Below are positions 1 to 43,073 of a stretch of 43,073 nucleotides of DNA, in pieces (positions within the stretch are counted from its first letter, which is position 1; every line of letters begins with the position of its first letter). The notes under the pieces were generated by a model. That model saw only the letters and a list, made by a program, of their open reading frames with translations, had not been told where the DNA came from and did no database searches. Location: IMG/VR virus record IMGVR_UViG_3300047469_000037, positions 1-43,073 of that record; one strand, given 5' to 3'. Source of the stretch: a virus. Made by a program: the position numbers and the translations under genes.

Positions 1-15
1 TGCATATTCATAATG
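1..15. other. attL: Left attachment core (attL)
   Basis: The 15 bases TGCATATTCATAATG recur exactly at 43059-43073, the other end of the window, next to the integrase gene. Exact direct repeats flanking an integrase-bearing phage genome are the usual remnant of site-specific integration. The true identity block could extend into host DNA not shown here. Confidence 0.85.
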
Positions 16-73
16 CAATGGTAGAAAAAATAGAGCTAGCAAAGGGATAGTTCAAAGCACGCACCAACAGAGC

Positions 74-128
74 ATTGCCGCAATGTTTTACCAATCTGTT
101 AGCGCAGAGGAAGTAAGATTGCGGCAAT
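74..128. repeat. 11-bp inverted repeat near left core
   Basis: ATTGCCGCAAT at 74-84 and ATTGCGGCAAT at 118-128 are exact reverse complements separated by 33 bases. Six T residues follow the right arm, so on the plus strand it could form a long-looped terminator. It could equally be a protein site in the integration arm. No gene is seen in 16-150. Confidence 0.4.
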
Positions 129-132
129 TTTT

Positions 133-150
133 TGTCCCATAGTTGTCCCA
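133..150 (+). promoter_or_regulatory. Paired arm-type integrase sites, left side
   Basis: Two copies of TGTCCCA start at 133 and 144, one helical turn (11 bp) apart. The same pair with the same spacing occurs at 42983-43000 near the right core. This arrangement fits arm-type binding sites for the N-terminal domain of the integrase. The pair abuts the stop codon of the UmuD-like gene at 151. Function is inferred from symmetry only. Confidence 0.5.
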
Positions 151-471
151 TTAGATAATCGGCCGGCTGTCTTCGTGGTAGTTCGAAACCATGAAGGTCA
201 CCTTACCCAGCACCACGATATCCTCCATAGCAGCCGCCTCAAGCGCTTCACCGTCACAGGTGATGATTGACTGCCCCATCAGCTTACCTACCGCCCTCTC
301 GCCGTACAGCTCGAAACAGAGCATATCCCCTGAACAAGGACTAGCGCCCGAATCCAGCAGATGAATAACGCCGTCAATCTCGAAGAGGCTCACGGTTGGC
401 CGTACCTGGCATATCTCGTTCAGGTCGATCCGCGATTCTACGTAGTCCTGTGCCGGTGATGGAAATCCCAT
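151..471 (-). CDS. UmuD-like S24-family protein without catalytic dyad
   Basis: The 106-residue product opens MGFPSPAQDYVESRIDLNE, closely matching the conserved segment that follows the cleavage site in UmuD and phage HumD. Family members normally continue with an S-G-D-S-M serine motif and a TVKKL lysine motif. Here the first region reads EIDGVIHLLDSG and the second RAVGKL, so neither catalytic residue is visible. ATG at 471 lies one base after the stop of the upstream gene and both are downstream of a LexA box. A role in modulating DNA polymerase V or UmuD is possible but is inference. A start further upstream would run back into the neighbouring gene. Confidence 0.75.
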   Translation of the reverse strand: MGFPSPAQDYVESRIDLNEICQVRPTVSLFEIDGVIHLLDSGASPCSGDMLCFELYGERAVGKLMGQSIITCDGEALEAAAMEDIVVLGKVTFMVSNYHEDSRPII

Positions 472-472
472 A

Positions 473-715
473 TCAGTGGCCCCCGTTGTTTGGATTGAAC
501 AGGTGGAACATCCGGCGCTCACCCTCTTCAGTCGAGATGTCGCGGAAGCAGCCCTGATAGTGCTCAATCCACCGGTTGGCTTCAGCCAGGGTGAAATCGT
601 GGTTCATTTTCGCGAGGTGCTCCACGAAGTCGACCGTTGTCACCGTGCGCTTGCCGTTCGGCGCTATCCTGATGCTTGCTCTGAATGCTGTTGCTATGTC
701 GTCTCTGCGTGGCAT
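473..715 (-). CDS. Conserved prophage protein, first gene of LexA-controlled operon
   Basis: This 80-residue protein (MPRRDDIATAFRASIRIAP...) resembles small proteins I recall lying before umuD-like genes in enteric prophages; its function is unknown to me. ATG at 715 is preceded by GGAGG with a 5-base spacer, so I prefer it to the upstream TTG at 727. The C-terminal half contains an aromatic motif (RWIEHYQGCF). A near-consensus LexA box ends 18 bases upstream of the start, so expression should rise during SOS induction. It is translationally coupled to the UmuD-like gene. Confidence 0.75.
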   Translation of the reverse strand: MPRRDDIATAFRASIRIAPNGKRTVTTVDFVEHLAKMNHDFTLAEANRWIEHYQGCFRDISTEEGERRMFHLFNPNNGGH

Positions 716-732
716 GGTGGCCTCCAATCGAA

Positions 733-752
733 TACTGTATTTATATACAGTA
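733..752. promoter_or_regulatory. LexA (SOS) box
   Basis: TACTGTATTTATATACAGTA differs from the ideal palindrome TACTGTATATATATACAGTA at a single central base. It lies just upstream of the ribosome-binding site of the minus-strand gene at 715, where LexA would block transcription of that gene and the UmuD-like gene. Confidence 0.9.
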
Positions 753-842
753 ATATTGATCGGCGTGGGCTATCAAGGGGATTTTTCGGTGTGGCTGGTA
801 TGATCTTGAAGGGGTTGAGTATTTAATTGCACTGGAGATGTC

Positions 843-862
843 GCGCCCCTAAACAGGAGCGC
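843..862 (-). terminator. Hairpin after the acyltransferase gene
   Basis: On the minus strand the arms GCGCTCCT and AGGGGCGC pair over 8 bp (one G-U) around a GTTT loop. It follows the acyltransferase stop at 899. There is no U-tract, so it is either a weak terminator or an RNA-stabilising hairpin. The rest of 753-898 shows no gene. Confidence 0.35.
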
Positions 863-898
863 ATTGAGCTATTGAGGTCAGAGTTGGTGCATTAATAT

Positions 899-1924
899 TT
901 ATATGTAGCGTCTAATGAACTTTATTTTTTTTGCCAAGAAGATGATTGCAAATGATATCAAGGCAATCGATATCTGCCAGATTAAGCAAGCAAAGAAAGG
1001 GGTGATTTTCTCTGAAAGGGAGATATAGTAATCAGTAGTCTTTATCATGACCATGTCAGAAATAAGATAAACTCCAAATACACATCCTGACAGTGAGCTA
1101 ATTAAATCTCCTCGCAATTGTATTTTATTACTGGATGACAAGAATTTAAAAACACAGAAAAACGAAAGGCTTGCTATTGAAACAGTCAATGACCCGAGGT
1201 AACTCCAGTATAGAGAATAATTATAACCTTTATTAAATTCAATATATGTAAATAAAGTTGACATCATTACTGATAAAACCAGTGCTATTAATAACAACCT
1301 GAATACATATCTATCTATTGTGATATATTTATTTATATAGTACCCAGCAAAAAGGAATCCTACCGGGTAGCAGTATATTGTAAAATTAGTTCTATCATAA
1401 AGGCTAATCTTGAACAGATGACCGATAAGTGACATAACCCCTGCAACTCCGAGAGCCAACAAAATCAGCACCTCAACATCTCTTCTGCTCATGGCTGATG
1501 TCATTCGTTGAAGGAACGGCATTACAGCAACAATACCTATGTACAGGTACATGTACCAAAGAGCATTGCTTGTTGGTTTTTCTATTATGTATCTTATGGT
1601 CGACTGCAAGTCTGAGAAGCTGATGAAGTGCAAATCACCAGCCTGATAATAATAAAAAGAGAAGGCGCAAAGCACAATAAATGCGCGCCAAAATCTTTTC
1701 AAGTGCTTACCGTAAGGCTCGTCCCTACCCAGTAGCAATGCGCCCGTTGCCATGATGAATATTGGGACAGCAATTCTTGATAGGTTAAAATAGGAAAGTG
1801 ATGAGAACCATGCAAAGGATGGCTGCAATGAAAGGAATATTCTGCTATTCGTGTGATTAACGATCACAAAAAATATTGATACAACCTTTGCTAGATCTAA
1901 ATACAACACCCTATTGTTTAACAT
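899..1924 (-). CDS. Acyltransferase-3 family membrane protein (O-acetylase-like)
   Basis: The roughly 341-residue protein is built of about ten hydrophobic segments. It carries the acyltransferase-3 signature: an early transmembrane helix ending in VIVNHT, with the family's conserved His, then SRIAVPIFIMATGALLLGR. Such integral membrane enzymes move acetyl groups onto surface sugars such as O-antigen, and phage copies change host serotype. The gene is much richer in A+T than the tail genes beside it and has its own promoter, so it is probably a late-acquired moron expressed in the lysogen. ATG at 1924 is chosen over GTG at 1936 or 1930; none has a strong ribosome-binding site. The sugar substrate cannot be told from sequence. 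Confidence 0.85.
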   Translation of the reverse strand: MLNNRVLYLDLAKVVSIFFVIVNHTNSRIFLSLQPSFAWFSSLSYFNLSRIAVPIFIMATGALLLGRDEPYGKHLKRFWRAFIVLCAFSFYYYQAGDLHFISFSDLQSTIRYIIEKPTSNALWYMYLYIGIVAVMPFLQRMTSAMSRRDVEVLILLALGVAGVMSLIGHLFKISLYDRTNFTIYCYPVGFLFAGYYINKYITIDRYVFRLLLIALVLSVMMSTLFTYIEFNKGYNYSLYWSYLGSLTVSIASLSFFCVFKFLSSSNKIQLRGDLISSLSGCVFGVYLISDMVMIKTTDYYISLSEKITPFFACLIWQISIALISFAIIFLAKKIKFIRRYI

Positions 1925-1955
1925 AAACACTTTCACAGTTAAATATTATTTACTG

Positions 1956-1983
1956 ATTATATCGTTATAAGTTCTGATTACAA
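1956..1983 (-). promoter_or_regulatory. Promoter of the acyltransferase gene
   Basis: On the minus strand a perfect -10 TATAAT (1961-1956) sits 16 bp from a -35 TTGTAA (1983-1978; four of six consensus bases). It lies about 30 bp upstream of the coding region and after the hairpin that follows the tail fibre genes, so the gene can be read independently of the late operon. Confidence 0.65.
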
Positions 1984-2033
1984 GTTTGTTAGGTGGTTAT
2001 TTGCTTTGTGATGGAGGGGCGGTGAGGGGAAGG

Positions 2034-2050
2034 CCCCGGACTCGCCGGGG
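2034..2050 (-). terminator. GC-rich hairpin after tail fibre assembly gene
   Basis: Arms CCCCGG and CCGGGG enclose a 5-base loop directly after the tail fibre assembly gene. The following bases are CCTTCCCC rather than a run of T, so termination would be imperfect. It marks the end of the late operon before the acyltransferase promoter. Confidence 0.4.
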
Positions 2051-2056
2051 TCATTC

Positions 2057-2461
2057 TTATGATGGCATGACGGGCCAAACGATGTCATCAGTTGTGCTGG
2101 TATCGATTCGGCTAAGTAGTACGCGGTATTTCTTCCACAGGGGCAGCGCTGCAGTTTCTGCATCTGTTGCCATTTCCAGATCTACTGCATCCTGGAGAGT
2201 GCCAATAGTCTGAGTTGCGGAATCCATTAATGAAGACTTTGTCGTGACATTATTCTGTATTTTTATTTTGTTGGCAATATCAGTTTCCTCGGCAGTTAGT
2301 GGCGGCGTGGTAAACTTACCATCAGCATATAGGTAGCCAATACTGACAGATGAATCTGCAAATACCGCTTCCCCCTCTAAAGCTACCCAATCACTTTCCC
2401 CATCCCAAATGATGGTGTTCACGACAACACCATTAACTACTACTGCATAAACATCAGACAT
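2057..2461 (-). CDS. tfa: Tail fibre assembly protein (Tfa family)
   Basis: The 134-residue protein has an N-terminal VNGVVVNTI segment and the C-terminal signature W-K-K-Y-R-V-L-L-S-R-I-D followed by IVWPVMPS, typical of caudoviral Tfa chaperones. These bind the receptor tip of the tail fibre and help it trimerise. The start codon overlaps the stop of the fibre gene (TAATG), the usual fibre-then-chaperone order. It is the last gene of the late operon. Confidence 0.88.
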   Translation of the reverse strand: MSDVYAVVVNGVVVNTIIWDGESDWVALEGEAVFADSSVSIGYLYADGKFTTPPLTAEETDIANKIKIQNNVTTKSSLMDSATQTIGTLQDAVDLEMATDAETAALPLWKKYRVLLSRIDTSTTDDIVWPVMPS

Positions 2462-3390
2462 TACGAATACTCCCAGACAATGATAACTCCGCTTGTTCCT
2501 GCTCCACCAACTGCTCCAGTGGTTGTTGCCGCTGCCGCCGCACCAGACCCACCTGAGCCAAAACCTAATCCCGCAGAACCATTACTGGCACTTCCAGAGG
2601 AGGCGCCTACCCTGACCCCACCCCTACCAGCCCTGGAGCTTCCTCCTGATCCACCTAGGTTCCCATTTGCTGTACCAATACCCGCCTCCCCACGTTCACC
2701 ACCGCTAATTAAGACATTCCCTGTGGTCCCCACGCCTGGAATTCCAGCGATAGAAACAATGGCAGTGGTCGTTGGATCAGTTGTTATATTTGCATTACCA
2801 CCACCACCACCTGCAGCGACACATAGAGTACCGAACGATGTTATGCCTCCGTTACCGCCAGCATTTCCTGCTGTGCCACCGGAACCTGAAGCACCTATGG
2901 TCACGCTGTAACTTGCTGCAAGTGAGGTAATCGAAGAGAGGGCATACCCGCCCCCGCCACCACCACCCGTTACTGAGTGACCACCAGTTCCTGGGGCAAG
3001 TAGGCCACCGCCTCCACCACCACCGCCGATGCACTCAACAAGGATTGATTTTGCTCCAGGCGAGGGGGTATAGATTCCACTGGATGTAATGGTTTTTGGT
3101 GGCCCCAGCAATCTGCCCGGAGTTAAATTTGTCATGCCCAACTTAAGATTCGAAAGAATTGTTGCTGGAACTCCGTTATCCAGAACGTCTACAGACGCAC
3201 TATCCGAGATGAATTGAGCCAGTACATTGGCCATAACCGTCGATTGACGAATGGCTTTATTGATTTGTGCAGATGATGCTTTACCCGACTGGAAGCCCGT
3301 CAATAAAGCTGCCAGAGCTTCATAGTCAGTTTGGCTGGTTACGTTCGCCCCAGCGCCAATACCAAATGCTTTAAAATTGTTGGTAGCCAT
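2461..3390 (-). CDS. Tail fibre protein with polyglycine C-terminal domain
   Basis: The 309-residue protein has an N-terminal attachment region (about residues 1-95) and a long C-terminal half full of glycine runs, such as GGGGGGGG near residue 125 and GGGGGGG near residue 140. Such glycine-rich domains can form polyglycine-II helix bundles and act as receptor-binding tips, as known for some T-even adhesins. ATG at 3390 overlaps the previous stop (TAATG) and is preferred to TTG at 3408. The Tfa gene follows. Receptor unknown; assignment as fibre rests on context and composition. Confidence 0.8.
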   Translation of the reverse strand: MATNNFKAFGIGAGANVTSQTDYEALAALLTGFQSGKASSAQINKAIRQSTVMANVLAQFISDSASVDVLDNGVPATILSNLKLGMTNLTPGRLLGPPKTITSSGIYTPSPGAKSILVECIGGGGGGGGLLAPGTGGHSVTGGGGGGGYALSSITSLAASYSVTIGASGSGGTAGNAGGNGGITSFGTLCVAAGGGGGNANITTDPTTTAIVSIAGIPGVGTTGNVLISGGERGEAGIGTANGNLGGSGGSSRAGRGGVRVGASSGSASNGSAGLGFGSGGSGAAAAATTTGAVGGAGTSGVIIVWEYS

Positions 3391-4070
3391 TAAAGTGCTT
3401 TCTCCCAAGCGCCAGTATCAAATCCGGCGATGTATTCGTTATCCATGTCGAAACCAAAAAATCGGTTTCCGACTGATGGGGTTTCAATTGAAGGTGTTTG
3501 GATGTTGCCGGCCCAAACTCCCGCGGCTTTCACGGTGAGATATCCCTGGCGAATCGCGGCAAGCAGTTCTAATGAAACCTGGCTGATATCTTCTTCAGGG
3601 AATACCCATATCGAAATCGTCATGTCCTGGTTATCAACGATCTGCATCTTAAGGCCAGAACCTTCCAGCGCTGTTTCGAGAATCGGCGGAAGCGTATCGT
3701 TTTGCCCATTCCAGTTATTTATGGCTATTTTTGCCTTCAATACGATTCGGTAAGTGTCATCACTCAGGCTGGTGAAACCTGCATCCGGATCAAACGGCCC
3801 CTGCCAGACGCCTTGATCCCATCCCAGCGCGTCTGTATCGAATGAAAAATAAACCCCTGCGATAGGCTGGCTAACGATGCGCGTTCTGCCGATCCATTCA
3901 CCTAAAACGTCCAGTTGCACGCCGACAGCATCATCAATATCGAATGCTGAAATAAGCGCCGCCAGCGCGGTTCCGGTGTCAGTAAATGGTCTGGTTGAAA
4001 GGTCAATGTGATCGACAAACAGGGGCTTTCCCCTGTGATAGTTGGTAATCAGGTCTGTGTATTTACTCAT
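3390..4070 (-). CDS. Baseplate/tail protein, DUF2612 type
   Basis: This 226-residue protein begins MSKYTDLITNYHRGKPLF and contains an AVGVQLDVLGEWIGRTR segment, which recalls DUF2612 proteins found after baseplate J genes. It probably occupies the place of P2 gpI, joining the baseplate wedge to the fibre. ATG at 4070 overlaps the baseplate J stop (ATGA). The longer reading with a HHHH stretch lies inside the J gene and is not used. Confidence 0.8.
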   Translation of the reverse strand: MSKYTDLITNYHRGKPLFVDHIDLSTRPFTDTGTALAALISAFDIDDAVGVQLDVLGEWIGRTRIVSQPIAGVYFSFDTDALGWDQGVWQGPFDPDAGFTSLSDDTYRIVLKAKIAINNWNGQNDTLPPILETALEGSGLKMQIVDNQDMTISIWVFPEEDISQVSLELLAAIRQGYLTVKAAGVWAGNIQTPSIETPSVGNRFFGFDMDNEYIAGFDTGAWEKAL

Positions 4071-5263
4071 GACGTCACCGTGATGGTGATGTTCGAGGTT
4101 GTGCATGAAGCGGATTCATTGAATGCAATGTCGATATTTGACGCAGCAACCGTACCGGATGACTTGCCAATCTGAAGGTTGGTAATGTCGTAATACCGGC
4201 TGGCCCCACCGCTTACAACGCCGAGGTTAGCCGGTGAGTAAATCCGGCTTAGCAGAACATCATCTCCAATGGTCAGTGAGTTGATATAGGCAGCGATGGC
4301 CGCCTTGATGTCCTCTCCAACCTGCGTTGTGTATCCAGCGAAGGCCTTGATAGTTATTGCCACATAAACTGGCACGTTGGTTGAGCGAGAGAAATTGATA
4401 GTGTGTGGATTGCCGTATGTGTCGCTGACGACAATTGCCGTTGAGCCATAGGTGGAAACGCCCTGGCCTTTTTTGCCGCGAATTGTTTGCGCAATAACAT
4501 CTGCGTCACCACCATCCACAATCGCAGCAATGGAGTGAGCCGGCAGGCCGTTGCTATCGACTGATCCAGTATCGTTCTCGTAAAGCTTGTGGCGCGTCAC
4601 GCCAGTAACGTTAGCCAGTGCACCATCAACCGCATCGAACGGTGTCAGGGATGGCAATGCCACGCTCTGTGTCTGCCTCAAGCGAAGCTGAGCATCGGTC
4701 TCTGCCGCACTGCCAACTGTGGCCGCAGTGGCATTTGTCACTGCCGTCCATCCGCGTGTTGGCGTGTTGATCTGGTTAACTGATCCGATGACCGCAGCGA
4801 CCGGGCCAGATGTGGCACATGTTGCGGTTACAGTGATGCCAGCCAGAGGTATGGTCACACTGGCGGGAAGATTCCAGATCACGTTGTTCTGGTCCTTCAC
4901 TGAGCCATTGGTGACTGTAACCACTGTTGACGCGCTCAGCGTCACATCTACCGTGGAATTCGTCGCACCTTTGCGCGCTATGCCATTAATTTTCACATTG
5001 CGGGTCAGCGCATCGGTCATACCTGAAGAAGGTGAAAACGAGTTATAGCAGGCTATGGCCGTGTTATTAGCATCGTGGATTGCCAGAGATACCAGTGCGA
5101 CCATCTGACCATCTTTGCTATCCGGTTCAAGATAAGCATCAGTGCCGTAAATCTGCTGGAAGTAGCTGGTGATGGTGCTGAGGATTGTCTGGTAATCGGG
5201 CGCACTGATCCCCTGGGCGGTTATCGTTGCCGATAACCCCAGCGTATCGAGGTTCAAAGCCAT
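4067..5263 (-). CDS. Baseplate J-like wedge protein
   Basis: The 398-residue protein shows the baseplate J/gp47 pattern: an N-terminal helix region (YQTILSTITSYFQQIYGTDAYLEPDSKDGQMV), a beta-rich middle, and LTPFDAVDGALANVTGVTRHKLYEN. In contractile phages this protein forms the wedge dimer that couples baseplate opening to sheath contraction. It sits between the gp25-like and DUF2612 genes, the usual gp25-J-I order. Length is normal for the family. Confidence 0.92.
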   Translation of the reverse strand: MALNLDTLGLSATITAQGISAPDYQTILSTITSYFQQIYGTDAYLEPDSKDGQMVALVSLAIHDANNTAIACYNSFSPSSGMTDALTRNVKINGIARKGATNSTVDVTLSASTVVTVTNGSVKDQNNVIWNLPASVTIPLAGITVTATCATSGPVAAVIGSVNQINTPTRGWTAVTNATAATVGSAAETDAQLRLRQTQSVALPSLTPFDAVDGALANVTGVTRHKLYENDTGSVDSNGLPAHSIAAIVDGGDADVIAQTIRGKKGQGVSTYGSTAIVVSDTYGNPHTINFSRSTNVPVYVAITIKAFAGYTTQVGEDIKAAIAAYINSLTIGDDVLLSRIYSPANLGVVSGGASRYYDITNLQIGKSSGTVAASNIDIAFNESASCTTSNITITVTS

Positions 5264-5617
5264 TTATGCCTCGCTTGTGACGGTCGTCGTTCCGTAAATG
5301 GTGTCGATGGTCGCCGTGAAAATTACCCGGCGTGATGAGGTATTGAGGTTTGAATCGAAGGCAGTGATCGAGTTCACTCCCTGCGTTTGCAGGATGTATT
5401 GCCTGATGGCTAGGTTGTAGACTTCTGGCTTCTGCTTACCCAGCACAGCCTCGCGCCACTGCATGCCCTTGGTCAGGTCGAGGAACCATTGCTTGTACCA
5501 AAGCTCAAAGCGAGTTTTGACGGCCTGCGCCACACACTCCGGAGAGTTAATTAGCCAGGTGTTATCACCCTGACCAAAGGTGTAATCACCATCCGAGTCT
5601 TCGCGTCTGTATCGCAT
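5264..5617 (-). CDS. Baseplate wedge protein, gp25-like
   Basis: The 117-residue protein (MRYRREDSDGDYTFGQGDN...) matches the size and position of gp25/gpW-type or DUF2634-type baseplate proteins, with a central ECVAQAVKTRFELWYKQWFLDLTKGMQW helix and a C-terminal beta segment. T4 gp25 nucleates sheath polymerisation on the baseplate. Its ATG overlaps the spike stop (TGATG) and the J gene begins at the next base after its stop. Confidence 0.82.
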   Translation of the reverse strand: MRYRREDSDGDYTFGQGDNTWLINSPECVAQAVKTRFELWYKQWFLDLTKGMQWREAVLGKQKPEVYNLAIRQYILQTQGVNSITAFDSNLNTSSRRVIFTATIDTIYGTTTVTSEA

Positions 5618-6369
5618 CAGTTCACCTTGCCTGAGTTGCCAGAGCCAGTCTGCACGCCGTTATGGGTATGCTGGTCGCTGATGTCCTTACCGTTGGACGT
5701 AAGCGTGCCGAAGAACTGAATCGCGCCCGTTATTTTCGCTGCCACACCTGTCGCCAGGCTGCCGGTCATTCCGCCCAGCCAGGTAAGCATTCCTGTGATG
5801 GTCACTGCATTGCTGAACTTCGCCATCGGGGTAGTTACGTTCATTCCACCCGGCGCCACGATGTTCACCTGTTTACTGTTCGGGTCCAGCTCAATATAAG
5901 CAGCCCCGTCATCAGTCCGCATCTGCAGAGTAGTGGTGCTGATGTTGCTGATTTTCTCTGCCTGAGACTGTGGGCCGACAAATGCGAATGCATCGGAAAG
6001 GTCATGCTGGCGCGGGTCTACTGGCTCCTGCACGCCGCCGTTCTGCCACCAGAAATCGATACACCGATCGCTGAATACCACCAGGCACTCATCGCCCTCT
6101 TTGATAGGGAATGTGATCGTGCAGCCACCTCCGCGCGGAAATACCACCGGGACATCCATCAGGAGCGGCATGTTGGCTGATGTGTAGTTTCCGTCATCAT
6201 CAGGCACTGCTCCTTTAATGGCAGGCTGAACAGTGCAGGTTACGGCGATCGGGTCAAAGGACTGGATGATGCCGGGCATCGACACGCGCATCATGGAGAA
6301 GATTGATTTGGCTAAAGCGTCGAATGCCTGCTGCTGACCGCCAGCCTGCGCTTGTTGGGAAACTGGCAT
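5617..6369 (-). CDS. Gp138-type membrane-puncturing spike
   Basis: The 250-residue protein has an N-terminal OB-like domain (VTCTVQPAIKGAV...VVFPRGGGCTITFPIKEGDECLVVFSDRCIDFWW), a beta-helix-like middle, and a C-terminal HTHNGVQTGSG. The H-x-H at about residues 234-236 is the metal-binding apex of spikes such as phi92 gp138, where three chains hold an iron ion. The protein would cap the tail tube and pierce the outer membrane. GGAG lies 5 bases before the ATG. A terminator lies 13 bases upstream of the ATG, an odd position inside a late operon. Confidence 0.9.
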   Translation of the reverse strand: MPVSQQAQAGGQQQAFDALAKSIFSMMRVSMPGIIQSFDPIAVTCTVQPAIKGAVPDDDGNYTSANMPLLMDVPVVFPRGGGCTITFPIKEGDECLVVFSDRCIDFWWQNGGVQEPVDPRQHDLSDAFAFVGPQSQAEKISNISTTTLQMRTDDGAAYIELDPNSKQVNIVAPGGMNVTTPMAKFSNAVTITGMLTWLGGMTGSLATGVAAKITGAIQFFGTLTSNGKDISDQHTHNGVQTGSGNSGKVN

Positions 6370-6381
6370 ATTTGCTCCAAT

Positions 6382-6403
6382 AAAAAACCCGCCGAAGCGG
6401 GTT
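6382..6403 (-). terminator. Intrinsic terminator after the secreted-protein pair
   Basis: On the minus strand AACCCGC and GCGGGTT pair over 7 bp around a TTCG loop and run into six T residues. This is a strong rho-independent terminator within the tail operon, ending the two inserted exported-protein genes. Late transcription must pass it, presumably under Q antitermination. Confidence 0.85.
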
Positions 6404-6425
6404 CATAATGTTAATTGATTTACTG

Positions 6426-6797
6426 TTAAAGATTTTTTGTGGGAGAGCATTTTTTTATTATCGCGTCTCCCCTTGGTCTATTGTCAGCATCTAATAACTG
6501 CACAACTTGTTTAATGCCCTTTCCATCTTCTGGGAAAATTGTTGTGTAGTGATTGTGCATTCCACCATTCGCTCCCCACACATCGAAAGTTATGACTATC
6601 GAGTCACCCAAATCCCCATAAGGAAATTCGTCAACTTTGACATTTTCTGTCAACTCGTCGTTTATTATCACTGCGTGCTCAGTGGTAGATGCATTCTCAT
6701 AAATTATGAAATTATTTTTCTCGCAAGTGAAATGTACAGGCGATGCCGCAATGGCCGAAAGTGAGAACAAATAAATTAAAATTGCACATAGTTTCAT
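6426..6797 (-). CDS. Small secreted protein, unknown function (second of pair)
   Basis: The 123-residue product starts with a classical signal peptide (MKLCAILIYLFSLSAIAAS, cleavage probably after AIA). The mature part has two cysteines, FTCEKNN near the front and IKKCSP near the end, which could form one disulfide in the periplasm. The gene is AT-rich, starts 3 bases after its neighbour and ends before a strong terminator. I do not recognise a family. Possible roles are superinfection exclusion or lysogenic conversion, but this is context only. Confidence 0.7.
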   Translation of the reverse strand: MKLCAILIYLFSLSAIAASPVHFTCEKNNFIIYENASTTEHAVIINDELTENVKVDEFPYGDLGDSIVITFDVWGANGGMHNHYTTIFPEDGKGIKQVVQLLDADNRPRGDAIIKKCSPTKNL

Positions 6798-6800
6798 TTG

Positions 6801-7157
6801 CTAATTAACCTTCACGCAGTCATAGGTGCCAAACAGTCTGGGCTGATCCATGTTGCTGCGAATTGCTTCGACATTCAGTATCGCCTTCCCCTTAAGCTTA
6901 ATGAAGTCCATACCATAGAATCCAGGATAGTCATTGCGTGGAACCATCCATTGATACGATACGTTCTTATAATCATCCTGCTCTGCGAGAAACCTAAATT
7001 TTTGGCTTACAGGACGAATATCATTGATGTGCATAAATCCATCATTGCTTGAAGACAGCGTGAATGGTCCGCACTGCATCAATGGCTTTGCCTGATTGTC
7101 AGCAAAAACTGAGGATGAAAATATAAAAACTGAAAGTATTAGGACAGCACCCTTCAT
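6801..7157 (-). CDS. Small secreted protein, unknown function (first of pair)
   Basis: The 118-residue product has a signal peptide (MKGAVLILSVFIFSSSVFA) and a mature domain with two cysteines, LMQCGPF near the front and TYDCVKVN at the end. This matches the disulfide layout of the next gene, though the sequences otherwise differ. It starts 2 bases after the hub gene stop, so it is probably read with the late genes unless a promoter lies inside the hub gene. No family recognised. Confidence 0.7.
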   Translation of the reverse strand: MKGAVLILSVFIFSSSVFADNQAKPLMQCGPFTLSSSNDGFMHINDIRPVSQKFRFLAEQDDYKNVSYQWMVPRNDYPGFYGMDFIKLKGKAILNVEAIRSNMDQPRLFGTYDCVKVN

Positions 7158-7159
7158 AA

Positions 7160-8224
7160 TTATCCAGCACTCCTATTCAATGTGCTTGCCGACTGCAAAT
7201 CCTTAGCCCCACGCGCGCCACACATCAAATCCATGTACCACGCCTGCCCTCTTGTGTCGCCATTATAGCTTATGGATTGCACGATATACACGCCATCGGT
7301 CGCAATACTTGCGGGCTGTTGCAGTGTTCCACTCACGGTCAGATTGCCATTACTGTCTGTTTCCGTTGCGCGCCCGGGCAACGCCTGAACCTCACTTGAA
7401 GATAGCGATGACCGGTACACTGAAGCCTGATCCAACTCAATCAGGCCATTGACACGGATGTTGGGGTTAATCAGGCAGCGAACATTAACGCCTGCACCCA
7501 TCGTCTGCTGAGGCATCCCAACAAGGCCAGTGCCGCTGTTCAGTACGATCGCCTCATGGATGTATTTATCCGTCGGCACCATCTGCGCCTGCCCATCGAC
7601 AAACTGCCAGTTGGCCCCGCACTGATCCGCGACGTTACTCATCACATCCCGGCTCATGCCGTACATTACCCGCCCCCGCGGGAATACAGTGTCCGGCATT
7701 GCCCCGGTGATACCCTGAGTCACCCCGAACGGCGCGAAGCTCTTCATGGTCGCCGCATGCAGATCAGCCACGGTGTAACCGGCAGCGATAGACGTCACCA
7801 TCTGCGCTTTCTCAAACGCCTGGTGACCGTCAATAGCCTGAATCAGGATAAAGGTGTCAGTGGGGTTATCGCGGCCGGTGATCGTAAACCGTATTTCCCC
7901 ATTAAAGATTTCCCCGAAGTTCTGACCGTCAGACTGGCCGACTTTCGAAGCATCAACATTCCGCACCACGCCAACCTGACTCGCATCAACAGCTGTGGCC
8001 AGGCCATCATAGCCAGCGATAATCTTTATCTTCGAAAACTCACTACCGAGAATCCGGCTGTTCGTATCCTTCGACAGGTTATAGATTTTCACCAGAGCCA
8101 CGCGCGGCCACAGGGTATTGGTCCACTCAATATTAAACGTCACCTTGAAGTCAGACAGGCTGATACCCTGACCATTATCATCGGTGAGCAACAGCTCAAA
8201 GTGACGCATCCAGTTCTGGCTCAT
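7160..8224 (-). CDS. Baseplate hub protein (gp27/gpD-like)
   Basis: The 354-residue protein has a beta-rich N-terminal domain (FELLLTDDNGQGISLSDFKVTFNIEWTN), a middle domain with IQAIDGHQAFEKA, and YIVQSISYNGDTRGQAWYMDL near the end, as in phage late-control/hub proteins. It should form the trimer at the tail tube tip beneath the spike. ATG at 8224 has GGAG 5 bases upstream and is preferred to GTG at 8230. In related cassettes the spike follows directly; here two secreted-protein genes intervene. Confidence 0.82.
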   Translation of the reverse strand: MSQNWMRHFELLLTDDNGQGISLSDFKVTFNIEWTNTLWPRVALVKIYNLSKDTNSRILGSEFSKIKIIAGYDGLATAVDASQVGVVRNVDASKVGQSDGQNFGEIFNGEIRFTITGRDNPTDTFILIQAIDGHQAFEKAQMVTSIAAGYTVADLHAATMKSFAPFGVTQGITGAMPDTVFPRGRVMYGMSRDVMSNVADQCGANWQFVDGQAQMVPTDKYIHEAIVLNSGTGLVGMPQQTMGAGVNVRCLINPNIRVNGLIELDQASVYRSSLSSSEVQALPGRATETDSNGNLTVSGTLQQPASIATDGVYIVQSISYNGDTRGQAWYMDLMCGARGAKDLQSASTLNRSAG

Positions 8225-8226
8225 GG

Positions 8227-8532
8227 TCACTCCGTAATAACGTAAAGGTGGCTACCGGAACCCAGATCGGTTTTGGATGGATACTCCTGCGTGTCAGCAT
8301 CACACAGGCATAACAGGGAGAAGCCAAGGCCGAGGTAGGCAAACTGGTAAAGCAGGTCAATTCCTGTCACCAGGGGGATGCCAGCAATGATATCCGCCCC
8401 GCCACTATCCTGCAGGTCCACCACCCAGCCAGCCTCATCACGCCATACCATACAGATTTTATACGTGACGTTGCTGACCAGAATGTTGAATTGCTGATTA
8501 TCCGGTGACAACGGTATTTCCGTAATATTCAT
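8227..8532 (-). CDS. Baseplate plug protein (DUF6983-like)
   Basis: The 101-residue protein (ITEIPLSPDNQQFNILVSNVTYKICMVWRDEAGWVVDL...) has the short all-beta pattern of phage baseplate plug proteins, with the recurring W-V-V-D-L and D-L-L-Y-Q-F elements. It lies between the Dit-like and hub genes, its usual place. Its ATG overlaps the stop of the Dit-like gene (ATGA) and its own stop overlaps the GTG ahead of the hub start. Confidence 0.8.
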   Translation of the reverse strand: MNITEIPLSPDNQQFNILVSNVTYKICMVWRDEAGWVVDLQDSGGADIIAGIPLVTGIDLLYQFAYLGLGFSLLCLCDADTQEYPSKTDLGSGSHLYVITE

Positions 8533-9107
8533 GGAGCGATCCCAATTGAAGAAGCCAGGGTATAAAGGGCAGAGTTATTGACGGTTTTAACCGACTTGGT
8601 GCCGGTGTTCTGAACGGCTGATGTGCTGGCACCGGTTGTCATATCTGACTTATCAGCAACTGACACGCTCTGTGTTTTAGAGATAATCACCTGTCTCATA
8701 ACAAGGGAGGCCATCAGCACGTTTTCAGAAGTCCTGTCGGTTGTTACATCAATGACGCGGATGAGCATGTTGCTGTAAATTCGCTTACCGGTCACCACAT
8801 CGAACGGCACGCGGCTTTCCTGCAAATCCAGCAACTGCTGATAGGTTTCCTTTGGGCTCAACCCCAGCCCAACGCCGAATGATGTTGTGTCCAGCAGGTC
8901 CAGCAGCGAACCTCCGCCCGCAAAGCCAACTTCCATCACCAGCTCAGAGGGTCGCTTAAAAGCGTGATCGGCTATCGGCGCTTTATCCTCTGTAGGGTGT
9001 TCAGTGATTTCCAGCGTGTCGCTGTGTTTCTCTGAAATCACCACGTCCGGAATAATCAGGCCTATTTTCCTGCTCTGCTGAGAAAACAGCGTAGAAATGA
9101 TATCCAT
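8529..9107 (-). CDS. Dit-like baseplate/tail protein
   Basis: The 192-residue protein contains IGLIIPDVVISEKHSDTLEITEHPTEDKAPIADHAFKRPSELVMEVGF, a pattern I associate with the N-terminal domain of Dit-like tail proteins in this myovirus type. It would form a ring at the distal end of the tube. The C-terminal third is low-complexity Ser/Thr-rich. ATG overlaps the tape measure stop (TGATG). Confidence 0.78.
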   Translation of the reverse strand: MDIISTLFSQQSRKIGLIIPDVVISEKHSDTLEITEHPTEDKAPIADHAFKRPSELVMEVGFAGGGSLLDLLDTTSFGVGLGLSPKETYQQLLDLQESRVPFDVVTGKRIYSNMLIRVIDVTTDRTSENVLMASLVMRQVIISKTQSVSVADKSDMTTGASTSAVQNTGTKSVKTVNNSALYTLASSIGIAP

Positions 9108-11020
9108 CAGCGCGGCCCTGTTGCGAGTGATTGAGTCAGTCGGGAGTTAACGCCAGTCTGGCGGTCGGCGACTGCGCCACCGGCTGCTGCCGGGTCGGAA
9201 ACACCATGAATGTGAATATTGGTTTCCTGATTCACCACAGCACCTGCAGCCTGCCCAGCCACCGGGCTATTCCAGTTGGAGAAGCCTTCCTTTCTCGCCA
9301 TAGACTGCATCAGCGAAGTCATGGTCTGAGGGTTATTCAGATTCAGAGCGGCGTCAGGAGAAACACCCATCCATTTAGAGATGTCGCCAATATATTTCCC
9401 GGTATCATTCTCACTTGAAGGAGCCCAGGTCGACACGATATCTGTGATGGTCTTCAGCGCCCGACCAGTAGTTTTACCGGTGAAGTAGCGCATTAGCTGG
9501 TTGCGCATAGCAGACCAACCCTCCATCGCACTACCAAAGGACCGGAACCCACTGCGGCCGACTGGCCGAATGTTGCCAGGGTTGTTGTTGCGATCGGGAA
9601 GGTTACCCCCACCCATGATCGACTGCCCAACGCTGCGAGGGTCAAAGCCAGTTTTGCTCTTAATCCACTCCGCTGCGCTGTTGGCGCTTGATGTCACGCC
9701 GGGTAATGCATCTGGCTGATTGCCGCCCTGGTTCAACAGTTGTTTAGCCAGGCTGGCTGCATCCGACCATCTGCCGTCATCAATGGCTTTGATCAGCTGG
9801 CCTATGGTGTCCAGCATCTTGCTCAATTCACCGAACTGCTTCTTCAGGCTGTCGAACTCAAACTTAATCGACCACACCTTGGGATCAATGCCGAACAGCT
9901 CCAGGATTTCGTCTTTAAGACGCTTAACACCGGTCCACAACTTATCGATGCCATTCAGTGCAGAATCAATCTCTGGCTTCCACTTGCCCCAGTCAATAAG
10001 GGATTTTCCGCCTTCTTTCCACGTTTTGTAGTCGTCATACAGACCGAGTATCGCCACGCCAAGAGTGAGGATGATTCCGATAGGAGATGTCAGGAAAGCA
10101 CTGTTCAGCAACTTCCAGGCGAGGATGAGCGCGCCAAAGGTTTCAATGAGTTGCTGAGTGCCTTTATCCAGACCACTCCACCATTCCCGGATGTCTCCAG
10201 CCGCCTGAATGAGGCGATAGATAACCCGGCCAATCACATCAGCCAGCGCCAGCAGCCCGCGAATGCCGCGAGTGATCGTCTGTTCTATTTTTGGGAAGTT
10301 GTCGAGGATTTGCTTTCGCAGTTTATCCAGCGACCCGGCCAGACCGTCAGCCAGGTTTGAACCGATTTTGTCACGCGCCATGCCCGCCATCTGGCCGAAA
10401 GAGCGCAGTGACGTCATGAACTTGTTGGAGCTTACTGCGGCGGCGTCAGCGTTATAGCCGATCGCCTTCGCCATCTGCGAATACTGCGCGCTGAAATTAC
10501 CCATCCCCCTGCGCATTGCCATGAGGGTGTTTTCATCTATACCCAACATCTGGGCATATTGATTCGCACGGTAATACGGCATGCCGCTGAGCTTCTGGCC
10601 CACGCCTGTGAAGACGGAAGCCATATCCCTCATGTTTCCCTTGACGTCACGCGTTTGCACGCCCAGACGATTCAGGAAGCCTTCAGCGCCTGGGTTATTG
10701 CGCATGAAGCGTGATAGGCTTTCCAGTGACCCCCTGGCAGCTTCAACACTGCCCCCCATTTGAGAGGCGGCGTATCCGATCTGCTGAATGCCCGCAACCG
10801 TTGCGCCGGTGCGCTGAGATGCCCAATACAGGTTATCCAGGCCGCTGGCAATTTTGGCAGTGAAGGCCACAACTGACAGGGCAGCAGCCTCAACGGCCAC
10901 GCCCATTTTCACAGCCTGCAATGTTGTGCCGGCCAGGACTGATTCGAACTTACGGGAGCCAGCTTCATCAACCTGAAAGCCGAGGCTTACCAGAAAATCC
11001 TTGATAGTCTCAGCATTCAT
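9107..11020 (-). CDS. Tail tape measure protein with murein-hydrolase-like end
   Basis: This 637-residue protein is the longest in the virion cassette and follows the chaperone frame, as tape measures do. It has alanine/glycine-rich helical N-terminal half, a hydrophobic stretch (LLNSAFLTSPIGIILTLGVAILGLY), and from about residue 475 a globular end with RNNNPGNIRPVG and SFGSAMEGWSAM. That motif occurs in phage lytic-transglycosylase-like tail domains that open a hole in peptidoglycan during injection. ATG at 11020 overlaps the stop of the preceding -1 frame and is preferred to GTG at 11035. Confidence 0.88.
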   Translation of the reverse strand: MNAETIKDFLVSLGFQVDEAGSRKFESVLAGTTLQAVKMGVAVEAAALSVVAFTAKIASGLDNLYWASQRTGATVAGIQQIGYAASQMGGSVEAARGSLESLSRFMRNNPGAEGFLNRLGVQTRDVKGNMRDMASVFTGVGQKLSGMPYYRANQYAQMLGIDENTLMAMRRGMGNFSAQYSQMAKAIGYNADAAAVSSNKFMTSLRSFGQMAGMARDKIGSNLADGLAGSLDKLRKQILDNFPKIEQTITRGIRGLLALADVIGRVIYRLIQAAGDIREWWSGLDKGTQQLIETFGALILAWKLLNSAFLTSPIGIILTLGVAILGLYDDYKTWKEGGKSLIDWGKWKPEIDSALNGIDKLWTGVKRLKDEILELFGIDPKVWSIKFEFDSLKKQFGELSKMLDTIGQLIKAIDDGRWSDAASLAKQLLNQGGNQPDALPGVTSSANSAAEWIKSKTGFDPRSVGQSIMGGGNLPDRNNNPGNIRPVGRSGFRSFGSAMEGWSAMRNQLMRYFTGKTTGRALKTITDIVSTWAPSSENDTGKYIGDISKWMGVSPDAALNLNNPQTMTSLMQSMARKEGFSNWNSPVAGQAAGAVVNQETNIHIHGVSDPAAAGGAVADRQTGVNSRLTQSLATGPR

Positions 11021-11163
11021 TGATCCTGTCTCCACTTCTCAATTCGGTAATCGTTGTCGGCCTTGAGGTCCAGCCAGTCGTTCATACGGGCAATGTCAGC
11101 CAGGTCGACGGAGCCATCTTTAAGCGCTGAATACCCGATGTACCCGGCGTCAACCGGGCGCAT
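11017..11163 (-). CDS. Small ORF / -1 frame extension of tail chaperone (DUF6889-like)
   Basis: The frame reads MRPVDAGYIGYSALKDGSVD... and recalls short DUF6889 proteins placed between chaperone and tape measure. It can be made in two ways. A ribosome shifting -1 at 11253-11244 would fuse it to the chaperone, because this frame stays open from there (product about 213 residues). Alternatively ATG at 11163 has GAGGA 7 bases upstream, giving a separate 48-residue protein. Its TGA overlaps the tape measure ATG (ATGA). The dual tail-chaperone system of lambda (gpG/gpGT) is the known parallel. Confidence 0.72.
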   Translation of the reverse strand: MRPVDAGYIGYSALKDGSVDLADIARMNDWLDLKADNDYRIEKWRQDQ

Positions 11164-11198
11164 CAGGAAGTCCTCACCATCAGGCAGGCTATCAAGTA

Positions 11199-11657
11199 TC
11201 AGGCCGCTGGCAGGTTGTCCGTCCCGCTCGCGGGGAGTTCTGGCAAAAAATTTCCCAGGCTGTCACCCACCACGCGACCAACCATCTGCAGCATGCTCAT
11301 CAGGTCAATGTCATCAAACATCAGCTCCCCCTGACTGAATACCGGCGTCCATCCCTTGCCATGCTGACGAGATACAACAGACAGGCATGGATAGATGATC
11401 GCGTTGGTATCCTCTTCACTCAGATCGGCGATGGTGTCTGCGATTTTCGGCAACACCTTATCGAAAAGTGGTTGAAGCTGTTCGAATGACGGTGGCGTAT
11501 CGTCGCCAGCGGCCTTCTTCGGCATCATCTCTTTGAGGCTACCAAACTCTGACAACAGGCCAGCCAGAACCGGCATCAGCTTTCTGGATACTTTCAGTTG
11601 GGAGAAAACATCGAGCTTTGCAGTGCGGTACTGGTGATTCTTGATTTCAAATTCCAT
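11199..11657 (-). CDS. Tail assembly chaperone (gpG-like)
   Basis: The 152-residue protein (MEFEIKNHQYRTAKLDVFSQLKVSRKLMPVL...) lies between tube and tape measure genes, the invariant place of tail assembly chaperones. It binds the unfolded tape measure during tail building. Near its end the zero frame reads GGA AAT TTT TTG, containing heptamers of the -1 slippery type, and the -1 frame is open into the next ORF. About 137 residues would be shared with the frameshift product. Confidence 0.85.
   Translation of the reverse strand: MEFEIKNHQYRTAKLDVFSQLKVSRKLMPVLAGLLSEFGSLKEMMPKKAAGDDTPPSFEQLQPLFDKVLPKIADTIADLSEEDTNAIIYPCLSVVSRQHGKGWTPVFSQGELMFDDIDLMSMLQMVGRVVGDSLGNFLPELPASGTDNLPAA
11223..11253 (-). 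promoter_or_regulatory. Programmed -1 frameshift signal (slippery site plus stem)
   Basis: On the minus strand AAATTTTTTG (11253-11244) contains two overlapping X-XXY-YYZ heptamers in the chaperone frame: A-AAT-TTT and T-TTT-TTG. Nine bases later CCCG-CGAG-CGGG (11234-11223) can form a 4-bp tetraloop hairpin. Slippery site, spacer, stem and an open -1 frame all agree with programmed frameshifting, but efficiency cannot be read from sequence. Confidence 0.72.
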
Positions 11658-11660
11658 CGA

Positions 11661-12101
11661 TTAAAACTCCCCGAGAACCTGGTCAACTTTGCCGCCGTCA
11701 AACACCCACGCAACCATTCCGGCAACCTTCGGGTTGTTCCAGTCTGGCTGCTTCTGGAATGCAGCGGCGCGAATGGTGGTGATATCACCAGAGGCATGGT
11801 TACGGATAACGAACACGTTATTCCCCCAGGTGGCAGATGACTGGCTTTGCGCGTTATACATCAGCGAAAGCTTTTTGTTCATCGGCGAGGTTTTCAGCAG
11901 GTTGACGGTAACCGTTCCTGCCTTTCCTGCCGCCAGGCTGTGCATCACTTCGCCATCAGCACCAACGGTCATGGTGTTTTTGTTTTCCACCATAGTGACC
12001 GTGATACCTTCCTCTGAGTTTGCAGCGCCGTAGCCCAAATCAAGCGATCCGGTAGGGCCAACCATGGACGCAGATACATCCATAAAGCTGTAAGTAGCCA
12101 T
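11661..12101 (-). CDS. Tail tube protein (DUF3277-like)
   Basis: The 146-residue protein (MATYSFMDVSASMVGPTGSLDLGYGAANSEEGITVTM...) has the size and SxxDVxASxxGPxGxxxLG opening of DUF3277 tube proteins of contractile phages. It should polymerise into the inner tube through which DNA passes. It follows the sheath gene by 10 bases and has GGGGAT upstream of its ATG. Confidence 0.87.
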   Translation of the reverse strand: MATYSFMDVSASMVGPTGSLDLGYGAANSEEGITVTMVENKNTMTVGADGEVMHSLAAGKAGTVTVNLLKTSPMNKKLSLMYNAQSQSSATWGNNVFVIRNHASGDITTIRAAAFQKQPDWNNPKVAGMVAWVFDGGKVDQVLGEF

Positions 12102-12111
12102 TTATATCCCC

Positions 12112-13257
12112 TTAGCGGACAACATTAATTTGGACATCGGCGTAATGAACCGCGCCAGCCAGTTTGCATGCCACCTGAATCAGTGGGGCTTTACGGGCTT
12201 CTCGGTCTGATTGCGCCTGAGTTGAAAGCGGTGCCGCGTAGACGTAATAGCCTTTCGTCAGCATGTCGCCGGAATCAAGCTGACCAATCGGGCCACCATT
12301 CCACACGCCAGCAGCTGTCAGTCCATTCGTATCTGCCTGATCCATTGACTGCTCAACATTTGCCAGAAGCCTTGTAATACCCGGCTCGGTCTGCGGAATT
12401 TTGGTAGTTGAGGTGTAGAGCAGATTGAACAGGTTGGTCTGCACGTAGTTCTGCAGCCAATCCAGCCCGTGGCGCTCATCGAAGAAGTCACCATTGGACA
12501 TTACGCCTTGCTGAAGGATTGCTGTGTCATTCGCGTAGTAGACGAAGACGTTTGCATTCTTCGTATCAATCGCAGCAGCCTGAGGACTGGTCAGCGTCTC
12601 ATACGTTACGCCTGGCTCTGTTTTGAACTTCAGTGTCAGCGTGGTGTTGCTGCCCGTGAAGTTGACGGTGAATGCCCGGCCAAATGCAGACAGTGCAGCG
12701 TATTTGCTTGTGGTCGAATACTGCACAAAGGTGCGGCTGTAGCTCGCAGCCTTGAGCGTTGAAGCAATGTCAGTGGTCGATGCCGGGTCAATAATGCCGG
12801 AATCGTCAGAAGTGATCGCCAGAATGCGGCTCAGGCTGGATGCCTGGATTGCAGCAGCAGTCGCGGTAATCTCTGCTGGCGTCAGCGCTTCATCATCAGC
12901 AATGCCCAGGCCATACCAGTTGGTGAATTGCAGTACTGCTGATACTGCCTGCGCCAGGGTTTCAACAGAACCACTCTCAGCTGTTTCAAGCGTTTTGGCC
13001 CAGCGGCCCACATATACCTGGGTAGGCTGTGGCGACTGCGAGAAGAAGACCAGCGCAGCCTGGTATTCAGGGCTGTCTTCACCGAAGTCGGTTCCGATAT
13101 CTTCAGATCCGGTATAAAGGCGGATGCGCTCTGACACAGGAATGACAGTGGACGACCCGAGAATGAGTAATGAGCCGAAGTTACGACCCGTAGCCGCCGT
13201 CGGCGACATGATGATATCAACGCTGACAACGTTGGATACAGGTAAGCCCTGTGCCAT
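12112..13257 (-). CDS. Contractile tail sheath protein (DUF3383)
   Basis: The 381-residue protein ([36 protein letters not shown]...) matches the DUF3383 family of tail sheath proteins, with a conserved VYVGRWAKT and a C-terminal [20 protein letters not shown] handshake-type strand. Its presence, followed by the tube gene, shows the phage has a contractile tail. GGAG lies 8 bases before the ATG. Confidence 0.9.
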
Positions 13258-13260
13258 GGT

Positions 13261-13806
13261 TTATTCTCCAAAGAATTTAACGGGCGCGTCCAGCAGCGAT
13301 TTAATGCCGTATTCGCGAATAACTTTGCGGCGCAGGCGAACCGTAATGTCGTACCGGCGCACCCACTGGTTGTTTATGAGTTCTGGGAAAGGCGTTAGCT
13401 TTGAGAAATCGAAAAGTGATAGCCCGGTAGCATTGAGCGTGTCGTTGTTCTGATTGACGTTTATGCCGTCACGAAACTGTGTGGCGATACCCTGGCCGCC
13501 GGGCCCGTAAAACGAAGCCATGCATTCCACAACTTCATGGCGCCATAACTCACTGGAGTCATCGCCCTGCTGAACAAATGCAGGTCCGGCATCAGCGTCA
13601 AAGTCAGTGACTCCAAATCCACACCAGTTAACATCAGCGGCCGGCTGCGCTGTCTGGACTGGCTCCCATCGCGGCTTAACCATACCGACAGGCAATCCAG
13701 ACAGAGCGCGAACCCACTGGCTTAACTGTCGCTCCAGAGCCTCGTCATAAACAGGCTGGGAGCTAAGCGGGGTGAGGTATCCGGCAGAAGTGCTGTCATT
13801 GCTCAC
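13261..13806 (-). CDS. Tail terminator / neck protein
   Basis: The 181-residue product lies immediately before the sheath gene, the usual place of the tail terminator that caps the finished tail, and ends in a beta-rich segment (YDITVRLRRKVIREYGI). I recall similar phage neck terminator proteins of LIC_12616 type. GTG at 13806 is chosen because GGAGG stands 5 bases upstream; the upstream ATG at 13818 lacks such a site. It overlaps the previous gene by 11 bases. Confidence 0.7.
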   Translation of the reverse strand: MSNDSTSAGYLTPLSSQPVYDEALERQLSQWVRALSGLPVGMVKPRWEPVQTAQPAADVNWCGFGVTDFDADAGPAFVQQGDDSSELWRHEVVECMASFYGPGGQGIATQFRDGINVNQNNDTLNATGLSLFDFSKLTPFPELINNQWVRRYDITVRLRRKVIREYGIKSLLDAPVKFFGE

Positions 13807-14182
13807 TCTGGCCTCCATCGAACGGCTGAAGCTCACAATGCGCCTGAACGAACCCGGCGCCATAAGCAGTGTAAGGATCGACAAAGGTCACGCGGTAATC
13901 CCGGCCACGGTAGGTGACGATATCGGCATCAATGCCGGTATTGCCGTTAGTCAGCCGGAAAATAGTCACAATGAGGATTGCCCCGCCGATAACCTGACCG
14001 GCCTGCATGCGCCTGGCTTCAAGTGAGCGATCAACCGTAACCACGCCAGCAAATGGCGTTGATGTGGTGGTGTTCGTCGCGAATCCATCATCATCAACTG
14101 CCTGCACGTTGCGCTTTACGATCAGAGTGGTGTCCAGAAACTCAGGCGACAGCAGTACATCCGTCATATCAAGAGTCGGCAT
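13796..14182 (-). CDS. Head-tail joining (head completion) protein
   Basis: The 128-residue protein ([37 protein letters not shown]...) contains VTYRGRDYRVTFVDPYTAYGAGFVQAHCELQPF, a beta-barrel pattern common in head completion proteins. It lies between the gp10-like protein and the tail terminator, so it probably joins the portal neck to the tail. It overlaps both neighbours by 11-14 bases. Exact family not certain. Confidence 0.65.
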   Translation of the reverse strand: MPTLDMTDVLLSPEFLDTTLIVKRNVQAVDDDGFATNTTTSTPFAGVVTVDRSLEARRMQAGQVIGGAILIVTIFRLTNGNTGIDADIVTYRGRDYRVTFVDPYTAYGAGFVQAHCELQPFDGGQSEQ

Positions 14183-14663
14183 CTTTATCCCTCACAACGT
14201 GGGTAATGGCTCTTCGGTACTCGCCGGTGTCGATGAGAGGTTTAACACCGGTTCGACCACGCCGCTGACGTGCGGACACAGTTGCATCGGCCAGCGGCGT
14301 GAAGCCTGTGATGGTCATGTAGCGCTTAACGCCATTGGCAGCGACAGTGCCTGCGGACTCCAGTGATCGGAGTGCCGATTCCTGATTACCTTCCAGCGCA
14401 GAGACCGCTGCATTCTTCAGGTGAGTCAGGGTTTGTGGCTGGACTGACTGAACGCCAGGCTTCAGGTGTGGACGCGGTGGTATGTTCTGGGCAGGCGAAC
14501 CGTTTTCGTTGATGTAACCGATCGCCGCATTGCCAAAACTACCCTCATCCCTTGCGTTCTCATCTTCAGGGATGCCAACCAGCACATCCTTTCGGGTGAG
14601 AGCCTTCAGGGAGTTGAGTATTGACTGAGCATTGTCAGAGCGTACCGTCAGGCCAGATTTCAT
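14169..14663 (-). CDS. HK97 gp10-like connector protein
   Basis: The 164-residue protein contains [46 protein letters not shown], the I-x-x-R-P-F/H-L motif of gp10-type head-tail proteins and tail completion proteins. It would bind in the neck region. ATG at 14663 overlaps the DUF4054 stop (ATGA). Confidence 0.75.
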
Positions 14664-15064
14664 AACTGAACCCCACCGTAACCGAACAGCATCAGCATCT
14701 GATAGAACTCTGCGCCATAGCGGGAGTAGTTCCAGAAACCGGCATCAGGATTCAGTGTCGAGCTGTTGTCGTAGCTCACGCTGACCTTATCGACGGACTT
14801 TGACGCAACCACACCACTGGACGCGCCGCCAGCGCCACCAACCGCGCCAGATGCAGAATCAGCCGCGTAGAGCACCATGTAATGCGCCACGAACAACTCC
14901 ACCAGGTAAGGGAACATATCCCCCATGGCGGAGCCGTCGATTAGCGTATCGGCAAGGTTTATGCGGAACTGGATTACTGGATCGGGGTATTTGGTGGTGT
15001 CAGCGAATTGCGGGAAGTCGCGGCGAAAATCACTTACCGTCGGTAGGTTTTTGTTCCTTGGCAT
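14660..15064 (-). CDS. Head-tail connector, DUF4054
   Basis: The 134-residue protein ([41 protein letters not shown]...) fits DUF4054: F-R-x-x-F-P-x-F near the front and [15 protein letters not shown] in the middle. It is probably the adaptor below the portal. ATG at 15064 with AGGTGA 5 bases upstream is preferred, giving a 35-base overlap with the previous gene. The longer reading would lie wholly inside that gene. Confidence 0.8.
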
Positions 15065-15392
15065 CTTTGTCACCTGCAGGCGCCTTAAGTGCTTCAAGCT
15101 GCGCGGTCAGATCTTCAATGGTCGCGTCCTTTTCAGAAATGGACGCCAGATGCTCACCGATGGTTTTGTCTTTGTCTTCAATCTGAGTGGTCAGGCTGTC
15201 GATCTGCGCCTGAAACTCTTTGGTGTCGGCAGTTGCTTTAGCCTTACCGGTGATCTCAGAGTGGGCAGTGACAAACCAGTGATCGGCAACCTTGTCATCG
15301 ACAACATGCTCACCGGTCTCAAAGCGCTGGCTGGTGATGTCCTCGTTGGTGAAGGTGAAAGGCGTGTGGACGCGGATTGTTTTCTTAGCCAT
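15030..15392 (-). CDS. Coiled-coil virion-cassette protein, unknown
   Basis: The 120-residue protein has an N-terminal beta segment ([40 protein letters not shown]) followed by a heptad-rich coiled coil at about residues 60-105 ([19 protein letters not shown]...). AGGAG sits 6 bases before the ATG. It follows the major capsid gene. I do not know a function; a structural or assembly role is inferred from position. Confidence 0.7.
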
Positions 15393-15432
15393 GTGATTCT
15401 CCTGATGGCCCCTTGCGGGGCCGTTTATGGGC

Positions 15433-16371
15433 TTAAATCCCGTCGAGGTAGGCGATAGTTTCCGGATATGGAGACTCAACTGCGCCCAACTTGCCGTAGT
15501 AGGTGGTCATCTGATAGATGCCGCGATACTGGATCGGAACGCTCAGCAGGGGAACCATCGGGAAGCGCACATATTTCTTATCGTTGGTGTAAGCCACCAT
15601 GCGATCGGTGCCGCCCACGCCAGCACCTTCCAGCCATTTAACCGCGTAGATATTCAGCGGCACGCCGTTCTGGTGGTAAGCGATCGTGTTCATCTGCAGA
15701 TAGGTCAGCAGAGACTGGTTGCCAGCATCGGATACGATACGCTGCGCCAGCAGAGCAAACGCTTTTGGAGGCAGGCGCAGGTCACGCGGAACCAGCGTGT
15801 AACCGGATGCCAGCCAGGCGCTGGTCAGCAATGCGTTGATGGAGTCCAGAATCTCTGCGTTGGTAGAGTTCGCCCACGTTTTCACGGCATTGGTGATAGC
15901 CGCACCGGTGTAGTTGAACAGCCCCTTAACGCCGAGTTGGGAATCACCGCGATAAACTTGTTCATCGGTGTCCATGTTCCACTTCAGTTGCATGCCGTCA
16001 TACTTCTGGGTGTCCAGCGGACGGCCTACCTGTGCGGCCGCAGCCAGTTCAGGAAGAGTCCAGCCCAGCTCCATGCCCCACAGGGACAGCGGGAAGCCGG
16101 TCTTAGCGATGTCAACGCTAACGCCAGCGATCGCAGTGGAGTCTTTGCCGATCCAGTTTTTACCGTTCGGGTTAGGTGTACCCGCCGCGGCAAAGGAAGA
16201 GTTGGTGAAAGAACTGATGTCATCAGCGATCGACACATCTTCGCGCAGCTGGATATCGCGCGACCAGGTGTATCCAACCAGTGGCATGTTCAGTGTCTGG
16301 TCCAGGCGCTCAAGCTCACCAACCAGGAAAGCGCCAGTACCGTCAACGGTGGCTTGGTCAAAAGTAAACAT
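15433..16371 (-). CDS. Major capsid protein (DUF2184)
   Basis: The 312-residue protein (MFTFDQATVDGTGAFLVGELERLDQTLNMPLVGYTWSRDIQ...) matches DUF2184 capsid proteins: an N-terminal arm with the WSRDI motif, a central WGMELGWTLPELAAAAQVGRPLDTQK helix and a C-terminal YRGIYQMTTYYGKLGAVE. This is expected to adopt the HK97 fold. The cement protein lies just upstream, and DUF2213 before that, as in related phages. Confidence 0.9.
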   Translation of the reverse strand: MFTFDQATVDGTGAFLVGELERLDQTLNMPLVGYTWSRDIQLREDVSIADDISSFTNSSFAAAGTPNPNGKNWIGKDSTAIAGVSVDIAKTGFPLSLWGMELGWTLPELAAAAQVGRPLDTQKYDGMQLKWNMDTDEQVYRGDSQLGVKGLFNYTGAAITNAVKTWANSTNAEILDSINALLTSAWLASGYTLVPRDLRLPPKAFALLAQRIVSDAGNQSLLTYLQMNTIAYHQNGVPLNIYAVKWLEGAGVGGTDRMVAYTNDKKYVRFPMVPLLSVPIQYRGIYQMTTYYGKLGAVESPYPETIAYLDGI

Positions 16372-16385
16372 ATTCTGGTTTTCCC

Positions 16386-16880
16386 TTAGATGTTGTAAGC
16401 GATTTCAGCGTTGCCATTGGCATCGCCTGCACCGGTGAAAGTAGCGTTTGGCAGCACGACAGTTTCGTCGGTAACTGCAGCGCCAAGAATCGAGCCCAGC
16501 GGGCTGGCATCGGTCGGGTTCGCATTACGAACATAAACCGGGGCGCCCTTAGTCAGGTTTACAGCGGTACCGCCAACGTTCACGGTCATATAGCCGCGCT
16601 TCATCACGTCACCTGGGAAGCTCAGCGCGGTGCCAATCTGACGAACCATGTCAGGGGTCGACGTGGTTGGGTATGGACGGACGTACAGGCCGGTGATCAG
16701 CGTGGCCGCGTCACCAGCGACCAGCGGAATGAATTTACCGTCTGCGCTGTCTTTACCCACAAGGCCGTAAGCACTGAAGGCTTTGGCAGCATCCAGGATA
16801 ACTGGCTCTGTGGTCAGGTCTTGAGGGCGTGAGATAGCCCCGGCAATGCCTACTGGCATCCGGTACAAATATGCAGTCAT
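16386..16880 (-). CDS. Structural cement / decoration protein
   Basis: The 164-residue protein (MTAYLYRMPVGIAGAISRPQDLTTEPVILDAAKAFSAYG...) contains GDVMKRGYMTVNVGGTAVNLTKGAPVYVRN, typical of Gp24-type cement proteins that bind the capsid surface and stabilise it. It sits between the DUF2213 and capsid genes. No catalytic features are visible. Confidence 0.8.
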   Translation of the reverse strand: MTAYLYRMPVGIAGAISRPQDLTTEPVILDAAKAFSAYGLVGKDSADGKFIPLVAGDAATLITGLYVRPYPTTSTPDMVRQIGTALSFPGDVMKRGYMTVNVGGTAVNLTKGAPVYVRNANPTDASPLGSILGAAVTDETVVLPNATFTGAGDANGNAEIAYNI

Positions 16881-16890
16881 GGGTTATCCC

Positions 16891-18129
16891 TTATTTTTTC
16901 CAGTGATCGGCGAAGGCTTTATTCAGCGCTGCCGGAGAGTTTTTGTTTGCGGAGTCGTAGAAGCCGTGGCTTCGGGTTGCTGCCGGGGCACTGTTACGCG
17001 CCTTGGCGATTTCACTGGCAGAGACGAACATCGCGTCCAGTGTCGCCTTAGGCATCTTGGCAAAGTCAGGATTCGCACCAACCAGAGGGGCAAGCAGCGC
17101 CTGACCTGCTGGCGTTTTGAATGCGGCGTCCATGGTCGAACGCTTGAACGCTGCCATCTTGCCACCTTCAGGCAACTTCACACCCGGAAGGATCAGCTCG
17201 GCGCGGGCGATAACACCCTGCTGATAAGAAGCGTCGGTGGTGGCCTTGGCTTTCTCTTCCTTCTCATCCGGATCATCTTCAGAGTCGGTTGTCGCGGTTG
17301 ATGGGTTGAGCAACTGCTGAACCAGCAGAGTCAGCGCGTCTACCTTGGCTTCAAGCTCGCTGGTAGTTTGCGCGCCGCCTTCACCGCCCTCGTCAGTCGT
17401 CAGGCCGCCAAGCTCTTTCTCTGGTGGCAACGGCTGGGCCGGGTTAATCGTGATGTTTACTGCCCGAGCCAAATCAAGGCTTGGTTCGATCAGCTCCGCT
17501 GGCGCGTTATCAACTAAATCTGCCAGGCCATCAGCATCCTTAGTCTTAATCGCCCGTTTCAGCTGGGTTAACCAGCCCTGATTTTTGGTAGTCATGAATG
17601 TGCTATCTCCAATTGAACAGCGAATACCTGCACGCCCGTTTGGAACGCTCGCACAGTGGTTACCGATGATTGTGTTTTGTCGCGCCTGGCCGGGTGCTGA
17701 CTGGTCGTACTCCGCGTCATAGCCCATCGAAATCTGGTCTTGCCCGTCCATTACCTTCTGGATTGCCTCAGCCGTTTTGATGTGGATGTCACCGAGCATT
17801 AAATCTGACTGGTCACCAGTGCCGCGCCGGACGTTCTGAATGTGCCCATGCGCGTAGTCTTTCCAGTTTCCCGGATTAACCATGTCTTTCGGGTGGCCCA
17901 GTGTGAAGGCCATGCCCTCGAAGGAGGCGAGTGTTTCAGGCCGGAATACTTCGTCAGCATCACGGGTTACAACGATTTCGCCGTCTTCATCCCCTTCGAT
18001 GCCGGGGAGTTCGCTTTCGTCGTATACCTGTGAGCCGGTGCGTGCGATGGGGACGTCTTTGCAGAGCAGTGAACCGTCTGCCATTTCGAACCGGCTGTTG
18101 CCGATCCGTGAGGTGTAGAAATATTGCAT
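16891..18129 (-). CDS. DUF2213 protein, likely capsid maturation protease/scaffold
   Basis: The 412-residue protein starts MQYFYTSRIGNSRFEMADGSLLCKDVPIARTGSQVY and contains FRPETLASFEGMAFTLGHP and QISMGYDAEYD, the DUF2213 signature. The family is thought to cleave and scaffold the prohead. An acidic, helical central part (about residues 220-290) and a basic C-terminal region fit scaffold function. ATG at 18129 has GGAG 8 bases upstream. The activity is inferred from family and position. Confidence 0.82.
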   Translation of the reverse strand: MQYFYTSRIGNSRFEMADGSLLCKDVPIARTGSQVYDESELPGIEGDEDGEIVVTRDADEVFRPETLASFEGMAFTLGHPKDMVNPGNWKDYAHGHIQNVRRGTGDQSDLMLGDIHIKTAEAIQKVMDGQDQISMGYDAEYDQSAPGQARQNTIIGNHCASVPNGRAGIRCSIGDSTFMTTKNQGWLTQLKRAIKTKDADGLADLVDNAPAELIEPSLDLARAVNITINPAQPLPPEKELGGLTTDEGGEGGAQTTSELEAKVDALTLLVQQLLNPSTATTDSEDDPDEKEEKAKATTDASYQQGVIARAELILPGVKLPEGGKMAAFKRSTMDAAFKTPAGQALLAPLVGANPDFAKMPKATLDAMFVSASEIAKARNSAPAATRSHGFYDSANKNSPAALNKAFADHWKK

Positions 18130-18131
18130 TG

Positions 18132-18893
18132 CTAATTCTCCGGTATTACCACCTCTGGATAACAACGACAGTTAGGGAATTGCCCGGCATGACCGACCAT
18201 TCCATCAAGCGTTGGCGGGCTGGCCCACGCCACATACTTCCCTTCCATCTGCGCGTGAGAGTGACGAACATCACCATCCTCAGCGGTGCGCCAGATGTAG
18301 CCAGGTGAGCCAATGGCTGTTGAGCGGGCCTGTGTGAGCGCAGTAGATGCGCGGCCAACCTCAGTCCGGGCGATTGTTCTGGCCCTCGCTTCGGTGACTT
18401 CACCAGTGCGCATGATTTCTTTGGTCAGTTCGCTCGACCGCTTGCCAGTCACAACAGCCTCAATGGCCTCGTTGTGAATGTCGTAAACGCGATCGGCAGC
18501 CTGAAGGGGGAGTGATTTGAAGAGCTTCACCTGCTCATCAATGATGCTGCGGGTAACCTGTCCGGTGCCGCTATTCATGATGTCGCGAAGGCCTGCTGAT
18601 ATCGCTACAGACCTGTCGCGCCACATTGCATCATCAGAGATTTCAAGCGTGCTCATCAGGCTGCTGGATACTGCTTCCGCCCACGACTCTATCAGGTCGG
18701 CGTAACGGTCCAGCCGGCCCATGATGTCGGTGACGCTATCGTTTGATCCATCGTAAGAACCCTCGACGATTGCTCCGACTGCCTGGGCTATCTGTCGTAG
18801 CTGTGTTTGTAGCTGCCTTTCCGCCCTCTTCAGGTTTGGAGGCTTCGACGTTATCGAGGTCTTTCTCGCTCGGCGGCGGGAGGTCACTGGCAT
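18132..18893 (-). CDS. Mu F / SPP1 gp7-like head morphogenesis protein
   Basis: The 253-residue protein ends with the Mu F-like pattern: ARTIARTEVGRA, then WRTAEDGDVRHSHAQMEGK, then GHAGQFPNCRCYPEVV. Such minor head proteins bind the portal and a few copies enter the virion. ATG at 18893 gives an unusually long overlap (158 bases) with the end of the portal gene. A later start is possible, but residues 1-50 look plausibly coding. Confidence 0.88.
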   Translation of the reverse strand: MPVTSRRRARKTSITSKPPNLKRAERQLQTQLRQIAQAVGAIVEGSYDGSNDSVTDIMGRLDRYADLIESWAEAVSSSLMSTLEISDDAMWRDRSVAISAGLRDIMNSGTGQVTRSIIDEQVKLFKSLPLQAADRVYDIHNEAIEAVVTGKRSSELTKEIMRTGEVTEARARTIARTEVGRASTALTQARSTAIGSPGYIWRTAEDGDVRHSHAQMEGKYVAWASPPTLDGMVGHAGQFPNCRCYPEVVIPEN

Positions 18894-20211
18894 TATCAAT
18901 ATCCTCGTCGCTTATCGTTCCGCCCAGGCCGGTTACGCGTGCTGTTTCCTGAAGGTGCATAGCGCCAGCCTTTTCAGTCATCAGTCCGGCGTCTACAGCC
19001 TGCACCGTTGCTGCCACGACTTTCGTTGCGGTGTCTGCGCGCTCACTGTCCGGCGTCTGCCACAGCTCGTTAAACTCGAAAGAGAAGTCATCAGGCAGTG
19101 GCTTAGCAAACAGGCTCATGTGCAGCACTTCGAACAGTTTGCGGATCGGGCGGCGTAGCTTCCTTTCCTGCTGCGTCGACACGTTGTCGTAATAGTTGGA
19201 AAGGTCAGTGTCGCCGGTGGAGAACCCCGCCGGAGACTGCCCAAACAGGCGCACCAGAGGGATGCCAAACGCACCGGACACCTGCTGCCCAAACTGAGCC
19301 AGCACATCGCTCAATCCGGCATAGGAATAGGTGTGGGCTTCAAACTTGTCATCAGCGTCCATGAGCGTCATGCCTTCATTGCTCTGGAACTGGCGGATCA
19401 TGTCCATGTGCGACAAAAGTGCCTTATAGGCTGGGTTGTCCTTGCCAAAGGCCAGAAGCTTGCGGAAATCCTTAATGCTGTACGTGCGCAGGTGAGCCTT
19501 ATAGATGAGCTGTGCAACACCCTGTGTTGTTGAGTCAAAGGCCAGGAGGCGATCGAAGCAACGCTCAATAACCGACATGCCCCAATCGTTTTCTGTCAGG
19601 CGCTGCTGATATGGCAACGGGATGCCGTCGAAGCGGATCAGTCTGGAGTGATGGATTCTCCACGGCGGGATGCCGGTAGCGGATGTCACAACTCGGTAAA
19701 ACTCAGGCATGCCAAATTCAGGGCCAAGCTCCGTGACGCGGCGCTCAGTGGTTGCATTGAGCATCCACCGGTCCATAACCATGACGCCTTTAAATGCCCC
19801 AGGCTCGATAGCGTCAATGCGCAAAGGTGTTGAGTAGTTCTGCCCGTCAATCAGGATGACGCCAACAGCGCCGCCATAGAGCCGCGCCCACTTCAGCGTG
19901 TCATTCAGTGCTTCCCAGATGCCCATTTCATCCCAGGCGTTATCCAGCTGCTTCTTGCGGCCGTCTTCCAGCTTTGAGGTAATGGTGATGCCCTTGCGGG
20001 TCATGTCATCAGGGATAGCGTCGACACCAGCACCAACCAGCCAGGATGAGCGATAGGACTGCTCTACCAGAAGGCGGTTGCGTGATGTCCAGTTGTTCTT
20101 GTACGTGCCAGCGCCAGACTGATTGGACTCATTGGTGCCCATGCGGGCAACAAAGTTTTCATAGCTGTCACGCGTTGGTACAGGCTGCGACATGCTTTCT
20201 GTTTCGGACAT
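18736..20211 (-). CDS. Portal protein (DUF1073 type)
   Basis: The 491-residue protein (SYENFVARMGTNESNQSGAGTY...) fits the DUF1073 portal family: SSWLVGAGVDAIPDDMTRKGI, WARLYGGAVGVILIDG and GIPLVRLFGQSPAGFSTGDTDLSNYYD. Portals form the dodecamer through which terminase pumps DNA. The last 50 residues are low-complexity and encoded in the overlap with the next gene. AGG lies 6 bases before the ATG. Confidence 0.9.
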   Translation of the reverse strand: MSETESMSQPVPTRDSYENFVARMGTNESNQSGAGTYKNNWTSRNRLLVEQSYRSSWLVGAGVDAIPDDMTRKGITITSKLEDGRKKQLDNAWDEMGIWEALNDTLKWARLYGGAVGVILIDGQNYSTPLRIDAIEPGAFKGVMVMDRWMLNATTERRVTELGPEFGMPEFYRVVTSATGIPPWRIHHSRLIRFDGIPLPYQQRLTENDWGMSVIERCFDRLLAFDSTTQGVAQLIYKAHLRTYSIKDFRKLLAFGKDNPAYKALLSHMDMIRQFQSNEGMTLMDADDKFEAHTYSYAGLSDVLAQFGQQVSGAFGIPLVRLFGQSPAGFSTGDTDLSNYYDNVSTQQERKLRRPIRKLFEVLHMSLFAKPLPDDFSFEFNELWQTPDSERADTATKVVAATVQAVDAGLMTEKAGAMHLQETARVTGLGGTISDEDIDNASDLPPPSEKDLDNVEASKPEEGGKAATNTATTDSPGSRSNRRGFLRWIKR

Positions 20212-20213
20212 AT

Positions 20214-21443
20214 TCAGCCTTTCCCAAGTTGCGCCCAGGTGCCGAGGCTGTCTGAGCTGGTAATGTATCCATCCAGGCCGTAGCGAATGGCATCAATGCA
20301 GTGGTTAAACTTGTCGACGATGATCGGCAGTATGTCGCCGGTCTTCTTGTCGACCTTGTAGGAGTAGTGGCGGAATTCGTCAGCGGTGTGCTTACATCGC
20401 TCATGGATAATGATTTCCTCAAACCCTTTCAGGTAGGTCACACCATCCTCAACGCTGCCTTTCCACTTGGCGGCCGCATCAATGCCGAAACCCTGCCGGC
20501 CGATGTAGCTGATCGTCTCTGGGCGAGAGTTATCACCCTTGATAGGCCAGTTGCGCACGTCAGGGATTGAGTCGTAAAACTGCGGCATTTCATCCAGCTC
20601 GACGCCGACACCGTAGGCCTCATATTCGATATAAAGCCGGGTGCCAATCATGAACATGCGGATAAGCGTGCTGGGGTCATTCGCAAAGCCAAAGTCAGCA
20701 CCGAAGAACAGGCGATCGGCTTGTTGCCAGAGGTCATCCGGGAAAGCCTCTACCCTGTACCGGTTGCGGAATATTACTGAGTCGCCGATGGACTTAGGCT
20801 TGCCCAGCCAGATGTGCTCATACGCCTCATAGTCAACGCGCTTGCAGTACTCCATCTCCTTGCGGAGTGTTTCCGGCAGATAGGGGTTGTCGTAGTAGTT
20901 CACCTCAACGGTAATGCTGTCGTCAGGCGGGGTTACGATGAAACGTTGATAGGTCGGGTCACTCTCTTCGCCAGGGTTAAACGTTACCCAAATCTCAGAG
21001 CCTTCCTTTCGGATGGTGGGGATCAGGATTGCCCATGAGTCAGAGGAAACAGATTGCGCCTCTTCCACCCAGCAGATGTCCACGCCTTCGGTAGATTTGA
21101 TGCCAAGCGGGTCGAAGCGCAGACCCTTGAACAGGAACTCGCTGCCGGACGCGCTGGTGATGCTTTCATTGGTGATGCGGAACCAGGGGTTTAAGCCAAG
21201 CATCTCGATCTGGTCTTTCAACAGCTTGTGTACTGAGTCCTTAATCGAGTTCTGAACCTCGCGGGTGCAGAGTATGCGAAGCTTTCCTGAAGCGGCCATG
21301 ATGACCAGTGCGCGGGCTGCTGCCCATGACTTTGCACCACCACGACCGCCGTGGAATGTTTTGTATCGCTTTGGCTGAAACAGCGGCTTGAACTTGGGGG
21401 CGAACCTAAGCGCCTTTATCTCCGTCGTCATCGCTGTTGTCAT
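20214..21443 (-). CDS. terL: Terminase large subunit
   Basis: The 409-residue protein has a Walker A motif [15 protein letters not shown] near residue 30, Walker [13 protein letters not shown] near residue 120, and a nuclease-domain aspartate in [13 protein letters not shown]. It resembles PBSX-type large terminases that cut concatemers and drive packaging. ATG at 21443 is preferred because GGGA stands 6 bases upstream; ATG at 21449 and 21431 are alternatives. The start lies inside the small-subunit gene. Confidence 0.93.
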
Positions 21444-21879
21444 TTTCATTCCCAAACGTCACGTTGAAAATTGGCACAGCAAGAGCCTGACCATTTGGCC
21501 CCTCGAGGCCATGATCAATCTTGTCACGCCACTTTTTGCTTTGACGATTCTTGAGCCAGAAGATGGCTGCTGTGGTGTCAGGCGGGTAATGCTTAACGGT
21601 TGGGGTGATGACAATCGTGCCATCTACTGCGCGAATGTCGTCTTCGGGATGCTCATAGCCGGTAGCGCGGTGGAACAATTTCGCAGCCACTTCACCATCT
21701 GCAACGCTCTTACCCTTTTTTATGGACTCGAAAAACTCTGGGTGGTCCTTCTTCCAGTTGTTGATAGTGGAAACGTCCACCTCAAAGAAGTCAGCCAGTT
21801 CATCATCGGTGTAGCCAATCAAGCACAGCTTGCGAGCCTGCTCGGCGTACGCCTTCTGGTACTTGGTTGGACGCGCCAT
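21406..21879 (-). CDS. terS: Terminase small subunit
   Basis: The 157-residue protein begins [49 protein letters not shown], an HTH that recognises the packaging site. A second part ([19 protein letters not shown]) matches phage small terminases. The acidic tail overlaps the large-subunit start by 38 bases. It heads the virion gene block. Confidence 0.9.
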
Positions 21880-21881
21880 AG

Positions 21882-22067
21882 TTAATCTCTTACATAAGTG
21901 ACTTGGGTGGTGATGAGTCGGCGAATCAGTCGGGCCGCCTCCTTTTCCATCTCAGCGATCGTTTCAGGAGTGCATTTCTTCCCGGCATATTTGCGTTCAA
22001 CCTCTGCCAGCACACCATTAACCTCAGCATTCTTCGGATGGATGATTTCGACGCTTAATCGAGACAT
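21882..22067 (-). CDS. Small hypothetical protein before terminase
   Basis: The 61-residue protein (MSRLSVEIIHPKNAEVNGVLAEVERKYAGKKCTPETIAEMEKEAARLIRR...) is mostly helical with charged heptads and ends 2 bases before the small terminase start. AGGA lies 9 bases before its ATG. I do not recognise it. Confidence 0.65.
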   Translation of the reverse strand: MSRLSVEIIHPKNAEVNGVLAEVERKYAGKKCTPETIAEMEKEAARLIRRLITTQVTYVRD

Positions 22068-22186
22068 TTAGAGTTTCCTGCTGGATGAGTATGTTTAACC
22101 CTCGGCAATGCCGTGACAGGCAGCCGATGATTCAGTGTGTTTATGCTGAAAGTTAAACTCAGTGAATGCATTTTTCAGCACAAAAT

Positions 22187-22208
22187 AAAAAACCTCCCGA
22201 AGGAGGTT
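22187..22208 (-). terminator. Intrinsic terminator before the packaging genes
   Basis: On the minus strand AACCTCC and GGAGGTT pair over 7 bp around a TTCG loop, followed by six T residues. It ends the small gene at 22218-22424. Late transcripts heading for the terminase genes must read through it. The 22068-22186 gap shows no gene. Confidence 0.85.
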
Positions 22209-22217
22209 ATTCATGTT

Positions 22218-22424
22218 TTATTTGTTCAATATAGACTGTAAAGCATCTGCTAATCCTTCGATGCTCTGGGTTACATCTTCAATATCAGACTTGGCTTGGT
22301 GGTGATTGGTACTTGCTGCACCCTTACTAACTGAGGCTTTTGCTATTTCTAATGCTGCTTGCAATGCAATTAGTCGCTGTTTTTTTTCAATGCCACTTCC
22401 AGTCGGAAAATAATTCTCTAACAT
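22218..22424 (-). CDS. Small hypothetical protein (possible moron)
   Basis: The 68-residue product (MLENYFPTGSGIEKKQRLIALQAALEIAKASVSKG...) is mainly helical. ATG at 22424 has GGAGG 5 bases upstream, so the ATG at 22454 is not used. The gene is AT-rich, stands alone between a hairpin-containing gap (GAAGCCA / TGGCTTC near 22503-22525) and a strong terminator, and so may be an independent unit. No family recognised. Confidence 0.65.
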   Translation of the reverse strand: MLENYFPTGSGIEKKQRLIALQAALEIAKASVSKGAASTNHHQAKSDIEDVTQSIEGLADALQSILNK

Positions 22425-22532
22425 CACAACCTCCATTTCATAAAGTGAGGTCATACCATACCGTTAGGATTAATCTTAGTGAAGCAAAATTAATCATTAT
22501 CGAAGCCATTCATTGAGTGGCTTCTGTAATGA

Positions 22533-22790
22533 CTAAACCAGCTTCTTAGCCAGCGCGACCACTTCATCGAATACCGGCTCGACGTTGTGGCCCAGCTTAA
22601 CCAGCAGCTCTTTAACCTTGCTCAGCAGGATATCAGCCTCACTTGGTGATGCTTGCTCTGCGACTACTGCGGCAGTGGTTGGCTCAACGACTGTTGCGGC
22701 TACTGCTGGCACTTCTACAACTTGATCGGTCATTTTGGTTGTCTCTTCTTTGGTGAGTAGCCATGTAATGGCTTTCCGGATTGGGTTCAT
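22533..22790 (-). CDS. Hypothetical Ala/Val-rich protein after Rz1
   Basis: The 85-residue product starts MNPIRKAITWLLTKEE; the middle is a low-complexity VVEVPAVAATVVEPTTAAVV stretch and the end a helix (ADILLSKVKELLVKLGHNVEPVFDEVVALAKKLV). ATG at 22790 overlaps the Rz1 stop (ATGA) and has GGAG 7 bases upstream. It is part of the lysis transcript. Function unknown. Confidence 0.65.
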   Translation of the reverse strand: MNPIRKAITWLLTKEETTKMTDQVVEVPAVAATVVEPTTAAVVAEQASPSEADILLSKVKELLVKLGHNVEPVFDEVVALAKKLV

Positions 22791-23020
22791 TTCGGTTCTC
22801 CGCACAACTTCACCCAGATGTCATTGTGATCGTTGATGGCCCGCACGGTGCGAATATCCATCAGTTCAGCATCTTTACCGTGAGTGTGAATTGGTGAGTC
22901 CTGCGTACAGAGGGAATCGATGGTCTTCGTTGGCGCTTCAGTCGTCTGAGTTGAATTGCGATTTCCGCAACTTGTCACGGCTAGCGCTATCAGTGAGAGA
23001 AGCATTGCTCGTTTTAACAC
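22787..23020 (-). CDS. Rz1: Rz1-like outer-membrane spanin lipoprotein
   Basis: Reading from GTG at 23020 gives MLKRAMLLSLIALAVTSCGN, a signal peptide with lipobox V-T-S-C, so the mature protein would carry a lipid on Cys and sit in the outer membrane. The start lies inside the Rz-like gene in another frame, the classical overlapping spanin layout. ATG at 23005 is an alternative start. The mature part is longer and less proline-rich than lambda Rz1. Confidence 0.78.
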   Translation of the reverse strand: MLKRAMLLSLIALAVTSCGNRNSTQTTEAPTKTIDSLCTQDSPIHTHGKDAELMDIRTVRAINDHNDIWVKLCGEPK

Positions 23021-23234
23021 TGTTGGCTTTCTCCGCGTTCTGAGTCTGTTTTTGTGCAACGTCAGCTACCTGCTGGGACTCAACCTTAGCTGCTGTAACA
23101 TCGGCCTTAGCCTGGGTCTGTGTGGTGCCAATTTTCTTACCACCGAAGTAGCTACCAATTAGCGCACAGGCCGCCAGGCCAATTCCGGCTAACCACCCCC
23201 AACCACCAGTGAACAATGCGAAGAATTCGGTCAT
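22938..23234 (-). CDS. Rz: Rz-like inner-membrane spanin
   Basis: The 98-residue protein has one N-terminal membrane segment (GWLAGIGLAACALIGSYFGGKKI) and a periplasmic coiled coil (about residues 40-75, AAKVESQQVADVAQKQTQNAEKA). This is the i-spanin design, which pairs with Rz1 to fuse the two membranes in the last step of lysis. It overlaps the preceding gene by ATGA and contains the start of Rz1. Confidence 0.78.
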   Translation of the reverse strand: MTEFFALFTGGWGWLAGIGLAACALIGSYFGGKKIGTTQTQAKADVTAAKVESQQVADVAQKQTQNAEKANSVKTSNASLTDSASRDKLRKSQFNSDD

Positions 23235-23575
23235 TGCTGACCCTCCAGTTCATCACGCTTGTCTTTCAGCTTTGGCTGCCTGACGTACTGGGCCAGGACA
23301 GCCATCACGACCAGCGCCGGACTGATGAAGCTGAGAATATTTGGGGGGAGATAACCTTTGATGTCTGGCGGCAGAGCCATCCAGGCATGTAGCGCGGCAT
23401 CCGGGAAAGACTGAACGCCAACACCAATAGCGGCCCCAATCGTTGCCAGCCGCACAGACCACGTTTTGAAGAGCAATTTTGCATGGCTGACAAACTCCAG
23501 TGAGCTGTACTTTCGAAGCAGCAGCAGGCCAATTACCAGCACCACAACAACGAGGGTGAAGATGGCCAGTTTCAT
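23231..23575 (-). CDS. Holin-like / lysis-cassette membrane protein
   Basis: The 114-residue protein has an N-terminal membrane segment (LAIFTLVVVVLVIGLLLL) and a second hydrophobic region (YLPPNILSFISPALVVMAVLAQYV). Similar proteins (DUF7940 type, as I recall) occur beside phage endolysins. It may be a second holin, an antiholin or an accessory lysis protein. It is coupled by ATGA overlaps to the endolysin before it and Rz after it. Confidence 0.7.
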   Translation of the reverse strand: MKLAIFTLVVVVLVIGLLLLRKYSSLEFVSHAKLLFKTWSVRLATIGAAIGVGVQSFPDAALHAWMALPPDIKGYLPPNILSFISPALVVMAVLAQYVRQPKLKDKRDELEGQQ

Positions 23576-24039
23576 ATCTTCCCCTTGTAGATGTCGTAAG
23601 TACCGGTGCGCATAACGTCAGAATGACGCTGGGCGCGATCGGGGGTTTGCCTTGCCCACAGGCTGTTCATCATTCCTGACGCTGCACCCGAAAAGTTACC
23701 GGCTGCTATCATTGCCAGCGTGTTTTTGAATCCAGCCAGGCCATTTACGCCAAGCTGATAAGCCATGCTGATTAACACGTCAGCCCGAGCAGGGTTGCAT
23801 TGCTTCAGCGCGGAGAGGATTGAAGGGTTTGTCTTCATCTTCACGATGCGGTCATCAACCAGTTCCTGCAGCCAGATGTCAGAGACATTTTTTGACAGCG
23901 TGAATGTGTAGTTGCTGAGTGAAGCGCCCTTTGGTCCGATCAGGAAGCCGGTGCCAACTGTCGGGTAACCTTCAGTGTCGATGTAAGGTCTGGGTTTGAA
24001 CCCTTCCTCAAAGTTGAGGATCTGAATAATCTGACTCAT
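23572..24039 (-). CDS. T4-type endolysin (lysozyme, GH24)
   Basis: The 155-residue protein matches phage T4 lysozyme in layout: catalytic Glu in LNFEEGFKPRPY, Asp and Thr in DTEGYPTVGTGFLIGP, then QLGVNGLAGFKNTL and the end motif RTGTYDIYKGK. It cuts the glycan strands of peptidoglycan. No signal or SAR segment is visible from ATG at 24039, so a holin is needed to release or activate it. The start lies inside the holin gene. Confidence 0.92.
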   Translation of the reverse strand: MSQIIQILNFEEGFKPRPYIDTEGYPTVGTGFLIGPKGASLSNYTFTLSKNVSDIWLQELVDDRIVKMKTNPSILSALKQCNPARADVLISMAYQLGVNGLAGFKNTLAMIAAGNFSGAASGMMNSLWARQTPDRAQRHSDVMRTGTYDIYKGKI

Positions 24040-24247
24040 CGCGTACACCCCATCTGCGCTCGCTGAGGCGTTCTTCACGCCTGTCTCTTTTACGCTGGAA
24101 ATAGATATTCACAGCGAACGTTGCTACAGCCAGAATGAAGCCACCGACAGCCAGCCATTCATTAAGCGACATGCTTCCCGCAAGGAAGGTCGCCCCTGAT
24201 GTGCTGTAAGCCGCTGCTGTTGTTATCTTGTCTGCCATAGTTTTCAT
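24008..24247 (-). CDS. Class II holin with dual start (phi21 pinholin-like)
   Basis: The protein begins MKTMADKITTAAAYSTSGATFLAGSM and has two membrane segments (AAYSTSGATFLAG and WLAVGGFILAVATFAVNIYF) with a very basic tail. The opening and length (79 or 76 residues) parallel phi21 holin S21, MKSMDKISTG. Met1 and Met4 could give antiholin and holin forms differing by a Lys, as in S21. A GGGG ribosome-binding site stands 7 bases before Met1. It heads the lysis cassette. Confidence 0.85.
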   Translation of the reverse strand: MKTMADKITTAAAYSTSGATFLAGSMSLNEWLAVGGFILAVATFAVNIYFQRKRDRREERLSERRWGVRDESDYSDPQL

Positions 24248-24469
24248 ATCAATTCCCCTCAGTGGGGACTTGTCCGATTTCAGAATTGTCTAAATGTTGA
24301 ACAGAACAAGTCCGGGTAAACTCTTTCTTGTCGAGAGAAAAAGCACCGCCTTGCCGTTGGGGTAGTCAACCGAGAAAGTCCGCCACTGTGCGGATTTTTT
24401 GTATTTAAAAAGCGCCGTCCCGACTACACAGGAAAGGTTTGAATTTGATTCGGGACGCGCTAAAACGTG

Positions 24470-24493
24470 AAAAGGCCCACCAACTGGTGAGCC
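24470..24493 (-). terminator. Second late-leader terminator-like hairpin
   Basis: On the minus strand GGCTCACC and GGTGGGCC pair over 8 bp (one G-U) around AGTT and are followed by TTTT then CACG. The short T-run makes it weaker than the one just upstream. It may serve as back-up in the leader between Q and the holin. Confidence 0.5.
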
Positions 24494-24536
24494 GATTAAA
24501 TTCGTTATTCGGCTCATATGGCCGATTTTAGGCAAT

Positions 24537-24566
24537 AAAAAAGCCCCAACCGTTAAGGCCAGGGCT
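24537..24566 (-). terminator. Late-leader terminator (tR'-like)
   Basis: On the minus strand AGCCCTGGCC and GGTTGGGGCT pair over 10 bp with wobbles around a 5-base loop, followed by TTTTTT. It lies between the Q-type gene and the holin, the place of lambda tR', which Q-modified polymerase passes. I could not assign PR' with confidence; 24248-24674 otherwise holds no convincing gene. Confidence 0.78.
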
Positions 24567-24674
24567 TCTTTGTGAAGCTTCATTTCAGCATCACCGCGCT
24601 CAGTTCGCTTTACTTCCCGAGCATAGCTGCATTTAGCCAGGTTTATTGCCCAATGTCTTTAGCTATTCGTGCTA

Positions 24675-25298
24675 TTAAGCTGCTAATGCAGAATATTGCT
24701 TCTCCATTTCACGCTTCACAGCGTAATACAATTCTCCTTCAAGGATATCCTGCGCCCATTCCATTCTATTGCGGGCCTCTTTTGGTGTTACGCCGGTGAA
24801 GTAAATTAACGACTGAGCGATGTTTTGCGCGCTCTTGCATTTGCAGTATCGTAATCTGGCTACAGAGCGGATCGGGTTATCCCGTCCAAACGTTTTCACG
24901 ATTACCGATTCCATGAAGGCAGCATCATCTGATTCTTTGGCGAGAGCGATGATGTTGCCGGCTGATGATTGTGGGACCAGGATGTCACGGGCTTTACGGA
25001 GTAATTCTTCCCCTCGGTAGCCTTCACAGTGAAGCTCTGTGACAACCCTCTCTATCTGCCTGGCTTTCTGCTCACTCCATTCACAGCGCATCATGAGCCT
25101 GCCCAGCACGTTGATTTCACCACGCTCATACTCATCACCGGAAAGGTGATCACCCCATACAGTCAGGAGATTACGAATCCAGGCCTGCTGCGATCGGTTG
25201 ATGGTCTTCCAGCCGGTTCCGAATAGCCTGCGCATGTCAGCGGCAGTACGTACCCCAGCGAGACGAACGATTTGCTGATAGTCACGCTCTATTCTCAT
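24675..25298 (-). CDS. Q: Q-type late antitermination protein (DUF1133)
   Basis: The 207-residue protein contains RLAGVRTAADMRRLFGTGWKTINRSQQAWIRNLL, NVLGRLMMRCEWSEQKA and SSAGNIIALAKESDDAAFMESVIVKTFG, the pattern of DUF1133/Q-like phage antiterminators. It should load on RNA polymerase paused at the late promoter and let it read lysis, head and tail genes. It sits at the end of the nin-like block and before the late leader. GGGAG is 6 bases upstream of its ATG, inside the YlcG-like gene. Confidence 0.85.
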   Translation of the reverse strand: MRIERDYQQIVRLAGVRTAADMRRLFGTGWKTINRSQQAWIRNLLTVWGDHLSGDEYERGEINVLGRLMMRCEWSEQKARQIERVVTELHCEGYRGEELLRKARDILVPQSSAGNIIALAKESDDAAFMESVIVKTFGRDNPIRSVARLRYCKCKSAQNIAQSLIYFTGVTPKEARNRMEWAQDILEGELYYAVKREMEKQYSALAA

Positions 25299-25413
25299 TT
25301 CTGGCTCCCATTAGCTTTGCTGTGTTGCGGAGGATGCGGTAGTCAATCGGGAAGGTGTTGCGGGTGCGGTAGAGCCGAAGCATCCGCCATTTTTCTTTAA
25401 GGTATTCTGTCAT
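25282..25413 (-). CDS. YlcG-like small protein
   Basis: This 43-residue ORF (MTEYLKEKWRMLRLYRTRNTFPIDYRILRN...) resembles YlcG of the DLP12 prophage, whose core is RHRWGRLRLYRFPGSVLTDYRILKN. Its ATG overlaps the Lar-like stop (ATGA) and its end overlaps the Q start by 17 bases. It is basic and its function is unknown. Confidence 0.75.
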   Translation of the reverse strand: MTEYLKEKWRMLRLYRTRNTFPIDYRILRNTAKLMGARNENRA

Positions 25414-25607
25414 GGTGCCCTCCTGTTCCATGCCTTTATGGCATCTCGCTTAATGCTGAAGGTGTCAGTTATTGGTCTGAGCAAGCATCCTTTGGTATTG
25501 CACCCGGCATAAACTCCATCACCATCGGAAGACAGCTCCGCCTTTCCTCCGCAAAAAGGGCAATCCATTAACTCCGCCCAACTTGGTAATTTGAGGTCGA
25601 TAATCAT
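25410..25607 (-). CDS. Lar-like restriction alleviation protein
   Basis: The 65-residue protein contains a zinc-ribbon CPFCGGKAELSS and a C-terminal AIKAWNRRAP, the hallmark of Lar-family proteins. Rac prophage Lar eases type I restriction by enhancing host methylation. Its ATG overlaps the NinG stop (ATGA). Sequence supports the family; anti-restriction activity is inferred. Confidence 0.82.
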   Translation of the reverse strand: MIIDLKLPSWAELMDCPFCGGKAELSSDGDGVYAGCNTKGCLLRPITDTFSIKRDAIKAWNRRAP

Positions 25608-26191
25608 GCCGCCTCCTTTTGCTTAATTATTTCCCGAAGCAAAGCCCTGTATTTCGCACGTAGCGAGTCCAGTTCTTCACGGGTGTATCGGTGAGGGTTG
25701 TTGTCAGATTCGAGCGCTATGACGCGCTGAAGGCCGATTTTCGATATGAGGTTGATACGGTACGGACTGATAGCGCCAGAGTGATGCACGTTGCATGCTG
25801 AGCACTGGCTGTGACAGTTGTCTTCGTTGAACCTGAGCTGAGATGCCGCTGCTGTCGTTCTGAAATGCCCGGCGTGATAGCTGACCGCCGTTGTGCTGCC
25901 GCAACTAATGCAGACTTCCCCGTCCCGCGCCCTGATGTAGTCGTTGAATGCCCGCTGGGTCATGTTCATCCAGTGGCTTAACGGCTTAACATCGGCTTTG
26001 CGCTTGTTCCATGCAGCGCGCTCAGCTTTCTCCTGTCGCTTTTGTTTGCGATCGGATAGCTGGTTAGCGAGTTGGATTGCACATTTGGGAGAGCAGACGG
26101 TCTGAAGGCTGTTGCGGGGTGTGAACTTGGTGGGGCAGCATTTGCATTTCTTCGGCTTATGCTTCTTCGGCGGCTTGATGACTGTTGCCAT
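25604..26191 (-). CDS. ninG: NinG/Rap recombination protein
   Basis: The 195-residue protein carries an N-terminal CKCCPTKFTPRNSLQTVCSPKCA zinc site and a C-terminal SYHAGHFRTTAAASQLRFNEDNCHSQCSACNVHHSG, as in lambda NinG (Rap), a structure-specific endonuclease that resolves recombination junctions. ATG at 26191 has GGAGG 6 bases upstream. The gene overlaps NinF by 35 bases, a normal nin-region feature. Confidence 0.92.
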   Translation of the reverse strand: MATVIKPPKKHKPKKCKCCPTKFTPRNSLQTVCSPKCAIQLANQLSDRKQKRQEKAERAAWNKRKADVKPLSHWMNMTQRAFNDYIRARDGEVCISCGSTTAVSYHAGHFRTTAAASQLRFNEDNCHSQCSACNVHHSGAISPYRINLISKIGLQRVIALESDNNPHRYTREELDSLRAKYRALLREIIKQKEAA

Positions 26192-26312
26192 CTTCATCCT
26201 CCATTCTGAAATTTGGGTCGGTCATTTCGTAGAACGCGGCGCACTCGTCGCAGACGTGGCATTCATCAGGTGACAGAGGGATTCCGCAGTTGGCGCAAGG
26301 TATGTCGTTCAT
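26157..26312 (-). CDS. ninF: NinF-like zinc-binding protein
   Basis: This 51-residue ORF reads MNDIPCANCGIPLSPDECHVCDECAAFYEMTDPN. It matches lambda NinF in layout: C-A-N-C-G, then H-V-C-x-x-C, then a D-P-N end followed by an acidic tail. Its ATG overlaps the previous stop (TGATG) and its end overlaps NinG. The four-cysteine pattern predicts a zinc ribbon; function unknown. Confidence 0.82.
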   Translation of the reverse strand: MNDIPCANCGIPLSPDECHVCDECAAFYEMTDPNFRMEDEDGNSHQAAEEA

Positions 26313-26551
26313 CAGTGCAGCCTCGCTGGTTCGCCGGTGTCGTATTCGGTCATGTCGTCGATTATCTCAACCCGAATCCCGCCAGCCCCCAGGTCCATCA
26401 CGAATGGGATGTTTTCCTGATCAGCACTAATCCCCTGCAGGTAGCCGTGCAGATAGGAAAGCAGGTAAAGCATGGGCTCTTCTCCGCGCCCCTCGATGCT
26501 GTCCAGTACATCAGCCAGGTCATCAGCGCATTGTTCTTCGACACTTCTCAT
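26312..26551 (-). CDS. Hypothetical nin-region protein
   Basis: The 79-residue protein (MRSVEEQCADDLADVLDSIEGRGEEPMLYLLSYLHGYLQG...) is acidic with a helical first half and a beta-rich second half. ATG at 26551 overlaps the previous stop (ATGA) and has GAGGA 7 bases upstream. I do not recognise the family. Confidence 0.65.
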   Translation of the reverse strand: MRSVEEQCADDLADVLDSIEGRGEEPMLYLLSYLHGYLQGISADQENIPFVMDLGAGGIRVEIIDDMTEYDTGEPARLH

Positions 26552-26721
26552 CTCGATTTCCTCATGCGGTCCCACTTTGCCTTGAGCAGCAGATAGCTGT
26601 AATCGAATGTGATCACTTCGCTGGCTGTTGGGGTTGGTTTGGGTTTGCTGCGGGAGCGCTTGGTGGGCTGGAATATCAGGTGTTCGATTGCTTTCTGGGT
26701 GGGTGACTTCTGGCTACGCAT
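26548..26721 (-). CDS. Small basic hypothetical protein
   Basis: The 57-residue product (MRSQKSPTQKAIEHLIFQPTKRSRSKPKPTPTASE...) is rich in Lys, Arg and Pro. ATG at 26721 has GGGAGG 7 bases upstream and overlaps the NinH end by 8 bases. Overlaps at both ends support it as a real member of the block; function unknown. Confidence 0.62.
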   Translation of the reverse strand: MRSQKSPTQKAIEHLIFQPTKRSRSKPKPTPTASEVITFDYSYLLLKAKWDRMRKSR

Positions 26722-26911
26722 TCTTTCGCCTCCCCCGATTACCCTGGGCAACCATCAGAACGCCATTCACTATCGCGTGCCGCACGCCTTCGGTGTCATC
26801 TGCGTGCTGCCGGATAGTTCTGCGGTCTAAGCCCACTATCCTGCTCACAGCTGACTGGTTGCCGTTGCATCGCCTGAGAAGGTCCGGGATTGTCTGGATG
26901 TCTTTCTTCAT
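26714..26911 (-). CDS. ninH: NinH-like DNA-binding protein
   Basis: The 65-residue protein (IQTIPDLLRRCNGNQSAVSRIVGLDRRTIRQHADDTEGVRHAIVNGVLM) fits NinH: T-I-P-D-L-L, G-N-Q, an HTH of Fis type, and H-x-I-V-N-G-V-L-M. ATG overlaps the previous stop (ATGA). Its target is unknown. Confidence 0.85.
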   Translation of the reverse strand: MKKDIQTIPDLLRRCNGNQSAVSRIVGLDRRTIRQHADDTEGVRHAIVNGVLMVAQGNRGRRKNA

Positions 26912-27279
26912 GGCCTGACCTCGCGGAGAAGTTTGTCCAGCTGATAGAGGCTGCTATGTTCCCGGCACTCGTCGAAGATTGAGGGGTCGTTTTCTTCTTC
27001 CTGAACCACTGGCCGCAATACCGGCTTCGAAAGATGAGCGTGATTTGCTATCTGGCGCGCTGAAGGCTCGGTTGCCGTGTACTCCGGGTTGAGTTTGACA
27101 CTGGTGTCTTTGTTTTTACCCAACGTCAGCACTTCACCCCTTGCAACCATTCTTGCAAGTGCGCTGCCACAACTGGCGCGGTGATAGCCACTTCGGGTCA
27201 GATACCGGTGAAGCTTTCCGGAAGGTATGAACCCAGACTGGCGGCGAAGAAAATCGATAATGCCTTCTCGTACTGTCAT
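26908..27279 (-). CDS. Winged-helix-like hypothetical protein
   Basis: The 123-residue protein starts MTVREGIIDFLRRQSGFIPSGKLHRYLTRSGYHRASCGSALARMVARGEVL, which looks like a winged-helix DNA-binding domain; the rest is polar and probably flexible. ATG at 27279 has GGAG 6 bases upstream and overlaps the NinB stop (ATGA). No specific family recognised. Confidence 0.65.
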   Translation of the reverse strand: MTVREGIIDFLRRQSGFIPSGKLHRYLTRSGYHRASCGSALARMVARGEVLTLGKNKDTSVKLNPEYTATEPSARQIANHAHLSKPVLRPVVQEEENDPSIFDECREHSSLYQLDKLLREVRP

Positions 27280-27737
27280 GCTGCTCTCCTGTTGGTTTCT
27301 CCCCAGCGCTGCGCCCATTCAATGCGCATACGGGATTCCTCGCTGAATTTGACGCCCTGCTCAGTGCCGAACCAGTAGATTGCCTCGATAACGTCAACCA
27401 TCTGACCAACCCGCATCTTGCTGGTGCGCTCGCCAAACATCACGACGCCACCCCCGATGCCAGGCGCTGTACGCTGCTCTTGCTTTTTTGTCTTAGCGAC
27501 CAGGGCAGTGATGAGGTCTTTCCAGTCGTCCTCTTCGTATCGCTCACCGAACCAAACGACCTGCACAGCAAGGTCATGTAGCAAAGGCCACATTTTCCGG
27601 TTCTGTGAGAGAGTTCTTTTGGGTGGGGACACTTCAACTTCGAATGGTTTGGACTGGTCTAACGGGAGGGTTTTGAGCTGTTCTATCAGGTTTCGTCGTA
27701 CCTGCTCGTTTCGCAGGAAGAACGTTTGTTTGTCCAT
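27276..27737 (-). CDS. ninB: NinB (Orf) recombination mediator
   Basis: The 153-residue protein contains FEVEVSPPKRTLSQNRKMWPLLHDLAVQVVWFGERYEEDDWKDLITAL and IEAIYWFGTEQGVKFSEESRMRIEWAQRWGE, clear NinB signatures. Lambda NinB/Orf binds single-stranded DNA and replaces RecFOR functions in recombination. GGAGG lies 7 bases before the ATG. Confidence 0.93.
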   Translation of the reverse strand: MDKQTFFLRNEQVRRNLIEQLKTLPLDQSKPFEVEVSPPKRTLSQNRKMWPLLHDLAVQVVWFGERYEEDDWKDLITALVAKTKKQEQRTAPGIGGGVVMFGERTSKMRVGQMVDVIEAIYWFGTEQGVKFSEESRMRIEWAQRWGETNRRAA

Positions 27738-27741
27738 CGGT

Positions 27742-27918
27742 TTACCTCCGGGTGTTCTGCTCCTGCAACTTAGCCAGGCTGTCTTCCGCCTTCAAAATCA
27801 CATCGTTGATGGTCATCAGGCTGTGGCCGCCAAGGACAAGCGCCTTCAGCAATGTCAGTGCATCCTTCACGCCTTGTGCGTGGTCGGGGCGCTTGAGTGG
27901 GATAACTTCAGCTGTCAT
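27742..27918 (-). CDS. Small hypothetical protein between ninB and ninX
   Basis: The 58-residue ORF reads MTAEVIPLKRPDHAQGVKDALTLLKALVLGGHSL... with a leucine-rich helical core. It overlaps the NinX end by 11 bases and ends 5 bases before NinB, and its last bases hold NinB's GGAGG site. The tight packing supports it as a gene, though its own ribosome-binding site is weak. Confidence 0.62.
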   Translation of the reverse strand: MTAEVIPLKRPDHAQGVKDALTLLKALVLGGHSLMTINDVILKAEDSLAKLQEQNTRR

Positions 27919-28273
27919 TTTCGGGCTCGTTCATCATCAGGAAGACAATCATCGCGGCACGGAGTGGGTTTGATAGATATGGCACCTGATGTTTGTGACA
28001 GTCTGAGATGGCGCCACACCATTCAAATTTTTCCCCAGGGTTCTCAGTGTCAGACCCGTCAAAGATCACGCTAATTCTATTTTTCAAGATAATCGGCCCG
28101 GCATCAGCCCATGAGTTGCAGAAGTCAAACCAGTGGTATCGGCCATTGATATCCGTTACCCCCGCCGACCTCTTGTCTGCATCGTGCGCGAATCCAAGCG
28201 GTTTCAGTTCGCTTTTTATCTTCAGAACAGCCTCGTTAATCTCAAAGTCACTCATCTTGCTGTAATCAGTCAT
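27908..28273 (-). CDS. ninX: NinX-like protein (DUF2591)
   Basis: The 121-residue protein (MTDYSKMSDFEINEAVLKIK...) contains FCNSWADAGPIILKNRISVIFDG and LSNPLRAAMIVFLMMNE, the NinX/DUF2591 pattern found in many lambdoid nin regions. ATG at 28273 has GGAG 7 bases upstream and is preferred to the GTG just before it. Function is unknown. Confidence 0.87.
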   Translation of the reverse strand: MTDYSKMSDFEINEAVLKIKSELKPLGFAHDADKRSAGVTDINGRYHWFDFCNSWADAGPIILKNRISVIFDGSDTENPGEKFEWCGAISDCHKHQVPYLSNPLRAAMIVFLMMNEPENDS

Positions 28274-28442
28274 CACTCTTCTCCATCTCAGCGCGGGTGT
28301 TCCAGGCGGCCAGCCAGGAATTCCAGAATCCGAATTTTATGTGTGGCACAAGGTCGGTATATTTTGATGATTCCAGGTGTTTGTATTCTGAGTTAAACCA
28401 CTCTTCAAACTTCTGCCGCTCAAGCTCATCGTTGTTGGTCAT
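28266..28442 (-). CDS. Small hypothetical protein with Trp-rich end
   Basis: The 58-residue ORF (MTNNDELERQKFEEWFNSEYKHLES...) ends FGFWNSWLAAWNTRAEM, a Trp-rich motif common in small phage accessory proteins. Its ATG overlaps the previous stop (ATGA) and its end overlaps NinX by 8 bases. Function unknown. Confidence 0.68.
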   Translation of the reverse strand: MTNNDELERQKFEEWFNSEYKHLESSKYTDLVPHIKFGFWNSWLAAWNTRAEMEKSDD

Positions 28443-28732
28443 GGTTGGCTCCAGTAGTCTTCTATCGCCGCGGACATCCTCTGCATCCAGCTTGCCAGTC
28501 GAAGCGCAGCCTCTCTTTCAGATGAGCACTTGGGGAAGTCTTCAAATTTCATATCAGCCACAAACTGCAGCTGGAATGGGTTACCAGTGATAATCAAATC
28601 CTGTTCAAGAATCCCACCACTTCTATTTTCATAACGCACCGTTCTGGATGAATGCTGCACAAAATAAACATGCTGAGCTTCACCCGTCTCTCTGTTCAGT
28701 TTGTAGGATGTTAATTGTGAGAAGGCGCCCAT
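28439..28732 (-). CDS. Hypothetical protein after replication genes
   Basis: The 97-residue product (MGAFSQLTSYKLNRETGEAQHVYFVQHSSRTVRYENRSGG...) has a beta-rich front and a C-terminal helix (EREAALRLASWMQRMSAAIEDYWSQ). ATG at 28732 shares its A with the upstream TGA (TGATG) and lies behind GGAGGGG. I do not recognise the family. Confidence 0.65.
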   Translation of the reverse strand: MGAFSQLTSYKLNRETGEAQHVYFVQHSSRTVRYENRSGGILEQDLIITGNPFQLQFVADMKFEDFPKCSSEREAALRLASWMQRMSAAIEDYWSQP

Positions 28733-28860
28733 CACTCCCCTCCCTTACGCGCTGACTGGCCTGCTGATAATAATCGGGCCTGTGAAATTGCCACGCTGAT
28801 ACAAAAGGCCAGCGTTGTTTTTCTGCGTTCTCTCCATAACGGCCTGTGTAGAGTTGTCAT
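28732..28860 (-). CDS. Small basic protein coupled to P
   Basis: This 42-residue ORF (MTTLHRPLWRERRKTTLAFCISVAISQARLL...) starts in an ATGA overlap with the P-like gene and ends in a TGATG overlap with the next. The exact double overlap is the reason to prefer it to the other frame here. It is strongly basic with one moderately hydrophobic stretch. Function unknown. Confidence 0.62.
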   Translation of the reverse strand: MTTLHRPLWRERRKTTLAFCISVAISQARLLSAGQSARKGGE

Positions 28861-29618
28861 GCCAATCCCACCTCTTTACGGCGTTGATATTCGGCGTAGA
28901 GCCACTGAGCAGGAGTGACCGAGCCAAGGATTGCAGCGTTAGGCATCCATCGCATTTTGGTGTCATCCTTTGACGGTGCGCTGCTGGTCGGCATCACATC
29001 GCGCTTTACTTCCAGGCTGGCAACCGGATCAGGAATGCTTTGGCCGGCTGAAACCTTCTTCGACCATTCATCCAGCTGCTTAGCAGCGTACTTCTCAACT
29101 TCAGCCTCACTGAGCTGGCGCTGATACATGGCCCGGCGGGTGTCGCAAACAATCCAGTACATGACAGGCGTCGACCAGGGGAAGTGCTCAGCACCGCCAG
29201 TGTGAAATCCCTTCTCACGGCTGTAGCGTTGAAACTCTGCCATCACGTCCTGCAGGGTCACGCCCAATACCACTGAGCTGTCTTTGCACCAGGTGATGAA
29301 CTTACCCGGTGAAGGCCAGAAGTCAGAGTTACTTGCGCGGGCATGGCGAACGCCTGCTGAAAGCTGCTCACGGGTTTTGATTCCGTTCTCAGCGAAAGCG
29401 GCTATCCACTGGCGCTTAGTGGTCTTCTCGGCTTCATCACCCTTCAGGCTGGTACTGACTGCCGCAGGGAATATTTGCTTAAGCTGCTTGAAGAGCGAGT
29501 CAACCAGCTGCTCAGCTTCGCTGCTGATTACCTTCTCAGGCTCATAACGTCCGCCAGCCATACGAGCCATGGCGGCACCGTCACGATTGTTAATCGCTGT
29601 CAGTAGTTGCGTGCTCAT
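28857..29618 (-). CDS. P: Replication protein P-like (helicase loader)
   Basis: The 253-residue protein resembles lambda P: LVDSLFKQLKQIFPAAVSTSLKGDEAEKTTKRQWIAAFAENGIKTREQL, then ARASNSDFWPSPGKFITWC. P brings host DnaB helicase to the O-bound origin. Its ATG overlaps the stop of the O-like gene (ATGA), the usual O-P order. Confidence 0.9.
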   Translation of the reverse strand: MSTQLLTAINNRDGAAMARMAGGRYEPEKVISSEAEQLVDSLFKQLKQIFPAAVSTSLKGDEAEKTTKRQWIAAFAENGIKTREQLSAGVRHARASNSDFWPSPGKFITWCKDSSVVLGVTLQDVMAEFQRYSREKGFHTGGAEHFPWSTPVMYWIVCDTRRAMYQRQLSEAEVEKYAAKQLDEWSKKVSAGQSIPDPVASLEVKRDVMPTSSAPSKDDTKMRWMPNAAILGSVTPAQWLYAEYQRRKEVGLA

Positions 29619-30370
29619 ATGAAGTCCTTCCAGCCTTCAGGGCTGTTCCAGTGCGGGGTTTGCTGCACTGAACCTGGCTTGATGCCTCGACTCACTGCCT
29701 GCTTGTTCTGGTAGCTGATTTTTTGACTGGCAGTGATAAACCAGTTTTTAGGCTTATCATGGGTGAACTCGATATCCAGTTTTTGCAGCTCGTACACCAG
29801 GTCGATGCTTGAGTAGAGATCCGCCCAACGCTGAAAGTCTTCAGGGTTGAGCTTTACGATGTTGCCTTCGAATGCGTAGCGAGAAAGTTCAGTAGGATTA
29901 TGAGGGGGAGCGTCAGCGACTGGTGTTAATTCTTTAGGTTCTATGACTGGTTCAAAAGAGTGACTGGTTATGGGGGCATCTGCTGCCCCACCCCCTCGGT
30001 CATCTGATGCCCCACCCCCGGTCATCTGATGCCCCACCCCCTCGGGCATATCCTGACCTAGGTCATCTGATGCCCTACTATTTTCGGTGGGTCTTTTAAT
30101 GGGATTGTCCAATGTGAGATAGAACAGGTTGGACTGATTCAGATCTCCATTTCTGCGAAACTCCCTTCGCAGCATTCCCATATCCTCAAGCGATCTGATG
30201 TGATTTTTTACGGTTGACCGTCCAATCTCGCACTGGTCAGCAATATGCTGGTAAGAAGGCCAACATTCGCCTTTATCGTTGGCGTTATCAGCAAGCTTGA
30301 TCAGTACGAGCTTTCTTAATGGGTTGCCAACCTTAATGCCCATGGCTTTGGCCATTAAATTCATGCTCAT
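29615..30370 (-). CDS. O: Replication initiator (O-like, HTH_36-type)
   Basis: The 251-residue protein has an N-terminal winged-helix domain (NPLRKLVLIKLADNANDKGECWPSYQHIADQCEIGRSTVKNHIRSLEDMGML), a low-complexity middle (about residues 98-132, repeated GGGASDD-type units) and a C-terminal domain that should contact P. The middle is encoded by the iteron array, as the lambda origin lies inside O. AGG stands 7 bases before the ATG at 30370. It fills the O place directly before P. Confidence 0.85.
   Translation of the reverse strand: MSMNLMAKAMGIKVGNPLRKLVLIKLADNANDKGECWPSYQHIADQCEIGRSTVKNHIRSLEDMGMLRREFRRNGDLNQSNLFYLTLDNPIKRPTENSRASDDLGQDMPEGVGHQMTGGGASDDRGGGAADAPITSHSFEPVIEPKELTPVADAPPHNPTELSRYAFEGNIVKLNPEDFQRWADLYSSIDLVYELQKLDIEFTHDKPKNWFITASQKISYQNKQAVSRGIKPGSVQQTPHWNSPEGWKDFI
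29974..30078. repeat. ori: Iteron array inside O: likely replication origin
   Basis: Plus-strand units with core GGTCATCTGATGCCC start at 29974 (two mismatches), 29998, 30020 and 30061, and an inverted diverged copy (GGGCATATCCTGACC) occupies 30044-30058. The units at 29998 and 30020 are identical over 22 bases. The inverted and last copies form a 12-bp palindrome TGACCTAGGTCA at 30054-30065. Position within O and the 22-24 bp period recall lambda ori. Confidence 0.78.
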
Positions 30371-30382
30371 GTTATTACCTGA

Positions 30383-31090
30383 TTAAAAAGGGATGGGATC
30401 TTCTGCTGAAAGAGGTTGAGGGCCATAGATGCCCGCAGAAATGAGGGATGCTTCTAACTCTTCCTGCTCTTTCTCATGCTTACGACGCCAAGAGGATTCC
30501 GCATCTTCAACGGCATATGCTTTATCGTCATGAAAAACTATCGACATTCGATTGCTGTTGAGTTTTTGCTGTACTAACTCAGCTCCAAGCCTGATAAGCC
30601 TTTCCGCAATAGCTAATTTGTCACCGAAAACGCTAATGCCTATGTCATCGAACAATTCAGGAAGGCTAAGATTTGTCAGGCTTTCAAAACTAATTACGTC
30701 GTAGTCCATCGCCAGATACTCGACAGGGGTTCCCACCTTGGCTTCACAATGCTGTTCGCATAAAGACGCCAAATCATCCGCGTTATCCTGGAAAAACTCT
30801 CTGGAATCGTTTATGCGAACGTCCTGAAGATCTTCATGAATTAGTCGCTCTGAATTTGCTGGGTTGTCGCAGTGAAAGGCCGCTTCAATCTTGAATGGAA
30901 AAGGTACGCCTGTAGCTGATGACAATTCTTTAGCCCTAACCTCAGGGCTTGTGGTAGTCATTCCAATTTTATAGATGCCGGGCATGTACTCATTGCTGAG
31001 CATATAAACCCACCCAGCCAAGCGAAAATCCTTAGGCATTGGCATTTCTTCAAGCACGCCAGGTTGCCTTTCAATGGCATTTAAGTGCAT
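30383..31090 (-). CDS. T5orf172/MUG113 (GIY-YIG superfamily) protein
   Basis: The 235-residue protein has at about residues 25-100 GWVYMLSNEYMPGIYKIGMTTTSPEVRAKELSSATGVPFPFKIE...SERLIHEDL, a T5orf172/MUG113 domain related to GIY-YIG nucleases: V-Y-x-L, Y-K-I-G, an Arg, and a late Glu in NSERLIHE. The C-terminal half is helical and charged. AGGAG lies 5 bases before ATG at 31090. It is inserted between CII and O. It could be a nuclease acting in replication, exclusion or homing; I see no proof of any. Confidence 0.75.
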   Translation of the reverse strand: MHLNAIERQPGVLEEMPMPKDFRLAGWVYMLSNEYMPGIYKIGMTTTSPEVRAKELSSATGVPFPFKIEAAFHCDNPANSERLIHEDLQDVRINDSREFFQDNADDLASLCEQHCEAKVGTPVEYLAMDYDVISFESLTNLSLPELFDDIGISVFGDKLAIAERLIRLGAELVQQKLNSNRMSIVFHDDKAYAVEDAESSWRRKHEKEQEELEASLISAGIYGPQPLSAEDPIPF

Positions 31091-31124
31091 AATTACTCCT
31101 GTGAATTGATCCAGTCTTTTCGCA

Positions 31125-31463
31125 TCAGGCCGCAAAAGAGTTCCCGCTCTCTTGCGGCTTTTCTTTTGTCATTTCCAGCTGCAGCCGTGAATATTCCAGC
31201 TGTATCCAGATCAGGTGCCGGTAATGTTCCAGCGGCATTTTCCTTTCTCCAGACATCACAAAATCCTCTACACCGCAGGCGGCGAGAGTTTCCATAATTT
31301 CCGGGTATTTTTCGGTTCTTCTGAGGATGGTCGAATCAGCTACTTCAAGCAGTCTGGCAACCACTGACTGACGGGTGTTTGATAATGCCTGGTGAGCAGT
31401 GGCCAGAAGGTGGCGACCGATAAACGCAATGCTTCCTGATTTGCGTGATGTTGCGTGTTCCAT
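31125..31463 (-). CDS. cII: CII-like transcription activator
   Basis: The 112-residue protein has an HTH region (ARLLEVADSTILRRTEKYPEIMETLAACGVED) and a helical end (MPLEHYRHLIWIQLEYSRLQLEMTKEKP) like CII proteins. It would promote lysogeny by activating PRE and other promoters. A TTGC-N6-TTGC target overlaps its own 5' end, as in lambda. It follows Cro and nutR in the rightward early operon. Confidence 0.82.
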   Translation of the reverse strand: MEHATSRKSGSIAFIGRHLLATAHQALSNTRQSVVARLLEVADSTILRRTEKYPEIMETLAACGVEDFVMSGERKMPLEHYRHLIWIQLEYSRLQLEMTKEKPQESGNSFAA

Positions 31464-31473
31464 TTCTTACTAT
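31441..31473 (+). promoter_or_regulatory. PRE: PRE, CII-activated promoter for CI
   Basis: On the plus strand TTGC-GTGATG-TTGC (31441-31454) is followed after 13 bases by a -10 TACTAT (31468-31473). In lambda PRE the same repeats are also 13 bases from the -10 and overlap the cII start. The promoter points through antisense cro towards cI. Confidence 0.82.
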
Positions 31474-31526
31474 CTCCATAGATTTAAATAGTTATGCGAT
31501 CACCTTGTGGTGTCACATTGATGTTT

Positions 31527-31565
31527 GCCTGTGGTTAGACGGGCGGCCTGATTGTATAAAGAGCG
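31527..31565 (-). promoter_or_regulatory. nutR: nutR (boxA and phi21-like boxB)
   Basis: On the minus strand boxA CGCTCTTTA (31565-31557) is followed by a hairpin GCCCGT-CTAACC-ACAGGC (31544-31527) with one C-A mismatch. Its hexaloop CTAACC is, as I recall, that of phi21 boxB. It lies between cro and cII, where N must bind to let polymerase read on. Confidence 0.68.
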
Positions 31566-31572
31566 GTATTGC

Positions 31573-31797
31573 TTATGCTGCGGTTTGAGGTTCTTCGCCG
31601 AACATCAACCACGTAGCGGTACATCTCAGTGCTTGTGCAATCTCCAGTAGATGGCGAGGACGTTTAGTTTCTCCGGCCTCAATCTGCTGGTAGGACTGCT
31701 GGGTGATCCCTGCCAGTTCAGCGACTTCAGCCTGGGTGAGGCCAATGTCATTACGTCGCTGCTTTACCCGCTGGGAGATGGTGTTTTCCTGTTTCAT
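31573..31797 (-). CDS. cro: Cro-like repressor
   Basis: The 74-residue HTH protein (MKQENTISQRVKQRRNDIGLTQAEVAELAGITQQSYQQIEAGETKRPRHLLEIAQAL...) is transcribed away from cI from a shared operator region, as Cro is. Its HTH is clearly related to that of CI (both have LTQ-x-E-x-A-x-x-x-G-I-x-Q-Q-S). It should block PRM and favour lytic growth. Confidence 0.88.
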   Translation of the reverse strand: MKQENTISQRVKQRRNDIGLTQAEVAELAGITQQSYQQIEAGETKRPRHLLEIAQALRCTATWLMFGEEPQTAA

Positions 31798-31808
31798 ACC
31801 GTTCTCCT

Positions 31809-31867
31809 ACAGTTTTACCTGTATTTAACTACAGTTTAGCCTGTTTGTCAAATACAGTATTAACTGT
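31809..31867. promoter_or_regulatory. OR: Right operators (three CI/Cro sites)
   Basis: Three 14-bp sites of form ACAG-N6-CTGT lie at 31809-31822, 31831-31844 and 31854-31867, 22-23 bp apart. They cover the promoters of both cro and cI. The same sequence family recurs downstream of cI. Between the first two, CTGT-N8-ACAG (31819-31834) also fits a LexA box. Confidence 0.85.
31823..31851 (-). promoter_or_regulatory. PR: PR promoter (cro and early right operon)
   Basis: On the minus strand a perfect -35 TTGACA (31851-31846), a 17-bp spacer and a -10 TTAAAT (31828-31823; four of six) are seen. The middle operator fills the spacer, so bound CI would block it. Confidence 0.78.
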
Positions 31868-31873
31868 GAAAAT
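31845..31873 (+). promoter_or_regulatory. PRM: PRM promoter (cI maintenance)
   Basis: On the plus strand -35 TTGTCA (31845-31850; five of six), 17-bp spacer, -10 GAAAAT (31868-31873; four of six). The -35 shares bases with that of PR on the other strand. The third operator (31854-31867) lies in its spacer, allowing self-repression. Confidence 0.65.
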
Positions 31874-31903
31874 TTAGTGTTTATTATTCACCAGGAGAGG
31901 GCT

Positions 31904-32596
31904 ATGAGCCTCGCAGAAAGAGTTAGAACTAGGCGTGAGGCGCTGGGGTTAACCCAGACAGAATTAGCTGATAAGGTTGGAATCAAGCAGCAGTCTATTG
32001 CTGATATAGAGAAGGGTCAGACAAAGAACCCTCGTAAACTTTTCGAGCTGGCTACAGCTCTACAGTGCTCCGCGCAATGGCTTAAAACTGGAGTTCAGGA
32101 ATCCAACGCAGACGCGATGGAAGGCATCTCAATGTGGGATGACGAAGAGCCTAACGAAAGTGATGATGACGTATATCTGCCGTTCTTTAAGGAAGCACAG
32201 CTCGCTGCAGGTGATGGAAGAGTGGTTGAACTAGATTGCGAAGGCCGTAAGTTGAAGTTTTCCCGCCACAGCCTCAGGAAGCTCGGCGTTAAGCCTGAGG
32301 ATGCTGCGTGCATGACAGTTTGGGGAAATAGCATGGATCCGGTGCTGCCTGATGGCGCCACCGTCGCTATTGATACCAGCGTGGAAGATATTAAGGATGG
32401 CGAGATTTACGCCATAGATCATGAAGGCATGGCTCGCGTCAAAATGCTCTATCGCCAGCCAGGCGGAGGGATCAGGCTCAGATCGTTTAACACAGATGAG
32501 TATCCTGATGAGTACTATCAGGGTGAGGATGCCAACAAAATTCGCCTCGTTGGGTTCGTGTTTTGGTACGCAGTCACCCGCCACAGGCACAGATAA
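31904..32596 (+). CDS. cI: CI-like prophage repressor (S24)
   Basis: The 230-residue protein has an N-terminal HTH (about residues 5-60) and a C-terminal S24 domain. Cleavage site Ala102-Gly103 (QLAAGDGR), catalytic Ser143 (GNSMDPVLPDG) and Lys180 (ARVKML) are all present, so RecA-stimulated self-cleavage and SOS induction are expected. ATG at 31904 has GGAG 6 bases upstream. It keeps the prophage silent by binding the ACAG-N6-CTGT operators. Confidence 0.93.
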   Translation: MSLAERVRTRREALGLTQTELADKVGIKQQSIADIEKGQTKNPRKLFELATALQCSAQWLKTGVQESNADAMEGISMWDDEEPNESDDDVYLPFFKEAQLAAGDGRVVELDCEGRKLKFSRHSLRKLGVKPEDAACMTVWGNSMDPVLPDGATVAIDTSVEDIKDGEIYAIDHEGMARVKMLYRQPGGGIRLRSFNTDEYPDEYYQGEDANKIRLVGFVFWYAVTRHRHR

Positions 32597-32618
32597 ACCC
32601 GCCAAGCCCATAAATTAG

Positions 32619-32640
32619 CCCGCCCAGCGCGGGTTTTTTT
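32619..32640 (+). terminator. Terminator after cI
   Basis: CCCGC and GCGGG pair around a CCAGC loop and run into seven T residues, 22 bases after the cI stop. It insulates repressor transcription from the left operators. Confidence 0.88.
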
Positions 32641-32681
32641 ACGCCTATACAAATATTTTTTCTGTTTAATTTCATTTAAAT

Positions 32682-32739
32682 ACAGCCTATCCTATTAAAA
32701 ATACAGTTTTCCCTGTTTACTGAATACAGTTTTGCCTGT
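32682..32739. promoter_or_regulatory. OL: Left operators
   Basis: Two perfect ACAG-N6-CTGT sites lie at 32703-32716 and 32726-32739, 23 bp apart, with a decayed third (ACAGCCTATCCTAT) at 32682-32695. They match the right operators in sequence and spacing, so CI can bind on both sides of its gene. Confidence 0.8.
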
Positions 32740-32744
32740 ACAGT
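32716..32744 (+). promoter_or_regulatory. PL: PL promoter
   Basis: On the plus strand -35 TTTACT (32716-32721; four of six), 17-bp spacer, -10 TACAGT (32739-32744; four of six). An operator fills the spacer exactly, like the PR arrangement. It would drive N, CIII, RecT and onward genes. The match is moderate. Confidence 0.55.
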
Positions 32745-32790
32745 TATTTCCATCGGCAGGACGCTGAAGCAGTACGACAGGGAACGCAGT

Positions 32791-32827
32791 CACTTTAACA
32801 ATTTGCTCTCCGCTCTAATCGGCGGGG
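32791..32827 (+). promoter_or_regulatory. nutL: nutL (boxA and phi21-like boxB)
   Basis: CACTTTAACAATTT (32791-32804) closely resembles the rrn-type boxA CTCTTTAACAATTT. Four bases further, CTCCGCT and GGCGGGG pair over 7 bp (two G-U) around a CTAATC hexaloop (32808-32827). The loop differs by one base from that of the nutR hairpin. The remaining 32828-33079 holds a second hairpin (32828-32847) and no gene I can support. Confidence 0.66.
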
Positions 32828-33079
32828 CCAGAATCAGATGATTTTGGGATTGGATGAATGCGCAGGCTGATGCGCAAGTGTAAGACCTGATGGGTATCGT
32901 GCCTGACTGGACGAAAAAAATGTTGAGTAAGCGGCCCTAAACTCCAGTGATAGCCCAATAAACAGTAACCGAACTCTTCGCCCCGGTGAAACCCCGGTGT
33001 CAACTAGGTTACTGATAGTCATGCCGGAGATCAGCACCGGCCATCCAATCACCAAAATCATCTAACCCGGAGGTCAATC

Positions 33080-33289
33080 ATGAACAAGCATCAGTTCAAG
33101 GCAATGCGCAGTGAGTATCGCCAGCGCGCTGCACGCTATGCACGTAACGGCTATAGAAATCTCTTCAACGACCTCACGGAAGAATTTCCACTGGCGGTCA
33201 AATGCTTACCAAGTGAGCGACCAGTATCGGTACGCGTTTGGCTAAAGCTGGACGATATGCGCAAGGCAACTAATGGGGTTTCTGCATGA
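33080..33289 (+). CDS. Small hypothetical protein, first gene of left operon
   Basis: The 69-residue protein (MNKHQFKAMRSEYRQRAARYARNGYRNLFNDLTEEFPL...) is basic and helical at the front. GGAGG is 6 bases before its ATG and its stop overlaps the N start (ATGA), so the two are coupled. No family recognised. Confidence 0.72.
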   Translation: MNKHQFKAMRSEYRQRAARYARNGYRNLFNDLTEEFPLAVKCLPSERPVSVRVWLKLDDMRKATNGVSA

Positions 33290-33567
33290 CAGTAATCATC
33301 TGGAAAGAACCTAAGCCGCAAGGCACAGCTAAAAGCCGCTACAAAGCACGCAGAGCAGCGAAGATTGCTGAGCGGACTTTCGATAAGTCGCTGGCGCGTA
33401 ACTTTGCTGAGGCGGTGACAGGATGCAGCAGCTCGGTATTCAGAGCAGTAACAGCACCTGGAGTGCGTAGTAAGCCAGAGCCAGGTGCAGGGAGTATCTG
33501 CATGGGTGATGTGGCGATTTATAGCGCCGGATTCCGCAAGAAAACAGACAGTGTGACTGCACGATGA
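33286..33567 (+). CDS. N: Early antiterminator N (phi21/P22 gp24-like)
   Basis: The 93-residue protein begins MTVIIWKEPKPQGTAKSRYKARRAAKIAERTF. The arginine-rich helix GTAKSRYKARR is, from memory, that of phi21 N, and the end GDVAIYSAGFRKKTDSVTAR parallels P22 gp24 (VALYAAGHRKSKQITAR). N binds boxB RNA in nut sites and, with Nus factors, lets polymerase pass terminators. Matching nutL and nutR hairpins are present. Confidence 0.9.
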   Translation: MTVIIWKEPKPQGTAKSRYKARRAAKIAERTFDKSLARNFAEAVTGCSSSVFRAVTAPGVRSKPEPGAGSICMGDVAIYSAGFRKKTDSVTAR

Positions 33568-33722
33568 AAGAGGTTAACGATTTCGTGGGCTGGGGTGTGG
33601 ATGCTTATGGCAATAAGGTCCTGTTCTGTAGCCGTTGCCGCGCCGTGTTTTACAGAACGAGTGATGATTCAAAAATAATCCAGGCAAAGCGTGTATTCGG
33701 CAGAAAACACCAATGCCCTTAA
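33564..33722 (+). CDS. Small zinc-finger-like protein
   Basis: The 52-residue ORF (MKEVNDFVGWGVDAYGNKVLFCSRCRAVFYRTSDDS...) has C-S-R-C and a final K-H-Q-C-P, a possible C-C-H-C zinc site. Its ATG overlaps the N stop (ATGA). Function unknown. Confidence 0.7.
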   Translation: MKEVNDFVGWGVDAYGNKVLFCSRCRAVFYRTSDDSKIIQAKRVFGRKHQCP

Positions 33723-33748
33723 CAGCGGCGCTGCCGCAGGAGTGAGAG

Positions 33749-34054
33749 ATGAAAGAGTTACGTTTTTATGGCGCTAGTGATGACCTTTTTGAGTGCGAAG
33801 GCGATATTCGTGAAGAAATTGGCTGCTTCGATAGTGTCGGAAAGTATCACCTGAAATCCACTGAAGGTGAGGTGTTGGTCATTGGTCAATACCTGGATAG
33901 CGGTCTCTGGAGCGTTGGGATTGCCCCGGCCGATGAAGGCGTGGCGATACCGGACTGGCCTGTTAGTTACTCAATTTACGAGCATGGGTACAGCCCACTA
34001 CTCACCATTCAGGCTCCAGACGATATAGAAATCGCCCCCACAAAAGAAGACTAA
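33749..34054 (+). CDS. Hypothetical phage protein
   Basis: The 101-residue acidic protein (MKELRFYGASDDLFECEGDIREEIGCFDSVGKYHLKSTEGEVLVIGQYLDSGLWSVG...) appears to be all beta. GGAG precedes the ATG by 8 bases. A strong terminator follows. I do not recognise a family. Confidence 0.7.
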   Translation: MKELRFYGASDDLFECEGDIREEIGCFDSVGKYHLKSTEGEVLVIGQYLDSGLWSVGIAPADEGVAIPDWPVSYSIYEHGYSPLLTIQAPDDIEIAPTKED

Positions 34055-34056
34055 CA

Positions 34057-34080
34057 GGCTGCCACCAGGCGGCCTTTTTT
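34057..34080 (+). terminator. Early-left terminator (tL-like)
   Basis: GGCTGCC and GGCGGCC pair over 7 bp (one T-G) around ACCA, then six T residues. It follows the first genes of the left operon, and N would be needed to read past it. Confidence 0.88.
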
Positions 34081-34096
34081 ATGCCCGGAGCACACC

Positions 34097-34261
34097 ATGA
34101 TAGTTGACCGCAAAGACGGTAAATGGCGCGTCACACAGATGGCCTGTGGCTGTCATTGGCGTGCTGATTTAACAGAAGGTAAAGGGGTATTTGCAGGCAA
34201 GGTAATCAGCCAGCAGATGAACAAAGACCAGTTTGAGAGGTGGAAGGATGAGCGAGTTTAA
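34097..34261 (+). CDS. Small hypothetical protein
   Basis: The 54-residue ORF (MIVDRKDGKWRVTQMACGCHWRADLTEGKG...) starts shortly after a terminator and overlaps the next gene by 14 bases. It carries a C-G-C-H group that could bind metal. Ribosome-binding site is CCGGAG, 6 bases before ATG. Function unknown. Confidence 0.6.
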   Translation: MIVDRKDGKWRVTQMACGCHWRADLTEGKGVFAGKVISQQMNKDQFERWKDERV

Positions 34262-34571
34262 GGGTACGCCGGGGCCGTGGGAGCGTGGAGGCGGTGAGAA
34301 TGGCGGTGGTGAGCTGCTGGTTTATTGCAACAACTCACTTGGATCTGCAATTTGTGATGCGACGAGTCATTACAGCGTATTCGATAAGCGCACAAGAATC
34401 GCAAACCTTGATCTTATAGCCGCAGCCCCAGAGTTACTGGAAGCCCTGCGGCGGCTAAAAACTGAAGTAATTTTGTCTGATGTAGATATGGATTATATCG
34501 AATCTCACTTCAGGCCGCACCTTGATAGAGCATCTGATGCAATCAAGAAGGCTCTGGGAAACGCCGAGTGA
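34248..34571 (+). CDS. Hypothetical phage protein with IAAAPELLEAL motif
   Basis: The 107-residue protein starts MSEFKGTPGPWERGG and contains NLDLIAAAPELLEALRRLK, two motifs often seen in early-left accessory proteins of enteric phages. The start is ATG at 34248, after AGGTGGAAGG. Function is unknown. Confidence 0.75.
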   Translation: MSEFKGTPGPWERGGGENGGGELLVYCNNSLGSAICDATSHYSVFDKRTRIANLDLIAAAPELLEALRRLKTEVILSDVDMDYIESHFRPHLDRASDAIKKALGNAE

Positions 34572-34669
34572 CATCGCAAAGCGGTTATACGTGACCGCTT
34601 GACGATGGCGCCCAGTCATCAACCAACGCGCTTTAGACAAGGTGGCGTTGGCCGTTATTGTTCAGCTTG

Positions 34670-34690
34670 GCCTCTTCGGAGGCTTTTTTT
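34670..34690 (+). terminator. Intrinsic terminator before cIII
   Basis: GCCTC and GAGGC pair around TTCG and run into seven T residues. It separates the preceding gene from cIII. The gap 34572-34758 otherwise shows no gene. Confidence 0.85.
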
Positions 34691-34758
34691 ATATCTGCAT
34701 ATCAACGCTCATTCATTCGAGTGGGCATCGCTATGCCAACTAACCAAGGAATACACCC

Positions 34759-34899
34759 ATGCAAGCTTTCGCACTCGCTGGGGCAACCAACATGGGTGCC
34801 TTCAGCTTTAACGCTTCATTACTCGATGTTATCACCCGCCGCCTTCGTACTGGCTGGCGCTCACTTGTCGACACGCTTAACCAAAGAGGCCGGCCATGA
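34759..34899 (+). CDS. cIII: CIII-like protease inhibitor
   Basis: The 46-residue ORF reads MQAFALAGATNMGAFSFNAS then LLDVITRRLRTGWRSLVDTLNQRGRP. Lambda CIII has the same amphipathic core, LLERITRKLRDGWKRLIDILNQPG. CIII slows FtsH breakdown of CII and favours lysogeny. It lies in the left operon as in lambda, with CII and PRE also present. A larger ORF in another frame here is a shadow. Confidence 0.88.
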   Translation: MQAFALAGATNMGAFSFNASLLDVITRRLRTGWRSLVDTLNQRGRP

Positions 34900-35009
34900 A
34901 ATCAACATTCTTCCTTAAGGCTCAGGAATTGTGCCGTGAAGCCCAGTTATACGGCGACAAAGTTAAGTGGGCGATGGCAATGCGGTTACTTCGGAGGTCG
35001 GTTAAATGA
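34896..35009 (+). CDS. Very small hypothetical protein after cIII
   Basis: The 37-residue ORF (MKSTFFLKAQELCREAQLYGDKVKWAMAMRLLRRSVK) overlaps cIII by ATGA and the next gene by ATGA. It is basic and helical. The double coupling is the evidence for it; function unknown. Confidence 0.62.
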   Translation: MKSTFFLKAQELCREAQLYGDKVKWAMAMRLLRRSVK

Positions 35010-35317
35010 GGCTCACATTCAAAGACAGACAGGAAATCGAAATCATCATCAAAGGATTTGGTGAGAAGGAAAATGAGCAGGTTTACGCAATGGTCGAACA
35101 GATTGTTGATCCCATCAAATCAAACCCCGCAGAGAACGCCATGACGGTGTTTCTGGCGCGTCATTACGAAATGGATGCCATTGGGTTAGGTCAGGACGAT
35201 ATGGACGCTCAGGAGATGGCGCATAAGTTCCTTTGGGACTACGTGACCAAGATAGAGCAGCACCGTTACGCGTTAGACATTTTTAAATCTAAGCACAGTT
35301 ATTCAGAGGTGGCGTGA
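35006..35317 (+). CDS. Hypothetical protein before RecT
   Basis: The 103-residue protein (MRLTFKDRQEIEIIIKGFGEKENEQVYAMVEQIVDPIKSNPAENAM...) is acidic and mostly helical. CGGAGGTC stands before the ATG. It ends at the RecT start. A role in recombination is suggested only by position. Confidence 0.68.
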   Translation: MRLTFKDRQEIEIIIKGFGEKENEQVYAMVEQIVDPIKSNPAENAMTVFLARHYEMDAIGLGQDDMDAQEMAHKFLWDYVTKIEQHRYALDIFKSKHSYSEVA

Positions 35318-36222
35318 TGAGCCTAAGCATCGTTGAGTTTGTGAAACAGCAGGAACCGCTGTTTGTTGGAGCAGTAACGGACCAGTCAGTGGTGTGGGCT
35401 AAGGAAAGCCAGTTCGCTATTCAGCTTTTCCAGAAAAATGACTTTCTGGCAAAGACCGCAATTTCTAACCCTACCAGCGCGAAGAACGCCATCATCAATG
35501 TGGCGGCCGTGGGTATAACTCTTAACCCGGCAAGTAAGCTGGCCTATCTGGTGCCACGGGATGGCATGGTGTGTCTGGATATCAGCTACATGGGCCTGCT
35601 TCACCTTGCCCAGTCTGCCGGATCAATCCTGTGGGGCCAGTGCAAGTTGGTTTACTCCCACGACACATACGAATCGAACGGACTCGATACGGCACCAACT
35701 CACAAATATAACGCTTTCGGTGACCGCGGCACGGTCGTCGGCGGTTACTGCACCGTTAAAACCCCAGGCGGAGATTACCTCACGGAAGAGATGAGTCTTG
35801 CAGAAATCAAAGCAACTGAAGCAACAAGCAAGGCCAAGAATGGCCCATGGAAGAACTTCTGGGAAGAGATGGCAAGGAAGACCATCGTTAAGCGCGCAAG
35901 CAAGTATTGGCCACGCGCAGAGCGGCTGGATAACGCTATTCACGTCATCAATGAAGATGAAGGGATTCACACCGAGCCCATGATGAGCCATGTCCCTGAG
36001 GAAAAGGTCATTCAGGACGAAAATCAGCGCAAGGCAGCTCTTCAGGAACAGGTCAGTGAAATATGCGACAGGATGCCGCTGGCTGAGGGACTTAACGAGC
36101 TGAAAGTTCTGTTCCAGCAGGCATACAAAATGACCACTGGAAACCCATTGCAGAAGAACGTTCAGGCTATCTATGCCGAATGCAAAGCCAAGTTAGAGGT
36201 GGCTCATGAGCAAACTGTATGA
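35317..36222 (+). CDS. recT: RecT-family single-strand annealing protein
   Basis: The 301-residue protein shows the RecT pattern: SQFAIQLFQKNDFLAKTAISNPTSAKNAIINVAAVGITLNPASKLAYLVPRDGMVCLDISYMGLLHLA, then GPWKNFWEEMARKTIVKRASKYWP. RecT anneals complementary single strands during phage recombination and usually works with a 5'-3' exonuclease. I see no RecE, lambda exo or YqaJ-like gene in this window. GAGG lies 7 bases before ATG at 35317. Confidence 0.93.
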   Translation: MSLSIVEFVKQQEPLFVGAVTDQSVVWAKESQFAIQLFQKNDFLAKTAISNPTSAKNAIINVAAVGITLNPASKLAYLVPRDGMVCLDISYMGLLHLAQSAGSILWGQCKLVYSHDTYESNGLDTAPTHKYNAFGDRGTVVGGYCTVKTPGGDYLTEEMSLAEIKATEATSKAKNGPWKNFWEEMARKTIVKRASKYWPRAERLDNAIHVINEDEGIHTEPMMSHVPEEKVIQDENQRKAALQEQVSEICDRMPLAEGLNELKVLFQQAYKMTTGNPLQKNVQAIYAECKAKLEVAHEQTV

Positions 36223-36688
36223 GATCGCAAATAGCTACGTGAAGCTGACTGAATCTGACATGACGCCGGAGATGATTGCCGACACCCTCGAAGGAATTGA
36301 GGGTGAGTTTTCAGACAAAATTTGTCAGTTACTCGCTATCTGCAAAAACGAATCGGTTTACGTTGATGCACTCAGGAACGAGGCCAAATCACTCACGGAA
36401 AGAGCCGCCACGGCCGAGAACCGCATAACCAGCATTAAGACCTACATCGCCCAGACGCTTCAGCACGCAGGACTTAAAAAGACTACTGCTGGACTTCACC
36501 AGGTATCAGTCAGAGCGCCAACAAAGTCTGTCGACATTACGGATGCTGGCGCCCTTCCCCCGAATTTAGTCGAGTACGAGACAACCATAAAGCCCGACAA
36601 ATTAGGCATCAAAAAGCTATTGGATGCCGGGCAGGATGTTCCCGGAGCCAAAATAAAGGTTGGAAAACTTTCACTGATTATTAAGTGA
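36206..36688 (+). CDS. Gp157-family protein
   Basis: The 160-residue protein (MSKLYEIANSYVKLTESDMTPEMIADTLEGIEGEFSDKICQLLAICKN...) fits the Siphovirus Gp157 family, with a helical front and a C-terminal VSVRAPTKSVDITDAGALPPNLVEY segment. Members often sit beside RecT-type proteins. It overlaps RecT by 17 bases. Biochemical role unclear. Confidence 0.83.
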   Translation: MSKLYEIANSYVKLTESDMTPEMIADTLEGIEGEFSDKICQLLAICKNESVYVDALRNEAKSLTERAATAENRITSIKTYIAQTLQHAGLKKTTAGLHQVSVRAPTKSVDITDAGALPPNLVEYETTIKPDKLGIKKLLDAGQDVPGAKIKVGKLSLIIK

Positions 36689-36696
36689 GGTCGACA

Positions 36697-37104
36697 GTGA
36701 AAAAGAACCCCTTTTACCGCCGCCGCACCGGATGCAAAAACGATGGATTTAAGGAATTAGCATGCTGGCAACTCAGCAAGCGGCCAATGACCGGCACGGA
36801 GCTGGCGAAGATATTGAAGATGACTGTCACCGACCTTCACGCTCAGATGCGCTGGCAGGTCGGCGCCAACCAGACAGCCACCATTGAAGCCAGTGAATGG
36901 ATTACCGACAGCGAAGGGAATCGCGACCGCATCTACACCCTCACCTCTCGCCCTCAGCGCATTACTCCGAAAGCAGGTAAGACGATCGTGGTTAGCGTTA
37001 GGTCTTTTAGCCTGGCGAATGAAGAGCAGCGCCAGAAGCACATCATCGCAGCCCAGCGCCGTGCGCGCCTGATTGCTGCAGGCTTATATATAACGGAGAC
37101 ATGA
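36697..37104 (+). CDS. Hypothetical protein, HTH-like
   Basis: The 135-residue product (MKKNPFYRRRTGCKNDGFKELACWQLSKRPMTGTELAKILKMTVTDLHAQMRWQVG...) has a segment resembling a helix-turn-helix (MTGTELAKILKMTVTDLHAQM) and a basic end. GTG at 36697 with GAGG 6 bases upstream is preferred to GTG at 36685. DNA binding is inferred only. Confidence 0.68.
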   Translation: MKKNPFYRRRTGCKNDGFKELACWQLSKRPMTGTELAKILKMTVTDLHAQMRWQVGANQTATIEASEWITDSEGNRDRIYTLTSRPQRITPKAGKTIVVSVRSFSLANEEQRQKHIIAAQRRARLIAAGLYITET

Positions 37105-37105
37105 A

Positions 37106-37468
37106 ATGACATTGACGTGCAACTACTGCGGCAAGGATGCGCTGCTTGTCACTGGAAAGGAAATCTACCCTCACCGACCTGACCTCTACCAACTGAAATT
37201 CTGGTCATGCTCACCATGTGGAGCGTGGGTTGGATGCCATAAGCGGTCGAATGCTGTTCCTCTTGGGCGCCTGGCTAATGCCGAGCTACGAAAAGCCAAA
37301 AGTGCAGCCCACGCTGCTTTCGATCCGCTATGGAAGTCTGGGGCTAAAACTCGCCGCGGCGCTTACGAATGGCTCAGCAGGAAGCTGAATGTTCCTTTCA
37401 AGGATTGCCATATAGGCATGTTTGACACTGCGACCTGCGCTGAAGTGGTTCGCGTTTGCAACGAATAA
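37106..37468 (+). CDS. DUF3268 zinc-finger protein
   Basis: The 120-residue protein has C-N-Y-C-G-K-D-A at the start and FWSCSPCGAWVGCHKRS in the middle, then AHAAFDPLWKSG and AYEWLSRKLNVP. This is the DUF3268 pattern found in many phages. Four cysteines predict a zinc site; function unknown. Confidence 0.82.
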   Translation: MTLTCNYCGKDALLVTGKEIYPHRPDLYQLKFWSCSPCGAWVGCHKRSNAVPLGRLANAELRKAKSAAHAAFDPLWKSGAKTRRGAYEWLSRKLNVPFKDCHIGMFDTATCAEVVRVCNE

Positions 37469-37480
37469 CGGAGCTATGAA

Positions 37481-37987
37481 ATGACAGATAAACAATATGC
37501 AGTGCGCGATGCTATGGCACTTGACCAGGTTGGCGGTCATTACTTCCGTCACGTGATGGCGATGACCGCTGAGAAACTCCACTCAAAAGGCGATATCGCC
37601 GCCGAGTTAGGCTATCGCGATATGCAGATTGCCGCGCTGCAAGAGCAGGTGCAGCAGCTGGCTGCTGAGAATGTGGATTTGAAATCAAGAACTGTAAAAG
37701 TCCCAACAAAGGCATATCTGAAAGATATGCGCTGCAACGTCGTCAGGTGGTCACAGATTATTGATGCATTATCAGATGCTGGAGTTGCATTCGTTCGTGA
37801 TGATGGCGAATTGATAGCTGGCACGCGAGACACCCCAGACACTGACGCAGTTATCCGCGAGATTGGCGCTAAGGCGGTTGAAAGATTTGGTGATGTGCTT
37901 GGGTTGGGCTCACTTCATTTAGCATTAATCCTGAAGAAGTGTGCATATGAACACGCCGCGAAATTGCGCGTTGGAGAGCAGCCATGA
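37481..37987 (+). CDS. Hypothetical coiled-coil accessory protein
   Basis: The 168-residue protein has a short coiled coil (about residues 45-70, MQIAALQEQVQQLAAENVDLKS) and a C-terminal part with VIREIGAKAVERFGDVL, both typical of Ead/Ea22-like proteins of lambdoid left operons. CGGAG stands before the ATG. Function unknown. Confidence 0.72.
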   Translation: MTDKQYAVRDAMALDQVGGHYFRHVMAMTAEKLHSKGDIAAELGYRDMQIAALQEQVQQLAAENVDLKSRTVKVPTKAYLKDMRCNVVRWSQIIDALSDAGVAFVRDDGELIAGTRDTPDTDAVIREIGAKAVERFGDVLGLGSLHLALILKKCAYEHAAKLRVGEQP

Positions 37988-38187
37988 GCAAGCTTGAAAA
38001 AGGAAAGGTGAAGATTGAGGTTTGCCGCAGTCAGTCCGGTGGCTTCTCACTTTGCATCGGAGATGATGATACCGGGCATCGTCTTGTGGGCGGTAAAGTC
38101 GGCGGCATGGAAACTGTTCACACCTTTATCGTGGATGCCAAGGAATTAATTGAACAGGCTGCCGATTACGGGAAGGTGAAGCCATGA
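37984..38187 (+). CDS. Small hypothetical protein
   Basis: The 67-residue protein (MSKLEKGKVKIEVCRSQSGGFSLCIGDDDTGHRLVGGKVGGMETVHTFIVDAKELIEQ) has a beta-rich body and a helical end. It is coupled by ATGA overlaps to the genes on both sides. Function unknown. Confidence 0.72.
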   Translation: MSKLEKGKVKIEVCRSQSGGFSLCIGDDDTGHRLVGGKVGGMETVHTFIVDAKELIEQAADYGKVKP

Positions 38188-38972
38188 GCGATCTGAACGA
38201 ACTGAAAGAAATTGCATACCTGGCTAATGAAGCAGGTCAGGGTTCACCCGCAATGGTTGAGTTTCGTGTAAGTGCAACCCCGGACGTTGTTATCGTTATG
38301 ATCAACCAACTGGAAGCCGCACAGCAGCGCATTACTGAGCTGAAAGAGTCATTTGATGATCTGGCGGAGGCTGTGGGATGGAGTGCAGCGCGTTGTGAGC
38401 AGATCGGAGATAGTCCGCTTGATTGCGCCAATGAGCTGGCCAATGAGCTGGCCAGTGCACAGCTACGCATTGTTGAGCTGGAAGCCGAAGCAGATCGCGA
38501 GGATGGAATCACTATCGACGCGCTGGACTCTATGCGTGAATGGAGGTTGCGAGCTGAAACGGCAGAGTCCGAAATTAAGCTCCGGGACGCAGCAGCGGGT
38601 GAGCCATACGGATATGTCCACAAGGGTGTTTATGAAATGGCTGGTTCGGCAGGGCTTTCCAGCGATATTGAACGATCGGATTGTCCGTCTTACATTCCAC
38701 TCTACGCCGCCCAGCCGTCAGCGTTGCCGCCTGAAAGAAAAGTAAGCACGAATCTAAACAGGTTTGAGATTGCGGAAAACATTGCTTACAACCAGGCCAT
38801 TGCTGACGCCAAAGCGCTTGGCTGCAAGGCGATTAAGTTGCCGCCAACTTTCTACTCAGTTTTAAGCGGAGGAAAGGCGGCAATGCGTGAAGCATCAGAC
38901 GGGCACTGGCTTAACAAGACCGCAGTTATCGAAGCACTTACCGAGCGGGGCTTCACCGTGGAGGGCGAGTGA
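38184..38972 (+). CDS. Ead/Ea22-like protein
   Basis: The 262-residue protein resembles Ea22-like phage proteins: MSDLNELKEIA, INQLEAAQQRITELKES, a heptad-rich middle (SAQLRIVELEAEAD) and AIADAKALGCKAIKLPPTF near the end. A short internal tandem repeat encodes ANELANELA. These early accessory proteins are non-essential and of unknown function. Confidence 0.78.
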   Translation: MSDLNELKEIAYLANEAGQGSPAMVEFRVSATPDVVIVMINQLEAAQQRITELKESFDDLAEAVGWSAARCEQIGDSPLDCANELANELASAQLRIVELEAEADREDGITIDALDSMREWRLRAETAESEIKLRDAAAGEPYGYVHKGVYEMAGSAGLSSDIERSDCPSYIPLYAAQPSALPPERKVSTNLNRFEIAENIAYNQAIADAKALGCKAIKLPPTFYSVLSGGKAAMREASDGHWLNKTAVIEALTERGFTVEGE

Positions 38973-38983
38973 GTTCGCCTATC

Positions 38984-39667
38984 TCACAGCACCGGATCTT
39001 CTATCTCTTCAACCAACTCACTCCCCTGATTCTTCACGCTGCCCACTGACTTCGATACCGGATGCCAGGTGAATTCATCTGAGGGTATGGATTGCTCTTT
39101 GGCGATGTCCTGCGCCTCTTCAGCGGTGGTGTCGGGATTTAGCCAGTCCAGCACAGCGGATGTGCTCAGAACCAGCGGCCGGCGGTCATGGATATCAACC
39201 AGGCCTTTATCGCTGGCAGCGGTGACAATGACAAAGCCTTCGTTCTCATACTGCTTGTCGTAGGGAGTTTTGCCGATTGCAGCGAAGAAGATGGGCTTAC
39301 CGGATTTGTGGTAGATGAAGTAGGGCTGTTTCTTGCTGCCGTCACGCTTCCATTCGTACCAGCCGTCAGCCATGACGATAGCGCGACCGTTGTTCCACAG
39401 CGGCTTAAACATGCGTCCGGTGGCTGCAGTTTCTAACCTGGCATTAATCAGCGGTGCTTTGTCCCACCACTCGGGGCCATAGCCCCAGTGAACCGGATCA
39501 AGATGAAGGGAATCATCTCGCTGGTTTAGCAGCAGGACGTTTGTACCGGGCGCCACGTTATACCGTCCGATCGGTTCAGGGTCGTAAGCAATCTCCCGCT
39601 CTACTTCGTCGGCAAGCTCTTTCAGGTATTCTTCGCGTGTTCTGTACTGCGTGAATCGTCCGCACAT
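38984..39667 (-). CDS. SRAP (YedK/HMCES-like) abasic-site shielding protein
   Basis: The 227-residue protein starts MCGRFTQY, so the catalytic Cys2 is exposed after Met removal. NVAPGTNVLLLNQ, PLINARLET and MADGWYEWKR follow, and a His in FTWHPVS near the end completes the site. The family crosslinks to abasic sites in single-stranded DNA and protects them. ATG at 39667 with GGAGG 5 bases upstream is the only start that puts Cys second. It runs against the surrounding plus-strand operon. No LexA box is visible upstream. Confidence 0.9.
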   Translation of the reverse strand: MCGRFTQYRTREEYLKELADEVEREIAYDPEPIGRYNVAPGTNVLLLNQRDDSLHLDPVHWGYGPEWWDKAPLINARLETAATGRMFKPLWNNGRAIVMADGWYEWKRDGSKKQPYFIYHKSGKPIFFAAIGKTPYDKQYENEGFVIVTAASDKGLVDIHDRRPLVLSTSAVLDWLNPDTTAEEAQDIAKEQSIPSDEFTWHPVSKSVGSVKNQGSELVEEIEDPVL

Positions 39668-39792
39668 AGGCACCTCCGCTAACGAAAGGTTAGCAGACAG
39701 GAGTGCATTGTGGGGGTGTGGTCAGAATGACCTCGGTAGGATATGTTAGAAATCCTGTATTGAATCAATGCACCAGAAGGATGGAAATTTAA

Positions 39793-40047
39793 GTGACTGA
39801 ATACTATTTGTTTGGCGCGGGTTGGAATGGTTTCAGCATAGAAAGAGAAGATGGTATGGATATAATTTTCCATACCCCATTTCCGGAAATGACTGAGTTT
39901 ACAGAATTTGGCGACCCCACTCCAGATTTCAAAAGTATCGAATTTAAAGTTAAAACCATTAAGGATAATGAAGGGGTTGAGTACTTTATTGCCTGCCATG
40001 AATGCGACCCTGACCCTGATGAAATTTTCAGGATGATAAAGAAATAA
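39793..40047 (+). CDS. Hypothetical acidic protein
   Basis: The 84-residue product (GTG start, MTEYYLFGAGWNGFSIEREDGMDIIFHTPFPEMTEF...) is acidic, and AT-rich at the DNA level compared with neighbours. A terminator follows directly, so the gene may be an independent unit. Function unknown. Confidence 0.68.
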   Translation: MTEYYLFGAGWNGFSIEREDGMDIIFHTPFPEMTEFTEFGDPTPDFKSIEFKVKTIKDNEGVEYFIACHECDPDPDEIFRMIKK

Positions 40048-40052
40048 GCAAG

Positions 40053-40073
40053 CCGCCCATGAGGCGGTTTTTT
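40053..40073 (+). terminator. Intrinsic terminator
   Basis: CCGCC and GGCGG pair around a CATGA loop and run into six T residues just after the preceding gene. Confidence 0.82.
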
Positions 40074-40098
40074 ATTGCCAAAAATTGGAGAAATCCCC

Positions 40099-40308
40099 AT
40101 GTATGCAGACCCAATTGATGAAGCAGCAGCACGCGAACAACAGATGATTGAACAGGCCCTGGCTAACCGTAAAAAGCCGACGATGGTCTTTACCGGTGAA
40201 TGTCACTGGTGCGAAGAGCCGATCGCTACCGGTCATTATTGCGACAAGGACTGTCGACACGACCATGAGGTGTTCTTGCGGGCGGAGCAGCAGCGGAGGA
40301 TTGCATGA
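40099..40308 (+). CDS. Zinc-ribbon protein (DksA/DUF2116-like)
   Basis: The 69-residue protein begins MYADPIDEAAAREQQMIEQALANRKK and ends with a four-cysteine site, C-H-W-C-E-E then HYCDKDCRHDHE. GGAG lies 8 bases before ATG at 40099. It resembles small phage zinc-ribbon proteins near TraR/DksA; whether it touches RNA polymerase is unknown. Confidence 0.75.
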   Translation: MYADPIDEAAAREQQMIEQALANRKKPTMVFTGECHWCEEPIATGHYCDKDCRHDHEVFLRAEQQRRIA

Positions 40309-40859
40309 AACTTTTAGAGTTGCTGATTAAAGAGTTGCCTAAGCGTGGTGGGTGGCCTGAAGCTATCGAGGGCGTTGATTTGCCATTGGCGGGCAATGAC
40401 TTGGTTACTTCATGGCGATTCAACGCTGTATTGGGGTATTTTGTGGCGTGCACTTATGGTGAGGAGATGGTCACCCGCGACCAATACGAAGCAGCGATCA
40501 CCTCTTCTCAGCAGCCTGTGTGGACTGGTGAGGGTTTGCCGCCTGTTGGGTCCTTAGTTGATGTGCAAATGTATCGTGGTTGTGGTGGTGAGTGCGATCT
40601 TGAATGGCGCAGTGAAAAGGTACTCGGCCACGATGGCGATGTGATTATTGTAGCAAGCGGTTGCCGTGCTGGTGATTATGATGGCATTAAACCTCACAGT
40701 TATCGCCCAATCCGCACCGAAGCAGAGCGCAGGCGTGAAGGCGCAATAGCAGCAATGCGTCAGGCTCTTGGCCATGCTTCTGGATTAATTGAAATTTCTA
40801 ACATCTACAGTGCTATCGCTGCCGGCAAGATTCCCGGCATAAGGCTAACCGATGACTGA
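40305..40859 (+). CDS. Hypothetical accessory protein
   Basis: The 184-residue protein opens MKLLELLIKELPKRGGWPEAIEGV, an opening I recall from accessory proteins of enteric prophages, and has a C-terminal part with AAMRQALGHASGLIEISNIYSAIAAGKIPGI. ATGA overlap with the preceding gene. Function unknown. Confidence 0.72.
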   Translation: MKLLELLIKELPKRGGWPEAIEGVDLPLAGNDLVTSWRFNAVLGYFVACTYGEEMVTRDQYEAAITSSQQPVWTGEGLPPVGSLVDVQMYRGCGGECDLEWRSEKVLGHDGDVIIVASGCRAGDYDGIKPHSYRPIRTEAERRREGAIAAMRQALGHASGLIEISNIYSAIAAGKIPGIRLTDD

Positions 40860-41049
40860 ATCAGAGAAAGCCTTTGAGCACTATATGGATGAGATTATCC
40901 AGTGGGCAGGCCAGACCGGAAAGCGCCGCTTAATCTGGAGCATACCGCGCTGCATTCTGGCCCGTGAGGTGTGGATGGAATGTATGGAGAGGCAGAATGT
41001 CGCCGGAGTCTCAGAACGCGATCAACAGAACAGCCCGAGCTGCAGTTAA
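40852..41049 (+). CDS. Small hypothetical protein
   Basis: The 65-residue protein (MTESEKAFEHYMDEIIQWAGQTGKRRLIWSIPRCILAREVWMECME...) overlaps both neighbours (8 bases and 53 bases). The front contains the E-x-A-F-E-x-Y pattern seen in several phage accessory proteins. Function unknown. Confidence 0.62.
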   Translation: MTESEKAFEHYMDEIIQWAGQTGKRRLIWSIPRCILAREVWMECMERQNVAGVSERDQQNSPSCS

Positions 41050-41200
41050 AGAATACACCAACAAATCAAACACCCTCACCTACCGTCAGATACTCGATAA
41101 ACACGCCAAGCGCATTGAAACCCTGATACCAGCACAACATCGCGGGCGGGCATGGCTATGGCTGAATTGCGTGTGTCAGCGGCTGGGGCGTGGTGGATAA
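40997..41200 (+). CDS. Small hypothetical protein
   Basis: The 67-residue ORF (MSPESQNAINRTARAAVKEYTNKSNTLTYRQILDKHAKRIETL...) is basic and helical. ATG at 40997 has GGAG 7 bases upstream. The 53-base overlap with the previous gene means one of the two ends may be mis-assigned. Confidence 0.6.
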   Translation: MSPESQNAINRTARAAVKEYTNKSNTLTYRQILDKHAKRIETLIPAQHRGRAWLWLNCVCQRLGRGG

Positions 41201-41210
41201 GGAGCCAAAA

Positions 41211-41360
41211 ATGAAAATTACAGTTGAGATGACCTTAAAAGAGCTGAAGGAAAGCAACTTCACCGACGAACAACACATGCGTGAATGCATTATTGGCGAC
41301 TTGGATGATGCTCGAGATTATCCAGGGTTCAACATAAAAGTAGTCGTAACAGAGGATTGA
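41211..41360 (+). CDS. Small hypothetical protein
   Basis: The 49-residue ORF (MKITVEMTLKELKESNFTDEQHMRECIIGDLDDARDYPGF...) has AAGGAG just upstream of its ATG and an acidic alpha/beta composition. Function unknown. Confidence 0.65.
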   Translation: MKITVEMTLKELKESNFTDEQHMRECIIGDLDDARDYPGFNIKVVVTED

Positions 41361-41431
41361 TCACCCTTCCCCATATTCTCATCGCAATAGCATTCGTGAT
41401 CGCCGCCTGGGCGATATTCAAAATACTCTGA
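41357..41431 (+). CDS. Possible 24-residue membrane peptide
   Basis: From TTG at 41357 the frame reads MITLPHILIAIAFVIAAWAIFKIL, a single transmembrane segment. It overlaps the previous stop and ends 12 bases before excisionase. The start codon and spacing are poor, so expression is uncertain. Confidence 0.35.
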   Translation: MITLPHILIAIAFVIAAWAIFKIL

Positions 41432-41443
41432 ACGAGGTCAACT

Positions 41444-41701
41444 ATGGAAAATGTAATTCAACTGATGCCAAGCAAATGGGTATCGGAGTCTGTTCTCATG
41501 CAGATTACTGGCCTGCGTCCGGGAACCATTAAGCGAGCCAGAGAGAAGGCGTGGCTTCAGGGGCGTGAATATCTTCTGTTCTCCCCGGAAGGAGACCCGA
41601 AGCCCAACAGCGAAGCGATGTATAACAGGGAAGCTATCGACCAGTGGATTGCAGGTCAGGCAAAGAGACAGCCTGGTGCGGTGGAGCGTAAAAAAGCTTA
41701 A
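41444..41701 (+). CDS. xis: Excisionase (DUF1233-like)
   Basis: The 85-residue basic protein (MENVIQLMPSKWVSESVLMQITGLRPGTIKRAREKAWLQGREYLLFSPEGDPKPNSEAMYNREAIDQWI) has the winged-helix pattern of DUF1233 excisionases and stands directly before integrase. It would bend attachment-site DNA and favour excision. GAGG lies 6 bases before the ATG. Confidence 0.88.
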   Translation: MENVIQLMPSKWVSESVLMQITGLRPGTIKRAREKAWLQGREYLLFSPEGDPKPNSEAMYNREAIDQWIAGQAKRQPGAVERKKA

Positions 41702-41732
41702 CCTGATCGCCCTTTCACACAGGAGATGCAGT

Positions 41733-43016
41733 ATGACAAAAACAATATATCCAAAGGGCGTGGAAAACCATGGAGGGTTCCTGCGCATCCACTTTCAGTA
41801 TCAGGGTGTCAGAGTAAGGGAGGCGCTTGGTATACCTGACACCGCCAAAAACAGGAAGGTGGCTGGAGAGATGCGGGCTAACGTGGTTTATGAAGTTAAA
41901 ACGGGGGCCTTCGTTTACCAGCGGACGTTCCCGACCTCAGTACACCTGTCGAAGTTTGGTGATACGCGTGAGGAGCTGACGGTCAAACAGATGGCTGAGC
42001 GATGGCTGGCGGTTAAGGAGACGGAGATTAGCCGCAACACTCTGGCAAGTTACAAAACGCGCCTGACAACATGCCTGGGTATTTTAGGGGAGAGTAAGTT
42101 CATTCGGGGGGTTAAAACTGAAGATATTCAGAAAATGAGGCTGATGCTCTTGAAGGGAAGTTATGTCTTCGGGAGAAATCGCAACATGACCGGCAGCGGC
42201 CGATCGGTGGCCTATGTGAACACCTGCATGTCCGATATTTATTCTCTCTTTAAATTCGCTCATGAAAACGGGTACGCAGACAGAAATATCGTTTCCTCTC
42301 TGTCGCCGCTGAAGAAGGATAAGCCGAAGCCAGACCCGCTTACCCGGGATGAGTTCCATCGCTTCTCAGCCTCCTGCAACTCGAGGCAAATACGTAATCT
42401 GTGGTCACTGGCTGTTTATACCGGCCTGCGCCATGGCGAGCTGTGCGCGTTAGCATGGGAGGACATTGATTTGCAGGCCGGCTTAGTCACCGTCAGAAGA
42501 AACCTGACCGTGCTGGGCGACTTTACTCCGCCAAAAACCAACGCAGGTGAGAGGAAGGTTTATCTCATTCGGGCAGCAGCAGAAATCCTTCGCGATCAGA
42601 TGGAGCTGACAAGAATGCATCCGGCACGAGAGGTAACGATACTCTCGCGAGAATATGGCAGATCTGAACAGGAAGAGCTGACCTTTGTTTTCAACCCAAA
42701 GGTGAACGCCATCAACTTCAAGAGTGACAGCTATTACACGGTGTCATCACTCCCGCAAACATGGAGAGCGGCAGTAAAAAAGGCGGGCATCAAATACAGG
42801 AAACCATATCAGTCCAGGCACACGTATGCATGCTGGTCACTTTCCGCAGGTGCGAACCCCAACTTTATCGCCAGTCAGATGGGCCATGCTAATGCGCAAA
42901 TGGTTTACCAGGTGTACGGCTCATGGATGAGCGAAAATGACGAAGCACAAATGAGCCTGCTTAACGAAAAGCTCAATGATTTTGTCCCATCACTGTCCCA
43001 CAGCAAAGCCGTCTAG
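41733..43016 (+). CDS. int: Tyrosine integrase with DUF3596-type arm domain
   Basis: The 427-residue protein has an N-terminal arm-binding domain (about residues 1-65), a SAM-like core (about 80-190) and a catalytic domain. Catalytic residues seen are Arg233 (TGLRHGE), Lys268, Arg362 (SRHTYA), His385 (MGH) and the nucleophile Tyr395 (YQVYG). The box II His position holds Tyr359 instead. ATG at 41733 follows AGGAG by 7 bases; the longer reading covers excisionase. The last codons contain an arm-site pair, and the attachment core lies 43 bp on. Confidence 0.95.
   Translation: MTKTIYPKGVENHGGFLRIHFQYQGVRVREALGIPDTAKNRKVAGEMRANVVYEVKTGAFVYQRTFPTSVHLSKFGDTREELTVKQMAERWLAVKETEISRNTLASYKTRLTTCLGILGESKFIRGVKTEDIQKMRLMLLKGSYVFGRNRNMTGSGRSVAYVNTCMSDIYSLFKFAHENGYADRNIVSSLSPLKKDKPKPDPLTRDEFHRFSASCNSRQIRNLWSLAVYTGLRHGELCALAWEDIDLQAGLVTVRRNLTVLGDFTPPKTNAGERKVYLIRAAAEILRDQMELTRMHPAREVTILSREYGRSEQEELTFVFNPKVNAINFKSDSYYTVSSLPQTWRAAVKKAGIKYRKPYQSRHTYACWSLSAGANPNFIASQMGHANAQMVYQVYGSWMSENDEAQMSLLNEKLNDFVPSLSHSKAV
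42983..43000 (+). promoter_or_regulatory. Paired arm-type integrase sites, right side
   Basis: Two TGTCCCA copies at 42983 and 42994 repeat the pair at 133-150 with the same 11-bp period, within TTTGTCCCATnnnTGTCCCA. They fall inside the last codons of int. Confidence 0.5.
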
Positions 43017-43058
43017 CCTCTAATTCCTTTCCTGCCAATAAGTTAACCGACTTATACT

Positions 43059-43073
43059 TGCATATTCATAATG
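43059..43073. other. attR: Right attachment core (attR)
   Basis: TGCATATTCATAATG is identical to bases 1-15. The 42 bp between int and this core contain no gene. Confidence 0.85.

Follow-up and report, generated by a model that had tools for sequence, protein, structure and literature searches.

The window, i.e. the whole 43,073-nucleotide stretch of viral DNA that was analysed, carries a series of tail-tip genes on its minus strand. It also encodes an S24/HTH repressor (31877-32596) and a tyrosine integrase (41565-43016), therefore the phage is temperate. Between the baseplate hub and the baseplate spike lie two small genes, orfA and orfB, and a terminator. The features are listed below in their order on the minus strand; beyond the spike follow a gp25-like wedge gene and then baseplate J.

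9107-11035, minus strand: tape measure, first in the tail-tip gene order
8529-9107, minus strand: Dit-like gene, after the tape measure
8227-8532, minus strand: plug, between the Dit-like gene and the hub
7160-8230, minus strand: baseplate hub, upstream border of the slot (Pfam E217_GP41, 1.9e-6; PHROG 196, 3.2e-81)
6801-7157, minus strand: OrfA, predicted to be exported, near-constant anchor gene (PHROG 3443)
7101-7157, minus strand: predicted signal peptide of OrfA, residues ~1-19, from the sequence and a hydrophobic segment in homologues
7071-7073, minus strand: codon of OrfA C29, invariant cysteine on the first strand of the model
6816-6818, minus strand: codon of OrfA C114, invariant cysteine on the last strand
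6426-6797, minus strand: OrfB, predicted to be exported, exchangeable cargo of the window phage
6747-6797, minus strand: predicted signal peptide of OrfB, residues ~1-17, from the sequence
6723-6725, minus strand: codon of OrfB C25, invariant cysteine
6447-6449, minus strand: codon of OrfB C117, invariant cysteine
6385-6404, minus strand: intrinsic terminator (stem-loop and U-tract), backbone element before the spike
5617-6369, minus strand: baseplate spike, downstream border of the slot (Pfam xxxxx_N, 2.4e-44)

The GC content of orfA (42.0%) and orfB (38.4%) is low compared with the hub (54.1%), the spike (56.0%), the neighbouring tail genes (50-56%) and the window as a whole (51.5%). The spacing is tight, with 2 nt between hub and orfA and 3 nt between orfA and orfB, and there is an SD-like sequence at each junction. 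A preliminary description of this DNA had reported these reading frames with their strand and order, an AT-rich gene pair with signal peptides and one cysteine near each end of the mature proteins, and a terminator after OrfB. Our analysis of the open reading frames agrees on all of these points, and the terminator was recovered at 6404-6385 with a folding energy of -13.6 kcal/mol (z -3.6).

OrfA and OrfB and their relatives

The preliminary description recognised no family for either protein. This holds for OrfB (123 aa), which matched no family in Pfam or PHROG. OrfA (118 aa), on the other hand, is a full-length member of PHROG 3443 (E 1.1e-33; residues 11-118 on profile positions 7-114 of 115), for which PHROGs lists no function. 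Both cysteines are invariant, in 61 homologues of OrfA and in six OrfBs, and a signal-peptide-like N-terminus is found in 60 of 60 non-redundant OrfAs. Neither protein matched any defence family, and a comparison with the sequences of solved structures returned nothing meaningful. OrfB was also considered as a paralogue of OrfA, which was rejected with a profile comparison probability of 0.3%.

A structure search had been proposed for both proteins, and it returned weak matches only. In the AF2 models (mean pLDDT 87.8 for OrfA and 80.4 for OrfB) the cysteine pair sits on the first and last strands, thus we infer that both are probably periplasmic beta-barrels closed by a disulfide. Among the matches listed, no PDB fold matched OrfA with a query TM above about 0.45, and its viral fold match, a weak one, is a lipoprotein of Serratia phage Scapp (E 0.06, TM 0.49). 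The OrfB model weakly resembles the avidin/lipocalin barrel class (E 0.12, TM about 0.6), a resemblance that supports no claim about a ligand or a function.

Relatives of OrfA are encoded in 389 IMG/VR stretches according to a scan with an alignment-derived query, while the same scan with the single OrfA protein returned no matches. A further 26 loci come from sequenced genomes, nearly all of them Enterobacterales. A contig titled Chryseobacterium sp. 18061 has an enterobacterial-type OrfA/hub/spike locus despite its Bacteroidota label, and the record of Elizabethkingia phage EKP1 also matches this region; contamination or mislabelling is possible. To make selection independent of OrfA, 80 loci were gathered by the hub. 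OrfA is present in 67 of these, and another five stop short of the slot or inside it. The other eight encode, at the OrfA position, a lipoprotein of ~240-380 aa with no detected similarity to OrfA. OrfA is a backbone gene of an enterobacterial temperate myophage lineage, located directly after the hub, and not an insert. Five outgroups have hubs and spikes of these families (Providencia PSTCR3, Bordetella IFTN9, Acinetobacter Ab105-1phi, Iodobacter PLPE and Salmonella ZCSE2), and in each the two genes touch and OrfA is absent. The earlier remark that hub and spike are normally adjacent is hence correct for these outgroups, but not for the window phage's own lineage.

The OrfA position also hosts fusions and replacements. 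In eight loci (L154, L158, L160, L165, L166, L168, L187 and L193; about 5069-5959) OrfA forms the C-terminal domain (residues ~197-295) of a protein of 292-296 aa that directly follows the hub. Six of the eight fusions have a lipobox, and L154 and L158 have glycine in place of the lipobox cysteine. A related N-terminal module is joined to the alternative C-terminal domain in L183, and in the frameshifted gene of L143 it precedes the OrfA domain. Judged from these sequences, the common N-terminal modules, the exchangeable C-terminal domains and the mutual replacement argue that OrfA and the lipoprotein domain may do equivalent jobs in the cell envelope. Elsewhere, Hafnia phage yong1 has a different signal-peptide protein at this position, and Burkholderia phages Magia and BgManors32 encode a signal-peptide protein in antisense orientation between hub and spike (L215:4646-5017; L218:3493-3951).

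A variable slot between OrfA and the spike

Overlapping queries make counts over all loci redundant, therefore 88 non-redundant loci were used. A gap of more than 150 bp separates orfA from the spike in 77 of 83 loci. Such gaps are rare at the other junctions: tape measure-Dit (0/88), Dit-plug (0/88), plug-hub (1/88), hub-orfA (3/83, including a split or frameshifted gene), spike-gp25 (3/87) and gp25-J (0/74). The slot ranges from near zero to 2.2 kb in length. Its contents differ in 110 of 201 pairs of loci whose upstream flanks are at least 90% identical, and can be unrelated in phages with 97-99% identity in the upstream flank. For example, L092 and L098 are 98.9% identical upstream and 97.5% downstream, yet their slots measure 1381 and 438 bp, while L063 and L065, with upstream flanks in the 97-99% range, are a filled and an empty slot. 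This combination of fixed borders and variable, unrelated contents is what is expected of a hotspot.

The conserved order is thus hub, OrfA, exchangeable cargo (OrfB in the window), terminator and spike. With a cutoff of 100 aa, the 88 loci contain about 38 cargo clusters, most of them unnamed. The cargo is solely antisense in 14 of 82 filled non-redundant slots, and some of the small or antisense reading frames counted as cargo are possibly spurious. Exported cargo families on the same strand tend to lie nearest the anchor gene (one-sided p 0.008, with the family medians taken by hand), a placement in line with their being co-expressed with OrfA. Relatives of OrfB are a minor cargo family of nine close members and one distant member (L196), and all that were mapped occupy the slot beside orfA. 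The hub itself has a homologue in 396 of 5,426 complete Escherichia coli genomes; in the slots sampled from these, either an OrfA-sized gene is accompanied by cargo that is DUF4282 or uncharacterised, or the place of OrfA is taken by a ~370-aa protein.

A comparable terminator precedes the spike in 156 of 172 filled slots and in nine of 15 empty slots, compared with 0 of 187 control windows at the hub/orfA junction. Its presence in empty slots makes it a backbone element, and not part of an OrfB insert. The locus was initially described as two inserted genes closed by a terminator; from the comparison of loci OrfB is indeed variable, but OrfA and the terminator belong to the backbone.

With a conserved terminator before the spike, a transcript over orfA and the cargo can end ahead of the spike, and would do so unless the late operon is antiterminated. 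Late operons of lambdoid phages are antiterminated, and by analogy the late operon here probably reads through. No promoter-like consensus site was found upstream of orfA by a simple sigma-70 scan. The preliminary description had suggested mapping a promoter inside 7160-7400; the scan showed no consensus site in the 3′ end of the hub. Conservation at fourfold sites is mildly raised over the last ~100 hub codons (0.42-0.57 versus about 0.3), which is suggestive at best of a promoter there.

Cargo of related phages and known systems

The confidently named cargo families are all of defence, toxin-antitoxin or phage-regulatory types, and much of the cargo is without a defence annotation. With PADLOC profiles, a GIY-YIG cargo protein matches PD-Lambda-1 (4.8e-83 over its C-terminal half), which by our own reading of the domain layout is the injection-site nuclease SNIPE of PMC13190303. 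The first and third genes of a three-gene operon match PD-T4-9 (6.6e-10 and 5.8e-5), since renamed CmdTAC (PMC9519451). Homologues of known anti-phage systems are therefore among the slot contents of relatives. Other cargo includes Doc (1.8e-33) and a Phd-like antitoxin, YafO, EACC1-like antisense genes, a P22 antirepressor-like gene, and STAS-like and histidine-kinase-like genes.

The commonest cassette consists of a ~260-aa protein followed by a ~130-aa protein (in 20 and 19 loci), encoded by overlapping genes, e.g. in L144 (5965-7153), L112, L076 and ~16 other loci. None of the libraries searched provided a family name. By eye the two proteins look TPR-like and HEPN-like, and the cassette is a candidate for a new defence or toxin-antitoxin pair.

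Two other genes of the window are worth recording here. A minus-strand gene in the replication region (30383-31135) encodes a T5orf172/MUG113 GIY-YIG-type protein (6.5e-16), a domain type that is also found in the PD-Lambda-1-like cargo of the relatives. At the end of the record, 899-1936 (minus strand) encodes a membrane acyltransferase (Pfam Acyl_transf_3, 3.5e-23) that looks like a lysogenic-conversion gene of the O-antigen acetylase type.

Defence hotspots have already been described in P2-like phages, P4-like satellites and two other prophage groups (PMC9122126; PMC9519451, which includes a second P2 locus). The slot resembles the P2-like and P4-like hotspots in its temperate phage, its fixed conserved borders and its unrelated cargo in near-identical genomes, rich in anti-phage and uncharacterised genes. 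It differs in lying between hub and spike within the tail-tip operon, in opening with a near-constant exported protein and in closing with a backbone terminator. In phi80, Tai/Ati is an antisense defence gene inside the Q-dependent late operon (PMC11364771); some slots here likewise hold only antisense cargo, but the place and the genes differ. Morons such as HK97 gp15 (cited in PMC13190303), which is proposed for exclusion, likewise add a gene and a terminator among late genes. However, OrfA is a near-constant gene of its lineage, and here the terminator did not arrive with the cargo but persists without it.

The exclusion lipoproteins T5 Llp and Cor are small, exported by the phage-infected cell and closed by an intramolecular disulfide, as predicted for OrfA and OrfB; Llp jams the receptor and its gene adjoins that of the receptor-binding protein (PMC9586334). 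In contrast to these, OrfA and OrfB of the window have no lipobox, a motif that occurs at other loci in OrfA homologues fused to lipoprotein modules, and neither protein has a Pfam or PHROG match to such a family. T4 Spackle is likewise a small periplasmic protein directed against superinfecting phages, a candidate role for OrfA and OrfB, but it is an early protein that inhibits the spike lysozyme (PMC7677548), whereas the hub and spike here have no Pfam lysozyme domain and the OrfA subtype does not vary with the tape-measure hydrolase type. The position rule, the lipoprotein fusions and the non-homologous replacement are described here for PHROG 3443. Neither the hub-spike slot nor any function of OrfA is described in the literature that we searched, which largely excludes subscription journals, and given this scope such an absence is no proof of novelty.

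Possible roles of OrfA and OrfB

We propose, with a probability of about 0.5, that the region is a defence and lysogenic-conversion cargo slot in the tail-tip operon of a temperate myophage, and that OrfA and OrfB are exclusion proteins. Periplasmic superinfection exclusion is probably the likeliest role for both. The two proteins would be exported, fold in the periplasm as small disulfide-closed beta-barrels and obstruct the entry of competing or sister phages, following a logic like that of T5 Llp, Cor and T4 Spackle, with OrfA as the resident exclusion factor and OrfB as an accessory one. A lysogen or an infected cell would thereby be protected from other phages. Exclusion was among the roles first suggested for these proteins and it gains indirect support, as homologues of tested anti-phage systems occupy the slots of relatives and exported proteins recur there. 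The defence genes next door in relatives amount to guilt by location. A toxin-like function was also suggested, and we found no evidence of it for OrfA or OrfB.

A further-reaching proposal is more tentative, and we hold it with rather less than even confidence: the hub-spike junction may be an undescribed defence hotspot, OrfA the founder of a new superinfection-exclusion family and an anchor interchangeable with a lipoprotein, and OrfB and some 30 other unnamed cargo families anti-phage.

Exported morons often alter host traits, and the proteins could instead be lysogenic-conversion factors that aid the bacterium in envelope stress, colonisation or competition, with the slot as a general moron site into which defence genes also find their way. 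The cargo that lacks a defence annotation is in keeping with this, as is the report that Brunovirus prophages carry virulence genes preferentially in Salmonella (PMC11305592). We consider it rather unlikely, because the named cargo is of the types given above and because OrfA is tied to the hub by position and by distance (r 0.64, a correlation that may reflect the linkage itself) across many host genera, and a tie of this kind is easier to reconcile with a phage-related role than with one in the host niche. It is a little harder to favour a late action in the dying cell, where OrfA and OrfB would mask receptors on debris or, ahead of lysis, keep progeny from re-infecting. The genes share the strand of the hub at a spacing of a few nucleotides, the scan found no promoter of their own, and Llp is a precedent for an exported protein that inactivates a receptor (PMC9586334). 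However, the conserved terminator suggests that a transcript over orfA and the cargo can also exist apart from the late operon, and antisense cargo could not be produced from a late transcript, thus the slot is not only late.

Lysozyme inhibition was another early suggestion, and OrfA or OrfB could act like Spackle or MliC as an inhibitor of a peptidoglycan hydrolase, here the lytic domain of the tape measure. The tape measure has a hydrolase-like C-terminal region, SLT-like in many relatives, and Spackle provides the model of a small periplasmic inhibitor of a tail lysozyme (PMC7677548). We nevertheless regard this as improbable. OrfA subtype is not associated with the type of tape-measure hydrolase (34/26 versus 8/12, Fisher p 0.21), which speaks against inhibition of the phage's own tail hydrolase, the distances between OrfAs follow the tape-measure C-terminus (r 0.22) far less than the hub, and there is no MliC/PliC-type match in Pfam (E<=1) or among the PDB folds listed. 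A host or broad-range lysozyme may still be a target. Least probable of all is a virion or baseplate-assembly component. Its fixed position between two baseplate genes and near-universal presence in the lineage would suit OrfA to such a role, but it is absent from the outgroups with the same hub and spike families, can be replaced by lipoproteins or fused behind lipobox signal sequences, and carries both a signal peptide and two invariant cysteines, whereas tails are assembled in the cytoplasm. The SEN34 genome paper makes no mention of virion mass spectrometry.

Within the exclusion reading we prefer receptor jamming, or interference with the periplasmic passage of hub and spike, over hydrolase inhibition, because OrfA does not track the tape-measure hydrolase. 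The prophage defence hotspots known so far have been productive sources of anti-phage systems. This slot occurs in a large prophage group, and its contents offer a concrete screen against phage panels. The slot also ties an exported protein family to tail-tip genes, and such a screen would test whether entry apparatus and exclusion protein stay together.

A separate observation concerns the tape measure (9107-11035, minus strand), whose C-terminal ~200 codons alternate between an SLT-like and an NPGN-motif type in near relatives, independently of the OrfA type.
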